DNA of 64,000 nucleotides from Pseudomonadota bacterium (GTDB lineage: Bacteria; Pseudomonadota; Gammaproteobacteria; Burkholderiales; Sulfuriferulaceae), in assembly GCA_021845925.1 (NCBI GenBank), contig JAJZUW010000005.1:66232-130231 (forward strand). The letters are read 5' to 3'. The notes beneath the pieces were generated by a model. That model saw only the letters and a program-made list of their open reading frames with translations, was not told the origin of the DNA and searched no databases. Position 1 is the first letter of the stretch; each line of letters opens with the position of its first letter. This document shows positions 1-64,000 of the stretch, piece after piece. A program made the translations under genes and the position numbers.

Positions 1-580
1 AGCCGCCACGCAACAGATGGGGGTCTTCCATCAGCTGCCAGCCCTGCTGGGCGAGTTCATCCGGCAGGTGTTCGCGTACCAGCGCGACATCATCCGGATG
101 CAGCCAGATTTTACCGTTGCGCTGCATGACAGGCAGGGTATTGATGGTTTCGCTGATCAGTGGCAGGATCAGCTCCGGTTTGACTGGCAGTGTTGTTTTC
201 AGCATCGTTGCCGCCAGATCGCAGGCAAAACGGATGATTTCGGCACCGATCTGTTCATCGGCATGCGCAAGCGCGTCATCGAATCCCTGCATCAGAGTCG
301 TGATGTGTTGCACGACAACTTCATTGTCGAGCTTGGCCTGGTCTCGGCCGGCCGCTTCGCCCGCCTCGCGACCGCTGGTGAATCCGGCATCGTAACCGGC
401 CAGACGGCCTTCTTCCAGTCCTGCGGCGTAGCCTTCCCGCCGCGCCTGTTCGCGCAGGTCTTCCAGTTCTGCCACCGTGGGCAATGGTTCGCCGGTTTTT
501 GTGGCCGGAGTTTTGCTTCTGGTATCGAATGAAGCCATTTCCCAGCGCTGCCAGGCAGTCTGTTGTTCCTTGGGTATCAT
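1..580 (-). CDS. fliH: Flagellar assembly protein FliH (C-terminus cut by window edge)
   Basis: FliH binds and restrains the export ATPase FliI at the cytoplasmic side of the flagellar type III export gate. The minus frame reads from an ATG at 580 (MIPKEQQTAWQRWEMASFDT) through a charged N-terminus into alanine/glycine/glutamate-rich helical sequence (EQARREGYAAGLEEGRLAG), the GxxxG-rich stretch typical of FliH, and is still open at base 1, so about 193 residues are present. The start lies 15 bases after the fliG stop, in the order fliF-fliG-fliH expected for a betaproteobacterial flagellar operon. No strong ribosome site is seen before the ATG; translational coupling to fliG is likely. Identification combines composition and synteny. 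Confidence 0.88.
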   Translation of the reverse strand, partial: MIPKEQQTAWQRWEMASFDTRSKTPATKTGEPLPTVAELEDLREQARREGYAAGLEEGRLAGYDAGFTSGREAGEAAGRDQAKLDNEVVVQHITTLMQGFDDALAHADEQIGAEIIRFACDLAATMLKTTLPVKPELILPLISETINTLPVMQRNGKIWLHPDDVALVREHLPDELAQQGWQLMEDPHLLRGG

Positions 581-595
581 GGCCGGATCACCGCA

Positions 596-1597
596 TCACA
601 TGAATGCATCGTCGCCTTTCCCTCCCAGGGCAATCTGGCCTTCGTCGGACAGACGACGGACAATCATCATGATGGCCTTCTGCTGGGCTTCCACTTCGGA
701 AACGCGCACCGGACCCTTGGTCTCCATGTCTTCGCGCAGCATTTCGGCGGCACGCTGCGACATGTTGCGCAGAATCTTGTCCTTGAGTTCCTGCGATGCC
801 CCCTTCAGAGCGACGATCAGCGCATCCGACTGGACTTCGCGCAACAGCAGCTGGATGCCACGATCGTCGATGTCGAGCAGGTCTTCGAAGCCAAACATCG
901 AGTCCATGACTTTTTGCGCCATGTCGGCATCGTAATTGCGGAACGCATCCATCACCGTGGTTTCCAGCGAGCCCGGCATGAAGTTGAGGATTTCTGCGGC
1001 AGCCATGGTTCCACCCATCGGCTTTTTCTTGATGGTGGTTGTTTCGTTGCCACTCAGCAAACGGGTCAGCACCATGTTGAGTTCCTGCAGGGCCACCGGC
1101 TGCACGCCATCCAGGGTGGCGATCCGCAACAGGACGTCATTGCGCAGGCGTTCGGTAAATTTTCCGACAATGTCGGCAGCCTGGTCGCGTTCCAGGTGAA
1201 CCAGAATCGTGGCAATGATCTGCGGGTGTTCGTTCAGGATCAGATCGGCAACCGAGTCGGCGTCCATCCATTTCAGGCTTTCGATCCCGCTGACGTCGTT
1301 TTCACCCAGAATGCGCGACAGCAACGAAGATGCCTTGTCGTTGCCGAGCGCCTGGGTCATGACTGTACGCAGATATTCATCCGAATTGGCGCCGAAACCG
1401 GATTGTTGTCCGGTCAGGTTGTAGAACTCGCCAACCACGTTGGCGATACTCTCGTGAGCAATCGGTTCCATGGTGGACATGGATTCGCCCAGCCGGTGGA
1501 CCTCGCGCGGGCCGAGCTGTTTCATGACCTCCGCCGCCGCCTCTTCACCCAGTGCGAGCATCAGGATGGCGGCCTTTTTGACCCCTTCATCACTCAT
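596..1597 (-). CDS. fliG: Flagellar motor switch protein FliG
   Basis: FliG is the rotor protein of the C-ring that couples stator movement to rotation and switching. The 333-residue product has the usual family length. The N-terminal domain (KKAAILMLALGEEAAAEVMK) binds FliF; the middle domain contains the conserved EHPQIIATILVHL segment; the C-terminal domain holds the charged torque helix (around DRGIQLLLREV and the following lysines). Its ATG overlaps the end of fliF by 8 bases, so the genes are translationally coupled. The gene ends at TGA 596-598, just before fliH. No anomaly is seen. Confidence 0.98.
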   Translation of the reverse strand: MSDEGVKKAAILMLALGEEAAAEVMKQLGPREVHRLGESMSTMEPIAHESIANVVGEFYNLTGQQSGFGANSDEYLRTVMTQALGNDKASSLLSRILGENDVSGIESLKWMDADSVADLILNEHPQIIATILVHLERDQAADIVGKFTERLRNDVLLRIATLDGVQPVALQELNMVLTRLLSGNETTTIKKKPMGGTMAAAEILNFMPGSLETTVMDAFRNYDADMAQKVMDSMFGFEDLLDIDDRGIQLLLREVQSDALIVALKGASQELKDKILRNMSQRAAEMLREDMETKGPVRVSEVEAQQKAIMMIVRRLSDEGQIALGGKGDDAFM

Positions 1598-3320
1598 TGC
1601 TGATCCAGTTCTTGATGATGGTGGCGACGATCTTCGGATTTTCCTTGGCGACTTCGCGCACCTTTTCCAGCTGCTTTTCGTATTGGCGGGCTGCGTTCAG
1701 CTGAGCCTCGGCTTCTGCCGACAGGCTGACATCGGTGTCGTCTTCGAAGTTTTCCGCCGCATGTGCACCGACGCCCGCATGCCCGGCATCGTGGTTATGG
1801 TGGCCGCCGGCCTTGTGTCCGTGCGGTTCGGCAAGGATCAGCCGGTCCAGTATCGGGCGCAGAAATTTGCGGTAAATGATGAACAGAAGAATCGCACCCA
1901 GCAGATAGCGCCCGGCCGTCATGGCCATGTCAATGGTGGACTGGCGTTTCCACCAGGGAATTTCCGGCAGGGTATTGTTCACTGGTGCGAACGCGCTGTT
2001 GACCACATTCAGGGTGTCGCCGCGCGCCTGGTCAAAACCCATGGCCTCGCGAGCCAGATCGGCAATCTGCTGTTTTTCGGCGGCTGTCAGCGGAACCTGT
2101 CTGGTTTTGCCTTTTTTGTCGGTTTCGGTTTTGTAGTTGACGACGACGGCAACCGACAGGCGCTTGATGCCACCCATTGGCTGGACCGTGTAGCGGACAG
2201 TCTTGTTCAGTTCATAATTGGTGCTCGACTGCTGGTGAATCACGTTGTCGGCAGTCGTTGTGCTGCTGGCGGTTCCGGTGGGTGCAGTAGCGCCCGGCGC
2301 ACCTGGTTGCGCGTTTGGTTGCGCATTGACTGGTGCCGTGGCAGGGGCCGGCGGCTGGTTGGTCAGCGCGCCGGGTATGCCGCTGGCGCCAGCACCTGGC
2401 TGTTTGGTGATGTCTTCTTCCTTGCTGCGCACGGAAGATGTTTGCGGCGTCGGATTCGGTCCATACGTCTCCGCGGCCTGCTGGCTATTGGAAAAATCGA
2501 CATCGGCGGTTACCTCGGCGCGCACATTGCTGCTGCCCACAATCGGAGAGATGATGGTTTCGATGCGGCTGGCGATATCCTGCTGCAATTGCTGCACATA
2601 CTTGAGCTGATCCGGGTCCAGGCCATTCTGTTTGTTGCGTCCGGCATTGTCGGACAACAGTGTGCCGTTCTGGTCCACAATGGTGACTTCATCCGGTGTC
2701 AGATTGGCCACGCTGCTGGCTACCAGATGGATGATCGCCGAAACCTGGCCAGGATCAAGCGTCCGGCCCGGTTGCAGGTTCAGTAGCACCGAGGCGGAAG
2801 GTTTCTGTTGCTCGCGCACAAACACGCTGGGTTTCGGCAATGCGAGATGAACCCGCGCAGCCTGCACGGCATTGATGGATTCGATGGTGCTTGCCAGTTC
2901 GCCTTCCAGTGCGCGCTGGTAGTTGATCTGTTCCAGAAACTGCGAGGTGCCCAGTTTCTGGTTTTCCATGATTTCGAATCCAACATTGCCCGAACGGGGC
3001 AGATTCTGTGCAGCCAGTTTCAGCCGCAGGTCGTTGACCTGGTCGGATGGAACCAGAATGGCCGTGCCGCCATCAGAAAACTTGTATGGCACATTCATCT
3101 GCTGCAGGACAGTGACAATCGCGCCGCCATCCTTGTCGGTGAAATTGGAAAACAACACCCGGTAATCTGGTCGCTGGCTCCACATCCACACCGATACCAT
3201 GACCGCAATGACGGCAGCTGCCGCAGCGCCCAGCACAATGCGCCGGCCGTTTCCGGAACGGAAAAACTGGCTGAATGATGGTTGCACCAGCGATGGCGCC
3301 TGATTTTCGGCTGTGGCCAT
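1590..3320 (-). CDS. fliF: Flagellar MS-ring protein FliF
   Basis: FliF forms the MS ring in the inner membrane, the base on which the flagellum is assembled. The 576-residue product shows a first membrane helix near residues 28-48, a periplasmic ring-building region with the conserved SQFLEQINYQRALEGELA and AARVHLALPKPSVF segments, a low-complexity proline/alanine/threonine stretch near residues 300-355, a second membrane helix near 463-485 and a cytosolic tail (KIVATIIKNWISNE) that binds FliG. The histidine/glycine-rich stretch after the second helix (KAGGHHNHDAGHAGVG) is a local embellishment. It is first in the minus-strand fliFGH unit and divergent from fliE. Confidence 0.98.
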   Translation of the reverse strand: MATAENQAPSLVQPSFSQFFRSGNGRRIVLGAAAAAVIAVMVSVWMWSQRPDYRVLFSNFTDKDGGAIVTVLQQMNVPYKFSDGGTAILVPSDQVNDLRLKLAAQNLPRSGNVGFEIMENQKLGTSQFLEQINYQRALEGELASTIESINAVQAARVHLALPKPSVFVREQQKPSASVLLNLQPGRTLDPGQVSAIIHLVASSVANLTPDEVTIVDQNGTLLSDNAGRNKQNGLDPDQLKYVQQLQQDIASRIETIISPIVGSSNVRAEVTADVDFSNSQQAAETYGPNPTPQTSSVRSKEEDITKQPGAGASGIPGALTNQPPAPATAPVNAQPNAQPGAPGATAPTGTASSTTTADNVIHQQSSTNYELNKTVRYTVQPMGGIKRLSVAVVVNYKTETDKKGKTRQVPLTAAEKQQIADLAREAMGFDQARGDTLNVVNSAFAPVNNTLPEIPWWKRQSTIDMAMTAGRYLLGAILLFIIYRKFLRPILDRLILAEPHGHKAGGHHNHDAGHAGVGAHAAENFEDDTDVSLSAEAEAQLNAARQYEKQLEKVREVAKENPKIVATIIKNWISNE

Positions 3321-3509
3321 TTTTTGCTCTTGTCTCCAGCAGGGCGGGTGTCATGCCCCGAATGAAAGTATTCCACGCTGCCCATTATCGCGACATTTTC
3401 AAGCGGCAATGTCGTGAAAAGAGAGGGTTTTACAGCTCTCATCCGGAAATTGTCATTCCCTTTCGATGATTATCATGGCAAGCATGAAATTTGGCAAACA
3501 GGTGTAGCC
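3321..3509. promoter_or_regulatory. Divergent fliF / fliE intergenic control region
   Basis: These 189 bases separate two flagellar transcription units that point away from each other, so promoters for both must lie here or just inside. I looked for the sigma-54 GG/GC spacing and the FliA pattern and found no convincing match; a weak TTGTCA...TATCAT pair with a 15-base spacer precedes fliE. The function follows from layout, not from a recognised motif. Confidence 0.45.
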
Positions 3510-3878
3510 ATGATGACACGAGGTATCGATGCAGGACAAATCGCCGCCATGCTGTCGCAGATTCGTGCGGCAGCCCAGGCGACCCAGTCGCCACAGGCCG
3601 ACACAGCCGTCAATCCGGCAGCTGGCGTCAATGCGCTAGCACAGGCCAGCCCGGCCCCTAGCTTTGCCGATGCCCTCAGTCATTCGCTGCGCCAGGTCAG
3701 TCAAAGCGAGCTGAATGCAGAGCAGCTGGGCAACCAGTTTGCCGCCGGCGATCCCAATGTCAGCCTGTCCCAGGCCATGATTGCCCTGCAAAAGGCCAAC
3801 ATCAGCTTCCAGGAGACGGTGCAGGTGAGGGACAAGCTGGTGTCTGCCTACACCACGATCATGAATATGCAGGTTTAA
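3510..3878 (+). CDS. fliE: Flagellar hook-basal body protein FliE
   Basis: FliE is the adaptor between the MS ring and the proximal rod and the first rod protein exported. The start was set at the ATG at 3510 (MMTRGIDAGQIAAMLSQIRA), giving 122 residues, close to the family norm; the longer reading from 3414 adds 32 residues unlike FliE. The C-terminal half carries the family signature: SFADALSHSLRQVSQ, then SLSQAMIALQKANISFQ and the terminal VQVRDKLVSAYTTIMNMQV. It is divergent from fliF, a common arrangement. Two tandem ATGs make the exact start uncertain by one codon. Confidence 0.95.
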   Translation: MMTRGIDAGQIAAMLSQIRAAAQATQSPQADTAVNPAAGVNALAQASPAPSFADALSHSLRQVSQSELNAEQLGNQFAAGDPNVSLSQAMIALQKANISFQETVQVRDKLVSAYTTIMNMQV

Positions 3879-3987
3879 AACGGTTGCGCTTGACAATACG
3901 GCGTTCAAAAGCGGCTCAAAATCCTCATTTGCCGATCTGTATACTGCGGTTTTTCGCCAACTGCGGTTTTTCGTCAACTTTTGCCTT

Positions 3988-4152
3988 GCCTCCCACCGTC
4001 ATTCTGCGCCTGCCTCCCACCGTCATTCTGCGCCTGCCTCCCACCGTCATTCTGCGCCTGCCTCCCACCGTCATTCTGCGCCTGCCTCCCACCGTCATTC
4101 TGCGCCTGCCTCCCACCGTCATTCTCCGCCTGCCTCCCACCGTCATTCTGCG
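3988..4152. repeat. Tandem repeat, 24 bp x 7, built on the dispersed GTCATTCTGCG motif
   Basis: Seven near-identical 24-base units, each containing CCCACCGTCATTCTGCG, follow one another; only one base differs (unit 6, CTCCG for CTGCG). The last unit runs into an inverted repeat in which ATTCTGCG at about 4145 pairs with CGCAGAAT at about 4170. Because the unit is a multiple of 3, long open frames appear on both strands; these are artefacts. No gene is supported between 3879 and 4464. Confidence 0.9.
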
Positions 4153-4226
4153 CGAAGCGAAGCGAAGTCGCAGAATCCATGCCTTGCTGTCGCATTACTC
4201 GATTTGTGGATTCCGCGACTTCGCGC

Positions 4227-4388
4227 GGAATGACGAACAACGTGACCACGTATGGAATGACGAACAATATGACTGCGCGCGGAATGACGAACAACGTGAC
4301 CACGTATGGAATGACGAACAATATGACTGCGCGCGGAATGACGAACAGCATGACAACGTACGGCATGACGAACAACATGACTACACCA
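4227..4388. repeat. Tandem repeat, 27 bp x 6, built on the GGAATGACGAAC motif
   Basis: Just after an imperfect palindrome (GGATTCCGCGACTTCGCGCG followed by GAAT, about 4207-4230), six 27-base units beginning GGAATGACGAACAA occur in tandem. Two variants alternate at first, one ending in CGTGACCACGTAT and the other in TATGACTGCGCGC, so the real period may be 54 bases. The block joins directly to the 24-bp array and belongs to the same repeat family as 9104-9690, 46351-46496 and 51559-51856. Confidence 0.88.
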
Positions 4389-4464
4389 TATTTGTACGTG
4401 TTAGTACGTTGAGCTTTGTCGTCGCATGATTTATGATGAGTGTTTGCGGTTGTGAGTATTTGTC

Positions 4465-5256
4465 ATGTCATCCATCCTGTTTGTTTCGCATGGTTCGCCG
4501 ATGCTGGCCATCGATGATTCGCCAGCCCATCATTTCCTGCAACAGCTGGGCCGGACGCTGGCCAGGCCATCCGCTATCCTGGTGGTATCGGCGCACTGGG
4601 AACGGCCGGGGGCCTTTGGTGTGGCGACAGGCAGCCATCCGGAAACGATTCATGATTTTTCCGGATTTCCGCGTGCACTTGAATCCATCGTCTGGCCGGC
4701 CCCCGGGGCGGCCGACCTGGCGCAGGAATGTCTCGGCGTCCTGCAGAAGGCTGGCATTCCAGCGGTTGGTGATGAGCGACGGGGTTATGATCATGGTGTC
4801 TGGGTGCCCTTGTCACTGATGTTTCCGGCGGCAGACATTCCGGTATGCCAGGTTTCCCTGCTGCGCGGTGCAGGCATGGATGTGCATTACACAATGGGCG
4901 AAGCCCTGCGCAAGGTTCTTCGGGATGATGTCCTGGTGGTCTGCTCGGGTTCCATGACCCACAATCTGTATGAAGCCATGGGGAAAACCGAAGCGGCTGC
5001 CGAGGCCTCCTGGTCGCGCGAGTTTGCCGACTGGATGGGGAATGCCCTGCAGGAGGGGCGGGTGAATGATCTGCTGGACTACCGGATACGTGCGCCATGG
5101 GGGCGTCGCAACCATCCGAGTGCCGAGCACATTGCGCCATTGTTTGTTGCCCTGGGCATGGCCGGCCGCGCATTTTCTGCGCAATCCCTGTTCCGCGGAT
5201 CCGTGCATGGTGTGATTGCCATGGATTGCTGGGAACTGCAGGCAAAACCAGCCTGA
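4465..5256 (+). CDS. ygiD: LigB-family extradiol ring-opening dioxygenase (YgiD/DODA type)
   Basis: The 263-residue protein belongs to the class III extradiol dioxygenase family whose members open catecholic rings; E. coli YgiD acts on DOPA. The metal-site histidines sit in the family motifs: SHGSPM at the N-terminus, SAHWE near residue 48, the YDHGVWVPL segment near residue 110, and the NHPSAEHIAPLFVALG region near the C-terminus. Length is typical. Its ATG at 4465 follows the repeat block, and the gene is convergent with the OmpA gene across a shared terminator. The physiological substrate cannot be read from sequence. Confidence 0.9.
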   Translation: MSSILFVSHGSPMLAIDDSPAHHFLQQLGRTLARPSAILVVSAHWERPGAFGVATGSHPETIHDFSGFPRALESIVWPAPGAADLAQECLGVLQKAGIPAVGDERRGYDHGVWVPLSLMFPAADIPVCQVSLLRGAGMDVHYTMGEALRKVLRDDVLVVCSGSMTHNLYEAMGKTEAAAEASWSREFADWMGNALQEGRVNDLLDYRIRAPWGRRNHPSAEHIAPLFVALGMAGRAFSAQSLFRGSVHGVIAMDCWELQAKPA

Positions 5257-5310
5257 CCTGGCAGGGAACGCCGTCGTGCTGCATCAGGCAGACCGATGGG
5301 CTGAATGTCA

Positions 5311-5336
5311 AAGGGGCGCTTGCGCGCCCCTTTTTT
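5311..5336. terminator. Intrinsic terminator between ygiD and the OmpA gene
   Basis: A perfect 9-bp GC-rich stem, AAGGGGCGC pairing with GCGCCCCTT around a TTGC loop, is followed by a T run on the plus strand. It terminates ygiD and, with the AA on its left side, probably helps stop the convergent OmpA transcript too. Confidence 0.88.
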
Positions 5337-5357
5337 CTTGCTGGCAGAACAGCCGGA

Positions 5358-6368
5358 TCAGTTGAGTGTTTCGATCTCGACACGGCGGTTCTTGGCACGG
5401 CCAGCCTTGGTCTTGTTGCTGGCGACCGGATCGGCTTCACCCTTGCCGGTGACAGTCACGAAACGGTCATGGGCAATACCTTTGCCTTCCAGGTATTTCA
5501 CAACAGTTTCGGCGCGGGCCTTGGACAGCTTCAGGTTGTACTGCTTGCTGCCAGTGCTGTCGGTATAACCGGTGACATTAACCTTGATGTCCGGGTAGGT
5601 GCTGAGCATGCTGGCATCCTGATCCAGAGTGGCCTTACCGGTTGAACGCAGGCTGGCCTTGTTCACGTCGAAATGCGCACCTTGCAGGGTCAGCTTGGTA
5701 TGGGCAGCCGGACGTTCAATGGCAGGAGCCGGAGCTGGTGCCGGGGCGGGAGTCGGTGCGGGAGCAGGGGCTGCAGCTACCGGAGCCGGAGCTGGTGCCG
5801 GGGCAGGAGCCGGTGCGGGAGCAGGGGCTGCGCCCAGCGGGATGACCAGACCGATGGAAGCAATTACGTCATGCGGGCTGAACTGGTACTGGGAGGTGGA
5901 CAGATTGTTGATGCCATCGGTGTAGCGGTAACGCAGGTCGCCACGGATCGCAACACCCTTGAGCCAGGTCATGAAACCAACGCCGACATTGCCATCGGTG
6001 TACCAGCTGGCGCTGTTCTTGTCCACTTGCATGCTGCCAATACCGGCTTCGACGAAGGGCGAGAAGCTGGTATTGCGCGAGAAGAAGTACATCGCGTCAA
6101 TATTCAGGTCGGTGGTGCTGATGTTGTTGCCCTGGCTTGGCGACAGCTGAGCATACGCAGCATTGGCCTCCAGGTTGAAAGACTGGCTGACCGCCTTGCC
6201 GAAACCAACGCCAAATCCCATGGCGCCATCGGAGTGCCAGTTCGAATCGGGGAAGGTGTAATTCAGGTTGGGGCTTACATAGTAACGGTTGTCAAAGGTG
6301 TCGTCAGCGTGGGCTGCAGCTGCGAACAGTCCGGACAGAATCAGCAGAGCGGTAAGTTTGCGAGACAT
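5358..6368 (-). CDS. ompA: OmpA-family outer-membrane porin with Pro-Ala hinge
   Basis: This is an abundant-type outer-membrane protein that ties the outer membrane to peptidoglycan. Starting at ATG 6368 (MSRKLTALLILSGLFAAAAHA, preceded by GGAG) gives 336 residues: a signal peptide cleaved near residue 22, an eight-strand beta-barrel domain to about residue 190, a long alternating Pro-Ala hinge, and a C-terminal OmpA domain with the peptidoglycan-binding residues in GYTDSTGSKQYNLKLSKARA and NRRVEI. The longer reading to 6494 would put the signal peptide 42 residues in, so it is rejected. The Pro-Ala hinge is unusually long. The gene stands alone with its own promoter and terminator. Confidence 0.95.
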   Translation of the reverse strand: MSRKLTALLILSGLFAAAAHADDTFDNRYYVSPNLNYTFPDSNWHSDGAMGFGVGFGKAVSQSFNLEANAAYAQLSPSQGNNISTTDLNIDAMYFFSRNTSFSPFVEAGIGSMQVDKNSASWYTDGNVGVGFMTWLKGVAIRGDLRYRYTDGINNLSTSQYQFSPHDVIASIGLVIPLGAAPAPAPAPAPAPAPAPVAAAPAPAPTPAPAPAPAPAIERPAAHTKLTLQGAHFDVNKASLRSTGKATLDQDASMLSTYPDIKVNVTGYTDSTGSKQYNLKLSKARAETVVKYLEGKGIAHDRFVTVTGKGEADPVASNKTKAGRAKNRRVEIETLN

Positions 6369-6451
6369 GCGGATACTCCGTTTGTAGTTGGTTCGATAAG
6401 AATGTCCTACGGCAACCGGTATTCCCAATATTCCGGCTGCCGATTCCTGAC

Positions 6452-6480
6452 ATTCTAGCACCGCTTCGCGCTGGTACACG
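6452..6480 (-). promoter_or_regulatory. Candidate OmpA-gene promoter (extended -10)
   Basis: On the minus strand TGC-TAGAAT forms an extended -10 element (5 of 6 matches to TATAAT with a TGn), about 85 bases before the OmpA start. The -35 region is poor, which is common when the -10 is extended. Transcription would begin near 6445. Confidence 0.5.
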
Positions 6481-6546
6481 CGAACTGCCATCAAACCTTA
6501 ATAATTGTCTGGAATGACGCTATTTGTGTCGTAATTTTGCAACAAA

Positions 6547-7923
6547 TCAGAATGGCAGGTTGAGTTCCGGAGCTGCTTCGTGGAAAACACGACGGAAATC
6601 TGCCTGAATTCGTTCCAGGGCAGCCTCCGTGTCGGCCTCGAAACGCAGCACGATGACCGGCGTGGTGTTCGACGGTCGGGCCAGGCCAAAGCCATCGGTG
6701 TATTCGACTCGCAATCCGTCCAGCTTGATGATGTCCTGGGCCGTCGGAAAACGGGCGGTTTCCTGCAGCTTCTGCATCAGGCGGAAATGTTCGCCTTCCG
6801 GCAGGGTGACGTTGAGTTCCGGCGTGTTGACGGTATCCGGCAGTCCGTTGAGCGTGGCGTTGATGTCGGCCTGGCGGCTGAGGTATTCCAGCAGGCGGGT
6901 GCCGGCATACAGACCGTCGTCGAATCCATACCACCGTTCCTTGAAAAAGACATGACCTGACATTTCACCGGCCAGCAGGGCGCCGGTTTCCTTCATCTTG
7001 GCCTTGATGAAGCTGTGGCCGGTTTTCCACAATGTGGGCTTGCCGCCACGGGCGCGGATCCAGTCAAACAGATTGCGTGTCGATTTGACATCGAAAATGA
7101 TTTCCGCACCGGGATTGCGTGACAGGACATCGTCGGCAAACAGCATCAGCTGACGGTCGGGATAAATGATGTTGCCATTTTTGGTCACCACGCCGAGTCG
7201 GTCGCCGTCGCCATCGAAGGCAAGCCCGATTTCGGCATCGGACGTCTTCAGACGGGCAATCAGGTCGACCAGATTTTTGGGCTGGGAAGGATCTGGATGG
7301 TGGTTGGGGAAATTGCCATCGACTTCGCAGAACATCTCTTCCACCGTGCACCCTAGCTTACGGTAGAGTTCCGGCGCGAATGCGCCAGGAATGCCATTGC
7401 CGGCATCAATGATGATTTTCATCGGCCGGACAAGATGGATGTCGCCGACGATGCGGCCGATGTATTCCGGAGCAATGTCATGCTGGTTGTACTTGCCTTG
7501 GCCGGTAGCCAGGTTGCCTTCCTCGATGCGGGTGCGCAATGCCTGGATGGTGTCGCCGGCAAGGGTTTCGCCGCCGAGAACCATTTTCAGACCGTTGTAG
7601 TCGGGTGGATTGTGCGATCCGGTGACCATGACAGCAGAGTGGGTGCCCAGCTGATAGGCGGCAAAGTAGGTCATCGGCGTGGCAACCATGCCGAGATCAA
7701 TCACGTCGATACCAGCTTTGCGGATACCGCTGGCCAGTGCCGCAGCCAGGGCAGGGCCGGACAGCCGGCCGTCACGACCGATGCAGATGGCTGTCTGCCC
7801 GCGGTCGCGGGCTTCCGAACCGATGGCATGGCCGATCAGTTCAACGATCTCGGGGGTCAGCGACTTGCCTACGATACCGCGAATATCATAGGCCTTGAAA
7901 ATTTCTTTCGGGACGACGGTCAA
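6547..7923 (-). CDS. algC: Phosphomannomutase/phosphoglucomutase (AlgC type)
   Basis: The enzyme interconverts hexose 6- and 1-phosphates, supplying mannose-1-P for GDP-mannose and glucose-1-P for surface sugars. The 458-residue product has all four family signatures: the N-terminal KAYDIRGIVG, the active-site phosphoserine loop TGSHNPPDYNG near residue 110, the metal loop DGDGDRLG near 245, and the sugar loop GEMSGHVFF near 325. Length fits the AlgC/ManB bifunctional branch. The partner GDP-mannose pyrophosphorylase is about 10.5 kb away at 18428-19852. It follows the hydrolase gene on the same strand with about 105 bases between them. Confidence 0.95.
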   Translation of the reverse strand: MTVVPKEIFKAYDIRGIVGKSLTPEIVELIGHAIGSEARDRGQTAICIGRDGRLSGPALAAALASGIRKAGIDVIDLGMVATPMTYFAAYQLGTHSAVMVTGSHNPPDYNGLKMVLGGETLAGDTIQALRTRIEEGNLATGQGKYNQHDIAPEYIGRIVGDIHLVRPMKIIIDAGNGIPGAFAPELYRKLGCTVEEMFCEVDGNFPNHHPDPSQPKNLVDLIARLKTSDAEIGLAFDGDGDRLGVVTKNGNIIYPDRQLMLFADDVLSRNPGAEIIFDVKSTRNLFDWIRARGGKPTLWKTGHSFIKAKMKETGALLAGEMSGHVFFKERWYGFDDGLYAGTRLLEYLSRQADINATLNGLPDTVNTPELNVTLPEGEHFRLMQKLQETARFPTAQDIIKLDGLRVEYTDGFGLARPSNTTPVIVLRFEADTEAALERIQADFRRVFHEAAPELNLPF

Positions 7924-8028
7924 GGCAGGCTCCTGGGATCAGATACGATGGTTGGTCACAATGGATTCCGGTGTACAAGGCCGAGAATATCGCAAGCGCT
8001 CACGAGCGACAAGTTGATCCGCAAATTG

Positions 8029-8997
8029 TCATATTCCGTGACAAAAGAAATGCATCAGGCGCTGCGGCAGCCAGGAGACATCGCCGGGAAAGTTGCCCGG
8101 GAACCCGACATGTCCGCCGTGGTCGGGGAATTCAAGCCGGACAGCCGCCGATACCTGGTCGGTGGTTGGCAGGGCATCGCCGGGCATGAAGGGATCGTTG
8201 CAGGCGTTGATCAGCAGGGTTGGCAATTCGATGCGGCTGAGCCAGGGCAGACTGGCTGCCTGTTGCCAGTAATCGGTCGCATCGCGGAAACCATGTGCCG
8301 GCGCGGTGTAAAAATCGTCAAAAGCGCGGAAGGTTCGGGCTTGTGCCAGTGCCTCGTGCTGAAAAAGCTGCGGGTGCCGGCTGGCTTTGGCCAGTGCCTT
8401 TTTGCGTAATGTGGTCAGAAAATGGCGTGTATAGAGCCGACGGTTGATACCTCGATCCAGGGTGTTGCCAGCAGCTGCCAGATTGACTGGTGCGGAAATG
8501 GCCGCCGCGCTGGACAGAATGTTTCGTGCCAGACCAGCCTGCTGGCCTAGCCAGAGCAGGAGCGCATTGCCGCCGAGCGAGTAACCGGCCGCATGCATGA
8601 TCCGTTCGGGATCGCGCGCATGCAGTTGCTGGAGAACATGGCCGACTTCCTGACTGTCTCCGGCAAAGTAGGCCCTCGGCAAACGGTTTTCTTCGCCGGA
8701 ACAGCCACGAAAATTGACCACAACGCCCGAAAAGCCGTGCCGACGGGCAGCCTGCATCAGCGCAAGTGCATAGTAGCCGCGTGCGTTGCCTTCCAGGCCA
8801 TGAAACATGACCAGTAATGGAGATTCAGCCGGACCATCCAGCCAGTCTAGATCCAGAAAATCACCATCTGGCAACTCCAGCCGTTCCCGGCGGTATTGCA
8901 GGCGTGGCCTTGGCGCCAGCAAATGGGGCAGGATGGTTTGCAGATGCCCGCCCGGTAACCAGAATGGCGGCCGGTATGGTGGTGGTTTTTTCATCAT
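8029..8997 (-). CDS. yheT: Alpha/beta hydrolase, YheT/COG0429 family
   Basis: The 322-residue product is a cytosolic serine hydrolase of the YheT family; substrates are not established. The family N-terminus PPFWLPGGHLQTILP is present, followed by the oxyanion region VMFHGLEG near residue 65, the nucleophile elbow GYSLGGN near residue 148, a probable acid in NACNDPFMPGDALP and the catalytic histidine in HGGHVGF. The start is the tandem ATG at 8997 (MMKKPPPY). The frame remains open far upstream only because it runs through the tandem repeat array at 9104-9618, so the 564-residue reading is an artefact. Confidence 0.88.
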   Translation of the reverse strand: MMKKPPPYRPPFWLPGGHLQTILPHLLAPRPRLQYRRERLELPDGDFLDLDWLDGPAESPLLVMFHGLEGNARGYYALALMQAARRHGFSGVVVNFRGCSGEENRLPRAYFAGDSQEVGHVLQQLHARDPERIMHAAGYSLGGNALLLWLGQQAGLARNILSSAAAISAPVNLAAAGNTLDRGINRRLYTRHFLTTLRKKALAKASRHPQLFQHEALAQARTFRAFDDFYTAPAHGFRDATDYWQQAASLPWLSRIELPTLLINACNDPFMPGDALPTTDQVSAAVRLEFPDHGGHVGFPGNFPGDVSWLPQRLMHFFCHGI

Positions 8998-9103
8998 GAT
9001 CAAGTGCAAATGGCGGGCCGGTTCATCAACTGTCATGCGAGCGGTTGCGGAAGTATAAATGAAGTCTGGCTGAATGCGGAATGGCAAGGTGAGAGGCAGA
9101 ACT

Positions 9104-9690
9104 GGATTCCGCAACTTCGCGCGGAATGACGAACAGGGAGTGCCGGATCTGTGGATTCCGCGACTGCGCGCGGAATGACGAACGGGGAGTGCCGGATCTG
9201 TGGATTCCGCGACTGCGCGCGGAATGACGAACAGGGAGTGCCGGATCTGTGGATTCCGCGACTGCGCGCGGAATGACGAACGGGGAGTGCCGGATCTGTG
9301 GATTCTGCGACTGCGCGCGGAATGACGAACAGGGAGTGCCGGATCTGTGGATTCCGCGACTGTGCGCGGAATGACGAACAGGGAGTGCCGGATCTGTGGA
9401 TTCTGCGACTGCGCGCGGAATGACGAACGGGGAGTGCCGGATCTGTGGATTCCGCGACTTCGCGCGGAATGACGAACGGGGAGTGTCGGATCTGTGGATT
9501 CCGCGACTGCGCGCGGAATGACGAACGGGGAGTGTCGGATCTGTGGATTCCGCGACTGCGCGCGGAATGACGAACGGGGAGTGCCGGATCTGTGGATTCC
9601 GCAACTTCGCGCGGAATGGCGTGCATTGCCAGAGTGCGGAATCCCCATCCCGTCATTCTGCGCGCAGCAAAGCGGAGTCGCAGAATCCAG
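9104..9690. repeat. Tandem repeat, 49 bp x about 10.5, plus flanking palindromic element
   Basis: A 49-base unit containing GGATTCCGCGACTGCGCGCG followed directly by GAATGACGAAC and then GGAGTGCCGGATCTGT is repeated about ten times with small variations (CAGGG/CGGGG, TTCCG/TTCTG, CTGCG/CTTCG). Each unit holds an imperfect palindrome, ATTCCGCG pairing with CGCGGAAT. The block ends with an inverted repeat, ATTCTGCG at about 9655 with CGCAGAAT at about 9680. Because 49 is not a multiple of 3 and the unit lacks stops on the minus strand, all three minus frames are open. No gene is supported between 8998 and 9766. Confidence 0.9.
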
Positions 9691-9766
9691 GCGCTCTGTT
9701 TGCCGGTGCAATATTCTCGCCAAACAGGGTAAAATGAGCCCTGAATGGTGCCTGTTGACGAGTTGT

Positions 9767-10285
9767 ATGCGAATTCTCGGGATTGATCCTGGCCTGCGGG
9801 TAACCGGTTTTGGCCTGATTGAGTGGCATGCAAACGCGCCGGTTTATGTGGCCAGTGGTTGTCTGCGCACGGTTGGTGATGCATTGCCGGCACGGCTGGG
9901 TGAGATTTTTGCCGGGCTGGGCGAGGTGATTGCACGCTGGCAACCCGACCAGGTGGCGATTGAAAAAGTATTCGTCAATGTCAATCCGCAGTCCACGCTG
10001 GCGCTTGGACAGGCCAGGGGTGCGGCCATTTGCGCTGCCGTGGCGCAGAAATTGCCGGTTGCCGAATACACGGCGCTGCAAATCAAGCAGGCAGTGGTTG
10101 GTCAGGGACATGCGGACAAACGTCAGGTGCAGGACATGGTTGTGCGCCTGCTCGGGCTTGATCTTGCCCCGGCAACCGATGCGGCAGATGCGCTCGCGTG
10201 CGCCTTGTGCCATGCGCATGGTTCGCAGGGCAGTGCGGCATGGTTATGGGGTGGGCGTCGGGTCAGGCGCGGTCGGATATTGTGA
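9767..10285 (+). CDS. ruvC: Holliday junction resolvase RuvC
   Basis: RuvC cuts Holliday junctions symmetrically after branch migration by RuvAB. The 172-residue product, from ATG 9767, matches the family length. The acidic active site is visible: D in [15 protein letters not shown] in [13 protein letters not shown], and the C-terminal aspartates in [15 protein letters not shown]. The longer reading from 9494 runs into the repeat array and is rejected. It is the first gene of ruvC-ruvA-ruvB. Confidence 0.97.
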
Positions 10286-10307
10286 TGCCAGCAGACGGAA
10301 TGAACAG

Positions 10308-10895
10308 ATGATAGGCAGGATCAGCGGACGTTTGCTGGAAAAGCAGCCACCTGGATTGCTGGTGGAGGCTGGCGGCGTGGGTTATGAAATCGATGTGCCC
10401 ATGAGCACCTATTATCAGTTGCCTGATGTGGGAAATCCGGTCGTGCTGCACACCCATCTGGTGGTGCGTGAGGATGCGCATCTGCTGTATGGCTTTGCCA
10501 CGCTGGCAGAACGGGCGACATTCCGGCAGTTGTTGCGTGTGACCGGGGTTGGTGCGCGCATGGCGCTGGCCTTGCTTTCCGGTCTGGAAGTCAATGAACT
10601 GGCCAGTGCGGTGGCAACACAGGATGTGGCGCGACTGGTGCGCATTCCAGGTGTGGGCCGCAAGACCGCAGAGCGACTGATGCTGGAACTGAAAGGCAAG
10701 CTGGCGGGGGGGAATGCCCAGGTCGGCGCACAGCAGCCGGCCTTGGCCAGAGATGTGTCTGCAGACGTGCTGGAAACCTTGCTGGCGCTCGGTTACAGCG
10801 AGCGGGAAGCCCAGCAGGCCGTGCGTCAGGCCGGCGTCAGTGAAAATGTGGAGGATGGTATTCGTTCCGCGCTGAAATGGTTGTCACGCTCATGA
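10308..10895 (+). CDS. ruvA: Holliday junction branch-migration protein RuvA
   Basis: RuvA binds the four-way junction as a tetramer and recruits RuvB. The 195-residue product starts at ATG 10308 ([12 protein letters not shown]). It shows the N-terminal OB fold ([14 protein letters not shown]), two helix-hairpin-helix motifs ([16 protein letters not shown] and [17 protein letters not shown]) and the flexible RuvB-binding C-terminal domain ([13 protein letters not shown]-type sequence). It lies 22 bases after ruvC and overlaps ruvB by 4 bases. Confidence 0.97.
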
Positions 10896-11935
10896 TGGAA
10901 CTGGATCGCGTGGTTGCGCCTGCCGTGACAGGTGGCCGGGAAGAACAGATCGAGCGGGCGCTCAGGCCGCGTCAGCTGGATGAGTATGTCGGCCAGGAAA
11001 AGGCGCGCGGGCAGCTGTCGGTGTTTATCGAAGCGGCCCGCCGGCGCGGCGAAGCGCTGGATCACGTGTTGCTGTTTGGTCCGCCCGGGCTTGGCAAAAC
11101 CACACTGGCCCATATCGTTGCCCGTGAAATGGGGGTCAACCTGCGCCAGACATCCGGTCCGGTGTTGGAACGGGCGGGTGATCTGGCCGCTCTGTTGACC
11201 AATCTTGAATCGCATGATGTGCTGTTCATCGATGAAATCCATCGCCTCAGTCCGGTGGTGGAAGAAATCCTGTATCCGGCACTGGAAGACTTCCAGCTGG
11301 ACATCATGATTGGCGAAGGGCCTGCGGCTCGCTCTGTCAAGCTCGATCTGCCGCCTTTCACCCTGGTCGGCGCAACAACGCGCGCAGGCATGTTGACCAA
11401 CCCTCTGCTTGACCGTTTTGGTATTGTGGCCAGGCTGGAATTTTACACGCCGGAAGAGTTGACCCGGATTGTGCTGCGTTCTGCCGGTTTGCTTGACATG
11501 CAGATCACGGCGGACGGCGCGCTGGAAATTGCGCGCCGTTCGCGTGGCACGCCGCGGATCGCCAACCGGCTGTTGCGTCGCGTGCGCGATTTTGCCGAAG
11601 TGCGAGCGGATGGCCGGGTGGAGCGTGAAGTGGCAGACGCCGCGCTGCAGATGCTGGATGTGGATGCTTCCGGTCTGGATATGATGGACCGGCGTCTGCT
11701 GGAAGCCGTGCTGGTCCGATTTGATGGTGGTCCGGTTGGCGTGGATAGCCTGGCTGCCGCGATTGGTGAATCACGTGATACGATTGAAGATGTTCTGGAG
11801 CCATACCTGATCCAGCAGGGTTATCTGCAGCGTACGCCGCGCGGACGGTTGGCCACGTCGATGGCCTGGCGTCATTTTGGGCTGGATCGCCCGGCTGCGG
11901 CAAGCCTGTGGGACGACCCGGAGCAGAGCGCTTGA
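10892..11935 (+). CDS. ruvB: Holliday junction branch-migration ATPase RuvB
   Basis: RuvB is the hexameric AAA+ motor that drives branch migration. The 347-residue product has the Walker A motif GPPGLGKTT, Walker [11 protein letters not shown], the sensor region GATTRAGML, the arginine-finger region RFGIV and the C-terminal winged helix ([12 protein letters not shown]). ATG 10892 overlaps the ruvA stop as ATGA, so this start is preferred to 10877. Confidence 0.97.
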
Positions 11936-12345
11936 ATGTGCGTGGGGAATTTGTCTGGCCAGTGAGGGTCTACTGGGAGGACACCGATGCCGCCGGGGTG
12001 GTTTATTATGCCAACTACCTGAAGTTCATGGAGCGGGCGAGAACCGAATGGCTGCGTGCGCTGGGGGTTGAACAGGAAATCCTGCGCGATCAGGACGAAA
12101 GGATGTTTGTGGTCCGCCGGGTAGAGACCGATTACCGGCAGCCGGCGCGTTATGGTGAGGAATTGCAGGTGGTCAGCCGGATTGCGGAACGCACGCCGGC
12201 AAGACTGGTTTTCCGGCAACAGGTCTGCCTGGCTGCTTCCGGCGTGCTGCTGGTTGAAGGCATGGTAGAAGTGGTATGTGTGAATGCACTGACATTCAGA
12301 CCGGCCAGAATGCCGGGTTGGTTACAACAATTACTGGATAGATAA
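11932..12345 (+). CDS. ybgC: Acyl-CoA thioesterase YbgC, Tol-Pal associated
   Basis: YbgC is a hotdog-fold thioesterase that is encoded with tolQRAB in many proteobacteria. The 137-residue product carries the 4HBT signature [20 protein letters not shown] with the catalytic aspartate (D in EDTDAAG). The start is probably TTG 11932, overlapping the ruvB stop and lying 8 bases after GGAG; GTG 11938 is the alternative. The substrate in this organism is unknown. Confidence 0.93.
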
Positions 12346-12346
12346 A

Positions 12347-13036
12347 GTGGAAATTGGCGTGGTTCAGGATGTCCCGTTGTGGGGCATGATCAGCAGCGCA
12401 AGTCTGGTGGTCAAGCTGGTGATGGCGTTGTTGCTGGGGGTTTCTCTGATTTCCTGGTGGCATATTTTCGTCAAGCTGTATTTGCTCATGCGTTCCAAAT
12501 CGCGTGCACGGGCCTTCGAGGAAGAGTTCTGGAATGGCGCCGAAATGAACAAGCTGGCCCAGCGCATTGCTGCCAGTCAGGGAGATGGCGGCCAGATGGA
12601 GCGTATCTTCGAAGCCGGTTTCCGTGAATATACCAAGCTCAAAAATCAGCCCGGTGCCGATCCGGCCGATATTGCCGGCAGTTCGCGACGTGCCATGTCT
12701 GCAACCTACCAGCGCGAGATGGATGTGCTGGAATCCAACATGGCCTGGCTGGCTACCGTCGGGTCAGTCAGTCCATATGTGGGTCTGTTCGGCACGGTCT
12801 GGGGCATCATGAGTGTGTTTCGCAGTCTGGGCAATATCGGTCAGGCAACGCTGGCCAATGTGGCTCCCGGCATTTCGGAAACCCTGATCGCAACCGCAAT
12901 GGGGCTTTTTGCGGCGATTCCGGCCACTGTGGCATACAACCATTTTTCGCGGGATATTGACCAGCTCGGAACCCGTTTCGAGAGCTTCATGGAAGAGTTC
13001 GTCAACATCCTGCAACGGCAGGCCTACAAGCGATGA
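12347..13036 (+). CDS. tolQ: Tol-Pal system inner-membrane protein TolQ
   Basis: TolQ, with TolR, forms the proton-driven motor that energises TolA and helps constrict the outer membrane at division. The 229-residue product starts with GTG one base after the ybgC stop. It has a first membrane helix near residues 15-38, a cytosolic loop, and two more helices around residues 135-160 and 175-200; the conserved YVGLFGTVWGIM segment and the threonine in TLIATAMGLFAAIPA are present. Confidence 0.96.
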   Translation: MEIGVVQDVPLWGMISSASLVVKLVMALLLGVSLISWWHIFVKLYLLMRSKSRARAFEEEFWNGAEMNKLAQRIAASQGDGGQMERIFEAGFREYTKLKNQPGADPADIAGSSRRAMSATYQREMDVLESNMAWLATVGSVSPYVGLFGTVWGIMSVFRSLGNIGQATLANVAPGISETLIATAMGLFAAIPATVAYNHFSRDIDQLGTRFESFMEEFVNILQRQAYKR

Positions 13037-13458
13037 CCACGCGACGCCGGCGCCGGGTCATGGCGCAGATGAATGTGGTGCCATACATCGACGTCATGAT
13101 GGTGCTGCTGGTCATTTTCATGGTGACGGCTCCCATGATGACGCCCGGCGTGGTCAACCTGCCCAGCGTGGCGAGGTCGCGCCAGGTTCCGCAGGAACCC
13201 CTGCAGGTGACCATTCACGCCGATGGCCGGCTGGATGTGCGCGATGTTTCGCATGGGGCGGAAGACCAGTCGGTCGGCATGACTGATCTGGCAGACCTGG
13301 TGCGCAGCCGGCAGGCCGATCATCCCGATCAGCCGGTTGTCATCGCGGCTGACAAGAACGTACGATATGATGTGGTCATGAAGGTCATGAGCCTGTTGCA
13401 GCAGAATCAGGTGCAGCGGATTGGCCTGCTGACCGTGCCGGAGCAGCACCATCCATGA
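13033..13458 (+). CDS. tolR: Tol-Pal system protein TolR
   Basis: TolR is the single-pass partner of TolQ. The 141-residue product begins MTTRRRRRVMAQMNVVPYID, followed by one membrane helix (VMMVLLVIFMVTAPM); the aspartate in VVPYIDVMMVLL is the proton-carrying residue of the ExbD/TolR family. The rest is a periplasmic domain. The start overlaps the tolQ stop (ATGA), and its own stop overlaps tolA. Confidence 0.96.
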   Translation: MTTRRRRRVMAQMNVVPYIDVMMVLLVIFMVTAPMMTPGVVNLPSVARSRQVPQEPLQVTIHADGRLDVRDVSHGAEDQSVGMTDLADLVRSRQADHPDQPVVIAADKNVRYDVVMKVMSLLQQNQVQRIGLLTVPEQHHP

Positions 13459-14375
13459 AGGACGGGCAGGGATGGCGACAACCTGCCGATCTGCCGTGGC
13501 AGGTGCGCAGCGGGGCCGCCGCGCTGGCGGTTGGGCTGCATGCCCTGCTGGTGCTGATGCTGGTGCTGCACTTGCGCGAACAGGATCAGGGTGCGCCTGC
13601 CGTCCAGGCCGAGCTGTGGTCGCCCCAGGCGTTGCAGCATGCCGACCAGCCGCATGTGGCGCCGCCGCCACCGCCGCCACCACCTCCGGCACCGCAGCCG
13701 CAGCAACAGGAGGAGGCACAGCCGAAACCGGACATTGCGCTGGCCGAGGCGCGGCGGATGCAGCAGGCAAAGCTGGAACAGGAACAGCAACAGCAAAAGC
13801 AGGCACAGCAGCAAAAACTGAAGCAGTTGCAGAAGGAACAGCAGCTCAGGCAACAGCAGTTGCTGCAGAAAGAACAGCAGCAGAAGCAGCAGCAACTGCA
13901 GAAGGAAATGGAACACCAGCAGCAGCTGGCCCAGCAACAGGAAGCTGCCGCCGAACAGCAAAAGCGTCAGCAGGCGCTTAAAGCCTTGCTGGCCAAGCAG
14001 ACAGAAGCCGGTATCCGCGCCGAATCGGCCACCGCGCTGACCGGAGCCAGCAAACGGCTGCAGGCGGTCCGTTCCGGAGCCAATGATCGTTTGCGCAATG
14101 AATATATTGACCGTATCCGATCCAAGATCCGCGGCATGCTGATCCTGCCACCGGATCTGCAGGGCAATCCGCAGGTGATTTATCACGTGTCTGTCTTGCC
14201 AACCGGTGATGTGCTGTCGGTGCGGCTGGTGCATGCCAGCGGGCAACCGGCTTATGATGATGCGGTACAACGGGCAATTTACAAGGCATCGCCATTGCCC
14301 ATGCCGCCCGATGCCGGACTGGCGGCGCAATTCCGTGAACTGGACCTGCATTTTTCGCCATCCGACCAGAATTGA
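13455..14375 (+). CDS. tolA: Cell-envelope integrity protein TolA
   Basis: TolA spans the periplasm and links the TolQR motor to Pal and TolB. The 306-residue product has an N-terminal membrane helix (ALAVGLHALLVLMLVLHL), a proline run near residue 70, a long glutamine/lysine/glutamate-rich helical domain from about residue 90 to 185, and a C-terminal TonB/TolA-like globular domain (IRSKIRGMLILPPDLQGNP, VLPTGDVLSVRLVHASG). The glutamine-heavy helix is extreme but within what TolA proteins show. The start overlaps tolR as ATGA. Confidence 0.95.
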   Translation: MKDGQGWRQPADLPWQVRSGAAALAVGLHALLVLMLVLHLREQDQGAPAVQAELWSPQALQHADQPHVAPPPPPPPPPAPQPQQQEEAQPKPDIALAEARRMQQAKLEQEQQQQKQAQQQKLKQLQKEQQLRQQQLLQKEQQQKQQQLQKEMEHQQQLAQQQEAAAEQQKRQQALKALLAKQTEAGIRAESATALTGASKRLQAVRSGANDRLRNEYIDRIRSKIRGMLILPPDLQGNPQVIYHVSVLPTGDVLSVRLVHASGQPAYDDAVQRAIYKASPLPMPPDAGLAAQFRELDLHFSPSDQN

Positions 14376-14389
14376 AGGAGTGTGTTGAC

Positions 14390-15658
14390 GTGTTGAAGAA
14401 AGTCCTGCTGGCCCTGACAGGCTGTGCGTGTTTCTGGATCGGCGGAACTGTCCGGGCCGACATGAGCATCGATATCACGGGTGGAGAGAGTTCACGTATT
14501 CCGGTGGCCGTGTCGCCATTTGCCGGCAGTGTCCCGGCCGCTCAGGATATCCCGCACATTGTCGGCGCTGATCTGTTGCGCAGCGGCGAATTGAGCCTGG
14601 TGGATGTCAGTGACCTGAATCCGCCCATCAGCCAGCCGGGTGATGCCCGTTTCGGTGTGTTCCGTTCCCGCGGCGCCGATGCTGCTGTGCTGGGCGCAGT
14701 GCAGTCTGCCGGTAGCCAGATGACGGTGAGTTTCCGCCTGATGGACGCCGTTCGCCAGAACCAGCTGGCCGGCTTCAGTTATTCTGCCGGGCCTGCCGAT
14801 ACCCGCATGATTGCCCACCGGATTGCCGACGTGGTGTACCAGGCGCTGACCGGAACGCCAGGCGTATTTTCATCGCACATTGTTTATGTGTTGCAGCGCG
14901 GCTCCGAATATCTGCTGCAGGTGGCGGATTCGGACGGATATGAACCACAAACCGTGCTGAAATCACATTACGCAATCATGTCGCCGGCCTGGAGTCCGGA
15001 TGGCCGGCGCATGGCGTATGTTTCCTTCGAGCGGGGCCATGCGGTGGTTTACGAACAGATGATGGATAGCGGACGTCGCATCGTGCTGGCCAGTTATCCG
15101 GGCAGCAACAGTGCGCCTGCCTGGAGTCCGGATGGCAAGCGACTGGCTGTCGTGCTGACCAAGGATGGCCCTTCACAAATTTATCTGGTGAATGCCGATG
15201 GTAGCGGGCTGACCCGTCTGACTTTCAGCGGCGCGATCGATACCGAACCCAGCTGGAGTCCGGATGGTAGCCAGTTGCTGTTTACCTCCGACCGCGATGG
15301 ATCGCCTCAGGTGTACATGATGCCTGTTGCCGGCGGGAAAGCCGTACGCATGACATTTGATGGAAAGTATAATGTCTCCCCAAGATGGAGTCCGGATGGC
15401 AAAAGCTTTGTTTTTGTCACCCGTGTGTCCGGGCAATACCGGATTGCTCTGATGAATGTGGCCAGTGGCCAGATGCAGGTGCTGACTGATGGTCACGATG
15501 ATGAATCTCCGAGTTTTGCATCTAATGGTAAAATGATCCTTTATGCTGCAGGAATCGGTAGCCGTAGCGATCTGGCCGTCGTCACGGTTGATGGCAAGAC
15601 CCACGAACGGTTGTCCAATGTGGAAGGTGCGATGGACAGTCCGGTATGGGGGCGGTAA
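14390..15658 (+). CDS. tolB: Tol-Pal system beta-propeller protein TolB
   Basis: TolB is a periplasmic beta-propeller that competes with peptidoglycan for Pal. The 422-residue product has a signal peptide (VLKKVLLALTGCACFWIGGT, cleavage after VRA), an N-terminal alpha/beta domain and repeated propeller blades marked by WSPDGRRMAYVS, WSPDGKRLAVV, WSPDGSQLLFTSDRDG and WSPDGKSFVFV. GTG 14390 was chosen because AAGGAG sits 9 bases upstream; TTG 14372 inside the tolA stop would lie on the ribosome site. Confidence 0.95.
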   Translation: MLKKVLLALTGCACFWIGGTVRADMSIDITGGESSRIPVAVSPFAGSVPAAQDIPHIVGADLLRSGELSLVDVSDLNPPISQPGDARFGVFRSRGADAAVLGAVQSAGSQMTVSFRLMDAVRQNQLAGFSYSAGPADTRMIAHRIADVVYQALTGTPGVFSSHIVYVLQRGSEYLLQVADSDGYEPQTVLKSHYAIMSPAWSPDGRRMAYVSFERGHAVVYEQMMDSGRRIVLASYPGSNSAPAWSPDGKRLAVVLTKDGPSQIYLVNADGSGLTRLTFSGAIDTEPSWSPDGSQLLFTSDRDGSPQVYMMPVAGGKAVRMTFDGKYNVSPRWSPDGKSFVFVTRVSGQYRIALMNVASGQMQVLTDGHDDESPSFASNGKMILYAAGIGSRSDLAVVTVDGKTHERLSNVEGAMDSPVWGR

Positions 15659-15753
15659 GCTTACAGGGATTTGTCCGCAAGCGAACAGCTTGAAGACGGA
15701 CGGATATGTTGTTGTGGTTGATTTTTTTACTTTCAAAGTCCAAGGAGTCACAA

Positions 15754-16269
15754 ATGAAAAAAACTGTTCTGGGATTGATGGTGGTAGGTTTGCTGGCTGG
15801 CTGCTCGACCGAGCAGGCCAAGACCAATACCGCACAGGATAACACCGTCCGTCAGGCCGCCAAGGCTGCAGAACCTGCTCCGGCGCCTGCTCCTGCTGTT
15901 GCTGTGGATCCGCTCAACGATCCGAACAACATTTTGAGCCAGCGTAGCGTGTATTTCGACTTTGACAAGTCGATCGTGCATGATGAATACATGCCCATGC
16001 TGAAGGCACATGCTGGTTATCTGACCAGCCACGGTTCGGCTCACATCCAGATCCAGGGCAATACCGACGAACGCGGTTCTGCCGAATACAACCTGGGCCT
16101 GGGTCAGCGTCGTGCCGATGCTGTTGCCAAGTCGCTTGAACTGATGAATGTGTCTTCTTCGCAGATCAGTACCATCAGCTTTGGCAAGTCCAAGCCGCGT
16201 GCCGTTGGTCATAACGAAACCGCCTGGGCACAAAACCGCCGCGCTGACATCGTGTATCAGAGCGAGTAA
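15754..16269 (+). CDS. pal: Peptidoglycan-associated lipoprotein Pal
   Basis: Pal anchors the outer membrane to peptidoglycan and is the outer-membrane endpoint of the Tol system. The 171-residue product has a lipoprotein signal (MKKTVLGLMVVGLLAGC, lipobox LAGC), a short Pro-Ala linker and an OmpA-like domain (VYFDFDKSIV, GNTDERGSAEYNLGLGQRRA). ATG 15754 follows an AAGGAG site. A 95-base gap after tolB may hold an extra promoter, since pal is often made in excess, but no clear element was found. Confidence 0.96.
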   Translation: MKKTVLGLMVVGLLAGCSTEQAKTNTAQDNTVRQAAKAAEPAPAPAPAVAVDPLNDPNNILSQRSVYFDFDKSIVHDEYMPMLKAHAGYLTSHGSAHIQIQGNTDERGSAEYNLGLGQRRADAVAKSLELMNVSSSQISTISFGKSKPRAVGHNETAWAQNRRADIVYQSE

Positions 16270-16275
16270 TCGGCA

Positions 16276-17079
16276 ATGCGCGGAATCCGGTCTGTACTTG
16301 GTCCGGGCGTCCTCCTGACCATGCTTGCGCTGGCGGTGCCGGCGCAGGCCATGGACAGCGACACGTCGGATCGTCTGGCGGCCATGCAGTTACAGCTGAA
16401 CGGTCTGACCGAACACGTGACGCGCATGGAACAGCAATCGCCGGCTTCCGCGCTGCTCAACCTGCAATCGCAGATAGATACACTCAAAAACGAGCTGGAT
16501 GACCTCAGAGGCCGGCTTGATGAACAGTCTCATGAGCTGGCAGTGACGCAAAAGCGTCAGGCCGATTTGTACCAGGATCTCGACACGCGCCTGAAGGCAC
16601 TGGCGCAACAGTCGCAACCGCCCGCGCCTGCGGATGCCGGAGCGGCTGCTGCACCGGCGCAGGCGTCGTCGTCAACCACCGCATCGCCCGCGACCCAGAC
16701 CGAACAGGCCAAGGCTTATCAGGCCGCTCTGGCCTTGTTCAAGCAAGGGGATTACGCTGGTTCCATCCGGCGTTTCAAGAAATTCATCCAGAACTGGCCG
16801 GATGATGCCCAGGCGGCCAGCGCGCAATACTGGATAGGCAATGCCTATTTTTCCACACGCGATTTTGCCCGCGCGGCCAGCGAACAGCAAAAGCTGATCA
16901 AGACTTATCCCAAGAGCACCAAGGTGCCGGATGCCATGCTGAATCTGTCCAGCGCCCAGGTCGAGCTGGGTGACATGGCGGCGGCACGCAAGACACTCAA
17001 GGCTCTGGTCAAGAAATTCCCGGACTCTCCGGCAGCTGCGCAGGGCAAGAAACGCCTGCAATTGCTGGAAGGCGCCTGA
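16276..17079 (+). CDS. cpoB: Cell division coordinator CpoB (YbgF), TPR protein
   Basis: CpoB is a periplasmic protein that links peptidoglycan synthesis and Tol function during division. The 267-residue product has a signal peptide (cleavage after VPAQA), an N-terminal trimerising coiled coil with repeated leucines and glutamines to about residue 110, a low-complexity Ala/Pro/Ser/Thr linker, and three tetratricopeptide repeats (AYQAALALFKQGDYAGSIRR, YWIGNAYFSTRDFARA, MLNLSSAQVELGDMAAA). It starts 6 bases after pal. Confidence 0.93.
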   Translation: MRGIRSVLGPGVLLTMLALAVPAQAMDSDTSDRLAAMQLQLNGLTEHVTRMEQQSPASALLNLQSQIDTLKNELDDLRGRLDEQSHELAVTQKRQADLYQDLDTRLKALAQQSQPPAPADAGAAAAPAQASSSTTASPATQTEQAKAYQAALALFKQGDYAGSIRRFKKFIQNWPDDAQAASAQYWIGNAYFSTRDFARAASEQQKLIKTYPKSTKVPDAMLNLSSAQVELGDMAAARKTLKALVKKFPDSPAAAQGKKRLQLLEGA

Positions 17080-17092
17080 GCCGGTCGCTGAC

Positions 17093-17731
17093 ATGGCGAC
17101 GTTGCGCATCACCGAAATCTTTCATTCCCTGCAAGGGGAAACCAGCCGTGCCGGCCTGCCGACCGTGTTTGTCCGGCTGACCGGTTGTCCGCTGCGTTGT
17201 GGCTACTGTGATACGGCGTATGCTTTCCATGGCGGTGAAACCATGTCCGTGGAAGACATTCTCGCGCGTGTTGCCGCCTTTGCAACACCATATGTCTGCG
17301 TGACAGGCGGAGAACCACTGGCGCAAAAGAACGTGCATGCGCTGCTCACCGGCCTGTGTGATGCCGGACACGATGTTTCCCTGGAAACCAGTGGTGCGCT
17401 GGATATTGCGCCGGTGGATGCGCGGGTGTCGTGCATTGTTGACATCAAGACCCCGGGTTCCGGCGAATCATCGCGCAACCTGTGGCAGAACCTCGCGCAG
17501 CTGGACCGGAACGATGAAGTCAAGTTCGTGATTGTCGATGAAGCAGACTATGTCTGGGCGCGCGAACGTCTGGCTGAACATGCGCTGGCGGACAAGTGTC
17601 CGGTGCTGTTTTCGCCGGTGCATGGTCTGGCCCCGCACAGCCTTGCCGACTGGATACTGCGTGACCGGTTGCCCGTGCGCATGCAATTGCAGATGCACAA
17701 GCTGATCTGGGGCGAAGAAAGGGGACGTTGA
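17093..17731 (+). CDS. queE: 7-carboxy-7-deazaguanine synthase QueE
   Basis: QueE is the radical SAM enzyme that makes 7-carboxy-7-deazaguanine for queuosine. The 212-residue product from ATG 17093 ([16 protein letters not shown]) has the cluster motif [10 protein letters not shown] (C-x3-C-x2-C), the GGEPL SAM motif at [10 protein letters not shown] and the expected [11 protein letters not shown]-terminus. It is directly followed by queC with a one-base overlap, so the two pathway steps are co-translated. No queD, queF or tgt is in the window. Confidence 0.95.
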
Positions 17732-18405
17732 TGGAAGAAACCGCTGTCGTGCTTCTGTCTGGCGGGCTGGATTCCGCAACGGTTCTGGCGCATGCCAGTG
17801 TGGAAGGCTACCGTTGCCACGCACTCAGCTTTGATTATGGTCAGCGGCACCGTGCCGAACTGCACGCCGCCAGACGGGTGGCCGAGGCGATGGGTGTGGA
17901 GAGTCATCGCACGTTCCATATGGATCTGGCCATGTTTGGCGGCTCGGCGCTTACCGATCCCTCGATTGCAGTGCCCGAATCCGCAGGCAGTGGCGGCATT
18001 CCGGTGACTTACGTGCCGGCGCGCAATACCATCATGCTTTCTGTGGCGCTGGCCTGGGCCGAAGTGCTGCAAAGCCGGCATATTTTCATTGGCGTCAATG
18101 CGGTTGATTATTCCGGTTATCCGGATTGCCGGCCGGCTTACATCGCTGCTTTCCAGCACATGGCCAATCTGGCCACCCGGGCAGCAGAAGAAGGGCGACT
18201 GTTGACCATTCATGCGCCGCTGCAAATGTTGTCCAAGGCCGAAATCATCCGCATGGGGGAACGGCTGGGCGTGGATTATTCACTGACTGTGAGCTGTTAC
18301 CAGGCCGATGACGATGGCCGGGCCTGCGGCGTCTGCGATGCCTGCCGCCTGCGCCGTCAGGGGTTTGTCGAAGCCGGTGTGACCGATCCGACCCGCTATC
18401 GTTAA
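17731..18405 (+). CDS. queC: 7-cyano-7-deazaguanine synthase QueC
   Basis: QueC converts carboxydeazaguanine to preQ0 with ATP and ammonia. The 224-residue product has the pyrophosphatase loop [10 protein letters not shown], the conserved [19 protein letters not shown] and the C-terminal zinc site [14 protein letters not shown] with upstream C in TVSCYQ. Its ATG shares a base with the queE stop. It ends the long ruv-tol-que run and is convergent with the mannose gene. Confidence 0.96.
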
Positions 18406-18427
18406 CGCGCTACCGTGAGGCCAGTGA

Positions 18428-19852
18428 TCAGTTGCGCTTGTAGATGTCCTCATAACGAACAATGTCATCTTCACCCAGATAACTGCCCGACTGTACTTCA
18501 ATCAGGTGAAGTGGCAGTTTGCCAGGGTTGACCAGCCGGTGCTTGCAGCCCAGCGGAATGTAGGTGGACTGGTTTTCGGTCAGCAGGATTTCTTCTTCGT
18601 CGCGCACGACAATGGCGGTACCGGACACCACGATCCAGTGTTCTGCGCGATGGTGATGCATCTGCAGTGAGAGTTTGGCACCCGGCTTGACCATGATGCG
18701 TTTGACCTGGAACCGGTCTCCGCTGTCGATGCCTTCATACCAACCCCAGGGCCGATAGACCCGGTCATGATACAGGTGTTCGGGGCGCTGGCTGTTCTTG
18801 AGCTGGTCGACGACCTGCTTGACCTGCTGCGCATGCTGTTTGTCTGCCACCAGCACGGCATCGGGTGTTTCGACAATGATGCAGTCACGCATGCCCAGCG
18901 CAACAACCAGACGGGATTCGGCACGGACAAGACTGTTGGTGGTGTCGTTCAGAATGGCATCGCCCCGGACAGCATTGCCATGCGCATCCTTGTCGCTGAC
19001 CTGCCAGAGGGCATCCCAGGCGCCGATGTCGCTCCAGCCAATGCTGACCGGCACAACCGCTGCCTTGCGCGTATGTTCCATCACGGCGTAGTCGATCGAT
19101 TCGGAAGGGCAGGCGGCGAAGGCATCGCTGTCAAGGCGGATGAAGTCGAGGTCCTGACTCGCCTGTTCCAGCGCATGCCGGCACGCTTCCAGAATGTCCG
19201 GCCGTAGCTGTGTCAGTTCTTCCAGCAGGCTGTCCACACGGAACAGGAACATGCCGCTGTTCCATGAATAGTGTCCGCTGTCGACATAACGTGTCGCGGT
19301 TTCGCGGTCCGGTTTTTCGACAAACTCCCGCACCGTGAAAATGTGATGGCAGCCTTCCACCGGGTCGCCCTGGTGGATATAGCCAAATCCGGTTTCCGGT
19401 GCATGGGCATGAATGCCGAATGTGGTCAGGAATCCGCGTTCGGCCGCCTTGCTGGCGCGCGCGACTGCATGCGCAAAGCCGGCCGTATCCTGAATGACGT
19501 GATCGGCGGGCAGAACCAGCATCATGCCGGTCGGGGAATGGCGGGCAATCGACAGCGCGGCCACTGCAATGGCAGCAGCGGTGTTGCGGCCGGCCGGCTC
19601 CAGCAGGATCGATTCGGGCGTGACATCGATGCCGCGCAGCTGTTCTGCAATCAGGAACCGGTGTTCCTGATTGCAGATGATCACCGGTTTGGCCGTGTCC
19701 GGCAGGCTGGCAGCCCGCAAGGCGGTTTCCTGCAGCAAGGTGCGTTGGGTCAGCAATGGCAGCAACTGTTTTGGCAGCGCAGCGCGGGAGAGTGGCCACA
19801 GACGGGTGCCGGAACCGCCGGACAGGATGACGGGGTGAATGACAGTGCTCAT
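18428..19852 (-). CDS. manC: Mannose-1-phosphate guanylyltransferase / mannose-6-phosphate isomerase (type II)
   Basis: This bifunctional enzyme makes GDP-mannose and, through its C-terminal cupin, isomerises fructose-6-P to mannose-6-P. The 474-residue product starts MSTVIHPVILSGGSGTRLWP with the nucleotidyltransferase signature, has the sugar motif FVEKPDRETA near residue 180, and ends in the isomerase cupin (MHHHRAEHWIVVSGTA). Start ATG 19852 was chosen over 19915 because it places the glycine-rich loop near the N-terminus. With the algC-type gene at 6547-7923 it completes GDP-mannose synthesis; no O-antigen cluster lies nearby. Confidence 0.94.
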   Translation of the reverse strand: MSTVIHPVILSGGSGTRLWPLSRAALPKQLLPLLTQRTLLQETALRAASLPDTAKPVIICNQEHRFLIAEQLRGIDVTPESILLEPAGRNTAAAIAVAALSIARHSPTGMMLVLPADHVIQDTAGFAHAVARASKAAERGFLTTFGIHAHAPETGFGYIHQGDPVEGCHHIFTVREFVEKPDRETATRYVDSGHYSWNSGMFLFRVDSLLEELTQLRPDILEACRHALEQASQDLDFIRLDSDAFAACPSESIDYAVMEHTRKAAVVPVSIGWSDIGAWDALWQVSDKDAHGNAVRGDAILNDTTNSLVRAESRLVVALGMRDCIIVETPDAVLVADKQHAQQVKQVVDQLKNSQRPEHLYHDRVYRPWGWYEGIDSGDRFQVKRIMVKPGAKLSLQMHHHRAEHWIVVSGTAIVVRDEEEILLTENQSTYIPLGCKHRLVNPGKLPLHLIEVQSGSYLGEDDIVRYEDIYKRN

Positions 19853-19889
19853 GCTGGAAATCAATTGGTCAGACTGGATAATTGCTGCA

Positions 19890-20432
19890 TCATAACATGT
19901 CAGCGTTGGAATCATGTGACAGGCTGTTTTCAGCTGTTTCGCGAATCAGGCGAAACAGTGCGCGACTGCTTTTGGGCGCCTGTCCGGCAGCCTGTTCCTT
20001 GCGCGCATTGCGGGCCAGGGTGCGCAATTGCTGGCTGTCGGCTGTTGGATATTCCTGCAAAAAACGGCCGAGACTGGCATCGTCGGCAATCAGCTGGTCG
20101 CGCCAGCGCTCAAGCTGGTGAAAAAAGGCATTGTCGGCATTGTGGCGCGATTGCCACTGGCGCATCTGTTCTGCAACCGGCTCGGCATCAAAACTGCGCA
20201 TCAGTCGGCCAATGTACTGCAACTGGCGGCGCAGACCGCCATTGGAAGTGATCCGGCGGGTTTCTTCAATCGCCTGGCGCAGGTTGTCCGGCAGGGACAG
20301 GCGATCCAGTTTGTCACGCGGCAGCTCGACGAGGGACTCGCCAAGTTTCTGCAGGTCGTTCATTCGTCGCTTGAGTTCACTCTTGCTTGGTGGCTCAACG
20401 GTCGGGTCAAATTCATCCATGATGCCCAGCAT
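19890..20432 (-). CDS. darP: Ribosome-associated protein DarP/YjgA (DUF615)
   Basis: DarP helps late 50S subunit assembly in E. coli. The 180-residue product is highly charged and helical with the family start PPSKSELKRRMNDLQKLGES and conserved LRRQLQYIGRLMRS and WRDQLIADD. It is divergent from pmbA across a 57-base gap; yjgA and pmbA neighbour each other in many proteobacteria. The start may be ATG 20432 or ATG 20420. Confidence 0.92.
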   Translation of the reverse strand: MLGIMDEFDPTVEPPSKSELKRRMNDLQKLGESLVELPRDKLDRLSLPDNLRQAIEETRRITSNGGLRRQLQYIGRLMRSFDAEPVAEQMRQWQSRHNADNAFFHQLERWRDQLIADDASLGRFLQEYPTADSQQLRTLARNARKEQAAGQAPKSSRALFRLIRETAENSLSHDSNADML

Positions 20433-20489
20433 GAGGGGAAATATTGCTATGATAACGTTTTTACCATTGATCAGCTAATCGGGGTATTT

Positions 20490-21827
20490 GTGTCGGAACA
20501 GTTCAGTCATGATCGTGCGCAATTGATGTCGCTGGTCGAAGAAATGCTGGCTTATGCCGGTCGTCGCGGGGCCAGTGCCTGTGCAGCCGAGGCTTCGTCG
20601 GGAATGGGGCAATCGGTGACGGTGCGGCATGGCGAGGTGGAAACCATCGAATACAACCGGGACAAGGGCATCTCTGTCACGGTCTATCAGGGAAAACGAC
20701 GCGGGCATGCATCGACATCCGATTTTGCGCGCGAAGCCCTGCACGCGGCAGTGGACAAGGCGCTCACCATCGCCAGTTACACCGCCGAAGACGAATGCGC
20801 AGGTCTGCCGGATGCCGCCATGCTGGCGCAGGATGTGCCGGATCTCGATCTGTTCCATCCCTGGGGGCAAGGCGTGGACCAGGCCATTGCCATGGCTGGC
20901 GAGTGCGAAGCGGCAGCCATGGCCGTGGATGCCCGTATCAACAATTCCGAAGGGGCGTCTGCCAGTACCCAGCAGTCGCTGTTTGTTTATGGCAACAGCC
21001 TCGGTTTCATGGGGGGCTATCCGTCAACGCGGCATGGTGTCAGTTGTGCCGTCATCGCCGAGAGCGACCAGGGCATGCAACGCGATTACTGGTACAGTTC
21101 GGCGCGGTTTGCCGGTGATCTGGAACCAGCCGTTGACGTCGGCCGACGTGCCGGACAGCGTACGGTCCGTCGTTTGAATGCACGTCGTTTGCCAACGGGC
21201 GAAGCGCCAGTGCTGTTCGAAGCGCCTGTGGCGGCTGGTCTGCTGTCCCATTTCGTGGCGGCGGTCAGTGGTGGACATCTGTACCGCAAATCTTCGTTTC
21301 TGCTCGACAGCCTGGGACGGCAGGTTTTTCCCGACTGGGTCAACATCATCGAGCGGCCACACCTGCCAAGAGGATTGGCCAGTTCTCCGTTTGACAATGA
21401 AGGTGTGCGTACCGTCGACCGAAATGTTGTCAGTGCGGGATGTGTGGATGGGTATTTCCTGTCGACCTACAGTGCCCGCAAACTGGGAATGCAAACCACA
21501 GGCAACGCAGGTGGCAGTCACAATCTGATCGTCAACAGCACTGGCGAAGATTTTGACGGCCTGCTGCAGCGTATGGGAACCGGTCTGCTGGTCACCGAAC
21601 TGCTTGGTCACGGCATCAATATGGTCACTGGCGATTATTCGCGCGGGGCTGCCGGTTACTGGGTGGAAAACGGCGTGCTGCAATATCCGGTGGAAGAAAT
21701 CACCATTGCTGGCAATCTGTTGCAGATGTTCCGTGACATCGTTGCCATCGGAACCGATGTGGAAACCCGCAGTTCCCGCCGTACCGGTTCGATCCTGATC
21801 GAACGCATGACCATTGCCGGAAACTGA
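20490..21827 (+). CDS. pmbA: Metalloprotease-related protein PmbA/TldE
   Basis: PmbA (TldE) forms a protease with TldD that processes small peptides such as microcin precursors and the antitoxin CcdA in E. coli. The 445-residue product shows GQSVTVRHGEVETIEYNRDK near the N-terminus, the SSFLLDSLG region and the C-terminal TGNAGGSHNLIV and INMVTGDYSRGAAGYW segments. GTG 20490 gives the N-terminal helix seen in homologues; ATG 20526 would remove it. The HExxxH zinc motif belongs to TldD, which is not in this window. Confidence 0.92.
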   Translation: MSEQFSHDRAQLMSLVEEMLAYAGRRGASACAAEASSGMGQSVTVRHGEVETIEYNRDKGISVTVYQGKRRGHASTSDFAREALHAAVDKALTIASYTAEDECAGLPDAAMLAQDVPDLDLFHPWGQGVDQAIAMAGECEAAAMAVDARINNSEGASASTQQSLFVYGNSLGFMGGYPSTRHGVSCAVIAESDQGMQRDYWYSSARFAGDLEPAVDVGRRAGQRTVRRLNARRLPTGEAPVLFEAPVAAGLLSHFVAAVSGGHLYRKSSFLLDSLGRQVFPDWVNIIERPHLPRGLASSPFDNEGVRTVDRNVVSAGCVDGYFLSTYSARKLGMQTTGNAGGSHNLIVNSTGEDFDGLLQRMGTGLLVTELLGHGINMVTGDYSRGAAGYWVENGVLQYPVEEITIAGNLLQMFRDIVAIGTDVETRSSRRTGSILIERMTIAGN

Positions 21828-21828
21828 C

Positions 21829-22350
21829 ATGGGCATGCTGCTGGAACTGGCGAAAGGTATCGATGTGGCGACCGAACGGGTCGGACAGGCCGTCAAGTGG
21901 CTGGTGCTTCTGGCCGCGCTGATTTCGGCGGTGAATGCCGGGCTGCGTTACGGACTTGGTATTGGCAGCAATGCCGGCATCGAATTGCAGTGGTATCTGT
22001 TTGGTGGCATTTTTCTGCTCGGTTCGGGGTACACGCTCAAACACCGTGGTCATGTCCGCATCGATCTGTTGCACGGGCGTTTGTCGCCACGTGCCCAGGC
22101 GCTGGTGGAGATGCTGGGAACTCTGTTTTTCCTGATGCCATTCTGTCTGTTGATGGTGGATTTGTCCTGGCCGGTTTTTGTCCAGGCGTGGCAGACTGGT
22201 GAAATGTCCCCGGACGCGGGCGGCTTGCCTCGCTGGCCGGTCAAGCTGCTGGTTCCGGCCGGATTCGCTCTGCTGGCCCTGCAGGGGGTTGCCGAGTTCA
22301 TCAAGGCAGCGGCCGTGTTCGGGCAGTCTGGCGCAGGAGACCAGTCATGA
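21829..22350 (+). CDS. TRAP transporter small membrane subunit (DctQ type)
   Basis: DctQ-type subunits are the four-helix partners of the TRAP permease. The 173-residue product shows four hydrophobic segments (about residues 25-45, 55-75, 92-115 and 140-160) and the family features QWYLFGGIFLLGSGYTLKHRGHVRIDL (helix and polar loop; two fragments of one stretch). It begins one base after the pmbA stop and overlaps the large subunit by ATGA. Substrate unknown. Confidence 0.88.
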   Translation: MGMLLELAKGIDVATERVGQAVKWLVLLAALISAVNAGLRYGLGIGSNAGIELQWYLFGGIFLLGSGYTLKHRGHVRIDLLHGRLSPRAQALVEMLGTLFFLMPFCLLMVDLSWPVFVQAWQTGEMSPDAGGLPRWPVKLLVPAGFALLALQGVAEFIKAAAVFGQSGAGDQS

Positions 22351-23744
22351 CGCATCTGGCGCCAGTCATGTTTGCCGGTCTTGTGGTTTTTCTGCTGCTG
22401 GGGTATCCGGCTGCATTTGCGCTTGCGGCCAATGGCCTGTTGTTTGCCATGATCGGCATTCATGCCGGACTGCTCGACTGGAGCCTGTTGGGGGCTCTGC
22501 CCGACCGGGTGCTGGGTATCGTCTCCAATCAGACACTGCTGGCGATTCCCTTTTTTACTTTCATGGGGCTGATTCTCGAACGCAGCGGAATGGCGGAAGA
22601 CCTGCTGACCAGTATCGGACAACTGTTTGGTCCGGTGCGTGGTGGGCTTGCCTACGCCGTCATTCTGGTGGGTGTGTTGCTAGCGGCCACCACTGGAGTC
22701 GTCGCCGCTTCGGTGATTGCGATGGGCCTGATTTCGCTGCCGGTCATGCTGCGTTATGGCTATGATGCGCGGCTGGCAGCCGGCGTGATTGCGGCGGCCG
22801 GTACATTGGCCCAAGTGATCCCGCCCGGACTGGTGCTGATTGTGCTGGCCGACCAGCTGGGTGTTCCGGTGGGCGACATGTTCAAGGCGGCGATTCCACC
22901 CAGTCTGATGTTGACCGGCTTCTACATTCTTTTTGTGTTTCTGGTGTCGCTGCTGCGGCCGTCAGCGGTACCTGCCCTGCCGGCGGAAGTACGTGTTCTG
23001 CGGGGATGGGCGTTGTGGCGTTCGGCCTTTTTTGCCATTATTCCGCCGTTTCTGCTGATCAGCATTGTGCTCGGCAGCATTTTCCTGGGTTGGGCAACCC
23101 CATCGGAGGGTGGTGCCGTTGGATCAACCGGGGCACTGTTGCTGGCTGGGCTGAAGGGCAAGCTGAACCTGACGCTGCTGCGCGAAGCCACCGAGCGGAG
23201 CATGCGTCTGTTGAGTTTTGTCATGTTCATTCTGATCGGATCGACGGTATTCAGTTTGGTGTTCCGCGGTCTGAATGGCGACCTGTGGGTGGAACATCTG
23301 CTGTCATCCTTGCCGGGCGGCCTGGTCGGCTTCCTGATCGTGGTTAACCTCTTCGTGTTTTTTCTGGCGTTTTTTCTGGATTTTTTCGAGATTGCCTTTA
23401 TTGCCATTCCGCTGCTGGCGCCGGCAGCGCAAAAGCTGGGGATCGATCTGGTCTGGTTTGGTGTATTGCTGGCCCTGAACATGCAGACCTCTTTCATGCA
23501 TCCGCCGTTCGGATTTTCGCTGTTTTACCTGCGCAGCGTGGCCCCGAAAGAAGTCCGTTCCGGCCAGATTTATCTGGGTGCGATTCCATTTTTGCTGATC
23601 CAGCTGCTGATGGTGGCGCTGGTGATTGCCTTCCCGGGGCTCGTGGCAGGTGCGGCTCATCAGCAGACCCACAATGGCGTGATTGATGTCCCGATGGATG
23701 ATCAGGGATACGGCGATTACTATTTGCCCAAGGAATGGCGTTGA
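22347..23744 (+). CDS. TRAP transporter large permease (DctM type)
   Basis: This is the main transport subunit of a sodium-coupled TRAP system. The 465-residue product has about 12 hydrophobic segments, the early family motif FTFMGLILERSGMAEDLL, the IPPGLVLIVLADQL loop and the late LNMQTSFMHPPFGFSLFYLR motif. A hydrophilic tail of about 30 residues after the last helix (ending GYGDYYLPKEWR) is longer than usual. No periplasmic DctP gene lies next to the pair, so the substrate-binding protein must be encoded elsewhere or the system is incomplete. Confidence 0.9.
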   Translation: MTHLAPVMFAGLVVFLLLGYPAAFALAANGLLFAMIGIHAGLLDWSLLGALPDRVLGIVSNQTLLAIPFFTFMGLILERSGMAEDLLTSIGQLFGPVRGGLAYAVILVGVLLAATTGVVAASVIAMGLISLPVMLRYGYDARLAAGVIAAAGTLAQVIPPGLVLIVLADQLGVPVGDMFKAAIPPSLMLTGFYILFVFLVSLLRPSAVPALPAEVRVLRGWALWRSAFFAIIPPFLLISIVLGSIFLGWATPSEGGAVGSTGALLLAGLKGKLNLTLLREATERSMRLLSFVMFILIGSTVFSLVFRGLNGDLWVEHLLSSLPGGLVGFLIVVNLFVFFLAFFLDFFEIAFIAIPLLAPAAQKLGIDLVWFGVLLALNMQTSFMHPPFGFSLFYLRSVAPKEVRSGQIYLGAIPFLLIQLLMVALVIAFPGLVAGAAHQQTHNGVIDVPMDDQGYGDYYLPKEWR

Positions 23745-23802
23745 TAGCCCGTTGAAGCCGGATTTCCGGAAATAGAGGTGTTTTGCGACGGGTTTGCAAA
23801 GC

Positions 23803-23839
23803 GCTGTGTCAACCATGCTTGATGATTGACACAGCCTTT
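23803..23839 (+). terminator. Hairpin after the TRAP permease, probable terminator
   Basis: GCTGTGTCAA pairs perfectly with TTGACACAGC around a 13-base loop, followed by CTTTTG. The T run is short, so termination may be partial. It stands 58 bases after the permease stop, immediately before the direct repeat at 23844. Apart from this hairpin and the repeat, I see nothing that codes between 23745 and 24021. Confidence 0.55.
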
Positions 23840-23843
23840 TGGG

Positions 23844-23860
23844 TTGGCGGAGTGGACGGG
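23844..23860. repeat. Left att-like copy of the tRNA-Asp 3' end
   Basis: Identical over 17 bases to 24918-24934 inside the tRNA-Asp gene; after this the left copy reads GCTC where the tRNA reads ACTC. The T-loop sequence is absent, so it is not a whole tRNA. Confidence 0.7.
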
Positions 23861-24021
23861 GCTCTCCCGGAAAGCCACAAAGTTCATTGATTTTGATAGT
23901 TTTTTCCTGACTGGCGTTGCAAGTGTCCCGTTTCCCTCGGGACCTCTGAATGTGACGCCACGCATTGTTCCGGCAAGGCCCGAACACGTCAACAATTGAC
24001 TCCAGCGAATTTCTATGGTCA

Positions 24022-24050
24022 TTGACACCCCATATGATTATGGCTAGAGT
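24022..24050 (+). promoter_or_regulatory. Sigma-70 type promoter of the toxin-antitoxin pair
   Basis: A perfect -35 TTGACA (24022-24027) is followed after 17 bases by TAGAGT (24045-24050, 4 of 6). The predicted start of transcription is at or within a base or two of the toxin ATG at 24057, which would make the message leaderless or nearly so. Confidence 0.6.
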
Positions 24051-24056
24051 GACTAT

Positions 24057-24350
24057 ATGAAGGCGCAGCGGATTTTCTACGACAAGGCTGTCTTACCCGA
24101 TGGATCCATCGTCGAGATGACGATCTGGCAGCTTCCGAAATTTTCGTCTGAACGACCACATGGTCTGAAGTACAGCCTGTTCTATGGTCGTGACGGGGTT
24201 CGCATCGTGGGGTACGACAATGAACGCGGCAAAGGCGACCACAAACACATCGGCGGAGTGGAGACCCGATACAGGTTCGAGAGCGTTGAAAAACTGGTGG
24301 CTGACTTTTTGGCCGATGTTGAAAGGGCAACAAATGAGCACAACACATAA
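24057..24350 (+). CDS. tumE: TumE-type toxin component (DUF6516 family)
   Basis: The 97-residue protein matches the DUF6516/TumE family: ADGS-like LPDGSIVEMTIWQLP, a central YDNERGKGDHKHIGG motif and a C-terminal YRFESVEKLVADFLADVE. Members are toxin components of a two-gene system with a winged-helix antitoxin; the biochemical activity is not something I can derive from sequence. The gene overlaps the next by 17 bases and sits in the tRNA-Asp element. No good ribosome site precedes its ATG, consistent with a near-leaderless transcript. Confidence 0.82.
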   Translation: MKAQRIFYDKAVLPDGSIVEMTIWQLPKFSSERPHGLKYSLFYGRDGVRIVGYDNERGKGDHKHIGGVETRYRFESVEKLVADFLADVERATNEHNT

Positions 24351-24696
24351 AGTTCAGGTCAATGTGGGTACCTTGGCCGATATGGGAAAACGGTTTGCCC
24401 ACGCATGGAATCTGGCTGCTGCGGGTGATCAGGTCGAAGAGACCCATGTGACGTTTCTCAACGTCCAAACCATGCTTGACACCCTCTCACCTCGTCGTTT
24501 GGAGCTGCTACGCCATGTTCGCCAGCATGGCGCCAGCAGCACCAGAGAACTCGCGCTTGCGCTGGGTCGTGATTACAAGAATGTGCATCAGGATGTTGCC
24601 GTGCTGGAGTCCACTGGCCTGTTGCTCCGTGAGGGTCGAAAGCTGTCTGCGCCTTGGGATGAATTGCAGGCGCATGTTTCTCTGCTGCCGTCCTGA
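24334..24696 (+). CDS. tumA: TumA-type antitoxin, winged-helix DNA-binding protein
   Basis: The 120-residue protein resembles the HVO_A0114-type putative DNA-binding family that accompanies TumE. The N-terminal part (FAHAWNLAAAGDQVEETHVTF) is the family lead-in, and residues about 50-105 form a winged helix (LSPRRLELLRHVRQHGASST, then ELALALGRDYKNVHQDVAVL). ATG 24334 overlaps the toxin gene; the longer frame from 24184 is a shadow. It probably represses the promoter at 24022-24050 and binds the toxin; that is inference from the system type. Confidence 0.82.
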   Translation: MSTTHKVQVNVGTLADMGKRFAHAWNLAAAGDQVEETHVTFLNVQTMLDTLSPRRLELLRHVRQHGASSTRELALALGRDYKNVHQDVAVLESTGLLLREGRKLSAPWDELQAHVSLLPS

Positions 24697-24883
24697 CTAT
24701 GCTCGTGGTCTGCAGGGCTTTGATCAAATCACCTCCCATTGCCACTGGGTGTCGCCCACGCGGGTGGTTAGGTGGAAGTAATGGACACCATGTCGTGATT
24801 TCGCCAGGTGCGATGGCAGTTTCATTTTACGTTTCCCAAAAATTGGGACACCGGAATGGGACGCTTGTTGCGTGACACCAATA

Positions 24884-24912
24884 AAAAACCCGTTGAGAAT
24901 AAACGGGTTTTT
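24884..24912 (-). terminator. Intrinsic terminator of the tRNA-Glu/tRNA-Asp unit
   Basis: AAAAACCCGTT pairs perfectly over 11 bp with AACGGGTTTTT around a 7-base loop. Read on the minus strand it follows the tRNA-Asp 3' end by 6 bases and ends in a T run. The symmetric A/T flanks let it work for the antitoxin transcript as well. If the att interpretation is right, this terminator came with the insert. Bases 24697-24883 show nothing I can name. Confidence 0.88.
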
Positions 24913-24918
24913 GAATAT

Positions 24919-24995
24919 TGGCGGAGTGGACGGGACTCGAACCCGCGACCCCCGGCGTGACAGGCCGGTATTCTAACCAACTGAACTACCACTCC
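24919..24995 (-). tRNA. tRNA-Asp (anticodon GTC)
   Basis: The minus strand folds into a full 77-base cloverleaf: acceptor GGAGTGG/CCACTCC, D-arm with TAGTTCAGTTGG, anticodon arm CCGGCCTGTCACGCCGG with GTC in the loop, T-arm CGCGGGTTCGAGTCCCG, and an encoded CCA end. Its 3' end is duplicated at 23844. It is followed on the minus strand by the terminator at 24884-24912 and is co-oriented with tRNA-Glu. Confidence 0.97.
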
Positions 24996-25103
24996 AGCAT
25001 GAAAAAATGCGCAGGCTACTGGCAAGCCAGGTTTTCTGGTTACCGTTTTGCCCCGGCATGGATTGTCATGCGAGCAAGCCGGAATGCATCCGGATTGCGA
25101 AAC

Positions 25104-25179
25104 TGGCGTCCCCAACGAGATTCGAACTCGTGTTATCGCCGTGAAAGGGCGGTGTCCTAGGCCTCTAGACGATGGGGAC
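25104..25179 (-). tRNA. tRNA-Glu (anticodon TTC)
   Basis: The minus strand encodes a 76-base cloverleaf: acceptor GTCCCCA/TGGGGAC, D-arm with CGTCTAGAGGCC, anticodon arm CCGCCCTTTCACGGCGG-like with TTC in the loop, T-arm ACGAGTTCGAATCTCGT and encoded CCA. It lies 108 bases upstream of tRNA-Asp on the same strand, so both are probably one transcript. Anticodon-arm pairing was judged by eye. Confidence 0.97.
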
Positions 25180-25320
25180 CTTGTGATTTGCCGACAGGAT
25201 TGCGGAAATTCCACTATCCGGTTGCTGAATCCGTTTGTGGCAGTACCGGAAAATGTCACTTCCGGAATGTCTGGATTCAGATACGCTTGCCGATCAACTC
25301 AAGCCACGCATTATAGCAGG

Positions 25321-25503
25321 CTACTTTTGTTTTGAGAAGAGGGTGATGACAACGCCAGTCATGAGTCCCAAAAAACTGGCAGGCACCATCATCAGCCAGA
25401 AACTGTTCTCGCCATGTTTGATCAGGTCCCAGAAGCCAAGCGCCAGACCGAGCACGCAGGCTGCAATACTGAACAGAAGCAGTGTTATACCAAATTTGTG
25501 CAT
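25321..25503 (-). CDS. Small two-helix membrane protein of unknown function
   Basis: The 60-residue product (start MHKFGITLLLFSIAACVLGL) is predicted from ATG 25503 because AAGGAG lies 8 bases upstream; the longer reading from 25545 lacks such a site. It has two hydrophobic segments, about residues 5-22 and 33-55 (MMVPASFLGLMTGVVITLF), separated by a short polar loop (DLIKHGENS), and ends in SKQK. It stands alone between tRNA-Glu and the MFS gene. I do not recognise a family. Confidence 0.65.
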   Translation of the reverse strand: MHKFGITLLLFSIAACVLGLALGFWDLIKHGENSFWLMMVPASFLGLMTGVVITLFSKQK

Positions 25504-25845
25504 GACAGGAACTCCTTGAAGGATAAGAGGTTGCCTCACCGGCAAAAACCCGGGGTCAGCAATTCGTCTGGCCTGGCACAGGTTGATGACAGCCGCATAT
25601 GTCGTTGCATGTCTGACAAATTTTCTAGACAGATGACAGCGTCCGGGCTATTGTAGCAGCGGGATCTGCGCAGTCAAATTGGCTGACGGGGGACTTGCAG
25701 TCATGACGGGCAATGGCGTCGGCACGGTCGATGTCGGCAGGTTTGACCGGTGTTGTCTGCTGCATCCCATCAAAATGTGCTGCAAAGGTGGTCAACTGCC
25801 TGACGAGGAGTTCGCGAAGCGGATTTCCGGATATTGTGTGTGGGG
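25504..25845. other. Intergenic region before the MFS gene
   Basis: This 342-base gap should hold promoters for the small membrane protein (minus) and the MFS gene (plus). Open frames exist on both strands (for example an 87-codon minus frame from 25888) but none shows recognisable domains or a good ribosome site. TTGACC at 25743 has no -10 partner at proper spacing. I see no RNA gene. Confidence 0.4.
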
Positions 25846-27207
25846 GTGCGCTTGTCGGATACGGATTTGCCAGATAGGCGCATTGCATGCAGGCATAGCC
25901 GCGATCATGTGGAATCTGCCGGGACGATACCGCTCTACGAACGTGGGATACGCATCAACCTGTACCAGTTTCTCCAGCACGGCCTGCAATTGTTTTTTAT
26001 CGGGCTGGTCATCGGCATGGAGCGCAATGTGCTGCCCCTGGTCAGTCATGATTACGGGGTGCCCAAAGGTTCGTTCCTGTTCCTGATGTCCTTCATTGTG
26101 TCGTTCGGTCTGGTCAAGGGCGTACTGAATTTTGTTGCAGGCCACCTTTCCGAGTGCCTGGGCAGAAAACGGGTACTTCTGCTGGGCTGGGTGGCTGCTT
26201 TGCCAATTCCTTTTTTGCTGCGATTTGGCGACAATTGGTACTGGGTGGTGGTGGCCAACCTGTTTCTGGGCATCAACCAGGGGCTGGCATGGACGATGGC
26301 CGTGACCAGCAATGTGGATCTGTCGCGGGCCAACCAGCGGGGATTTGCCGCCGGATTTAACGAGTTTGCCGGTTATCTGGCCGTTGGGCTCGGCGGATTG
26401 CTGATCGGTTATGCCACGCAGATGGTTGGCATGAGACTTGCCTTGTTCTGGCTTTCACTGATCATCATTGTTCTGGCAGGATGGCTGGGAGCCGTTTTTT
26501 TGCGGGACACCTTGCCATGGGCGCATGCGGAACACCGGGAAAGCGAAGCCGACGAGAATGATGGGCAGGCTGGACATTTTGCGACCGGATTACCGGCACA
26601 GGCATCCGCAAAAGCGGTATTTTTCTTCGTGTCGTTCGGTCATCCTGGCTTCAACGCATTTTGTCAGGCCGGCGTGATCAACAAGGTGGCAGATGCCTTG
26701 CTGTGGGTGTTTTTGCCATTGTTGCTCAACGCGCAAGGACTGGATACGATCCGGATAGGCTGGATCAGCGCGGTGTACGGATTGACCTGGGGTGTATGCC
26801 AGTTGTTTGTCGGAGCGCTTTCCGATCTGGTGGGACGGCGCAACATGATCATTGCTGGACAATGGTTGCTGGCGGTCGGCATCCTGCTGGTCAGTGTCTG
26901 TCGGGATACGTTCTGGCTGCTGGTGATTGCGGCCTTGCTCGGGTTGGGCATGGCTCTGGTTTATGCCAATCTGATTGCGGCGGTGGCTGATATTTCACGC
27001 CCGGCCTGGCGCAGTCTTGCCTTGGGAACATACCGTTTCTGGCGTGATATCGGTTACGCCATCGGAGGAGGGGTGCTGGGCATGGTTGCCCAGTTCAGTA
27101 TGCGACTGGAGCCGGCATTCTGGCTGGCTGCCGGTTTGCTGTTGTTGTCCGGATGGATCGTAGCGTTGCGTGCCGTGGAAACGCGGCCTCGTTTTGACAG
27201 GATTTGA
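25846..27207 (+). CDS. MFS transporter, 12 transmembrane segments
   Basis: The 453-residue inner-membrane protein is a major facilitator superfamily carrier. The loop motif between helices 2 and 3 (GHLSECLGRKRVLLLGW) and the equivalent in the second half (GALSDLVGRRNMIIAG) mark two six-helix halves, joined by a charged linker around residues 225-260. An N-terminal extension of about 35 polar residues precedes helix 1. The start is uncertain: GTG 25846, GTG 25840, TTG 25834 and TTG 25852 are all in frame and none has an ideal ribosome site. The substrate cannot be predicted. The HDOD gene starts 2 bases after its stop. Confidence 0.85.
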   Translation: MRLSDTDLPDRRIACRHSRDHVESAGTIPLYERGIRINLYQFLQHGLQLFFIGLVIGMERNVLPLVSHDYGVPKGSFLFLMSFIVSFGLVKGVLNFVAGHLSECLGRKRVLLLGWVAALPIPFLLRFGDNWYWVVVANLFLGINQGLAWTMAVTSNVDLSRANQRGFAAGFNEFAGYLAVGLGGLLIGYATQMVGMRLALFWLSLIIIVLAGWLGAVFLRDTLPWAHAEHRESEADENDGQAGHFATGLPAQASAKAVFFFVSFGHPGFNAFCQAGVINKVADALLWVFLPLLLNAQGLDTIRIGWISAVYGLTWGVCQLFVGALSDLVGRRNMIIAGQWLLAVGILLVSVCRDTFWLLVIAALLGLGMALVYANLIAAVADISRPAWRSLALGTYRFWRDIGYAIGGGVLGMVAQFSMRLEPAFWLAAGLLLLSGWIVALRAVETRPRFDRI

Positions 27208-27209
27208 AC

Positions 27210-28778
27210 ATGCAGGAACAGATAGTGGCAGGTGACGGAAAGGAACCTGGCGCGGAGAACAATCAAGGGCGGGCCATGAACCTGCCAGGTGGAATTGCAG
27301 AGGCAATGCGAAACAATCCTGTCCTGCCGGCATTGGGTCAGTCTGTCATGCAGGTGGTGCGGATTGCTTCCGATGACGACAATGCCGTTCAGGAACTCGC
27401 CCGTTTCGTGCTGTCGGATGTGTCGTTGACCCAGAAAATACTGACGCTGGCCAATTCCGTCCAGTATCGGACGCTGGCACGAGCGCAGGTGACTTCAGTG
27501 TCCAGGGCGATTTACCTGATCGGGTTTGATGCCGTCAAGGCGCTGGCCATGGCCACGCTGGTGGTGGAAGGTCTGGCTGGCGCTGCTGCACAGCTGGCCC
27601 GTCGCGAGCTGCTCAATTCATTGGCAGCCAGTCTGGCGGCTCAGGAACTCATACGCAACAAGCGACGAAATGATTCTGAATCGCTGCCTGTTGTGGCGCT
27701 GTTCATGAATCTCGGACGATTGCTGGTCGCCGTGTATGAACCGAAAGCCTACCAGCAGATCGAAACGCTGGCCCGGAAAACCAGTGAAAACGAAGCCACC
27801 ATGGAAGTGCTCGGTTGTAGCCTGTCGAGTATTTCCAGCGCGGTGCTGCGCAACTGGCAGATTCCGCAAACCATTGTCAGCGCGCTCGCGCCAGCGCCTG
27901 TGAAGTCAGCCGGTGGTGCCGTGAACGACCAGGACTGGCTTCGGCTGGCTGGCCAGTTCTGTGCCGATGTGTCAGCCATGCTGTATGCTGGCGGCAAGCC
28001 GGATCTGGCGCAGATTGCACGCAAGCTGGCCTATCAGTATGGCGATGCGCTGCAGATCAGCAATGGTGTCCTGATCGACTTGCTGTCTGCCGTGCAGCGC
28101 GAGTCGGCATTCTTGTCCCGTTTTGTCCAGATGCCAGCAGACGTCGCTGCAGAATCGGTCGACACTCATGATGACATGGCGGGACTGGAATCGCTGGTGC
28201 TCAATGTCGCGCCCGATGAGGCGGCGGAAGCACAAAAATATTATCCGAGCGGAAAACCCGTCAATGCCCGTGAACTGTTGCTGGAAGGAATCGAGGAAAT
28301 GTCGGAAGCGATGGCATCCGGCTCCAATACTCCAATTGACATGATGCGGCTGACACTGGCTGTTCTGTCCCGTTCGCTGGGTTTGCGCTATGTCGTGCTG
28401 TGCATGAAAGTCAAGTCGGGCCAATATCTGCCGGTAGCTGCCAACGGGGTTGACAGCGCCACCCGCAAGGCATTGTTCACATGGCCGCAGACCGGCACGG
28501 ATGACCTGTTTCATCTGGCATTGTCGCATCAGGTGGATATGGCGATCGCTGACGCGGGTCTGGATAATATCGTGCAGAAACTGCCTGGCCAGTACCGGCG
28601 CATGGTTGGTGATGCTGGTAGCCTGCTGCTGTTGCCGTTGCAACAGGGTAAACAGGTGATCGGCCTGATTTATGGTGATCGCACCGCATGTGCGCCCGAA
28701 GGCATCACTCGGGAGGAAGTGCTGCTGATCCGTTCCCTGAAAGCCCAGCTGGTTGCCGGATTTCCGGCGCGTTCCTGA
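27210..28778 (+). CDS. HDOD-domain signalling protein with C-terminal GAF-like region
   Basis: HDOD domains are catalytically dead relatives of HD phosphohydrolases that act in bacterial signalling. The 522-residue product starts at ATG 27210. The HDOD domain covers about residues 30-230 (LPALGQSVMQVVRIASDDDN; VSRAIYLIGFDAVKALAMATL; LFMNLGRLLVAVYEP). After a linker, residues about 345-515 resemble a GAF-like sensor (MRLTLAVLSRSLGLRYVVLC and LLLPLQQGKQVIGLIYGDR). It follows the MFS gene almost without a gap and precedes the two-component genes, so a role in the same network is likely but not proven. Confidence 0.86.
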   Translation: MQEQIVAGDGKEPGAENNQGRAMNLPGGIAEAMRNNPVLPALGQSVMQVVRIASDDDNAVQELARFVLSDVSLTQKILTLANSVQYRTLARAQVTSVSRAIYLIGFDAVKALAMATLVVEGLAGAAAQLARRELLNSLAASLAAQELIRNKRRNDSESLPVVALFMNLGRLLVAVYEPKAYQQIETLARKTSENEATMEVLGCSLSSISSAVLRNWQIPQTIVSALAPAPVKSAGGAVNDQDWLRLAGQFCADVSAMLYAGGKPDLAQIARKLAYQYGDALQISNGVLIDLLSAVQRESAFLSRFVQMPADVAAESVDTHDDMAGLESLVLNVAPDEAAEAQKYYPSGKPVNARELLLEGIEEMSEAMASGSNTPIDMMRLTLAVLSRSLGLRYVVLCMKVKSGQYLPVAANGVDSATRKALFTWPQTGTDDLFHLALSHQVDMAIADAGLDNIVQKLPGQYRRMVGDAGSLLLLPLQQGKQVIGLIYGDRTACAPEGITREEVLLIRSLKAQLVAGFPARS

Positions 28779-28869
28779 TTGGTGCGGCGTCTTTTCATGG
28801 TTTTATTTCCTGCGCAGCTCGTGTAGCATTCCAGCGCTGGGAGTGTGTGTATTGACAAGTGAGTAGCCA

Positions 28870-30009
28870 GTGCAGAGCCAATCAAAACGGGTGGGATGGC
28901 TGGGGGGACGGCCGGCCGATACCTGGCTGACAAACGAATTGCGTCGGCACGGTCATGAATTGCTGCCCGTGCAACAACCTGATGAACTTTGCGCATCGTC
29001 GGTTGATCTGGCTGTCATTCTGCTGGACGAACTGACGGATAGCAAAGCCTGGCGTGATTGTCTGGTCAGGTGCCGCCATCTGCATGACATACCGGCCATC
29101 ATGCTGGCAGGCGAAGGGCACGTCAGGTTGTCATCTGTATTTCCTTTGCATGATTACCTGCATTATCCATTGCAGGCCGCAGATGTCGTGCCCCACGTGC
29201 TGGCTGCCGCCCGGAACTGCGAACTGCGCCGTCAGATGCGGACAGCCGAGCGGGAAATCGTCCAGTTGCGCGCGCAGCTTGGTCAGGAAGGTCATGGCGA
29301 GGATTCCGTTGGACTGGAAAGCATTCTGTCCTCATGTGATTCCAGTCATGAACAGATGCGTCTGTTGACCCTGCGGCGTGAAGAAGCCCGCGAGGAAGAG
29401 CGCAAGCGGATTGCGCGTGACCTGCATGACGAAATGGGACAGGCGCTTTCTGCCTTGCGGATGGATATCTCCCTGATGCGACTGCGGCATGCCGGGCAGT
29501 GCGACGGGCTGGCTGATGATGCCGCCAACCTGATGCAGAAAGTGGATGGCATGATCGAAATGGTACGTCACGTGGCCACCAAACTGCGCCCGGCAGTGCT
29601 CGATCTTGGCGTGCGGGCCGCTTTTGAATGGCAAGTGGATGCGTTCATACGCCGCTATGGCATCCCGTGCGAATTGCAGATTGAGCCACAGGAACCGGAT
29701 ATTGATCCGGATCGGGCAACAGTCCTGTTCCGGATCGTTCAGGAATGTCTCACCAATGTGGTGAAGCATGCCGATGCAAGTCGGGTTGATATCTGCATGC
29801 AGCAGCCGGATGGGCAATACAGCCTGCGCATTGCCGACAATGGCCGTGGATTCGATCCCCGCCAGCGTAATGGCAAGACCTGGGGGTTGATCGGCATGCG
29901 CGAGCGGGTCATGATGCTGCACGGTGACCTGTTCATCCAGAGCCATCCAGGCGCTGGAACTGCCGTTGAAGTCAGGTTCCCGGTCGACCGGACGGAGTGG
30001 CTGTCATGA
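28870..30009 (+). CDS. NarL-system sensor histidine kinase with N-terminal pseudo-receiver
   Basis: The 379-residue kinase is cytosolic: no membrane helix is seen. Residues about 5-115 look like a receiver fold (LAVILLDELTDSKAW, IPAIMLAGEG, LQAADVVPHVLAAA) without the usual N-terminal acidic pair, so probably a pseudo-receiver. A coiled coil (115-175) leads into a HisKA_3 domain with the phospho-accepting histidine H186 in RIARDLHDEMGQALSALR. The HATPase_c domain has the N box QECLTNVVKHADASRV and G box DNGRGFD. GTG 28870 is the start. It overlaps its response regulator by ATGA. Confidence 0.9.
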   Translation: MQSQSKRVGWLGGRPADTWLTNELRRHGHELLPVQQPDELCASSVDLAVILLDELTDSKAWRDCLVRCRHLHDIPAIMLAGEGHVRLSSVFPLHDYLHYPLQAADVVPHVLAAARNCELRRQMRTAEREIVQLRAQLGQEGHGEDSVGLESILSSCDSSHEQMRLLTLRREEAREEERKRIARDLHDEMGQALSALRMDISLMRLRHAGQCDGLADDAANLMQKVDGMIEMVRHVATKLRPAVLDLGVRAAFEWQVDAFIRRYGIPCELQIEPQEPDIDPDRATVLFRIVQECLTNVVKHADASRVDICMQQPDGQYSLRIADNGRGFDPRQRNGKTWGLIGMRERVMMLHGDLFIQSHPGAGTAVEVRFPVDRTEWLS

Positions 30010-30620
30010 TCAGGATTCATCTGGCCGATGACCATGCCATCATGCGTGAGGGACTGAAACAGCTGTTTGTTCTTTCGCCGGGTCTGGTCGTGGCAGGCGA
30101 GTCGGTCAATGGCGCACAGCTTCTCGATGCCTTGCGTGCTGGCGGAATCGATATTGTGCTGCTGGACATGACGATGCCAGGAATCAGTGGCGCCGGACTG
30201 ATTGAACGTATCCGGACCCGTTACGATATTCCCTTGCTGGTGCTCAGCATGCACAACGAAGCCCAGATCGCCCGGCGAGCCATTGCCGCCGGTGCATCCG
30301 GATATCTGACCAAGGACAATGATCCCGAAATTCTGGTCTCCGCAGTTCGCAAGGTGGCGGCAGGCGGGCGTTTCATTGATCCGCAACTGGCCGAACAACT
30401 GGTTTTCGAATCTTCTGCTTCATCGCCTCACGAATGCCTGTCTGACCGTGAACAGCATATTCTTCGCCTTCTGGCGAGTGGACTTGGTGTCAATGACATT
30501 GCTTTGCAATTGTCCATCAGCAACAAAACAGTCAGTACTCACAAGGCTCGTCTGATGCAGAAAATGAAATTCAGCCACAACGCAGATCTGGTCCGCTACG
30601 CAATCGAACACAATCTCTGA
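30006..30620 (+). CDS. NarL/FixJ-family response regulator
   Basis: The 204-residue regulator pairs with the kinase that overlaps it. The receiver has the acidic pair in LADDHAIMREG, phospho-acceptor D54 (VLLDMTMPGISG) and K103. The C-terminal LuxR-type helix-turn-helix (LSDREQHILRLLASGLGVND, then IALQLSISNKTVSTHKARLM) binds DNA. ATG 30006 is preferred to GTG 29997 because of the ATGA overlap. Targets are unknown; the chemotaxis cluster starting about 1.3 kb downstream is an obvious candidate. Confidence 0.93.
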   Translation: MIRIHLADDHAIMREGLKQLFVLSPGLVVAGESVNGAQLLDALRAGGIDIVLLDMTMPGISGAGLIERIRTRYDIPLLVLSMHNEAQIARRAIAAGASGYLTKDNDPEILVSAVRKVAAGGRFIDPQLAEQLVFESSASSPHECLSDREQHILRLLASGLGVNDIALQLSISNKTVSTHKARLMQKMKFSHNADLVRYAIEHNL

Positions 30621-30766
30621 TCTGGCTTCGGCTCCGTCTGACAGCGGATTCGGAATTTTCTGACATCACGGACCCGTGGACCGGTGTAGGCTGTTGTTCC
30701 TGACTGGTCTGCACGAACGGTGCGGCCATGTGACCATGATCAGGTGTTTTCCGGGCAGGAGCCGTC

Positions 30767-31855
30767 ATGAGCATGCATGTTTGCGCAAAAACCTATCGCA
30801 GGGCACCGCCTGATGAACTCGAAGGGCGACCGGATCTGCTGCAGGCCGAGACCATGCCGGATCTGGTGATCCGGTTTAATGCGCACCGGCGTTGCGTGTA
30901 TGCCAACATGGCAGCTGAACTGGTCAGCATCCGCTTGCCGAAGGCTTTGTCAGGCTGGCAGCCGGGTATGGAAGCAGCCGTGTTTGAAGCCGAAGACAAT
31001 TTGCTGTGTCATGTGCTGGAAGAGGTGCTGCAGACCGGGGCGGTGGTTGAAACCGAAATGAACGGACTTGCTTCCGGTTGCGGCAAACGCTGCTACCTGG
31101 TGCGGATTATGCCGGATCTTCCCACAGGGGGCGCGTTGCTGATGGCGCGCGATGTTACCGAATTGCGGAAATCCAGTGACGAGATCCTGCGCGCCCGCAG
31201 CCGGTTGCGCCAGATAATCATGCAGCATGATCTTGAGCAGCAGGAAAATTCACGTCGTCTGGCGCATGCAGTACATGAAGAACTCGGACAGTCGCTGGCG
31301 GCGTTGCGCTTGCAGCTGGCCTGCCTTGGCGGTATGCGTCCATTCACCCCGGCAGCAGTCGGCGGCCGGGTGGCCGACATGATGCAGACGCTGGACCAGG
31401 CCATCGGGTTGATGCGGGAAGTTGCAGTGAGTCTGCATCCGGTTGTGCTGGATGCCGGACTGCTGACAGCCTTGCGCTGGCTTGTCGGACGGTTTGTCCA
31501 GCAACATCGCATGACGTGCGAAACCCGCTTTCCGGACGAGGAGCCCGGGTTTCCTGCGCCGGTCTGCGGCATCGTGTACCAGGTTGTCGAACAGTTGCTG
31601 GACAATATCGCGCGGCATGCCGCTGCGTCGCATGTGTTGCTGGAGCTGGCGCCATGCCCGGAAGGCTGGCGTTTTCGGTTTGAAGACAACGGACGTGGCT
31701 TTGACATGTTCGGCGTGCCTGACGATTCGTCCGGTTATGGTCTGGACTGGGCGCAGGAGCAGGTGGCCGCGTTAGGTGGCGAATTTGTCATTCTGAGTCT
31801 GCTGGGCAAAGGTACCGTGATTGAGATCTGGTTGCCAGGCGTCAGGAAATTCTGA
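30767..31855 (+). CDS. PAS-domain HisKA_3 histidine kinase, no adjacent regulator
   Basis: The 362-residue cytosolic kinase has a PAS-like sensor at about residues 28-130 (PDLVIRFNAHRRCVYAN), a HisKA_3 domain with H170 (RRLAHAVHEELGQSLAALR; the usual D-L-H-D is A-V-H-E) and an HATPase_c domain with N-box-like VEQLLDNIARHAAASHV and G box DNGRGFD. No response regulator gene of its own follows; it may share the NarL-type regulator at 30006 or feed CheY-like proteins downstream. Cysteines in the sensor (C43, C81, C105, C109) could be redox- or metal-relevant, which is speculation. Confidence 0.85.
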   Translation: MSMHVCAKTYRRAPPDELEGRPDLLQAETMPDLVIRFNAHRRCVYANMAAELVSIRLPKALSGWQPGMEAAVFEAEDNLLCHVLEEVLQTGAVVETEMNGLASGCGKRCYLVRIMPDLPTGGALLMARDVTELRKSSDEILRARSRLRQIIMQHDLEQQENSRRLAHAVHEELGQSLAALRLQLACLGGMRPFTPAAVGGRVADMMQTLDQAIGLMREVAVSLHPVVLDAGLLTALRWLVGRFVQQHRMTCETRFPDEEPGFPAPVCGIVYQVVEQLLDNIARHAAASHVLLELAPCPEGWRFRFEDNGRGFDMFGVPDDSSGYGLDWAQEQVAALGGEFVILSLLGKGTVIEIWLPGVRKF

Positions 31856-31951
31856 CAAAAACCTTCAGTGATACCGACATGCAAATCATGAATATCCGGG
31901 TTGCGTGTTCTGTGCAATTTGATAATCTGTCCGACGTCAGGATAGTCCGTG

Positions 31952-33118
31952 ATGGAGGAAGTGGTGATCCGGTCAGCGCGAATACAGGCATGGATGGTGG
32001 TTGTGGCGGTTTTTTCGGTGTCGGCGATCCTGCTGGCTGGCAATGCCGACTGGTTGTCGGTTGCGCTGGCGCTGCCGGTATTGCCGGTCAGTTGGTACGG
32101 ATTCCGGCTGCTGTCGCGCCAGGAACGTCATCAGCGGGAAATCGTGTCAGGGTATCTGGATCGTTTAACCGAGCTTGAATCACTCGCCCGCCTGTGGTCC
32201 AGCCATATCGAAACCAGCCGCAGTCAGGTCGAACAGGCCATGATCGGCGTGACCGGGCAGTTTTCCGGTATTGTCGACCAGCTGGGGCAAACGGTACAGG
32301 CTTCCCGGCTGACGGCCACCGGAGATACGAATGTGCTGGAGGTGCTCGCGGACAGCGAGCAGCGATTGCAACAGGTGACAGATTCGATTCATGGCGTGAT
32401 CCTGCATGGCGAGCAACTGCTTGCCGAAGTCAGTGGTCTGGTGCCGTTTGTCGAACAACTGAACGAAATGGCGCAGACCGTTGCCCTGATTGCCAGCCAG
32501 ACCAATCTGCTCGCTTTGAATGCAGCCATTGAAGCCGCACGTGCCGGTGAAGCGGGGCGTGGCTTTGCCGTGGTGGCGCGCGAAGTGCGTGTGCTGTCTG
32601 CCCGTTCGGGCGATGCAGGGCGCCAGATTGCCGAAACGGTGCGTACCATTTCCGCCGCCATCGATTCGGCCCATACCACGGCACGCCGGACGGCCGAGCT
32701 GGATGCGGCAGCCGAGCAGCATTCGGTATCCGTGATCCAGAATGTTCTGCAGGATTTTCGTGTCATGGCTTCCGGTCTGGAAGAATCGACCAGCCTGTTG
32801 CGCAACGCCAGTGAGGCCATCCAGCACGATATTTCCGGTTCACTGGTACAGTTGCAGTTCCAGGACCGGGTCAGCCAGATTCTGGGACACGTCAGCGAAA
32901 ATATTCTGTATGTTCCGGATGTTCTGCAGCAGAGCCGCGAAACCTGGTATGCGCACGGAGAACTGGTTGCGCCAGATTTTGGCGATGCGCTGACCGCCCT
33001 GCAGGCGTCTTATGCCACGACTGAAGAAAAGACGACGCATCGCCAGGCGATTGATGTCGTGGGTTCTCGTGTGGTCGATGCGAGGAACAGCAGTGCAGGC
33101 GAAATCACCTTTTTCTGA
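31952..33118 (+). CDS. Membrane MCP-like signalling protein without a periplasmic sensor domain
   Basis: The 388-residue protein has two hydrophobic segments near the N-terminus ([18 protein letters not shown] and [17 protein letters not shown]) with almost no loop between them, then a long coiled coil. The MCP signalling tip is present at about residues 180-225 ([20 protein letters not shown], followed by [16 protein letters not shown]). It lacks a ligand-binding domain and HAMP. The tail after residue 280 contains [21 protein letters not shown], a segment seen in short MCP-like proteins of this type. ATG 31952 and GTG 31949, 31961 and 31964 are alternative starts. It leads the chemotaxis run. 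Confidence 0.82.
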
Positions 33119-33148
33119 TTTGACATACGATGCGAAAGGACGGGAAAG

Positions 33149-33517
33149 ATGAGCAAAACCATCATGATCGTTGATGATTCAGCCACATTGCGCCAGGTCG
33201 TCAGCATTGCGCTGAAAGGGGCCGGTTACGATGTCCTGGAAGCTGGTGATGGCCGTCAGGCACTGGCTTTGCTGGATGGCCGCAAAATCAGCCTGATCAT
33301 CAGTGATGTCAACATGCCCAACATGGATGGCCTGACATTTGTGAGCGAAGCCAAAAAGCTGGCTGCCTACCGGTTTACGCCGATCATCATGCTGACTACC
33401 GAAGCCGGCGCAGACAAGAAGGCACAAGGCCAGGCCGCTGGTGCAAAGGCCTGGGTGGTCAAGCCGTTCCAGCCGCAGCAGATGCTGGCTGCGGTCGCCA
33501 AGCTGGTGATGCCCTGA
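33149..33517 (+). CDS. cheY: CheY-family single-domain response regulator
   Basis: The 122-residue receiver shows the acidic pair D9-D10 (MIVDDSATLRQ), phospho-acceptor D53 (IISDVNMPNMDG), T83/T84 and K105 in WVVKPFQP. It resembles CheY proteins encoded with alternative chemotaxis clusters. It may pass the CheA signal to the flagellar switch or serve as a phosphate sink. It is 30 bases after the MCP-like gene and 15 before the STAS gene. Confidence 0.94.
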   Translation: MSKTIMIVDDSATLRQVVSIALKGAGYDVLEAGDGRQALALLDGRKISLIISDVNMPNMDGLTFVSEAKKLAAYRFTPIIMLTTEAGADKKAQGQAAGAKAWVVKPFQPQQMLAAVAKLVMP

Positions 33518-33532
33518 TCACGGAGGTGACGC

Positions 33533-33838
33533 ATGACAGCAAAGGTTGCCAGACATGCGATCGAGGGAGAGCTGACCATCTATACGGCAGCCGCGCTTCG
33601 TCAGCAGTTGCTCGAATGGCTAGCAGAAGCCGAACGTCTTGAAATTGACCTGTCCAGGGTATCCGAAGCAGACACCGCGGGAATCCAGTTGCTGGTGGCC
33701 GCCAAGCACGAAGCCGGTCGGCGCAACCGGGAGCTGCTGTTGACGGGCCATGCCAGACCCGTGGTGGATCTGATGGATCTGTTCGATCTGGGGTCGTTTT
33801 TTGGCGATCAGATGGTGATCGTGTCGCGGACGCTGTGA
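33533..33838 (+). CDS. STAS-domain protein (anti-anti-sigma-like) in the che cluster
   Basis: The 101-residue protein is a lone STAS domain (ELTIYTAAALRQQLLEWLAE; LSRVSEADTAGIQLLVAAK). The position phosphorylated in SpoIIAA-type proteins is a threonine here (D-T-A-G). Lone STAS proteins occur inside cheY-cheA clusters in several proteobacteria; their role there is poorly defined. It starts after GGAGGTG and ends 12 bases before cheA. Confidence 0.88.
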   Translation: MTAKVARHAIEGELTIYTAAALRQQLLEWLAEAERLEIDLSRVSEADTAGIQLLVAAKHEAGRRNRELLLTGHARPVVDLMDLFDLGSFFGDQMVIVSRTL

Positions 33839-33850
33839 AGGAGTGACGCC

Positions 33851-36013
33851 ATGAGCATGGAAGATGCCCTGCTGACATTCGTGAGCGAAAGTCGCGAACT
33901 ACTGGAGCAAATGGAAGACGCGCTGTTGCATTTCAGTGCGGATCCGGAACAAATCAACAGCATTTTTCGCGCTGCACATACCATCAAGGGATCGGCCGGT
34001 CTGTTTGGCCTTGACGACGTGGTAGCGTTCACACATGTGGCGGAAAGCGTGCTCGACCGGGTCCGTTCTGGTGAACTGGAGGTCGGCAACGAGATGATTA
34101 CCTTGCTGCTGGCTTCTGGGGATCATATCGGTCGGCTGGTCAGTCTGGTCGAAAGCGGCAGTCAGGCTGATGACGACCTGAAAGCCGATGGGCAAATGCT
34201 GGTGGACCAGCTCAAGGCCTATCTGTCGGGTAGTGTCGCTGCCGTGAAGGCAACCGTTCCGGTCGAACAGGAAGTGGTGCTGGAGAAAGCATCGACAGGC
34301 GATGCGCTGACCGACAACTGGCACATTTCGATCAGGTTCAACGAAGATGTGCTGCGCAATGGCATGGATCCGGCTGCCTTTCTGCTTTACCTGTCTGGCA
34401 TGGGCGAAATCATCAGTGTGGCGGCATTGACCGACCGGGTGCCGGCACTGGCCGACATGGACCCCGAAACCTGTTACCTCGGATTTGAAATCAATTTTGC
34501 CAGCACGGCCAGCAAAGCGGACATTGATGCCACATTCGACTTTATTCGTGAAGGCAGCCGCATCAGCATCATTCCACCGCGCAGCCAGATTGATGCGTAC
34601 ATCTCCATCATCAACAGCTTGCCTGAAGAAGACCTCAAGCTGGGCGAAATTCTGGTGCGTTGCGGCACGCTGACTGAATCTGAACTCAAAAGTGCGCTGA
34701 CAGAACAGCTGGATACCGAATCCGTGCAACCGATTGGCGAGATGCTGGTAGAACACAATCAGGTACATGCACCGGTGGTCGAGGCCGCACTGGCGCGGCA
34801 GAAGCAGGTCAAGGACAACAAGGCTGCGCAAGCCAGTTCCATCCGGGTGGACTCGGCCAGACTGGATCACCTGATCAGTCTGGTGGGTGAACTGATCATC
34901 GTTGGATCCAGCGCCAGCCTGATTGCCAGCCGGATCGGCGAATCCGATCTGCTGGAAGTGACTTCGAACATGTCGCGCATGGTGGAAGAGGTGCGCGATT
35001 CGGCCATGTCGCTGCGCATGGTGCAGATCGGCGCGACTTTTAACCGCTTCCAGCGGGTGGTTCACGATGTGTCCCAGGAACTCGGCAAGGATATTCGTCT
35101 GGAAATTCATGGCGGCGAAACCGAGCTGGACAAGACAGTCGTCGAAAAAATCACCGATCCACTGACCCATCTGGTGCGCAATGCCATGGATCATGGCATC
35201 GAACCGGCCGATGTCCGGCTGGCCCGCGGCAAACCGGCTCAGGGTTGCTTGCGGCTGAACGCCTGGCACGATTCTGGCAGCATCATGCTGGAAGTGGCCG
35301 ATGACGGAGGCGGACTCAATACGGCGCGTATTCGGGCCAAAGCAGTCGAGCGTGGGTTGATCAGTGCGGATGCCGAGCTGTCGGATCATGATATTCACCA
35401 GCTGATATTTGAGGCGGGATTTTCAACGGCAGATGCGGTGAGCAATCTGTCCGGGCGCGGTGTTGGCATGGACGTGGTTCGCAGCAACATTACTGCATTG
35501 CGCGGCAGTGTCGAACTGTTGAGTCAGCCGGGTGAAGGAACGACAGTGCGTGTCCGCCTGCCGTTGACACTGGCGATCATTGACGGTTTTCAGGTTGGTG
35601 TGGGGCAGGAACGGTATGTCATTCCGCTGGAAATGGTGGAAGAGTGTATCGAGTTCAACCGCAATCAGAGCCGGATCGATGAATCCGGCTTTATCGACTT
35701 GCGTGGCGAAGTGCTGCCTTTTGTCCGTTTGCGACAGCTGTTCGAGCAGGAAGGGCAGGGTCCGGCCCGGCAGAACATCGTCGTGCTGAATTTTGCCGGC
35801 AAACGTGCCGGCGTGGTGGTGGACAGCTTGCATGGCGAGCTGCAGACCGTGATCCGCCCACTGGGCAAGATGTTTCGTTCGCTGCCGGGCATCAGCGGGT
35901 TCACCATTCTGGGGACCGGCAATGTGGCGCTGGTGATGGATGTCGCCAGCCTCGTTGACATGATGTCCAGGCGGGATCAGCAAGTGGCAGGTGGTGCCGT
36001 GGTGGTCATTTAA
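33851..36013 (+). CDS. cheA: Chemotaxis histidine kinase CheA with an inserted MshEN-like repeat
   Basis: The 720-residue kinase has an Hpt domain with H43 (FRAAHTIKGSAGLFGL), a P2-region domain at about 155-245 (WHISIRFNEDVLRNGMD), then two 24-residue repeats at 263-286 and 294-317 that match the MshEN pattern, a dimerisation P3 helix pair (about 330-400), the HATPase domain (LVRNAMDHGIEPADVRL; DDGGGLN; GRGVGMDVV) and a CheW-like P5 domain. The first repeat, KLGEILVRCGTLTESELKSA plus LTEQ, fits the consensus closely; the second is degenerate. The Shine-Dalgarno is GAAGGAG. A GGDEF-EAL gene sits in the same cluster. Confidence 0.95.
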   Translation: MSMEDALLTFVSESRELLEQMEDALLHFSADPEQINSIFRAAHTIKGSAGLFGLDDVVAFTHVAESVLDRVRSGELEVGNEMITLLLASGDHIGRLVSLVESGSQADDDLKADGQMLVDQLKAYLSGSVAAVKATVPVEQEVVLEKASTGDALTDNWHISIRFNEDVLRNGMDPAAFLLYLSGMGEIISVAALTDRVPALADMDPETCYLGFEINFASTASKADIDATFDFIREGSRISIIPPRSQIDAYISIINSLPEEDLKLGEILVRCGTLTESELKSALTEQLDTESVQPIGEMLVEHNQVHAPVVEAALARQKQVKDNKAAQASSIRVDSARLDHLISLVGELIIVGSSASLIASRIGESDLLEVTSNMSRMVEEVRDSAMSLRMVQIGATFNRFQRVVHDVSQELGKDIRLEIHGGETELDKTVVEKITDPLTHLVRNAMDHGIEPADVRLARGKPAQGCLRLNAWHDSGSIMLEVADDGGGLNTARIRAKAVERGLISADAELSDHDIHQLIFEAGFSTADAVSNLSGRGVGMDVVRSNITALRGSVELLSQPGEGTTVRVRLPLTLAIIDGFQVGVGQERYVIPLEMVEECIEFNRNQSRIDESGFIDLRGEVLPFVRLRQLFEQEGQGPARQNIVVLNFAGKRAGVVVDSLHGELQTVIRPLGKMFRSLPGISGFTILGTGNVALVMDVASLVDMMSRRDQQVAGGAVVVI

Positions 36014-36080
36014 TGGCGGGAATGGTTGGGAAACAGCCTGTGAAACGGGTGGTCGGGGAATTCACAATGGGGGATGAAAC

Positions 36081-37709
36081 ATGAGTGTTGTGCAAAGATT
36101 ACTGTTGTTGCTGACCGTGGCGATGTTGGGTTTTGTTGTGCTGGTCGGCATGAGTTATATGCAGATCAATCGGGTATATGACACGGCCAATTTTGGCAAT
36201 GTCAATGTCGTACCCAGTTTCGAGGTGCTTGGACAGGCTACCAAGGATTTCGATGAGATGCGAATTGATGCTTACAAGCTGTTCATGTTGGGCAGCAATG
36301 CACCACAGGCACCAGCTCTGGAAAGCAAGATCGCTGCCGAGCATGATGATCTCCTGGGGCAACTGAAAAAATATGAACCATTGATTGCCGACGACAAGGA
36401 TCGTCAGCTGTTGCAAACCGATCGCGATCTGTTTGCCAGATACATGGAACTCTACAGCGTTACTATGGATGCCATTCGAGCCCAGCAGTCCGACAAGGCG
36501 CGTGAGGCCATCGACAACAACATGGTCAATGCGGTCAAGCTGCAGCAGGGGTTCGATGCCCATCTGCAATACAACACTGCGCTGGCCAACAAGGCCACGG
36601 CAGATGCTGTTGCGACCATGCATTCGGCCCTGGAATGGCAGATCGGATTTTTTGTGCTGGTTGCCATTGTTCTCACCGTGTCGGGCTGGCTTATCATTCG
36701 CAGTCTCATGATGCAGCTGGGTGGCGATCCAGCCTACGTGAAAGATGTCGTGACACAAATCGCTGCAGGTGATCTGCGGGTTAAGGTCAAGCTGCGCAAG
36801 AACGATGAATCAAGCATGCTTTTTGCCATCAACGGCATGATCGAGCAGTTGTCGCAGGTCATCAGTGGCGTGCGCAATGCCGCAGACAATCTGTCCAGTG
36901 CGTCGGAACAAGTGTCGGCCACAGCCCAGTCACTGTCGCAGGCAACGTCGGAGCAGGCGGCCAGCGTAGAGGAAACCTCTGCATCCGTGGAGGAAATGAG
37001 CGCGTCGATCAGTCAGAATACCGAAAATGCCAAGGTCACTGACAGCATGGCGGAAACAGCAGCCCAGCAGGCTTCTCAAGGGGGCAAGGCGGTCAATGAC
37101 ACGGTCAGCGCGATGAAACAGATTGCCGACAAGATTGGCATCATCGATGACATTGCCTACCAGACCAATCTGCTGGCACTTAACGCAGCCATTGAGGCAG
37201 CGCGCGCAGGTGAGCATGGCAAGGGATTTGCTGTGGTGGCGGCAGAAGTGCGCAAGCTGGCAGAACGTAGTCAGGTGGCCGCACAGGAAATCAGTGAAAC
37301 CGCCCGCAGCAGTGTTGGCCTGGCCGAGCAGGCTGGCCGCTTGCTGGATCAGATGGTGCCATCCATCAGCCGCACCTCCGATCTGGTGCAGGAGATCAGC
37401 GCTGCTTCACAGGAACAGTCGGCTGGCGCAGCCCAGATCAATCTGGCCATGGGACAATTGAATACCATTACCCAGCAAAATGCGTCGAGCAGCGAAGAAT
37501 TGGCGGCAACTGCTGAAGAAATGAGCGGGCAGGCTGAACAACTGCAACAGCTGATGCAGTATTTCAAGCTGGAAGTCGAACCAGGGCATCCGTCTGCCAG
37601 CACACCACCGCGCAAACCGGTCCGAGCACAACCAGCGGTTGCCGGAAGATCCACGAGTTTGGCTGGGGCATCTGTCGATGCGCCAGAATCGGGTTTTGTG
37701 CCATTCTAG
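36081..37709 (+). CDS. Methyl-accepting chemotaxis protein
   Basis: The 542-residue receptor has helix 1 (residues about 8-28), a four-helix-bundle-type periplasmic domain of about 160 residues, helix 2 ([19 protein letters not shown], about 192-212), a HAMP region (about 213-265) and a signalling domain with the tip [20 protein letters not shown] near residue 370. Glutamine/glutamate-rich methylation helices flank the tip. The C-terminus ([10 protein letters not shown]) lacks a CheR-binding NWETF pentapeptide. It is probably the main receptor of this cluster; its ligand is unknown. Confidence 0.93.
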
Positions 37710-37719
37710 GAGAGGTTCC

Positions 37720-38232
37720 ATGCAGACACTGGCCAGAACCGATCTGCCGGTAGCGGTGGACAATGTCGAACCACAACAGTATCTGACGTTCATGCTGAGT
37801 GGCGAAATGTTTGCCATCGGCATCGTGGTGATCAAGGAAATCATTGAATATGGTTATGTAACACCTGTGCCGCGCATGCCGGATTTTATTCGTGGCGTTA
37901 TCAACCTGCGGGGGGCAGTTGTACCGGTCATTGATCTGTCAGCCCGTTTTGGGCGTGGTCCGGGCATGATAGGGCGACGAACCTGCATCGTCATCATTGA
38001 AACCGGACTTGGCGATGATGTGCAGACGCTGGGCGTCATGGTTGATTCCGTCAGCGAAGTGCTGGAAATTTCAGCATCCGATATTGAGCCGCCACCGAGT
38101 TTCGGGACGCACATCCGCACGGATTTCATTGCCGGCATGGGCAAGGTGCGCGGCAAATTCGTCATTATTCTCGATGTCAATCACGTATTGTCGACAGAAG
38201 AAATGGCCGATCTGGTTCAGAGTGGTCTGTGA
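37720..38232 (+). CDS. cheW: Chemotaxis coupling protein CheW
   Basis: CheW bridges receptors and CheA. The 170-residue product from ATG 37720 (AGGAGAGG upstream) has the family features QQYLTFMLSGEMFAIGI, MPDFIRGVINLRGAVVPVID and the late VSEVLEISASDIEPPP. Length is normal. The longer frame from 37639 is out of the question because it overlaps the MCP C-terminus. Confidence 0.95.
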   Translation: MQTLARTDLPVAVDNVEPQQYLTFMLSGEMFAIGIVVIKEIIEYGYVTPVPRMPDFIRGVINLRGAVVPVIDLSARFGRGPGMIGRRTCIVIIETGLGDDVQTLGVMVDSVSEVLEISASDIEPPPSFGTHIRTDFIAGMGKVRGKFVIILDVNHVLSTEEMADLVQSGL

Positions 38233-38285
38233 GCTCGATGGCTGACTGTCAGGCTGACGCATGGTCGATCAAGGACGGAGAGTGC

Positions 38286-38894
38286 ATGATGACGTCAATC
38301 GGACGCAATGAATTGTGTGAACAACCGGCAGGACAGGCACTGATTCAGTTGGTGGTGGTGAACGAGTTTGCCAAACAGGTGTCGGAAAATGCCATACAGG
38401 TGAATCTCATGGCCATCAACGCGATGCTGGCTTCGCGCCAGGCTGTGCGGGGGAATTCCGGATTTCAGGTCGTGTCCCAGGAGCTGAGAAGCTTGAGCGG
38501 ACGACTGGATACCGTGATGCATGATCTGGAAGATAAAGTGACCGATAGCGTGCACGCTGTGTCGAATTTCATCCGCCATCGGCATCGGTTGGCTATCCTG
38601 GGGCGGATATCTGTCAGCCGGCATGAGCGGATGGACAGACTGATTCTGCTGAAACTGGAAGAATCCCATTGCGACCAGACCGAAATCGATGTCAAACGTA
38701 GCGAACTTCGACTGGTGGCACATCGGGCGATGCGGTTGTGCGTCACCGGAACCGCACTGGCCGTCAATGCCCGTATCGAAGCCCTGCAGGCTGGTTGCAT
38801 GGCCGGCAAGCTGGATCAGGTTGCCGATCGGGTGGCTACCGCAATGACGGAAACCCGGCACGTTCTGAAACAGATTGAAAAACTGCTGGAATGA
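38286..38894 (+). CDS. Soluble protein with two MCP-tip-like motifs, function unknown
   Basis: The 202-residue protein has no membrane helix or sensor domain. Residues about 38-70 read like a diverged MCP hairpin (IQVNLMAINAMLASRQAV, then GFQVVSQELRSLSGR) and residues about 155-183 like a second one (GTALAVNARIEALQAG, then KLDQVADRV). In the first, the tip glutamates are replaced; in the second, NARIEALQAG stays close to the canonical [10 protein letters not shown]. It is helical throughout. It sits between cheW and the ODP-like gene, so it may dock to the CheA-CheW array or be a truncated receptor turned adaptor. ATG 38286 follows GGAG. Confidence 0.72.
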   Translation: MMTSIGRNELCEQPAGQALIQLVVVNEFAKQVSENAIQVNLMAINAMLASRQAVRGNSGFQVVSQELRSLSGRLDTVMHDLEDKVTDSVHAVSNFIRHRHRLAILGRISVSRHERMDRLILLKLEESHCDQTEIDVKRSELRLVAHRAMRLCVTGTALAVNARIEALQAGCMAGKLDQVADRVATAMTETRHVLKQIEKLLE

Positions 38895-38910
38895 GATACA
38901 AGGACCTGCC

Positions 38911-39669
38911 ATGAAACGTTTTGAATACATTTATGAAAATGGTGAACATAAATGGGGCATGATTGCCCGGGATCCATCCCGTCCTGAGGCACTGATCGAT
39001 ACCAACGAATATCTGGTTCAGAACGCAGGGCATGGGTTGCTGCTGGATCCAGGCGGGATGGAAATTTTTCCGGAAGTGTTTGTCGCCCTGAGCCAGGTGT
39101 TTGATCCGCGCCGGATCGACGCCCTGTTTGCATCGCATCAGGATCCGGACATCATTTCTTCGCTGGCGCTCTGGCTGGAATTCAATCCGGAAATCCGATG
39201 TCATCTCAGCAAGTTGTGGACCAGTTTCGTGCCCCATTTCGGTGGAAAATCCGATACCTTCATTCCCATGCCAGACGAGGGAAGCACAATCAACCTGGCT
39301 GGTCTGACGCTGAAGGCCATTCCGGCACATTATCTCCATTCATCCGGCAACTTCCATCTCTACGACGCAGAAGCCAGAATCCTGTTTACTGGCGATGTCG
39401 GGGCGGCAATCCTGCCGCATGACGAGGATAGTTTGTTTGTGCAGGATTTTCGTCAGCATATCCGTCATGCAGAAGGGTTTCACCGGCGCTGGATGGGTTC
39501 GAATGCCGCCAAACGCGAGTGGTGCGAACGGGTCAGCCAGATGGAGATCGACATGCTGTGTCCCCAGCATGGAAGTATCTATCAGGGGGAAGACGTGGCG
39601 CGATTCGTTGACTGGTTTGATCGGCTGGAAGTGGGAACAGGCATCACCGGTTTTCGTCAGATGGTGTGA
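38911..39669 (+). CDS. ODP-like metallo-beta-lactamase-fold di-iron protein
   Basis: The 252-residue protein has a metallo-beta-lactamase fold related to flavodiiron proteins but without the flavodoxin domain, like the oxygen-binding di-iron protein (ODP) described in Treponema denticola chemotaxis. Likely metal ligands are H76, D78 and D80 (ASHQDPDI), H140 or H143 (PAHYLHSSGN), D162 (LFTGDVGAA) and H220 (CPQHGSI). The glutamate of the flavodiiron HxExD motif is aspartate here. Position inside the che cluster suggests oxygen or iron sensing for taxis. The frame was started at ATG 38911; the longer one from 38875 overlaps the previous gene. Confidence 0.82.
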   Translation: MKRFEYIYENGEHKWGMIARDPSRPEALIDTNEYLVQNAGHGLLLDPGGMEIFPEVFVALSQVFDPRRIDALFASHQDPDIISSLALWLEFNPEIRCHLSKLWTSFVPHFGGKSDTFIPMPDEGSTINLAGLTLKAIPAHYLHSSGNFHLYDAEARILFTGDVGAAILPHDEDSLFVQDFRQHIRHAEGFHRRWMGSNAAKREWCERVSQMEIDMLCPQHGSIYQGEDVARFVDWFDRLEVGTGITGFRQMV

Positions 39670-39699
39670 TTGGGCTGCCTGATGGCAAGGAGCGGTGGA

Positions 39700-42195
39700 A
39701 TGGAACTGGTGGCAGCAAGAGGCCAAGGATGGGCAGGTTTCCCGGGTGTTCTGGAAGTGGACGGCGCGCCGCCGGTCATTGTCCAGGATCCGGAGGATGG
39801 TGGACGGATCCTGTATGGCAATGCGGCCGCCTGCGAACATTTCGGGGTGGACACCGAAGGTCTGCTGGCTCTGCGACCCGCTGATTTTGATCCGGTCACG
39901 CCGGCAGGACACCTCGATAAAGTCTGTCAGATGGTGCGTCAGCAAGGCCATTTCCGTTTCGAAACCCTGCACCAGCGGGCTCCAGGCCGGCTGGCGCCAG
40001 TTGAAGTGCTGTCTGCTGGACTGCAGGTTGGCAGCCGCTGGTTGCTGACAAGTTATATTTTCGACGTCACTCAGCGCAAGGTTGCTGAAGAGCGGTTGCA
40101 GTATTACCGAATGGAAGCGGCCCTGCATGAGCAGGATCTCAGATACCAGGAGCTGTTTGCCAGTTTCAGCGACAGTATCCTGTTTTTTGAAGTCGATGCA
40201 GAGTGGCAGCTTCGCATTGGTTCGCTGAACCCCCAGGCACAACAGACCTTCGTGACGTCAGAATCAACCGATATACAGGCCGGGGCATCTGTCGGCGTAC
40301 TGCCAGCAGAGATGGCTGCTTTGCTGGTTTCGGCAGACCGGTCCCGGCTGGTTGCCGGACAGGCGTTGCACCAGGAACTGGATTGCATGATCGCCAACGA
40401 GAAACGGTACTTTGCCACCACTTTGATTCCCATGCTGACCAGCGATGGTGCTGTTTACCGGCTTGCCCTCGTGCTGCGCGACATGACAGAACGCCGCCAG
40501 ATGGAAGAGTCTCTGGCTGCCCGTGAACGTGAATACCGAGAGCTGGTCGAAAATTCGCCGGATTTCATTGCCCGATATGATCGAGACTGTCGTCGATTGT
40601 ATGTGAATTCGATTTTCGCCAGCAAGGTAACCGGTGGATATTCGGCTTTGTTGGGCACGCGCCCCACCGATTGTCCTGGTGGTCCCATGGCTGCTCAATA
40701 CGAGCAAAAAATCCGTGCCGTGTTTGCCACGGGTGTCCATCTGGAGCATGAGTTCGTCTGGGATGGCATCCAGGGCATCAACAGTTGCAGTCTGATACGC
40801 TTGTCGGCCGAGCGTGATGCCAATGGCGAAATCGTCAGTGTGCTTGGTGTGGGACGCGATATCACCGAACTGACGGCCTATCGGCAACGTATTCATCAAA
40901 TGGCCTATTATGACCAGCTGACCGACTTGCCCAACCGGGTGATGTTTGGTGACCGGTTGCAGCAGGTGCTGCAGGATGCCGAGCATTATCAGCATCTGTT
41001 TGCCGTCATGATGATCGATGTGGACCGCTTCAAGGTGATCAATGACACCATGGGGCATGCAGCCGGCGACATCATGTTGCGTGAGGTGGCCAGGCGTTTG
41101 CGTGCGACAGTGCGTCGGGATGACGTGGTGGCCCGGCTCGGTGGCGATGAATTCGCCATCTTGCTGCCCGGGATTGCCAATAGCGGTGATCCCGCCAGTA
41201 TTGCAGCCAAACTGCTGGATGCCTTACGGCAGCCAGTCCTGATCGATGGCAGGGAAATCATCGTTTCACTCAGTATTGGTATCGCGCAGTATCCTGCCGA
41301 CAGCCGTGAAGCGGAAGACCTGGTCAAATATGCCGATACGGCGATGTACCTGGCCAAACGCAGCGGACGTAATAATTTCAAATTCTATTCACGCAAACTG
41401 ACCGAGAGTGTCCGTGAGGGGCTGCTGCTGGAAGCCGATTTGCGACGCGGGTTGGCCAGCGGACAGATGGAACTGTATTTCCAGCCCAAATACCGGTTGA
41501 CGGATATGGCCATGGTGGGAGCGGAAGCCCTTGTCCGCTGGAATCATCCGGAACAGGGGTTGATTATGCCCAACCATTTCATTCCGTTTGCGGAAGAAAC
41601 TGGGCTGATCAACGAGCTCGGTGACTGGGTTCTGCATTCCGCTTGCAAATCGGTGGCCGAGTGGAACCGTGGTCGTGCCGAACCGCTTCGGCTGGCGATC
41701 AATCTGTCGGCTCGGCAGTTCATGCACAACCGTTTCAGTCATCACGTGTCGATGATACTGGCGCTGCACGGTTGTCGTCCGGAGTGGGTAGAGCTGGAAA
41801 TCACCGAAAGTCTGCTGCTCGACGACAGCAGTGAAGTGTTGCAGGCCATGCTGGAATTGCGTGAGCAGGGGATCACCATTGCGATCGATGATTTCGGCAC
41901 CGGATATTCGGCACTGAATTATCTGGCCCGGTATCCGATTACCACCCTGAAAATCGACCGGTCCTTTGTCTGTCAGATCGGCGAGTTGACCACCCATGAA
42001 GAACTGGTCAAGGCCATGTTGTCAATTGCGCGCTGTCTGGGACAGGTTGTCGTCGCAGAGGGGGTGGAGACAGAACAGCAATCCGCATTTTTGCGGGCGA
42101 ATGGCTGCCAGATGGTGCAGGGACGTCTGTACAGTCCGCCGCTTCCCGAAGCACAGTTTGTGGAGTTGCTGACGCGGACAGCCGGAGTGATGTGA
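39700..42195 (+). CDS. PAS-GGDEF-EAL cyclic-di-GMP turnover protein
   Basis: The 831-residue cytosolic protein starts at ATG 39700 (AAGGAG 7 bases upstream). It carries PAS-like domains (about residues 15-130, 150-280 and 285-405), a diguanylate cyclase domain with an intact GGDEF (RLGGDEFAILL near residue 485) and a phosphodiesterase domain with EAL (GAEALVRWNHPEQG near 606), the metal and loop-6 motif DDFGTGYSALNYL and KIDRSFV. Both catalytic signatures look complete, so it could make or degrade c-di-GMP. It overlaps cheR by one base and is in the same cluster as the MshEN-bearing CheA. Confidence 0.92.
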   Translation: MELVAARGQGWAGFPGVLEVDGAPPVIVQDPEDGGRILYGNAAACEHFGVDTEGLLALRPADFDPVTPAGHLDKVCQMVRQQGHFRFETLHQRAPGRLAPVEVLSAGLQVGSRWLLTSYIFDVTQRKVAEERLQYYRMEAALHEQDLRYQELFASFSDSILFFEVDAEWQLRIGSLNPQAQQTFVTSESTDIQAGASVGVLPAEMAALLVSADRSRLVAGQALHQELDCMIANEKRYFATTLIPMLTSDGAVYRLALVLRDMTERRQMEESLAAREREYRELVENSPDFIARYDRDCRRLYVNSIFASKVTGGYSALLGTRPTDCPGGPMAAQYEQKIRAVFATGVHLEHEFVWDGIQGINSCSLIRLSAERDANGEIVSVLGVGRDITELTAYRQRIHQMAYYDQLTDLPNRVMFGDRLQQVLQDAEHYQHLFAVMMIDVDRFKVINDTMGHAAGDIMLREVARRLRATVRRDDVVARLGGDEFAILLPGIANSGDPASIAAKLLDALRQPVLIDGREIIVSLSIGIAQYPADSREAEDLVKYADTAMYLAKRSGRNNFKFYSRKLTESVREGLLLEADLRRGLASGQMELYFQPKYRLTDMAMVGAEALVRWNHPEQGLIMPNHFIPFAEETGLINELGDWVLHSACKSVAEWNRGRAEPLRLAINLSARQFMHNRFSHHVSMILALHGCRPEWVELEITESLLLDDSSEVLQAMLELREQGITIAIDDFGTGYSALNYLARYPITTLKIDRSFVCQIGELTTHEELVKAMLSIARCLGQVVVAEGVETEQQSAFLRANGCQMVQGRLYSPPLPEAQFVELLTRTAGVM

Positions 42196-42995
42196 TGGAG
42201 CCTGTACCGCTCACTGATCAGGAGTTTGTCCGGTTTCGCGACATGATCCGCCAGGTTGCTGGTATCAGCATGAGCGACATCAAGAAACCTTTGGTCAGCG
42301 GCCGGCTGCTCAAGCGGGTCAAGGCGCATGGATTGCGCAGTTTCAGTGAATATTTTCAGCTCGTGATGCGGGGCGGGGAAGAATTCCAGATCGCGGTGGA
42401 CCTGTTGACCACCAATGAAACCTATTTTTTTCGCGAACCGTCCCATTTTGAATTTCTGAAAAGCCGGATACTGGATCACTGGCGGCCGGGCCGGCCATTA
42501 CGGGTGTGGAGCGCAGCCTGTTCGTCCGGTGAAGAAGCCTGGACACTGGCCATGGTACTGGACAGCAGTCTGGGTGCCGGAGGATGGGAAATCCTGGCAT
42601 CCGATATCAGCACGCGCATGCTGGACAATGCCCGGCGCGGAATTTACCCGATGCAGCGGGCAACCGAAATGCCCCATCATGTCATGACCCGTTATTGTCT
42701 GAAGGGTATCGGCGAGCATGAAGGCACGCTGATGGTTGGCAATGCACTGCGTCAGCAAGTCCGGTTCATGCAGATCAATCTGAACGCTCCGTTGCCTGAT
42801 CTGGGCGAGTTCGATGTGATATTCTTGCGCAATGTGATGATTTATTTCGACATGAAGACCAAACAGGAGGTTGTGGAACGCATCATGCCCTTGCTCAGGC
42901 CGAATGGTTGTCTGTTTGTCAGTCATTCGGAAAGCCTGAATGGTGTGACAGACCGGTTGAATCTGTTGCAGCCTTCGGTTTACCAGAAGTCATGA
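42195..42995 (+). CDS. cheR: Chemotaxis protein methyltransferase CheR
   Basis: CheR methylates receptor glutamates. The 266-residue product has the N-terminal helical domain (LTDQEFVRFRDMIRQVAGIS), the LTTNETYFFREP motif, the SAM-binding loop VWSAACSSGEEAWTLAM and the IFLRNVMIYFD motif. ATG 42195 overlaps the previous stop (TGATG). It overlaps cheD by ATGA. Confidence 0.96.
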   Translation: MEPVPLTDQEFVRFRDMIRQVAGISMSDIKKPLVSGRLLKRVKAHGLRSFSEYFQLVMRGGEEFQIAVDLLTTNETYFFREPSHFEFLKSRILDHWRPGRPLRVWSAACSSGEEAWTLAMVLDSSLGAGGWEILASDISTRMLDNARRGIYPMQRATEMPHHVMTRYCLKGIGEHEGTLMVGNALRQQVRFMQINLNAPLPDLGEFDVIFLRNVMIYFDMKTKQEVVERIMPLLRPNGCLFVSHSESLNGVTDRLNLLQPSVYQKS

Positions 42996-43510
42996 ATACC
43001 CGTGCTGCCGTACTGCGTGAGGTTTTTCTGCAGCCGGGCGAATATTATTTTGGCACTTGCGCGGTCCGCATCTGGACTTTGCTGGGGTCGTGCGTGTCGA
43101 TGACCTTCTGGCACCCCCAGCGCAAGATTGGCGGCATGTGCCATTATCTCCTGCCGCAGCGTGGCAAAAGCACCGGCGACAATCCCGATCAGCGGCTGGA
43201 TGGCCGGTATGCCGATGAGGCACTGGCGTTGCTGTTCCGGGAAATGGCCAGGCAAGATACCCGACCGGAGGATTACCATGTCAAGGTATTCGGTGGTGGC
43301 AACATGTTCCCCAATATCAGCCCGAGCCGGCAAAGCCACGTCGGCGAAAACAATGTCGGTTTTGCCCGCCAGATGATCGAAGAAAACCGGTTGCAATGTC
43401 TGGTCATGCACACCGGGGGTACCGGGCATCGCAAAGTGATCTTCGATGTGGGTAGCGGGCATGTCTGGGTCAGGCACGATGGAATCGGTGGTCAACAACA
43501 TGAATTCTAG
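42992..43510 (+). CDS. cheD: Chemoreceptor glutamine deamidase CheD
   Basis: CheD deamidates receptor glutamines. The 172-residue product from ATG 42992 ([20 protein letters not shown]) has the catalytic cysteine and flanks in [11 protein letters not shown], the catalytic histidine in GGMCHYLLP and the later KVFGGGNMF motif. The longer frame from 42908 lies within cheR. The order cheR-cheD-cheB is common in receptor-adaptation modules. Confidence 0.95.
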
Positions 43511-43523
43511 GTCGGAGAAACAG

Positions 43524-44603
43524 ATGCGTCGCATTCGGGTCATGATTGTTGATGATTCTGCGGTTGTGCGCCAGTTTCTGGCAGCCACGCTGGCACAGGA
43601 CCCGGAAATCGAGGTGGTGGGAACAGCGGCCGATCCTTTGTTTGCCCAGGCCAAGCTTGCCCAGATGAAACCCGACGTCATGGTTCTGGATGTTGAAATG
43701 CCGCGGATGGATGGCATTACTTTCCTGCGTCAGCTGATGGCAGATAATCCGGTGCCAGTGGTCATCTGTTCCACCTTGACCGAAAAGGGCGCACAGACCA
43801 CTCTGGACGCATTGGCTGCGGGCGCGGTCTCCGTGGTGACCAAGCCAAGGACAGGGTTGAAGGACTTTTTGCAGGATGCTTCCGAAAGTCTGGTGCAGAC
43901 CGTCAAGGCGGCATCTCTGGCCAATGTGAAACGACTGCAGGCGGTGGCTGCCGTGGTGCCGAAGGTGGCGCCCAAACTGACGGCTGATGTGATCCTGCCA
44001 GTCGCTGGGGAGTCTGCCATGGCGACAACAACGGAAACGGTCGTCGCAATTGGCACTTCGACTGGTGGCACACAGGCACTGGAGATTTTGCTGACCCGTT
44101 TGCCAAGAATGTGTCCGGGTATCGTGATCGTGCAGCATATGCCGGAAAAATTTACCGAAGCATTTGCCCAGCGTCTGGATGGTCTTTGCGAGATTGTCGT
44201 GCGCGAGGCGCGCCATGGCGACCGTGTGGTTCGTGGTCAGGCGTTGATCGCCCCTGGTGGCCGTCATATGGTGCTCAAACGCAGTGGTGCGCAATATTTT
44301 GTCGAAGTGCTGGACGGGCCGCTGGTGAATCGTCACCGACCTTCGGTTGACGTGTTGTTCCGCTCGGTTGCCAGCTTTGCCGGATCGAATGCACTGGGAA
44401 TCATCATGACTGGCATGGGCGACGATGGCGCGCGCGGTCTGAAGGAGATGCGCGATGCCGGAGCGCATACCATTGCCCAGGATGAAGCCAGTTGCGTTGT
44501 GTATGGCATGCCAAAGGAGGCCGTCAGGCTGGATGCGGCCGAACGGATCATGTCTCTGACAGACCTGCCGGCAGCGATTGTGGCTGCCGGCAGATTGCGC
44601 TGA
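43524..44603 (+). CDS. cheB: Protein-glutamate methylesterase CheB
   Basis: CheB removes receptor methyl groups. The 359-residue product has a receiver domain ([12 protein letters not shown]; phospho-acceptor in [12 protein letters not shown]), a linker with alanine-rich sequence, and the catalytic domain with [11 protein letters not shown] (Ser), [12 protein letters not shown] (His) and [13 protein letters not shown] (Asp). ATG 43524 follows GGAG; ATG 43500 is less likely because it overlaps cheD without a ribosome site. It ends the chemotaxis run, with only 21 bases before a convergent gene and no hairpin terminator seen. Confidence 0.96.
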
Positions 44604-44624
44604 CCGTTTGAATCCCGCTCGTTT

Positions 44625-45695
44625 TCAGCAGGCTGTCGAACTGGGATAATCGGTATAACCCTGACGGAAGTCAGCCAGTCCATAACCATAAAATGTTTCC
44701 GGATGCTGGGTATTGAGTGGTGTATTCTCCAGCAATCTGCGTGGCAGATCCGGATTGGCGATGAAATCCTTGCCAAATGCAACGGCATCGGCATTGCCGC
44801 TGTCCAGTTCGGCCTGGGCGGTGCTGGCGTTGAATCCTTCATTGGCAATCAGCACGCCACCGAAGCGTTTCTTCAGTTCCGGACTGATACGGTCATCGCC
44901 GAGACGTTCACGGGTGAACAGGAAAGCAATCTTGCGTTCGCCCAGTGCTGTTGCGACATGACCGAATGTGGCCAGGCGGTTGCTGTCGCCCATGTCATGG
45001 GCATCGCCGCGCGGTGCCAGATGCACGCCAACCCGGCCCGCACCCCAGATGCCGATGGCCGCATCAGTGACTTCCAGCAGCAGTCTGGCGCGATTTTCGA
45101 TGCTGCCACCGTACTGATCCTGACGCTGGTTGGTCCGGTCCTGCAGGAACTGGTCGAGCAGGTATCCGTTTGCAGCGTGGATTTCCACACCATCAAATCC
45201 TGCGTGCAGGGCATTGCGTGCGGCCTGCCGGTAAGCGTCGATGATGCCGGGGATTTCCGCCGTTTCCAGTGCACGCGGGGTAACAAAACTGCGTTGCGGA
45301 CGCAACAGGCTGACATGGCCGGAAGCTGCGATGGCGCTCGGCGCCACAGGCAAGGCGCCATCCAGGAAGAATGGATCGGAAATGCGTCCGACATGCCACA
45401 ATTGTGCAAAAATCCGGCCACCTGCGGCATGCACGGCACGCGTCACCAGTTGCCAGCCGGCCACCTGGTCCTGACTCCACAAACCCGGAGTGTCTGGATA
45501 GCCAACGCCCATTGGTGTCACGGAAGTGGCTTCATTGATGATCAGGCCGGCACTGGCTCGCTGGGCATAATATTCTGCCATCAGTGCGTTAGGTACGCGA
45601 CCCGCAGAAGCCCGGCAACGGGTCAGTGGTGACATGACGATCCGGTTGGGCAAATTCAGATCACCCAGTTGCAATGGTGTAAAGAGATCAGGCAT
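44625..45695 (-). CDS. nemA: Old Yellow Enzyme family alkene reductase (NemA/XenB type)
   Basis: This FMN flavoprotein reduces electrophilic alkenes, nitro esters or N-ethylmaleimide with NAD(P)H. The 356-residue product has the FMN-site start LFTPLQLGDLNLPNRIVMSP, the substrate-binding His/Asn region VEIHAANGYLLDQFLQDRTN and the C-terminal GYTDYP. RBS AAGGAG precedes ATG 45695. An operator-like palindrome overlaps its promoter, indicating induction by release of a repressor. No adjacent repressor gene is present, unlike nemRA in E. coli. Confidence 0.93.
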   Translation of the reverse strand: MPDLFTPLQLGDLNLPNRIVMSPLTRCRASAGRVPNALMAEYYAQRASAGLIINEATSVTPMGVGYPDTPGLWSQDQVAGWQLVTRAVHAAGGRIFAQLWHVGRISDPFFLDGALPVAPSAIAASGHVSLLRPQRSFVTPRALETAEIPGIIDAYRQAARNALHAGFDGVEIHAANGYLLDQFLQDRTNQRQDQYGGSIENRARLLLEVTDAAIGIWGAGRVGVHLAPRGDAHDMGDSNRLATFGHVATALGERKIAFLFTRERLGDDRISPELKKRFGGVLIANEGFNASTAQAELDSGNADAVAFGKDFIANPDLPRRLLENTPLNTQHPETFYGYGLADFRQGYTDYPSSTAC

Positions 45696-45721
45696 CTTGC
45701 ACTCCTTGTGACGGAAAAATG

Positions 45722-45750
45722 GTTATAGTTAAAACTATAACGACCGTCAT
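45722..45750 (-). promoter_or_regulatory. Promoter and palindromic operator of the OYE reductase gene
   Basis: A perfect inverted repeat GTTATAGTT-AA-AACTATAAC covers 45722-45741. On the minus strand it overlaps a promoter with -35 ATGACG (45750-45745), a 17-base spacer and -10 TATAAC (45727-45722). A dimeric repressor bound here would block RNA polymerase. The repressor family cannot be told from the site alone. Confidence 0.72.
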
Positions 45751-45810
45751 TATTCTAGGCGTTATTTGCCGATCGTCAAGTCCTGGCTGCCCGTTTGGCC
45801 CCGAGCAGGA

Positions 45811-46263
45811 TCAGAAACGGAAATGCAGACCAACGGAGGCCAGATTTTCGCCTTCGTGGGTATTGTTGGCGTCTTCGGTGGCGAGGAACAGGTTGTCCGC
45901 CAACCGGATACCCCAGTGCTGGCTGAGATGGTACTCGGCGCCGAAGCCGCCTGCCAGACCGCTTTTTCCCCAACCCGCGACCACACCGGCGCTGACGAAT
46001 ACGGGCATTTGTGGCAGTTGCGGAATGGTGATGAAATACATGCCGCTGACACTGAAATCAGGACCGGGCTTCGTCGTGGGTTCCTCATGGCCATGCCAGT
46101 CGGACAGTGCCTGAACGCCAAACTGGTTCCAGCGGTAGTCAACCGAGGCATATGCCGAACCGGGACGAAACAGGTAGCCACCACCAATATTCCATTCGTC
46201 AGCATGGGCGAGGCTGGCTACGAGGGCCAGGAAACATCCGGCCAGTGTACGTTGAAGTGTCAT
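45811..46263 (-). CDS. Small outer-membrane beta-barrel protein
   Basis: The 150-residue product starts at ATG 46263 (MTLQRTLAGCFLALVASLAH) with a signal peptide cleaved near AHA, then alternating hydrophobic/polar strands rich in aromatic residues and glycine, ending in the C-terminal phenylalanine HFRF typical of outer-membrane barrels. Pieces such as GAEYHLSQHWGIRLADNLF resemble the OmpW/OmpA-like small barrels. I see no PagL catalytic signature. Function unknown. Confidence 0.72.
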   Translation of the reverse strand: MTLQRTLAGCFLALVASLAHADEWNIGGGYLFRPGSAYASVDYRWNQFGVQALSDWHGHEEPTTKPGPDFSVSGMYFITIPQLPQMPVFVSAGVVAGWGKSGLAGGFGAEYHLSQHWGIRLADNLFLATEDANNTHEGENLASVGLHFRF

Positions 46264-46350
46264 CGTTCTCTGCAAAAAAACATCAATCGGGAAAACCGGC
46301 CGGGATGGCATCGGTCAGTGCGCGCGACATTATAACGCTTTGATACGGAA

Positions 46351-46496
46351 ACGTGCCGGATCTGTGGATTCCGCGACTACGCGCGGAATGACGGTGCAAT
46401 TTTTTCATCCCGCCATTCTGCGCCTTCCATTCCCGTCATTCTGCGCCTTCCATCCCCGTCATTCTGCGCGGAGCGAAGCGGAGTCGCAGAATCCAT
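46351..46496. repeat. Palindromic repeat cluster (same family as other arrays)
   Basis: One 49-bp-type unit (GCCGGATCTGTGGATTCCGCG followed by an imperfect palindrome ending in GGAATGACG; 46351-46393) is followed by about three copies of a 24-base unit containing CATTCTGCGCCTTCCAT and then an inverted repeat, ATTCTGCG with CGCAGAAT. No gene is supported between 46264 and 46560. Confidence 0.82.
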
Positions 46497-46560
46497 GCGT
46501 TTACCCTGGCTCATCAATGCCGCCCAGGTGTTCTGCCCGAAGACAGGGCACCTTGCCAGA

Positions 46561-47244
46561 CTAGCCGATCTGTTCCAGTTGTTCGGGCTGGTGCAGAATG
46601 ATATCCATGCCGTCAACCGAAATCAGTTGTTGCTGACTGAAGCGGGCCAGCAATCTGGAAAAGGTTTCCGGCCGGATGTCCAGCAGGTTGGCCACCGCCT
46701 GCTTGCTGGCTGGCAGGGTGGCCACTCTGCCGCGACGTTCCTGGCGTGACGGCAATCCCAGCAGAAAAATGGCCAGACGGCGTTCGCCCTGCTGCAGACT
46801 GATCCGGTCGATGTCGTTGATCAGGGTGTGCAGTTGTCGGCTCATGGATGCCAGCATGGCCATGGCTGCTGTTGGTCGCGTCAGCAGCAGGTTGCGAAAG
46901 GAGACGGAATCAAACGCGATCAGGCGGGAATCTTCCAGCGCATCGGCATAAACTGGATAAGCGCCCCCCATGAACATGACCGCTTCGGCAAACAGACGCT
47001 CGCGCTCCAGGATTTCGATGGTGTGTTCCTGGCCGCCTTCATTGAGCAGGTATAACCGCATCAGGCCAGACTTGAGCAGAAAAAAACGGTGGCCGGTCTC
47101 TCCCTTGCGGAACAGGAGCTCCCCGGCGGGCAAATCGATGCTGGCGGCTTTTTGCGCCAGCAGTTCCAGGGCATCCCGGTCCAGGCCGGAAAACAGCGGC
47201 AGCAGGCGGAAATCGCTGACTGACACAGGTCGAATGGAAGTCAT
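46561..47244 (-). CDS. Crp/Fnr-family transcription regulator, Dnr-like
   Basis: The 227-residue regulator has a cyclic-nucleotide-binding-fold sensor (LFSGLDRDALELLAQKAASI; GELLFRKGETGHRFFLLKSG) and a C-terminal helix-turn-helix (LPASKQAVANLLDIRPETFS, then RLLARF). The recognition helix ends ETFSRLL, as in FNR/DNR proteins that bind TTGAT-N4-ATCAA. The N-terminal cysteine cluster of FNR is absent, so an oxygen-sensitive Fe-S sensor is unlikely; a haem/NO sensor like DNR is the closest idea. ATG 47244 was preferred because GGAA sits 8 bases upstream. It is divergent from the operon at 47468, whose promoter has a matching box. Confidence 0.85.
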   Translation of the reverse strand: MTSIRPVSVSDFRLLPLFSGLDRDALELLAQKAASIDLPAGELLFRKGETGHRFFLLKSGLMRLYLLNEGGQEHTIEILERERLFAEAVMFMGGAYPVYADALEDSRLIAFDSVSFRNLLLTRPTAAMAMLASMSRQLHTLINDIDRISLQQGERRLAIFLLGLPSRQERRGRVATLPASKQAVANLLDIRPETFSRLLARFSQQQLISVDGMDIILHQPEQLEQIG

Positions 47245-47395
47245 GGGCATATTCCGGTTAACAGAGCGTTTACCAGCGAAACAGGGTTGAGAGCGACGCA
47301 TCCGGTGTCAGACACCGTTCAGACGCTGCATTCCGGCTTGTCTTGTGCTGGTTTTTGCGGATATTGCGCGGTTGGTCTGCGAATTTCGGGCAGTC

Positions 47396-47437
47396 TTGAT
47401 CCAGGTCAATGTCTGTGTTGTTTGGCAGGACTAACAT
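47396..47437 (+). promoter_or_regulatory. FNR/DNR-type box and -10 for the 47468 operon
   Basis: TTGAT-CCAG-GTCAA (47396-47409) matches TTGAT-N4-ATCAA with one mismatch. A -10-like TAACAT (47432-47437) places the transcription start near 47444, so the box centre lies at about -41.5, the classic position for activation by an FNR/DNR dimer. The recognition helix of the neighbouring regulator agrees. Confidence 0.72.
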
Positions 47438-47467
47438 GACTCCATCCACATCATCGGGAGAATGCAA

Positions 47468-47863
47468 ATGCACAAGCGAAACAGGTGGTTTGTAACGGCC
47501 GGTCTGGTGTATGGCTTGCTGGGTGGTGCAATTGCACTGGTCATGCTGGTCAGGCCTGGCTGGATACCGGGTAATGTACCACGATTGCATGGTCACATCA
47601 TGCTGCTGGGATTCATCCTGATGGAAATCTACGGTATTGGCCTGCATGTCCTGCCACGTTTTTCCGGTCAGTCGCTGTATTCGGAACGGATGGCCGACTG
47701 GCAGTTCTGGCTGGCCAACCTGGGGCTGCCAGTCATGGCCGCCGGCTGGCTGGCAACGGCCGACTGGTTGATCGTGCTTGGCGGCAGTCTTCAGTATGCC
47801 GCCATCCTGCTGTTTGGCATCAACGTTGCGATGACGGTCAAACCCAAGGGACCCTGGAGGTAA
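47468..47863 (+). CDS. 4-TM membrane protein with H...HxLPRFxG motif (module A)
   Basis: The 131-residue inner-membrane protein has four hydrophobic segments: about residues 7-29, 40-62, 77-95 and 98-118. Between and within helix 2 lie histidines H38 and H40 (RLHGHIMLLGFILMEIYG) and the motif HVLPRFSG (H62-xx... at its end), reminiscent of haem-ligand patterns in NnrS and in haem-copper oxidase subunit I, though I would not assign either family. The same module recurs fused to a thioredoxin-like domain at 48321. ATG 47468 follows GGGAG at 7 bases. First gene of the operon under the FNR/DNR box. Confidence 0.8.
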   Translation: MHKRNRWFVTAGLVYGLLGGAIALVMLVRPGWIPGNVPRLHGHIMLLGFILMEIYGIGLHVLPRFSGQSLYSERMADWQFWLANLGLPVMAAGWLATADWLIVLGGSLQYAAILLFGINVAMTVKPKGPWR

Positions 47864-47865
47864 TC

Positions 47866-48309
47866 ATGAGTGAATACCGCGGTTGTGAATTACCGGAAGA
47901 TCTGTTCTATGATCTGGACTACATCTGGGTACGTCCGGAAGAAGATGGCCTCTGGACGATCGGCCTGACTGATCCGTCCCAGACCATGGCTGGCAAGATC
48001 CAGTATGTGTGGATCAAGGAAGCTGGCGTGCGACGTCAGCGCAAGAAGCCTCTGGCCAGGATTGAATCCGGCAAATGGGCTGGAGGCATTCCGGCACCCT
48101 GTGATGGCGTGATTGTGGAGCGTAACGAACTGGTGCTGGCGCGGCCAGGGCTGATCAACATCGATCCGTATCACGATGCCTGGCTGGTGCGTTGGAAACC
48201 CGACGATCCCAAGGCCATCACAGAACTGGCGACTGGTGCGGAAGCCCAGAAGGCGCTGGCTGCCTGGATAGACAAGTATGGGGTCCAGTGTATGCGTTGT
48301 CAGGAGTGA
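47866..48309 (+). CDS. Free-standing lipoyl-carrier protein (GcvH-like)
   Basis: The 147-residue protein is related to glycine cleavage H protein and to lipoate-binding proteins. The lipoyl loop is recognisable: IESGKWAGGIPAPCDGVIVE, where the lysine of ESGK corresponds to the lipoylated lysine of the ESVK motif, and the later INIDPYHDAWLVRWKPDD parallels the H-protein end. The C-terminus adds CMRC (VQCMRCQE), a possible redox or metal pair. No gcvT or gcvP is near. It sits 2 bases after module A and 11 before the fusion gene, so the lipoyl arm probably works with the redox domain; that is inference. Confidence 0.83.
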   Translation: MSEYRGCELPEDLFYDLDYIWVRPEEDGLWTIGLTDPSQTMAGKIQYVWIKEAGVRRQRKKPLARIESGKWAGGIPAPCDGVIVERNELVLARPGLINIDPYHDAWLVRWKPDDPKAITELATGAEAQKALAAWIDKYGVQCMRCQE

Positions 48310-48320
48310 GGAGACAGACC

Positions 48321-49007
48321 ATGAAAGTCGAACTGCTGGTTTCGGAATGGTGCGGCAGTTGTCGTGAAGCCGAACGGGTGTGGCGTCAGGTGGCCACGGA
48401 ACGCGACATCGAATTCTCGGTGCTGGACATGGTTCAGCCGGAAGGGCGTGAGCTTGTCAGCCGGTTACGTCTTAAAACGGTGCCTGCGCTGGTCATCGAC
48501 GGCGAACTGCGTGGTGCCGGTGTGCAACCGCTTGGTCTGGCGCGTGAATGGGTGGCGGCAGCACCAGTGCGGCAACAGAAGAGCATCCAGCCACCGTCCA
48601 TGCAGTTGTCCCTGGACAACCGCCTGTTCATTCTGTCCGCGGTTGCCTATCTGATGGCGGGCGGACTTGGTCTGGTGCTCAATGGCAGCCTGCTGAGTGA
48701 CGGCCCGGCCCGGCCGGTGGCCCTGCATTTTGTCACGATCGGCTTTTTTCTCATGTTGCTGTTCGGTCTGGCGGCCCATATGTTGCCCCGGTTCACTGGC
48801 AATCCGATACGCGCTGGTTGGCCGGTTTGGTTGCAACTGGGTTGTGCGCACCTCGGCTTGTGGTTGTATGCAGGCGGGTTCTGGCTGGGCTTGCCCTGGC
48901 TGGTCGCAACCGGCGGAACAGCGGTCTGGCTGGCCTTGGCCCTGTTTGCATGGCGTATCTGGCCGGTGTTGTGGCCGGTCAGCGAGCCTGGTCAGCAGCC
49001 GCACTGA
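48321..49007 (+). CDS. Thioredoxin-like domain fused to a second 4-TM H...HxLPRFxG module (module B)
   Basis: The 228-residue protein begins with a thioredoxin/glutaredoxin-like domain (MKVELLVSEWCGSCREAERV) whose active site is CGSC (C11-C14), with cis-proline context TVPALVIDG. From about residue 95 it becomes a four-helix membrane module that aligns with module A: LHFVTIGFFLMLLFGLAAHM followed by LPRFTG, then matching LGL, GG and LF positions. The redox domain would face the cytoplasm if the first helix runs inward. ATG 48321 follows GGAG. The operon probably ends here; the GGTTGC-C-GCAACC palindrome at 49024-49036 has no T run. Confidence 0.82.
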   Translation: MKVELLVSEWCGSCREAERVWRQVATERDIEFSVLDMVQPEGRELVSRLRLKTVPALVIDGELRGAGVQPLGLAREWVAAAPVRQQKSIQPPSMQLSLDNRLFILSAVAYLMAGGLGLVLNGSLLSDGPARPVALHFVTIGFFLMLLFGLAAHMLPRFTGNPIRAGWPVWLQLGCAHLGLWLYAGGFWLGLPWLVATGGTAVWLALALFAWRIWPVLWPVSEPGQQPH

Positions 49008-49142
49008 AACAGTGTCGGATTCGGGTTGCCGCAACCGGATAACCACATGACGCTGCCTGTTTTCTCGTATACTGTGCGCGGTGCAGGCTGATCCTGCCAT
49101 GGGCAGGAAGCCCCGCATGAATGACAGTAAACAGGGTGTGTG

Positions 49143-49616
49143 ATGACTGATGAAGCGATGACCGTCAGGATCTGGACGGATGGCGCGTGCAAGGGAAATC
49201 CCGGGCCGGGTGGCTGGGGTGTGGTGCTGGAAAGTGGCGAGCATCGCAAGGAGTTGTGTGGTGGCGAATTGATGACCACCAACAATCGTATGGAACTGAT
49301 GGCGGTGATCATGGCATTGCAGAGTCTGCGCCGGCGCTGCCGCGTCGAACTGCATGCCGATTCGCAATACGTGCTGAAAGGCATGACCGAGTGGATGGCC
49401 GGCTGGAAGAAGCGCGGCTGGAAAAGCAGCAGCAATGCACCGGTGAAGAATGTCGATCTCTGGCAGCAACTGGACACTCTGGCCGGCCAGCACGATATCA
49501 CCTGGCGCTGGGTCAAGGGTCATGCTGGCGAACCGGGCAATGAGCGAGCCGATCAGCTGGCCAACCAGGGGATCGACGAACTGTCTGCAACAACAGGGCG
49601 GATGCCATGCCAGTGA
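49143..49616 (+). CDS. rnhA: Ribonuclease HI
   Basis: RNase HI removes RNA from RNA-DNA hybrids. The 157-residue product has all catalytic acids: D in [18 protein letters not shown] in [12 protein letters not shown] in LHADSQYVL and D in [14 protein letters not shown] 49143 and ATG 49158 are alternative starts; the first gives a 5-residue N-terminal extension. A -10-like TATACT at 49068 has a poor -35. It overlaps the next gene. Confidence 0.96.
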
Positions 49617-51514
49617 TGATTCTGGACCGCGTGTCGCTGGCGTACGGGCACGTTCCCCTGCTGGACGAGGTGTCATGGGTTATTGAACCCGGCAGTCGCA
49701 TTGGCCTGATCGGGCGCAATGGTGCTGGCAAATCAAGCCTGCTGCGAGTTCTCGCCGGAGATATCGTGCCGGATGACGGACAGGTGCGTCGCCAACCGGG
49801 CACCCGGCTGGCTTATGTGGCCCAGGAGCCGGTTCTGGATCCGGAGCACACGATTTACGAGGCAGTCGCGGAAGGGCTGGGCGATGTCAGCCGCATGCTG
49901 CTGTATTATCACCGGCTGACCCGCGAGCTGGCCGATCCACAGGCAGACCACGAAGGCTTGCTGGAGCGCATGCAGGAAGTGCAGACCAGTCTGGAGGCCA
50001 ATGATGGCTGGAGTCTGGGAGCGCGAATCGATGCCGTTCTGTCCAGACTGTCATTGCCAGCAGAAGAGCGTACCGGCAATCTGTCCGGCGGCCTGAAAAA
50101 GCGGGTTGCGCTGGCGCGAGCACTGGTCTCCGATCCGGCGTTGCTGTTGCTGGATGAACCGACCAACCACCTGGACCTGGATTCGATCGAATGGCTGGAA
50201 CAGCTGATTCGTGATTTTACCGGAGCCGTCGTTGTGATCACGCACGACCGGCGTTTTCTGGACCATGTCGCGCAACAGATCGTCGAGCTTGACCGCGGAA
50301 AACTGACAGCCTTTGAGGGTGGCTATGCCGCCTATCGTCGCCTGAAAGAACAGCAGCTGGCGGTTGAAGCGGTGGAACAGGCCAAATTCGACAAATTTCT
50401 GGCTCAGGAAGAAGTCTGGATCCGCAAAGGGGTGGAAGCCAGACGGACCCGCAATGAAGGGCGCGTGCGACGACTGGAACGCTTGCGCATCCAGCGCAGC
50501 GAGCGCCGCCAGCATCAGGGACAAGTCCAGCTGGCACTGGCTGCCGGCGAACGATCCGGAAAACTGGTTGCCGAACTGGAACACGTCAGCAAAAGTCTCG
50601 GTGGACGCATGCTGGTGCGTGATTTTTCGGCATCGATCCAGCGTGGCGACAAAGTGGGCCTGATCGGTCCGAATGGTGCCGGCAAAACCACGCTGATTCG
50701 CCTGATACTCGGCGAACTTGCCCCCGACAGTGGCACGGTACGTTTGGGAACGCGGCTGGAAGTGGCCTATTTCGACCAGTTTCGCACGCAACTGGACGAG
50801 GAGGCGACGCTGATCGATGTGATCAGTCCTGGCAGCGATCATGTCGAGATTGGTGGCCAGCGCAAGCACGTGATCAGCTATCTGGAAGATTTCCTGTTTG
50901 CGCCGGCGCGGGCCCGTTCACCGGTCAAATCCCTGTCCGGTGGCGAACGCAACCGCTTGCTGCTGGCGCGCCTGTTTGCGCGTCCGGCCAATCTGCTGGT
51001 GCTGGATGAGCCGACCAACGATCTGGATATCGATACTCTGGAATTGCTGGAATCCCTGTTGCAGGAATATGCCGGTACCGTATTGCTGGTCTCGCATGAC
51101 CGTGAATTTCTTGACCAGGTGGTTACTCAGGTGGTGGTCAGCGAAGGGGATGGGCAGTGGCGCGAATTCGTCGGCGGTTACGATGACTGGCTCGCCCAGC
51201 GCGGACGCATGGAGGCGTCCCGTCCGTCTGCCGGCACGACGACGGAACGCAAGCCGTCGTCAGCTGCATTGCCCGCCAGGCCTGACGCGCGCCGCAAATC
51301 CGGCGGTCGGAAACCGGTCAGTCTGGAGCAGGTGATGGAACAGATTGCTGGGCTCGAAGCCCGTCAGACTGACATTGCCAGACGGATGGCGGACAGCAGT
51401 CTGTACAGCGGTGATGCCAGTCAACGATTGGCCTTGCAGGAAGAATTGCGTCAGGTGGAGGCCGAAATGGAAGCCGCTCTCGCCTTGTGGGAATCACTTG
51501 AGTCGCCGGACTGA
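49607..51514 (+). CDS. uup: ABC-F family ATPase Uup
   Basis: ABC-F proteins act on the ribosome or nucleic-acid machinery rather than in transport; Uup is linked to transposon excision and ribosome function in E. coli. The 635-residue protein has two ATPase domains: Walker [10 protein letters not shown] and GPNGAGKTT, signatures LSGGLKKR and LSGGERNR, Walker [14 protein letters not shown] and [14 protein letters not shown] charged linker lies between them and a coiled-coil C-terminal domain (about residues 560-635) is typical of Uup. It overlaps the rnhA end by 10 bases. Confidence 0.94.
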
Positions 51515-51558
51515 TTTCCAGGGTTGGCTCTGGCAGAATAGACACATGTCTGGACAGT

Positions 51559-51856
51559 GTCATTCCGCGCGCAGTCGCAAGGCACCGTCATTCCGCGCGC
51601 AGTCGCAAGGCACCGTCATTCCGCGCGCAGTCGCAAGGCACCGTCATTCCGCGCGCAGTCGCAAGGCACCGTCATTCCGCGCGCAGTCGCAAGGCACCGT
51701 CATTCCGCGCGCAGTCGCGGAATCCATGGAGTACCACCAATTGGCTGGATTCTGCGACTCCGCTTCGCTCCGCGCAGAATGACGAAGGGTTGGATGTTCC
51801 GTGCAGAATGATGCGATGAGGAGATATTCCGCGCGCAGTCGCGGAATCCATTTGAA
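51559..51856. repeat. Tandem repeat, 28 bp x 6, plus palindromic elements
   Basis: Six 28-base units, GTCATTCCGCGCGCAGTCGC plus AAGGCACC, begin at 51559, 51587, 51615, 51643, 51671 and 51699, the last running into GGAATCCA. Downstream lie the same family in single copies: GGATTCTGCG...CGCAGAATGACG (about 51748-51782) and ATTCCGCGCGCAGTCGCGGAAT (about 51824-51846). They fill the gap between uup and rne; no gene is supported between 51515 and 51952. Confidence 0.9.
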
Positions 51857-51883
51857 TACCTCGTTGTCGCGGAATCCCGGCGA

Positions 51884-51923
51884 GCAAAACCGCCCGGAAC
51901 ATGTTTCGAGGTGTTCCGGGCGG
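51884..51923 (-). terminator. Intrinsic terminator of rne
   Basis: CCGCCCGGAACA pairs perfectly over 12 bp with TGTTCCGGGCGG around a 10-base loop; on the minus strand it is followed by GTTTTGC. It lies 30 bases after the rne stop. Confidence 0.82.
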
Positions 51924-51952
51924 CCTGTTCCAGCGCGTGCTTCTTCTGCGTT

Positions 51953-54900
51953 TCAGTGATCCCGAGTTTCGATCTGCACCAGTGGTTCTTCGCTGGTTTC
52001 ATGCCTGACCTGGGGGCGCTGGCGTGGTGGCCGTGGCGGGCGGGTCACCTCCGGTTGAACCGTTTCCGCCGGCGCATCGCCACGCGTTTCCACCATTTGC
52101 AGGCTGCTGCTGTCGTCGCTCGGAGCGAGCAGGTCTTTGAGGATGTGCTCCAGTGGCGTGCCTGTCACAGCCGGCGCAGCAGGGCTTTCCGCTGCCGGAC
52201 TGGCCGCCGGCGCGAGCTGAGTAATGCTTGTTGCAGGCGTCGCAGCCGCCGTTGCGGCTAGGCCGTCTTCTGTCACCGTGTCGGTGGTCTGTTCGGCTAT
52301 GGTTTCTTCCGATTGTGGCGTCACCATCTCTGCTTCGGCAGCGACAGCCGGATGGCTGACTTGTGCCGCTGGCGCTGCACTGGTGCTGTCGGTCATGACT
52401 GTAGCGGATTCTGCCGGAACGGATTCCTCGATGACGGATGGTGCGGCGACGGCATCTGTCAGAGAGAGACTGCTTTGCACCGGTTCTGCACGCACAGGGC
52501 TAACGGAGGTTGCTGCTGCCGGCTGTTCTGCTGCGGTTTCCACATTCGTGCCTGCGATGGCAGCGGCTGCCGTCAGTTCGGTTGCAGACGTCGGGGTTGC
52601 CGGTGCATCGGTCTGCGCGACGGCTTGACTGCTGTCGCTGTCTGTCTGGGCTGTTTCTACTGCATTGCCCTCGGCGATACTGGCTTCCTGACCGGCCGAG
52701 GTGCCTTCGCTGGTGCGACCGCGCCGGTTGCGACGGCGGTTGCGGCTGCGAGGAGCGCTTTCCGTGCCGGTTTGCAAGCTGGCATCATTCTCGCCGCTTG
52801 CCAGGGGGGTGGCTGCCTGCAGATTGCTGGCCGCCTCAGCGGTAGATTCCGCGCTGGTTTCGGCCATGCTGCCAGCTTCCGGACGGTTTTCCGGCTTGGG
52901 ATTGCGCGGCTGGCGATTGCGCCGGTTGGCGTTGTCAGCGCGAGGTGGGCGCTCATTCTGGCCGGGTTCGGCGGCATTGCGTTCATTTCTGGCTGGACGC
53001 TCTTCGCGCTCGGATTTGCTGGCGCGCTGTTCGTCGCGTTCATTTCTGGTCGGGCGTTCGTCGTTATCGGCCCGTTTTGAACGATCCGGACGACGTTCGT
53101 CACGCGTGCCGGTTTCTCCGGATTCCTGTTGACGACGTGGATTGCCGCTGCGGTTCTCGCCGCGTTCGCCCTGTCGTTCCTGTCGTTCCTGTCGTTGCGA
53201 ACGCTGGCGTGCTGGCTGCGCTGGCGCGACGGTCACTGGCGCAGCGGCGGTCGGCGTGGCCTGCGCGGGGGGTTCGACAGCAGGGCTGGCTGGTTTTTCT
53301 TCACCCAGTTTTTGCAGCCAGCCGAAAATGCGGTTGATGAGGCCGGGCTTGCTGGTGCTCTGGTTCGGCAGGCTCGCAGTGGCCGCTGTGGCAACCGGCA
53401 CGGGCTGGCTGGCAGCCACTGGTTCCGGTTGGCGTTCCGGCACAACAGGTGCCGGCTGGGCCGGTGTGATGCCCTGCACCACGGGCACCTGGGTGGAAGC
53501 CTTGCTTTCCTTGCGGTTGTCGGCCGGTTGGGATTCTTCGATGTTTTCTGCCATCTGGTAGCTGGGCAGAGACTGTTCGCTGCCGGCCACTTCGTCCTGA
53601 CGCAAGCGGGTGATTTTGTAATGCGGCGTCACCAGATGGATGTTCGGGATCAGCAGGACGCGTACACCCAGCCGGGACTCGATGGCGACGATGTCATCGC
53701 GTTTTTCGTTGAGCAGGAACGTCGCCACATCCACTGGTATCTGGGCATGGATCGCGCCGGTGTTGTCTTTCATGGCCTGTTCCTGCACGATGCGCAGGAT
53801 ATGCAGGGCGGTGGATTCGATGCCGCGGATGAAACCGGTGCCACTGCAGCGCGGGCAGGGCAGATGGCTTGATTCGCCCAGCGAAGGCTGCAACCGTTGA
53901 CGTGACAGTTCCATCAGGCCGAACTTCGAGATTTTGCCGAATTGCACCCGGGCGCGATCGTAGTGGAGCGCATCGCGCAGGCGATTTTCCACTTCGCGCT
54001 GGTTGCGCTGGTTTTCCATGTCAATGAAGTCGATCACGATCAGGCCGCCCAGGTCGCGCAGGCGCAACTGGCGGGCCACCTCTTCAGCAGCTTCCAGATT
54101 GGTGTTGAATGCTGTCTGTTCAATGTCCGCGCCACGGGTCGAGCGGGCGGAGTTGACGTCGACAGCCACCAGGGCTTCGGTGTGATCGATGACGATGGCG
54201 CCGCCGGAAGGCAGATTGACTTCACGAGCGTAGGCGGTTTCGATCTGATGTTCGATCTGGAAGCGGGAGAACAGCGGAATGTCGTCCCGGTACAGTTTGA
54301 CCTTGTTCACATTGGCCGGCATGACATGGCTCATGAACTGGTGCGCCTGTTCGTAGACGTCAGGCGTGTCAATCAGAATTTCGCCGATATCCGGCTGGAA
54401 GTAGTCGCGGATGGCGCGAATGACCAGGCTGCTTTCCTGATAGATCAGGAAAGCGCCTTTCTGGCTGTTGGCCGCGTTGTCAATGGCGGTCCACAATTGC
54501 AGCAGGTAGTTCAGGTCCCACTGCAGTTCCTCGACCCCACGTCCGATTCCAGCGGTGCGCGCGATGATGCTCATGCCGGATGGCAGTTCGAGCTGGTTCA
54601 TCACGTCACGCAGTTCGTTGCGGTCTTCGCCTTCGATCCGGCGAGAAACGCCACCACCACGCGGGTTGTTCGGCATCAGCACCAGATAGCGGCCAGCCAG
54701 GCTGATATAGGATGTCAGCGCGGCTCCCTTGTTGCCCCGTTCGTCCTTTTCGACCTGAACGATGATTTCCTGGCCTTCGCGCAGGACATCCTGAATACGC
54801 TGGCGGCCGGAATCGTTGTTACTGGAATTCCAGCAACTGCGCGACACTTCCTTGAACGGCAGGAAACCGTGGCGGTCGTTGCCGTAATCGATGAAGGCGG

Positions 54901-55063
54901 CTTCCAGTCCGGGTTCGATACGGGTGACGATACCCTTGTAGATGTTGCTCTTGCGTTGCTCCTTGCTGGCGGATTCGATATCCAGATCGATCAGTTTTTG
55001 TCCATCGACAATGGCCACCCGCAACTCTTCAGCCTGGGTGGCGTTGAACAGCATTCTTTTCAT
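51953..55063 (-). CDS. rne: Ribonuclease E
   Basis: RNase E is the main endonuclease for mRNA turnover and for rRNA and tRNA processing and is the degradosome scaffold. The 1036-residue product starts [20 protein letters not shown], has an S1 domain (residues about 35-120), the 5'-sensor and DNase I-like catalytic region (the [13 protein letters not shown] and [10 protein letters not shown] motifs contain the catalytic aspartates), and the zinc-link CPRCSGTG near residue 405. From about residue 530 the protein is disordered: an Arg/Glu/Asn-rich stretch near 620-720 that should bind RNA or partners, then Ala/Ser/Thr/Glu-rich tail. It is divergent from rluC as in E. coli. Confidence 0.96.
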
Positions 55064-55966
55064 GAAATGATTTCTCCCGCGCGCCTGACACGGGGATCAG
55101 TCCACCTCCGGCATGTCATGACGAACCCGGATGCCTTGGCATCGGCTGGTTTGCCACGAAAACAATGGACGGGACGGGTAAATGACGGTCCAGGAAAGAC
55201 GTGCAGATGGCCTGGCGGAATCGTGCCTGGCCGGTTGCGCAAACTTCGCTTGTGTAACTCCGGACTTTCCATGAACAGCATCCGGCAGGTGCGGGGAGCG
55301 GCACGACTGCCTGCCGTTGACAACGGTGACGTGTGGTGTGCTATGCGCCTGATTGACTGAGGCTGGAACGGTGGAAGATCCGGATATGGCGTGACAGGCG
55401 AGATGACGGCGTACACCAGCCGGTATGGCTGGTGCCGGCCCGCCCGTTGTGCCGCAAGGCCCGAACGGGTGCTGATGGGGAGCCGTCAGTCTGTTGTTAT
55501 TCAAAAAATCATCCTGTCTGGGGCGAAGCCACCCGTATGGGGTGGGGCGCGTCTGTACGCGGTTTCTTGAGCTGGCGTCGTGCGCGCTAAACTTAAGTTT
55601 TAAAATGATCCAACTTTTGCCTTATCGCTGCTTCGGCAATCTGCCTGGTGCCCTGACCAGCTGCCATTCAGCTGGTGCCCAGTCTGTTGCCTTGTTCCGC
55701 CATTTGCGCAGGCGGACACACTCCCTGTCTGGCTGGCGTGTATAATGGTCACGTCAGGCTATATCGGTGGTTTGCCAGGTTGCCTGGCGTCAGGCCAGGA
55801 CATGCGCCATGTCGTTGCAACCGGGGCAGACATCCGCAAGGATCCGGTGAGCGAAATTAACCGGGTTGTCTTCAGACTTGCTGTCACGCGGGGCCATCTT
55901 TTGCACAAGGCGGAGCCCGTCTGTCAGGACCCGTCTGTGAAGGCAAGTGCGGACAGTATATGCAAA
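55064..55966. promoter_or_regulatory. Long rne / rluC divergent intergenic region
   Basis: This 903-base gap separates divergent rne and rluC. Open frames exist on both strands but none has recognisable domains. Visible elements: a hairpin CACCAGCC-GGTAT-GGCTGGTG (55414-55434) on the rne-leader side; an AT-rich patch (55588-55616, TAAACTTAAGTTTTAAAATG) in GC-rich surroundings, suited to a promoter; and a perfect -10 TATAAT at 55741-55746 on the plus strand. In E. coli the rne leader is long and mediates autoregulation by RNase E; the same may hold here. Confidence 0.5.
55741..55746 (+). promoter_or_regulatory. Candidate rluC -10 element
   Basis: A perfect TATAAT with no good -35 (ACACTC at 17-base spacing). 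It would give rluC a leader of about 215 bases. Confidence 0.4.
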
Positions 55967-56929
55967 ATGAATGATTTACGCAAAGAAACTGTCACGTTTG
56001 TGACCGTGGATGAATCCGCTGAAGGTCAACGGGTCGACAATTTTCTGTTTACTTGCCTCAAAGGCGTGCCGAAAAGCCATATCTACCGAATCCTGCGTAC
56101 AGGACAAGTGAGGTTGAATGGCAAACGCGTTGACGCGACCCATCGTCTGGCGATTGGCGACCAGCTGCGCATTCCGCCAGTGCGGACCGGGGCTGTCGAA
56201 GGCCCGCGGCCCGTGCCGGTACCCAGGTCCGGCCGTCGTCTGCTGGACCATGTGCTTTACCGCGATGATGCGATTCTCGTGCTGGACAAGCCAGCCGGCA
56301 TGGCTGTTCATGGCGGCAGCGGAGTCAGTTTTGGCGTGATCGAACAGTTGCGCGCGGAACTGCCGGAAGCCCGCTTTCTGGAGCTGGCGCATCGCCTGGA
56401 TCGGGAAACATCCGGAGTGCTGGTGGTGGCCTGCAAGCGTAGCGCGCTGGTTCGCCTGCATGACCTGTTCCGCTCCGGTGGCGTGGATAAGCGTTATCTG
56501 GCGCTGGTGCCGGGTCAGTGGCCCTGGCCTGTGCGTCACATCGATCTGCCGCTGCACAAGTTCCTCGATGCCCAGGGCGAACGTCGGGTGATGGTGCGCG
56601 ACGACGGCAAACCGGCGCACACTGTCTTCCGCCTGCAGCAGTCCTGGTCGCGCTTCAGTCTGCTGGAAGCGGAACTGAAAACCGGCCGTACCCATCAGAT
56701 ACGCGTGCATCTGGCCCAGGCAGGTTTTGCCATTGCCGGTGACGACAAATACGGCGATTTTGCCCTGAACCGTGAATGGGCGCGCGAGGGGCTCAAACGC
56801 ATGTTCCTGCATGCAAGACGTCTTGCCATGCCCCATCCCCTGACCGGAATACCCTTGCAGATCGAAGCGCCGTTGCCGGCCGATCTGCAGCATTTTCTGG
56901 ATGTACTAGGTCCACCGAAAACCATATGA
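55967..56929 (+). CDS. rluC: 23S rRNA pseudouridine synthase RluC
   Basis: RluC makes pseudouridines at 955, 2504 and 2580 of 23S rRNA in E. coli. The 320-residue product starts at ATG 55967 (MNDLRKETVTFVTVDESAEG), has an N-terminal S4 domain (RVDNFLFTCLKGVPKSHIYR) and the catalytic domain with the aspartate in LAHRLDRETSGVL. Position divergent from rne supports RluC over RluD. The longer frame from 55745 adds 74 unrelated residues. Confidence 0.93.
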   Translation: MNDLRKETVTFVTVDESAEGQRVDNFLFTCLKGVPKSHIYRILRTGQVRLNGKRVDATHRLAIGDQLRIPPVRTGAVEGPRPVPVPRSGRRLLDHVLYRDDAILVLDKPAGMAVHGGSGVSFGVIEQLRAELPEARFLELAHRLDRETSGVLVVACKRSALVRLHDLFRSGGVDKRYLALVPGQWPWPVRHIDLPLHKFLDAQGERRVMVRDDGKPAHTVFRLQQSWSRFSLLEAELKTGRTHQIRVHLAQAGFAIAGDDKYGDFALNREWAREGLKRMFLHARRLAMPHPLTGIPLQIEAPLPADLQHFLDVLGPPKTI

Positions 56930-56945
56930 CAGATGGAGACAAGTT

Positions 56946-57602
56946 TTGACCAGGCGTTTTGATTTGCTGATTTTTGACTGGGACGGCACATTGATGGATT
57001 CAACGGACGTGATTGCGACGGCCTTGCAGATGGCCAGCGCCGATCTTGGCCTGCCGGTGCCGAGTGAAGCTGATGCCCGCCACATCATCGGGCTTGGCCT
57101 GCAGGAGGCCATTTCCCTGCTGCAGCCCACGTTGCCGGAATTCCGCTATTCCGAGATGGTTGCCCGTTACCGCTGGCATTTTTATCGTCAGGATGAACAG
57201 CTGCGAATGTTTGACGGCGTTGCGAAAACCATTCCGCATCTCCATAATGCTGGTTTCTGGGTGACTGTGGCAACGGGCAAAAACCGTACCGGTCTGGATC
57301 ATGCGCTGGACATGTCGGGTTTGCGACAGTATTTCCATTACACCCGCTGTGCCGAAGAGACGTTTTCCAAACCGCATCCGGCCATGGTGCTCGAGCTGAT
57401 GGACTTGTGCCAGGTACCGCCAGACCGGACGCTGGTCATTGGTGATACCAGCCACGACCTGCAGATGGCGCGCAATGCAGGTGTGTCAGGCGTTGGTGTT
57501 GCCTATGGTGCCCATGAGACCGCCAGTCTGCAGGAATACGAACCGCTTTATGTGGCGGAAAGCTTTGTTGATCTGGCCGCCTGGCTGGACCGGAATGCCT
57601 GA
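56946..57602 (+). CDS. HAD-superfamily hydrolase, phosphoglycolate-phosphatase-like
   Basis: The 218-residue HAD-IA phosphatase has motif I FDWDGTLMDST, motif II VATGKNR and motif III/IV SKPHPAM and VIGDTSHDLQMA. It starts with TTG 56946, supported by GGAG 7 bases upstream. HAD genes after rluC are common in betaproteobacteria and are usually annotated as phosphoglycolate phosphatase; the substrate is not fixed by sequence. It lies 16 bases after rluC. Confidence 0.88.
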   Translation: MTRRFDLLIFDWDGTLMDSTDVIATALQMASADLGLPVPSEADARHIIGLGLQEAISLLQPTLPEFRYSEMVARYRWHFYRQDEQLRMFDGVAKTIPHLHNAGFWVTVATGKNRTGLDHALDMSGLRQYFHYTRCAEETFSKPHPAMVLELMDLCQVPPDRTLVIGDTSHDLQMARNAGVSGVGVAYGAHETASLQEYEPLYVAESFVDLAAWLDRNA

Positions 57603-57648
57603 GTAGTGACAATGCGCCCGGGCCAATGACTATCGGGAACCATGAACC

Positions 57649-58566
57649 ATGCTTGGAATGAACAGGCAACAAACCGAACAGGAGCCATCGCTCGCGCTGG
57701 CAAGAGAGATCCGTCTGACGCGCCGGTGGTGGATTTTCTTTCGCCTGCTGACGGTCGGTCTTATCATTCTGGTGGTGTTTGCATCGCTGGACTGGCGCGA
57801 TACGATGGGTCGACACACCGCTCTGGTCAATCTGAAAGGAACGATCGCCAGCAACGATGTGAACGCAGATGACATGATCACTGGTCTGCAGGCGGCATTT
57901 GCCGACAAGAATACCGCCGGAGTGATCCTGCGCATCAACAGTCCCGGTGGCAGTCCGGTCCAGGCGGGACAGATCTATGACGAAATCCTGCGCTTGCGCA
58001 AACTGCATCCGCACATTCCTTTGTATGTGGTGGTGGACGACATCTGTGCATCGGGCGGCTATTATGTGGCTGCTGCCGCTGATCGCATTTATGTCAACAA
58101 GGCCAGTCTGGTCGGTTCCATTGGTGTGCTGATGGATGGCTTCGGATTTACCGGGCTGATGGACAAGGCCGGTGTGGACCGCCGGTTGCTGACTGCCGGC
58201 GTCAACAAGGGCTTTCTGGATCCTTTCTCGCCGGTGAATCCACAGCAGCAGGCTTATGCGCAGACCATGCTCGATGAGATCCACCAGCAGTTCATCAGCG
58301 CTGTCCGGCGCGGACGCGGCAGCCGGCTCAAGGAAACACCAGACATGTTCAGTGGGCTGATATGGACTGGGGAACGCAGCGTTGCCATGGGGCTGGCCGA
58401 TGGTTTTGGCACCGTAGACTCGGTGGCCCGGGACGTGATTCATGCGGACACGGTGGTCGATTACACGCCGGAACAGAATCTTTCCGACCGTTTCTCCCGC
58501 AAGCTTGGCATGACACTGGCCCAGCATTTCAGCCCGCAGTCCTGGTCGGGCTGGGTGCTGCGCTGA
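57649..58566 (+). CDS. S49-family signal peptide peptidase (SppA-like)
   Basis: The 305-residue protein is a short-form SppA: one membrane helix (WWIFFRLLTVGLIILVVFASL), then the S49 domain with the probable nucleophile S135 (ICASGGYYVAAAADRIYV) and general base K187 (AGVNKGFLDPF), about 52 residues apart as in Bacillus SppA. The VILRINSPGGSPVQAGQIYD motif is present. It degrades leftover signal peptides in the membrane. ATG 57649 or ATG 57658 could start. Confidence 0.9.
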   Translation: MLGMNRQQTEQEPSLALAREIRLTRRWWIFFRLLTVGLIILVVFASLDWRDTMGRHTALVNLKGTIASNDVNADDMITGLQAAFADKNTAGVILRINSPGGSPVQAGQIYDEILRLRKLHPHIPLYVVVDDICASGGYYVAAAADRIYVNKASLVGSIGVLMDGFGFTGLMDKAGVDRRLLTAGVNKGFLDPFSPVNPQQQAYAQTMLDEIHQQFISAVRRGRGSRLKETPDMFSGLIWTGERSVAMGLADGFGTVDSVARDVIHADTVVDYTPEQNLSDRFSRKLGMTLAQHFSPQSWSGWVLR

Positions 58567-58593
58567 GTTGGCGGCGTTGGCAGGAGACGCGGT

Positions 58594-59157
58594 TTGGGTA
58601 GTGCCTGGGAGTTAGACCGTTTCTTGTCCGACGTCGAGCGGCGTGCTTTTCGTCAGGCTGCCTTTGCCGTGCGTGATGATCAGGCTGCCCTGGATATCGT
58701 GCAGGACGCCATGCTGAAACTGGCCGAAAAATATGCCGATCAGCCAGCCGAAGAATGGCCGCTGCTGTTTCAGCGCATCATGCAAAATACCATCCGTGAT
58801 TATTATCGTCGCCAGAAAGTGCGCAACTTTTGGGTGGGGGCCTTGTCTATCCTCACGCCCGGGCGAGATGACGACGATGACGAAGACCCTTTGGAACATG
58901 TTCAGTCGACAACCGGTCATGACGATCCGGTCAATATTCTGGCAACTGGCAAAAACTTCACGCTCATTCAGGATGCGATAGAAAAATTGCCGGCGCGTCA
59001 ACGCGAAGCCTTCCTTCTGCGTTACTGGGAGGAAATGGATATTACGGAAACTGCTGCAGCCATGGGGTGCTCCGAGGGTAGTGTCAAGACACACTGTTCG
59101 CGGGCGGTCAGGGCGCTGGCCGCCATGCTGCAGGACAAAGGAATTCGCGATGAATGA
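58594..59157 (+). CDS. RNA polymerase sigma-70-family (ECF-type) factor
   Basis: The 187-residue protein has sigma region 2 (QAALDIVQDAMLKLAEKYAD; LLFQRIMQNTIRDYYRRQ) and region 4 (LPARQREAFLLRYWEEMDIT then ETAAAMGCSEGSVKTHCSRA). It starts with TTG 58594, 8 bases after GGAG. It overlaps the DUF3619 gene, and the trio sigma/DUF3619/DUF3106 is conserved in many Burkholderiales. The role is not established; DUF3619, being membrane-anchored, could act as an anti-sigma, which is inference. Confidence 0.9.
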   Translation: MGSAWELDRFLSDVERRAFRQAAFAVRDDQAALDIVQDAMLKLAEKYADQPAEEWPLLFQRIMQNTIRDYYRRQKVRNFWVGALSILTPGRDDDDDEDPLEHVQSTTGHDDPVNILATGKNFTLIQDAIEKLPARQREAFLLRYWEEMDITETAAAMGCSEGSVKTHCSRAVRALAAMLQDKGIRDE

Positions 59158-59521
59158 GGAACGTTATGCCAGACGGCTGATTGCCGATCTGGACGACAGT
59201 CTGAAAACGTTGCAGCCTGAAGTGTTGCAACGTCTGGAGGCCTCGCGTGAGCGGGCCTGTGAGCTGGCTGGCAGACACGAATCCCAGCGCTTTCGCGGTG
59301 CTGGCAGTCTGACCCTGGCGGACTGGGTGCGGCATCACCGTTCCAGCGTGGCTGGAACCATGCTGGTGCTGGTGCTGGCACTGGCTACCGTGGTCTGGGA
59401 GTACGCTGGTCCCGGCAACGATGATGATACCGCGGCTGTGGATGCTTCTCTGCTGGCGGGTGAGTTGCCTGTCAATGCTTATCTGGATGCACACCTGAAC
59501 AAATGGGCCAACGCCAACTAG
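59150..59521 (+). CDS. DUF3619 family single-pass membrane protein
   Basis: The 123-residue protein has a cytosolic N-terminal region (about 1-65, with ERACELAGRH), one membrane helix (about 66-86, AGTMLVLVLALATVVWEYA) and a short acidic periplasmic tail. ATG 59150 overlaps the sigma gene by 8 bases and the next gene by 19. The family has no known function; the layout is like that of an anti-sigma factor beside its sigma. Confidence 0.8.
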   Translation: MNEERYARRLIADLDDSLKTLQPEVLQRLEASRERACELAGRHESQRFRGAGSLTLADWVRHHRSSVAGTMLVLVLALATVVWEYAGPGNDDDTAAVDASLLAGELPVNAYLDAHLNKWANAN

Positions 59522-60042
59522 TCTTGCTGACACTGCTTTTCGGGCTTTTGCTGGCCGCGCTGCCCGTGCGTGCTGGTGCGCCCGACTGGCAGCAGCTGAC
59601 GCCACAACAACAGGCTGCGCTCGCGCCCGTATCGGCGCGCTGGAATGGCATGTCGGTGACCTTGCGTCATCGGTTGCTGGCGGCCGCTGCAAAATATCCC
59701 GCCATGCGGCCTGATCAGCAGAAACGGTTCCAGAAACGGTTGCTGACCTGGAGTTCGCTAACCCAGGCACAACGCGATCAGGCCAGAAAAAATTATCTCA
59801 GGCTCAAAAAACTGCCTCCAGACCGCCGGCGGCAGATCAAGCAGCGGTTGCTGGCGGCTCATCCGCCGATGACGGTCTATCCTGGACAACAACCGGCATC
59901 GGCAGAAGGTGGCATGACCCGCGTCGTCTCGCCAGCAGGCCATGCACAGGGCGTTATCGAACCGATTCCAGTCAGGACGCAGGCTAGCGGGGGAGCTGCC
60001 GTGCTCCCTGCCGTGGTGACACAGCCTGCGTCAACACACTGA
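59503..60042 (+). CDS. DUF3106 family exported protein
   Basis: The 179-residue product has a signal peptide (LVLLTLLFGLLLAALPVRA) and the DUF3106 pattern of helical repeats (WQQLTPQQQAALAPVSARWN; LRLKKLPPDRRRQIKQRL). Positively charged and proline-rich, probably periplasmic. It overlaps DUF3619 and ends the trio. Function unknown. Confidence 0.82.
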   Translation: MGQRQLVLLTLLFGLLLAALPVRAGAPDWQQLTPQQQAALAPVSARWNGMSVTLRHRLLAAAAKYPAMRPDQQKRFQKRLLTWSSLTQAQRDQARKNYLRLKKLPPDRRRQIKQRLLAAHPPMTVYPGQQPASAEGGMTRVVSPAGHAQGVIEPIPVRTQASGGAAVLPAVVTQPASTH

Positions 60043-60074
60043 GCGCGTCATCTGCAGGCCGGTTTCCGGATAGG

Positions 60075-60509
60075 TCAGTAGGTGTTGCGTACCGCAGTGA
60101 CTTGCGGATACGCGCGCCGGACAATGGTTTCCACCACGTTTTTCAGGTCAAGTACCGAATTCGGACAGCCCGTGCAGGCACCTTTCAGCCGCACGCGCAC
60201 TTCAGTTCCTTCGAAATCGACCAGTTCCAGGTCGCCGCCATCCCGCAGCAGGACCGCACGGGCTTCTTCCAGTACTGCAGTCAGACCTTCCGTTGTCATC
60301 GGAGGCGCTTCTCCAGGCGCAACACTGCCGCGCAGCCGGGCGATCTGGTTCTGGCGCCGTGCAATGCGCAAGGCGGCTAACGGGTCGGTTTCTTCCAGCT
60401 GGTCCAGCTCTTCATCAGTGTACCAGTGATCATCCGTGACACCGAGTTCAAGGTTGCGCTCGGCCAGTTCTTCGGCTGTGAACCTGCGCAATGGTTGCGA
60501 TATGCTCAT
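60075..60509 (-). CDS. NifU C-terminal-domain Fe-S scaffold-like protein
   Basis: The 144-residue product has a charged N-terminal part ([20 protein letters not shown]) and a C-terminal NifU domain ([40 protein letters not shown]) with the CxxC that can hold a transient Fe-S cluster. ATG 60509 overlaps the purL stop as ATGA, so it is preferred to 60524. Placed after purL on the same strand; its client proteins are unknown. Confidence 0.87.
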
Positions 60510-63500
60510 GATTTGTCGATCCATTGTCTTGCGTTAAGGAACAGGCGCATCCAGGGACTGTTCTGCTTGCCATCGTCCGGATACCAGCTGAACTGTTCGC
60601 GGCGGAATGTCCGTTCGGGATGCGGCATCATGATGGTAAAGCGGCCATCTGCGGTGGTAAAACCATTGAAACCGCCAGCTGATCCGTTGGGGTTGAACGG
60701 ATAGGTTTCGGTAGGCTGGCCATGATGATCGACATACCGCAGGCTGGCCAGTCGTGGATCCGGCTGGTTCTGCTGCCGGCTGGAATCGGTGCGGCCTTCG
60801 CCGTGCGACACGACTACCGGCAGGCGGCTGCCAGCCATGCCATCAAACAGGACCGATGGGCTGTCGGTGATTTCGACCATCACCAGACGTGCTTCGAACT
60901 GTTCGGACAGGTTGCGCCGGAAACGTGGCCAGTGACCGGTTCCCGGAATGATGTCGCCCAGATTGCTCATCATCTGGCATCCGTTGCAGACGCCGAGAGC
61001 GAGTGTGTCGGTGCGCTGGAAAAAGGCACCGAATTCATCGCGTGCGCGAGTGTTGAACAGGATCGATTTGGCCCAGCCTTCACCAGCCCCGAGCACGTCA
61101 CCATAAGAAAATCCGCCACAGGCAGCCAGGGCGCGAAAGCGCTCAAGACGGACACGACCACTCAGAATGTCGCTCATGTGGACATCGATGGCATCAAATC
61201 CGGCCAGATGAAAAGCAGCGGCCATTTCGACCTGGCCATTGACACCTTGCTCGCGCAGAATGGCAATCGCCGGCCGGTTGCCACCAATCACGATGTTCTG
61301 GTCGGGGTCGAAGGTGAGATGCACGGAACGTCCCGGATCGTCCTGGGCGCCGGCAAGTGCGAATTCGGCGTTGGCGCAATCGGGATTGTCGCGCAATTGC
61401 TGGATACGGAAACCGGTCTCGCTCCAGCTCGATTGCAGGCTGGCGCGACTGAAATCCAGTATGGCATCCCCTTTGCGCATGACACGTATCTGGTCCTGGT
61501 CATTCAGGCTGCCCAGCATATGGAATTCGCTGCGCAAGCCGGCCTGAAAGAATGCCTGCATGACGGCGGGTGTCTGATCGCGGGCAACCTGCAGCACCGC
61601 GCCAGGTTCTTCGCTGAACAGGACACGCAACTGCTGTAACCGGCGTTCTTCCGGACTCATCGGTGGCTGTTCTTCGTCGTCTTCCGGAATGCCGAGATCT
61701 TCCCGGGTCACGCGCATCTGCTCGTGACATAGCTCGTCAATTTCGATGGTAACGCCGCAATGGCCTGCAAATGCCATTTCGCAGACGGTTGCCCAGAGAC
61801 CGCCATCGGAACGATCGTGATAGGCCAGCAGACGGCCTTCGGCATTCAGCCGCTGGATGGTGTTGAAAAAGGCTTTCAGCTGCTCGGCCGAATGAAGGTC
61901 CGGAGCGAGATCGCCGACCTGATTCCATGCCTGGGCAAGTACAGAACCACCAAGCCGGTTGCGACCGCGTCCAAGGTCGATCAGGATCAGATCGCTTGCG
62001 CCGCGATCGCGTCGCAATTGCGGAGTCAGTGTCCTGCGGATATCAACAACCGGAGCAAATGCACTGATGATGAGCGACAGCGGGGAAGTGACGGATTTTT
62101 CCTGGTTGTTTTCCTGCCAGCGCGTGCGCATAGACAGCGAATCCTTGCCGACCGGAATGCTAATTCCAAGCTGCGGACAGAGTTCCATGGCAACGGCCTG
62201 AACCGTGTCGTACAGTGCGGCGTCTTCTTCGTTGCTGCCGCAGGCGGCCATCCAGTTGGCGGACAAACGGATTTCGCTGATATCACGAATAGCTGCGCTG
62301 GCCAGGTTGGTAATGGCTTCGGTGACCGCCATGCGTCCGGAGGCCTGCGGGTCGATCAAGGCCAGCGGCGTACGCTCGCCGATGGCAAATGCCTCACCAC
62401 GCAGATCGTCATGTCCCATGGCAGTCACTGCCACGTCAGCCACCGGCACCTGCCAGGGGCCGACCATCTGGTCGCGTGCAGTCAGACCGCCAACCGTGCG
62501 GTCACCGATGTGGATGAGAAATGCTTTCGAAGCGACGGCCGGCATCTGCAACACCCGCACTGCGGCCGTCGCAAGGTCGGTATCATCCAGGTTGAGTGTC
62601 TGCAGGCTGCTGGTCACATTTGTCGCGTTGCGCGACATGCGGGGTGGTTTGCCAAGAATCACCGACAGATCAACATCGACTGCCGGCGTGTCGAACAGAT
62701 TGTCATCCACGCGCAGATGGTGGTCATCGCTGGCAGTGCCAACAACCGCAAACGGGCAGCGCTCACGTTCGCAGATGGCACGGAAGTCGTCGAGGCGATG
62801 CGGTGCAATGGCCAGCACATAGCGTTCTTGTGCTTCATTGCACCAGATTTCACGGGGCGAAAGCCCGCTGGCCTCCAGTGGCAGGTCACGCAACTGCAGC
62901 CGGGCGCCACGGCCGGCACCATCGATCAGTTCGGGAAATGCATTCGAGACGCCACCGGCACCCACATCGTGAATCGACAGGATCGGATTGTCATCTCCCA
63001 TCTGCCAGCAACGGTCAATGACTTCCTGTGCGCGACGCTGCATTTCGGGATTGCCGCGCTGGACCGAATCAAAGTCCAGCGCTTCATCGTTGGTGCCGGT
63101 ATGCATGCTCGAAGCAGCACCGCCCCCCAGACCGATCAGCATGCCGGGGCCGCCCAGCTGGATCAGCAGCGTGCCGGCAGGAAAGGCGGTTTTGTCGCAA
63201 TGTCGGGCATCGATGTTGCCAATGCCGCCGGCCAGCATGATTGGCTTGTGGTAGCCGCGCATGTGGCCGCCATGATCGAGTTCCAGGGTGCGGAAATAAC
63301 CGGCCAGGCACGGGCGGCCGAATTCGTTGTTGAACGCGGCCGATCCGATCGGCCCGTCGATCATGATCTGCAATGCGGAGGCAATGCGTGGGGGCCGTCC
63401 ATACACTTGGCCATCGCCATTGGTTTCCCAGGGTTGGACAAATCCCGGAATCTGCAGGTTGGAGACGCTGAAACCGCACAGGCCGGCCTTGGGTTTCGAC

Positions 63501-64000
63501 CCGGTGCCGGTGGCGCCTTCGTCACGGATTTCGCCGCCGGAGCCTGTCGCCGCACCGGCAAATGGCGAAATGGCGGTCGGATGATTGTGGGTTTCGACTT
63601 TCATCAGGATGTGCGTCAACGCCTGGTGCATGCGGTATTGGCCATCGCTGTCCGGGAAAAACCGGCTGGTTTCTGCGCCGGCAATCACGGACGAATTGTC
63701 CGAATAGGCGATGATGGTGTCCTGCGGACGCACCTGATGGGTATGACGGATCATGCCGAACAGGCTGTTGGCCTGTGGCTGGCCGTTGATGGTCCAGCTG
63801 GCATTGAAAATCTTGTGCCGACAGTGTTCCGAATTGGCCTGGGCAAACATCATCAGTTCCACATCGGTCGGGTTGCGGCCGATGTGGCCGAACTGTTCGG
63901 TCAGATAGTCGATTTCGTCATCCGACAATGCGAGTCCCATGCTGCGGTTGGCGTCAACCAGTGCCTGACGGCCATGATGTAACATGTCCGCCGTTTCCAG
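60506..64000 (-). CDS. purL: Phosphoribosylformylglycinamidine synthase PurL (N-terminus cut by window edge)
   Basis: PurL makes FGAM in purine synthesis. About 1164 residues are present; compared with the E. coli-type enzyme of about 1300 residues, the missing N-terminal part is beyond base 64000, and the frame is open to the edge (LETADM). Seen are the [14 protein letters not shown] motif, two AIRS-like ATP domains ([40 protein letters not shown]) and a C-terminal glutaminase domain with nucleophile in [14 protein letters not shown] and His/Glu in [12 protein letters not shown]. It precedes the NifU gene with an ATGA overlap. Confidence 0.97.

Follow-up and report, generated by a model that had tools for sequence, protein, structure and literature searches.

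The three-gene operon described here lies in a window of 64,000 nucleotides (the whole stretch of DNA that was analysed) from a Pseudomonadota bacterium. In our estimate it has an even chance of being an accessory module of sHdr-LbpA sulfur oxidation which, under the control of a DNR/FNR-type switch, protects or substitutes the sHdr carriers under nitric oxide (NO) or low O2. It encodes two related membrane proteins, P1 and P3, and between them a lipoyl protein, P2. By its sequence, P2 clusters with the lipoate carriers (LbpA) of sHdr sulfur oxidation, among which it forms a third clade marked by a C-terminal CxxC of its own. This third class, LbpA3, is apparently undescribed. The sequences contain a conserved gene set, an FNR/DNR-type box, the kinship with LbpA along with the extra CxxC, a co-occurrence with sHdr and, in part of the genomes, neighbours related to NO, O2 and nitrate; we infer the haem, the lipoylation and the electron path of the module. 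An earlier note on this DNA had proposed a redox system running from lipoyl dithiol to thioredoxin to membrane protein under low oxygen or NO, which is supported in part only: P2 is nearest to LbpA and not to GcvH, and the context of the operon is thus sHdr sulfur oxidation, which the note had missed.

Operon layout, regulator and FNR/DNR-type box

The operon has the layout first described. A DNR-like Crp/Fnr regulator (P0003, positions 46561-47244, minus strand) is divergent from P1 (47462-47863), P2 (47866-48309) and P3 (48321-49007), all on the plus strand, and an FNR/DNR-type box, TTGATCCAGGTCAA, is found at 47396-47409 (plus strand). The start of P1 is more likely at 47468 than at 47462, because Met3 is invariant in the 43-row alignment of P1 sequences. 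A role in anti-phage defence was dropped, PADLOC giving no match at E 0.01.

The translation of the regulator contains no cysteine, in agreement with the claim that it lacks those of FNR. The protein is above the Pfam cut-offs for cNMP_binding and HTH_Crp_2, and its best PDB matches are two DNR entries (E 1.8e-32 for 3dkw, the next other protein being at 1e-17), which makes DNR its closest solved relative. FtrB ranks first in an NCBIfam search, under the FtrB cut-off. The recognition helix reads ETFSR, the E..SR of which we take to be an FNR-type recognition reading. The regulator is predicted to be DNR-like, and it may bind haem and respond to NO. A homologue is present in 26 of the 52 loci which carry P1, and none is labelled in the other 26.

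The box, noted before as TTGAT-N4-GTCAA, matches TTGAT-N4-ATCAA at 9 of 10 positions. Its proposed location near -41.5 fits a predicted promoter element, TAACAT at 47432-47437, which was read by eye. The box is conserved upstream of the operon: 41 of 62 upstream regions (including that of the window, where it was first noticed) have a box of at least 9/10, compared to 0.27 expected from shuffles preserving single-base content only. Three pairs among the 62 are one genome obtained via two collections, and the count becomes 39 of 59 when only distinct regions are kept. The distance to the start is 59-85 bases in 39 of the 41 cases, 171 and 247 in the remaining two; the other 21 regions have no box of 9/10. 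FNR/DNR-type control, as proposed, is consistent with this conservation and with the DNR-like sequence of the regulator; the box cannot discriminate low O2 from NO.

The DNR regulon of denitrifiers, as described in the portions of PMC1274295 consulted, is similar in its DNR-like regulator, its box and, for part of the genomes, its NO-type neighbours. The operon differs from it in that its lipoate carrier is kin to those of sulfur oxidation and that nir genes are often not found.

The lipoyl protein LbpA3

The description of P2 as a GcvH-like lipoyl protein holds at the level of Pfam (GCV_H, 110.7 bits for a cut-off of 22.2), but P2 is nearest to LbpA carriers and below both NCBIfam GcvH cut-offs (103.8 of 117 and 74.4 of 115.85 bits). 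One relative from a locus of the soluble type (L171:8269-8715) passes the first of them (122.1 of 117). In a 99-row tree, which is unrooted and for which the program warns of long branches, P2 joins LbpA1 at 99/96 and the GcvH sequences form one group at 100/98; the support of the P2 clade by itself is 86/68. Rows L102, L155 and L149 were dropped from the tree set before columns were counted.

The lipoyl lysine, K70, is found in all 39 P2 rows, and P2 is probably lipoylated at this position. Cys7 and Cys142 are likewise present in 39/39 P2 rows and in none of the 12 GcvH rows, in line with the sections of PMC6067878 which describe N-terminal and C-terminal cysteines as conserved in LbpA and absent from GcvH. 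Cys145 completes a C-terminal CxxC (C142-M-R-C145) in every P2 row (39/39), compared to 0/22 LbpA1, 0/23 LbpA2 and 0/12 GcvH rows.

LbpA1 and LbpA2 alone are named in the parts of PMC6067878, PMC10332631 and PMC6382920 consulted; the published set was drawn from carriers encoded in or near hdr-like clusters. P2 shares with these two proteins the lipoyl lysine, the N- and C-terminal cysteine and the genomes, and joins LbpA1 apart from GcvH. It is distinguished by its own clade, the extra CxxC, the FNR/DNR box, the thioredoxin and, often, membrane partners, and by a location usually away from the sHdr cluster. The literature searched, with partial coverage, gave no description of a third LbpA or of such an operon, nor any characterised system of this make-up, as the earlier note had also held.

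The membrane modules and the thioredoxin domain

The membrane module does occur twice: alignment of the P1 and P3 families with hhalign (probability 99, E 2.1e-18, 121 columns) indicates that P1 and the membrane half of P3 are homologous well beyond chance. The motif said to be shared is present in both proteins, with a spacing off by one: it is H-x4-GF-x-LM-x3-G-x3-H-x-LPRF-x-G instead of H-x5. The invariant histidines are H43-x-H45 and H62 in P1 (43 rows), and H136 and H153 in the 4-TM module of P3 (residues 97-219).

Each module, judged from sequence matches and models, is similar to a single four-helix repeat in subunit I of the haem-copper oxidases. Pfam COX1 matches P1 with an E-value of 4.3e-7 and 29.6 bits, under the cut-off of 34.8, and with 4 helices compared to the 12 TM of a full subunit I, P1 falls outside the full family. 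The AF2 model of P1 (pLDDT 88.6) superimposes on residues 337-496 of ba3 oxidase (Z 12.7, 3.2 Å, 128 residues), and the membrane part of the P3 model (pLDDT 86.1) on residues 339-496 (Z 12.6, 2.7 Å, 126 residues). The top row for the latter is cbb3 oxidase (Z 13.0), in which 132 residues span 229-471, and the match is thus not to one contiguous repeat. According to the structure tool's own note, helical bundles may score up to Z 13, and two other four-helix proteins, microsomal glutathione transferase 2 and leukotriene C4 synthase, score about 11 against P1. The weak sequence match is thus needed as support. With the P1 profile, one PDB chain was matched (E 0.0039). Of its four matching stretches, that of helix X alone comes near significance when taken by itself (i-Evalue 0.028, compared to 190-560 for the others). 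The HGH of P1 aligns with the HVH of helix X in the cbb3 chain. Foldseek alone gave no match for P1 at E 0.001; its two best rows for P3, receptor structures with a TM of 0.29, were set aside.

Compared to subunit I of the cbb3 and ba3 oxidases, P1 retains an H-x-H which aligns with that of helix X, as well as a histidine that precedes the LPR motif. However, P1 and P3 have 4 rather than 12 TM per chain, the CuB-type histidine set is unrecognised, and P3 is fused to a thioredoxin. The membrane half of P3 also weakly resembles the last third of NnrS (PF05940), but it is a single repeat and under the family cut-off (20.5 bits for 28). The membrane modules thus have relatives among the haem proteins: haem-copper oxidase and, more faintly and for P3, NnrS.

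The fused thioredoxin domain (residues 1-83 of P3) does contain the CGSC motif reported. It passes the Thioredoxin_3 cut-off (PF13192, 31.9 bits for 24.8) and has a structural match with Z about 12; C11 and C14 are invariant in 36/36 full-length rows, an alignment which leaves out the existing P3 copies that have no thioredoxin domain. A thioredoxin accompanies all 37 full LbpA3 copies of the P1 loci (one is frame-broken), and is absent only from P1 loci that have no full LbpA3.

Link to sHdr, neighbouring genes and possible roles

The co-occurrence of the three genes was also borne out: of the 52 P1 loci, which come from 51 genomes because one carries two copies, 50 have a labelled P3 and 37 a labelled P2, counting as found L102 and L079, which look broken or frame-shifted. 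In the window genome, one gene cluster follows the order published for sHdr and encodes matching domains (dsrE, Fe-S, HdrB-like, HdrA-like, two lbpA, radical SAM, lipoate ligase), some gene names being assigned from gene order and others backed by domains; the lipoate ligase and radical SAM genes adjoin sHdr. P2 is on another contig in this genome. LbpA3 adjoins an sHdrB1 match in genome G125, beside a globin, a Fer2-reductase and a DNR-like regulator.

In an even sample of the class (369 genomes, P1 in 12 and sHdrA in 22), sHdrA is present in 11/12 genomes with P1 and in 11/357 others; the single P1 genome that has no sHdrA match is 75% complete. Similarly, among 100 relatives, sHdrA (threshold 1e-60) occurs in 19/23 genomes with P1 (E below 1e-40) and in 6/77 others. 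At E 0.001, P1 is matched in 49/100 relatives, but most of the extra matches are weak, many in frames of ~490 aa that are probably full oxidases, and only those below 1e-40 were therefore counted. The association has exceptions. Of the 22 sHdr genomes of the class sample, 11 have no P1 and 5 no LbpA3; two complete Sulfuricella-type genomes have P1-P3 and neither sHdrA nor LbpA3; G050 and G094 have sHdr and P1-P3 without LbpA3. The membrane pair can thus do without the lipoyl protein. LbpA3 is conversely found without P1 in seven sHdr genomes, in a search covering 25 genomes.

Genes related to NO or nitrate (haemerythrins, globins, NnrS and narG/narK) are near some copies, but a search for nitrite reductase found nirS or nirK in just 8 of the 19 P1 genomes examined. 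The searches for nirS and NnrS covered 26 genomes, those for nirK and narG 32. The window genome gave no match for nirS, nirK or narG, and no nir/nor/nos cluster was noticed among the neighbours annotated, non-exhaustively, at the window site; the genome encodes a separate full NnrS. The gene nnrS, which the parts of PMC1274295 consulted place in DNR/NsrR regulons, is separated from P1 by 2.6 kb in G254 and from the operon by about 7 kb in G064. In G009, a NarK-like gene lies about 1.3 kb from one operon copy, and narG is farther out. No haemerythrin is labelled in 38/52 P1 loci. None of 22 control loci (21 sHdr, 1 GcvH) has any DNR-like, haemerythrin, globin or NnrS match, a comparison which leans toward the favoured reading because the reference proteins were drawn from P1 loci. 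The stretches read in the seven P1-less genomes contain a DNR-like regulator (5/7), a haemerythrin (5/7), a stand-alone thioredoxin (5/7) and a globin (4/7), and a box of at least 9/10 adjoins one of these genes in 7/7, by eye from likely starts. Nitrate-respiration genes, too, are among the neighbours of LbpA3 in this set. These soluble-type loci contain 15 boxes in about 106 kb, compared to 9 in 362 kb of sHdr loci.

In the mechanism we propose, the DNR-like regulator would switch on the operon through the box once NO appears or O2 falls. LbpA3 would carry lipoate attached by the sHdr-linked LipS/sLpl machinery. Through its C-terminal CMRC, it would make up, together with the thioredoxin, a dithiol relay that restores or replaces the arms of LbpA1/LbpA2, the dihydrolipoyl thiols of which would be exposed to reactive nitrogen species. 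Such thiols are modified by these species, and S-nitrosylation can be removed by thioredoxin (PMC9974485, consulted in part). In the membrane type, the thioredoxin would be tied to P1 and P3, two oxidase-like modules of a single repeat each. This pair may bind haem b between the conserved histidines and accept electrons from the relay or bind NO; haemerythrins and globins may stand in for the pair in the soluble type. A more specific version, of which we are doubtful, is that the single-repeat chains P1 and P3 assemble into a haem core like that of an oxidase, which the dithiols of lipoyl-LbpA3 and thioredoxin feed from the cytosol and which reduces or scavenges NO and so protects lipoate-based sulfur oxidation. 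In the lipoyl-fed Ohr/OsmC and AhpD thiol peroxidase systems, too, a lipoylated protein supplies electrons to a thiol protein that defends against oxidants; unlike the operon, these are, in the parts of PMC8945050 consulted, soluble, of other folds and not linked to sulfur oxidation.

It is possible, if unlikely, that P1/P3 is instead a di-haem b quinone reductase, an electron outlet for sHdr at low O2 from dihydrolipoyl-LbpA3 via the thioredoxin domain to the quinone pool. The oxidase kinship, the histidines that the 4-TM modules place close to either face of the membrane, the FNR-type box and a thioredoxin that is cytosolic by the positive-inside pattern (read by eye) are consistent with it, but no quinone site is apparent, and the haemerythrin, globin and DNR-like neighbours indicate NO as much as respiration. 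It is rather improbable that LbpA3 is no more than a substitute for LbpA1, carrying sulfur or electrons for sHdr in anoxic or denitrifying growth, with sulfane sulfur on the CMRC and a side role for P1/P3. The tree joins the two proteins, the C-terminal cysteine of LbpA has been likened to SoxY (in the part of PMC6067878 consulted), and in G270 a NarX-like kinase lies about 0.2 kb from LbpA3, followed by a NarK-like transporter and narG. Rhodanese is found in 10/52 P1 loci, all from Thioalkalivibrio, yet also in 9/22 control loci; except in G125, LbpA3 is away from the sHdr cluster wherever both could be placed, and most P1-less loci pair it with thioredoxin, haemerythrin or globin. A membrane sensor of NO or O2, using haem and signalling via the thiols of thioredoxin and LbpA3, would fit small paired modules with a regulator beside 26/52 and a CuB-type ligand set not recognised by eye; we find it very improbable, as there is no output domain and the DNR-like regulator would already sense NO. 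Last, the Pfam match could suggest that P2 is an ordinary GcvH duplicate among unrelated neighbours, a reading ruled out for practical purposes by the NCBIfam cut-offs, the cysteines, the tree, the conserved operon and a separate, typical GcvH encoded elsewhere in the window genome.

A dedicated lipoate carrier assists the sHdr pathway in oxidising sulfur. The existence of a third class of carrier, equipped with a thioredoxin of its own and placed under an FNR/DNR-type box, suggests that nitrosative stress or low O2 makes the lipoate arm a vulnerable part of the pathway, and that the arm is then repaired or replaced. The threefold-repeated subunit I of the oxidases may have arisen from a four-helix unit, of which the stand-alone modules would be present-day examples. 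A search of the phylum also gave other oxidase-like proteins with one repeat, about 170-210 aa long, which form a separate group. In G245, which has no LbpA3, a single hybrid gene (best upstream box 7/10) is P1-like over residues 1-60 and P3-like over residues 61-135, the two parts being joined at the LPRF motif.

A third class of lipoate-binding protein linked to sHdr

The window genome encodes a typical GcvH in addition to the lipoyl protein P2 (47866-48309), as well as a cluster in the gene order of sHdr, the sulfur-oxidation pathway that uses the lipoate carriers LbpA1 and LbpA2; two LbpA genes are included in this cluster. P2 is 43-46% identical to these two LbpAs over the aligned parts, compared to 31% to GcvH. 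In a 99-row tree, P2, LbpA1, LbpA2 and GcvH form one group each; P2 joins LbpA1 with a support of 99/96, while the P2 group alone has 86/68, with long branches flagged. The earlier note described P2 as GcvH-like: the lipoyl lysine is indeed present, but the closest kinship is with the LbpA carriers. The hallmarks of LbpA, a lysine and two cysteines according to an excerpt of PMC6067878, are all found in P2. A C-terminal C-x-x-C motif is present in 39/39 P2 rows (one of these proteins has a longer tail) and in none of the LbpA1 (0/22), LbpA2 (0/23) and GcvH (0/12) sequences. P2, named LbpA3 here, would be a third LbpA class beside LbpA1 and LbpA2. No such class was found in a partial literature search that included PMC1274295, PMC6067878, PMC10332631, PMC6382920, PMC9974485, PMC8945050 and PMC12423496. 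A further GcvH-like protein (genome G001, L174:8173-8640) lies on a very long branch.

The 52 loci of P1, the 4-TM protein encoded upstream of LbpA3, come from a named collection and belong to Sulfuriferula, Sulfuricella, Thiobacillus, Sideroxydans and Thioalkalivibrio, the remainder being mostly proteobacterial MAGs. In an even sample of the class (369 genomes), P1 occurs in 12, the sHdr marker sHdrA in 22, and both in 11; among 100 relatives the numbers are 23, 25 and 19. The relatives with P1 but no sHdrA match are two Sulfuricella-type genomes, both complete, along with G002 (91% complete) and G015 (77%). LbpA3 adjoins P1 in 11/12 P1 genomes of the class sample and is present in 7/11 sHdr genomes that lack P1, and therefore in 17/22 sHdr genomes. 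Two Sulfuricella-type genomes have a cluster of the dsrE-lbpA2-radical SAM-lipoate ligase type (L172:7441-11611 and L173:7383-11571); sHdrA was not found in them at E 1e-60, despite the LbpA2 carrier.

Two architectures and their membrane modules

In the membrane type, the gene order is P1-LbpA3-(Trx-4TM). In the soluble type, the stretches around LbpA3 in the seven P1-less genomes contain a stand-alone thioredoxin (5/7), haemerythrin (5/7), globin (4/7) and a DNR-like regulator (5/7), and judged by eye, an FNR/DNR-type box adjoins one of these genes in 7/7. In G125, LbpA3 lies between a globin and a sHdrB1 match; in G270 its neighbour is a NarX-like kinase, beyond which a gene for a NarK-like transporter and narG follow, and G009 has a NarK-like gene and narG near one operon copy. 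DNR-like, haemerythrin, globin or NnrS matches were absent from the 22 control loci searched (rhodanese is present in 9), a comparison which tilts towards the test loci because the query proteins were taken from them.

Within the 52 P1 loci, full LbpA3 is accompanied by thioredoxin in 37/37 cases (one frame-broken), and 5/12 P3 loci without LbpA3 lack thioredoxin, possibly through one event. Therefore, P1 pairs with the membrane half of P3, and LbpA3 mostly with thioredoxin. G245 has a single hybrid gene (L119:1465-1872), P1-like in front and P3-like at the back, fused at the LPRF motif, as if LbpA3 and thioredoxin had been lost by a natural deletion; next to it lie a DNR-like regulator and a frame resembling haemerythrin. 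In G077, a weak P1-like 4-TM frame (L055:5690-6052) neighbours, by eye, haemerythrin and E1-type dehydrogenase subunits; the reference search did not confirm the haemerythrin.

As the earlier note proposed, the membrane module is present twice, alone (P1, 47462-47863) and fused to thioredoxin (P3, 48321-49007), since P1 and the P3 half are homologous (hhalign, E 2.1e-18). P1 matches COX1 (E 4.3e-7) and P3 matches NnrS (E 3.4e-4), both under the cut-off. The AF2 models (pLDDT 88.6 for P1 and 86.1 for P3) superimpose well on residues 337-496 of ba3 oxidase, which are helices IX-XII, P1 with Z 12.7 (3.2 Å, 128 residues) and P3 with Z 12.6 (2.7 Å, 126 residues); P3 fits a cbb3 chain with Z 13.0, but over a split range, and other four-helix proteins get Z 11 and helical bundles may get 13. 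The P1 profile has one match among solved chains, cbb3 oxidase (E 0.0039): the best stretch places H-V-H opposite H-G-H of P1 and a histidine opposite H62, and three more stretches, in other repeats, are each not significant alone. The invariant histidines H43, H45 and H62 of P1 (43 rows) and H136 and H153 of P3 (36 rows) may bind haem. Outside the window's class, L221:4918-6026 and L222:2156-3279 encode a COX1-type protein of 170 aa that exceeds the Pfam cut-off and contains H-T-H; its immediate neighbour is a small cytochrome c that appears to have one membrane anchor, and the two form a putative miniature oxidase- or NOR-like pair.

Proposed role and regulation

Dihydrolipoyl thiols are modified, and lipoic-arm enzymes blocked, by reactive nitrogen species, and thioredoxin can remove S-nitroso groups (sections of PMC9974485); some thiol peroxidases are fed by lipoylated proteins (section of PMC8945050), and a dihydrolipoyl state is proposed as an intermediate of the sHdr carriers (excerpt of PMC6067878). 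With this chemistry, the pairing of LbpA3 with a dedicated thioredoxin, behind an FNR/DNR box, fits a role in which the two would repair the sHdr lipoate relay, or stand in for it, when NO is present or O2 is low. The P1/P3 membrane pair might be an electron outlet or an NO-binding partner, which is the least certain step. The same partial literature search found no similar operon.

The nir genes, which the earlier note proposed to look for near the operon, occur in part of the genomes: nirS or nirK is present in 8/19 P1 genomes searched, and the window genome, which has NnrS, gave no match for nirS, nirK or narG. Both results count against a pure NO story.

The box of the operon (TTGATCCAGGTCAA, 47396-47409) lies between P1 and a divergent, cysteine-free Crp/Fnr regulator (46561-47244, minus strand). 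The top solved relatives of the latter are two entries for P. aeruginosa DNR (E 1.8e-32), and the next other protein is at 1e-17. "DNR-like" is a judgement from sequence, because the NCBIfam models FtrB and FNR rank first, both under their cut-offs. A homologue is labelled in 26/52 P1 loci. A box scoring at least 9/10 against TTGAT-N4-ATCAA is found in 41/62 P1 upstream regions (39 of the 59 distinct ones), compared to 0.27 expected from shuffles, and is kept in Thioalkalivibrio, in which the divergent gene is haemerythrin and not the regulator. A 23-base tandem repeat (46408-46469) resembles a perfect 28-base tandem repeat of 5.7 copies (51559-51718), and both contain GTCATTC.
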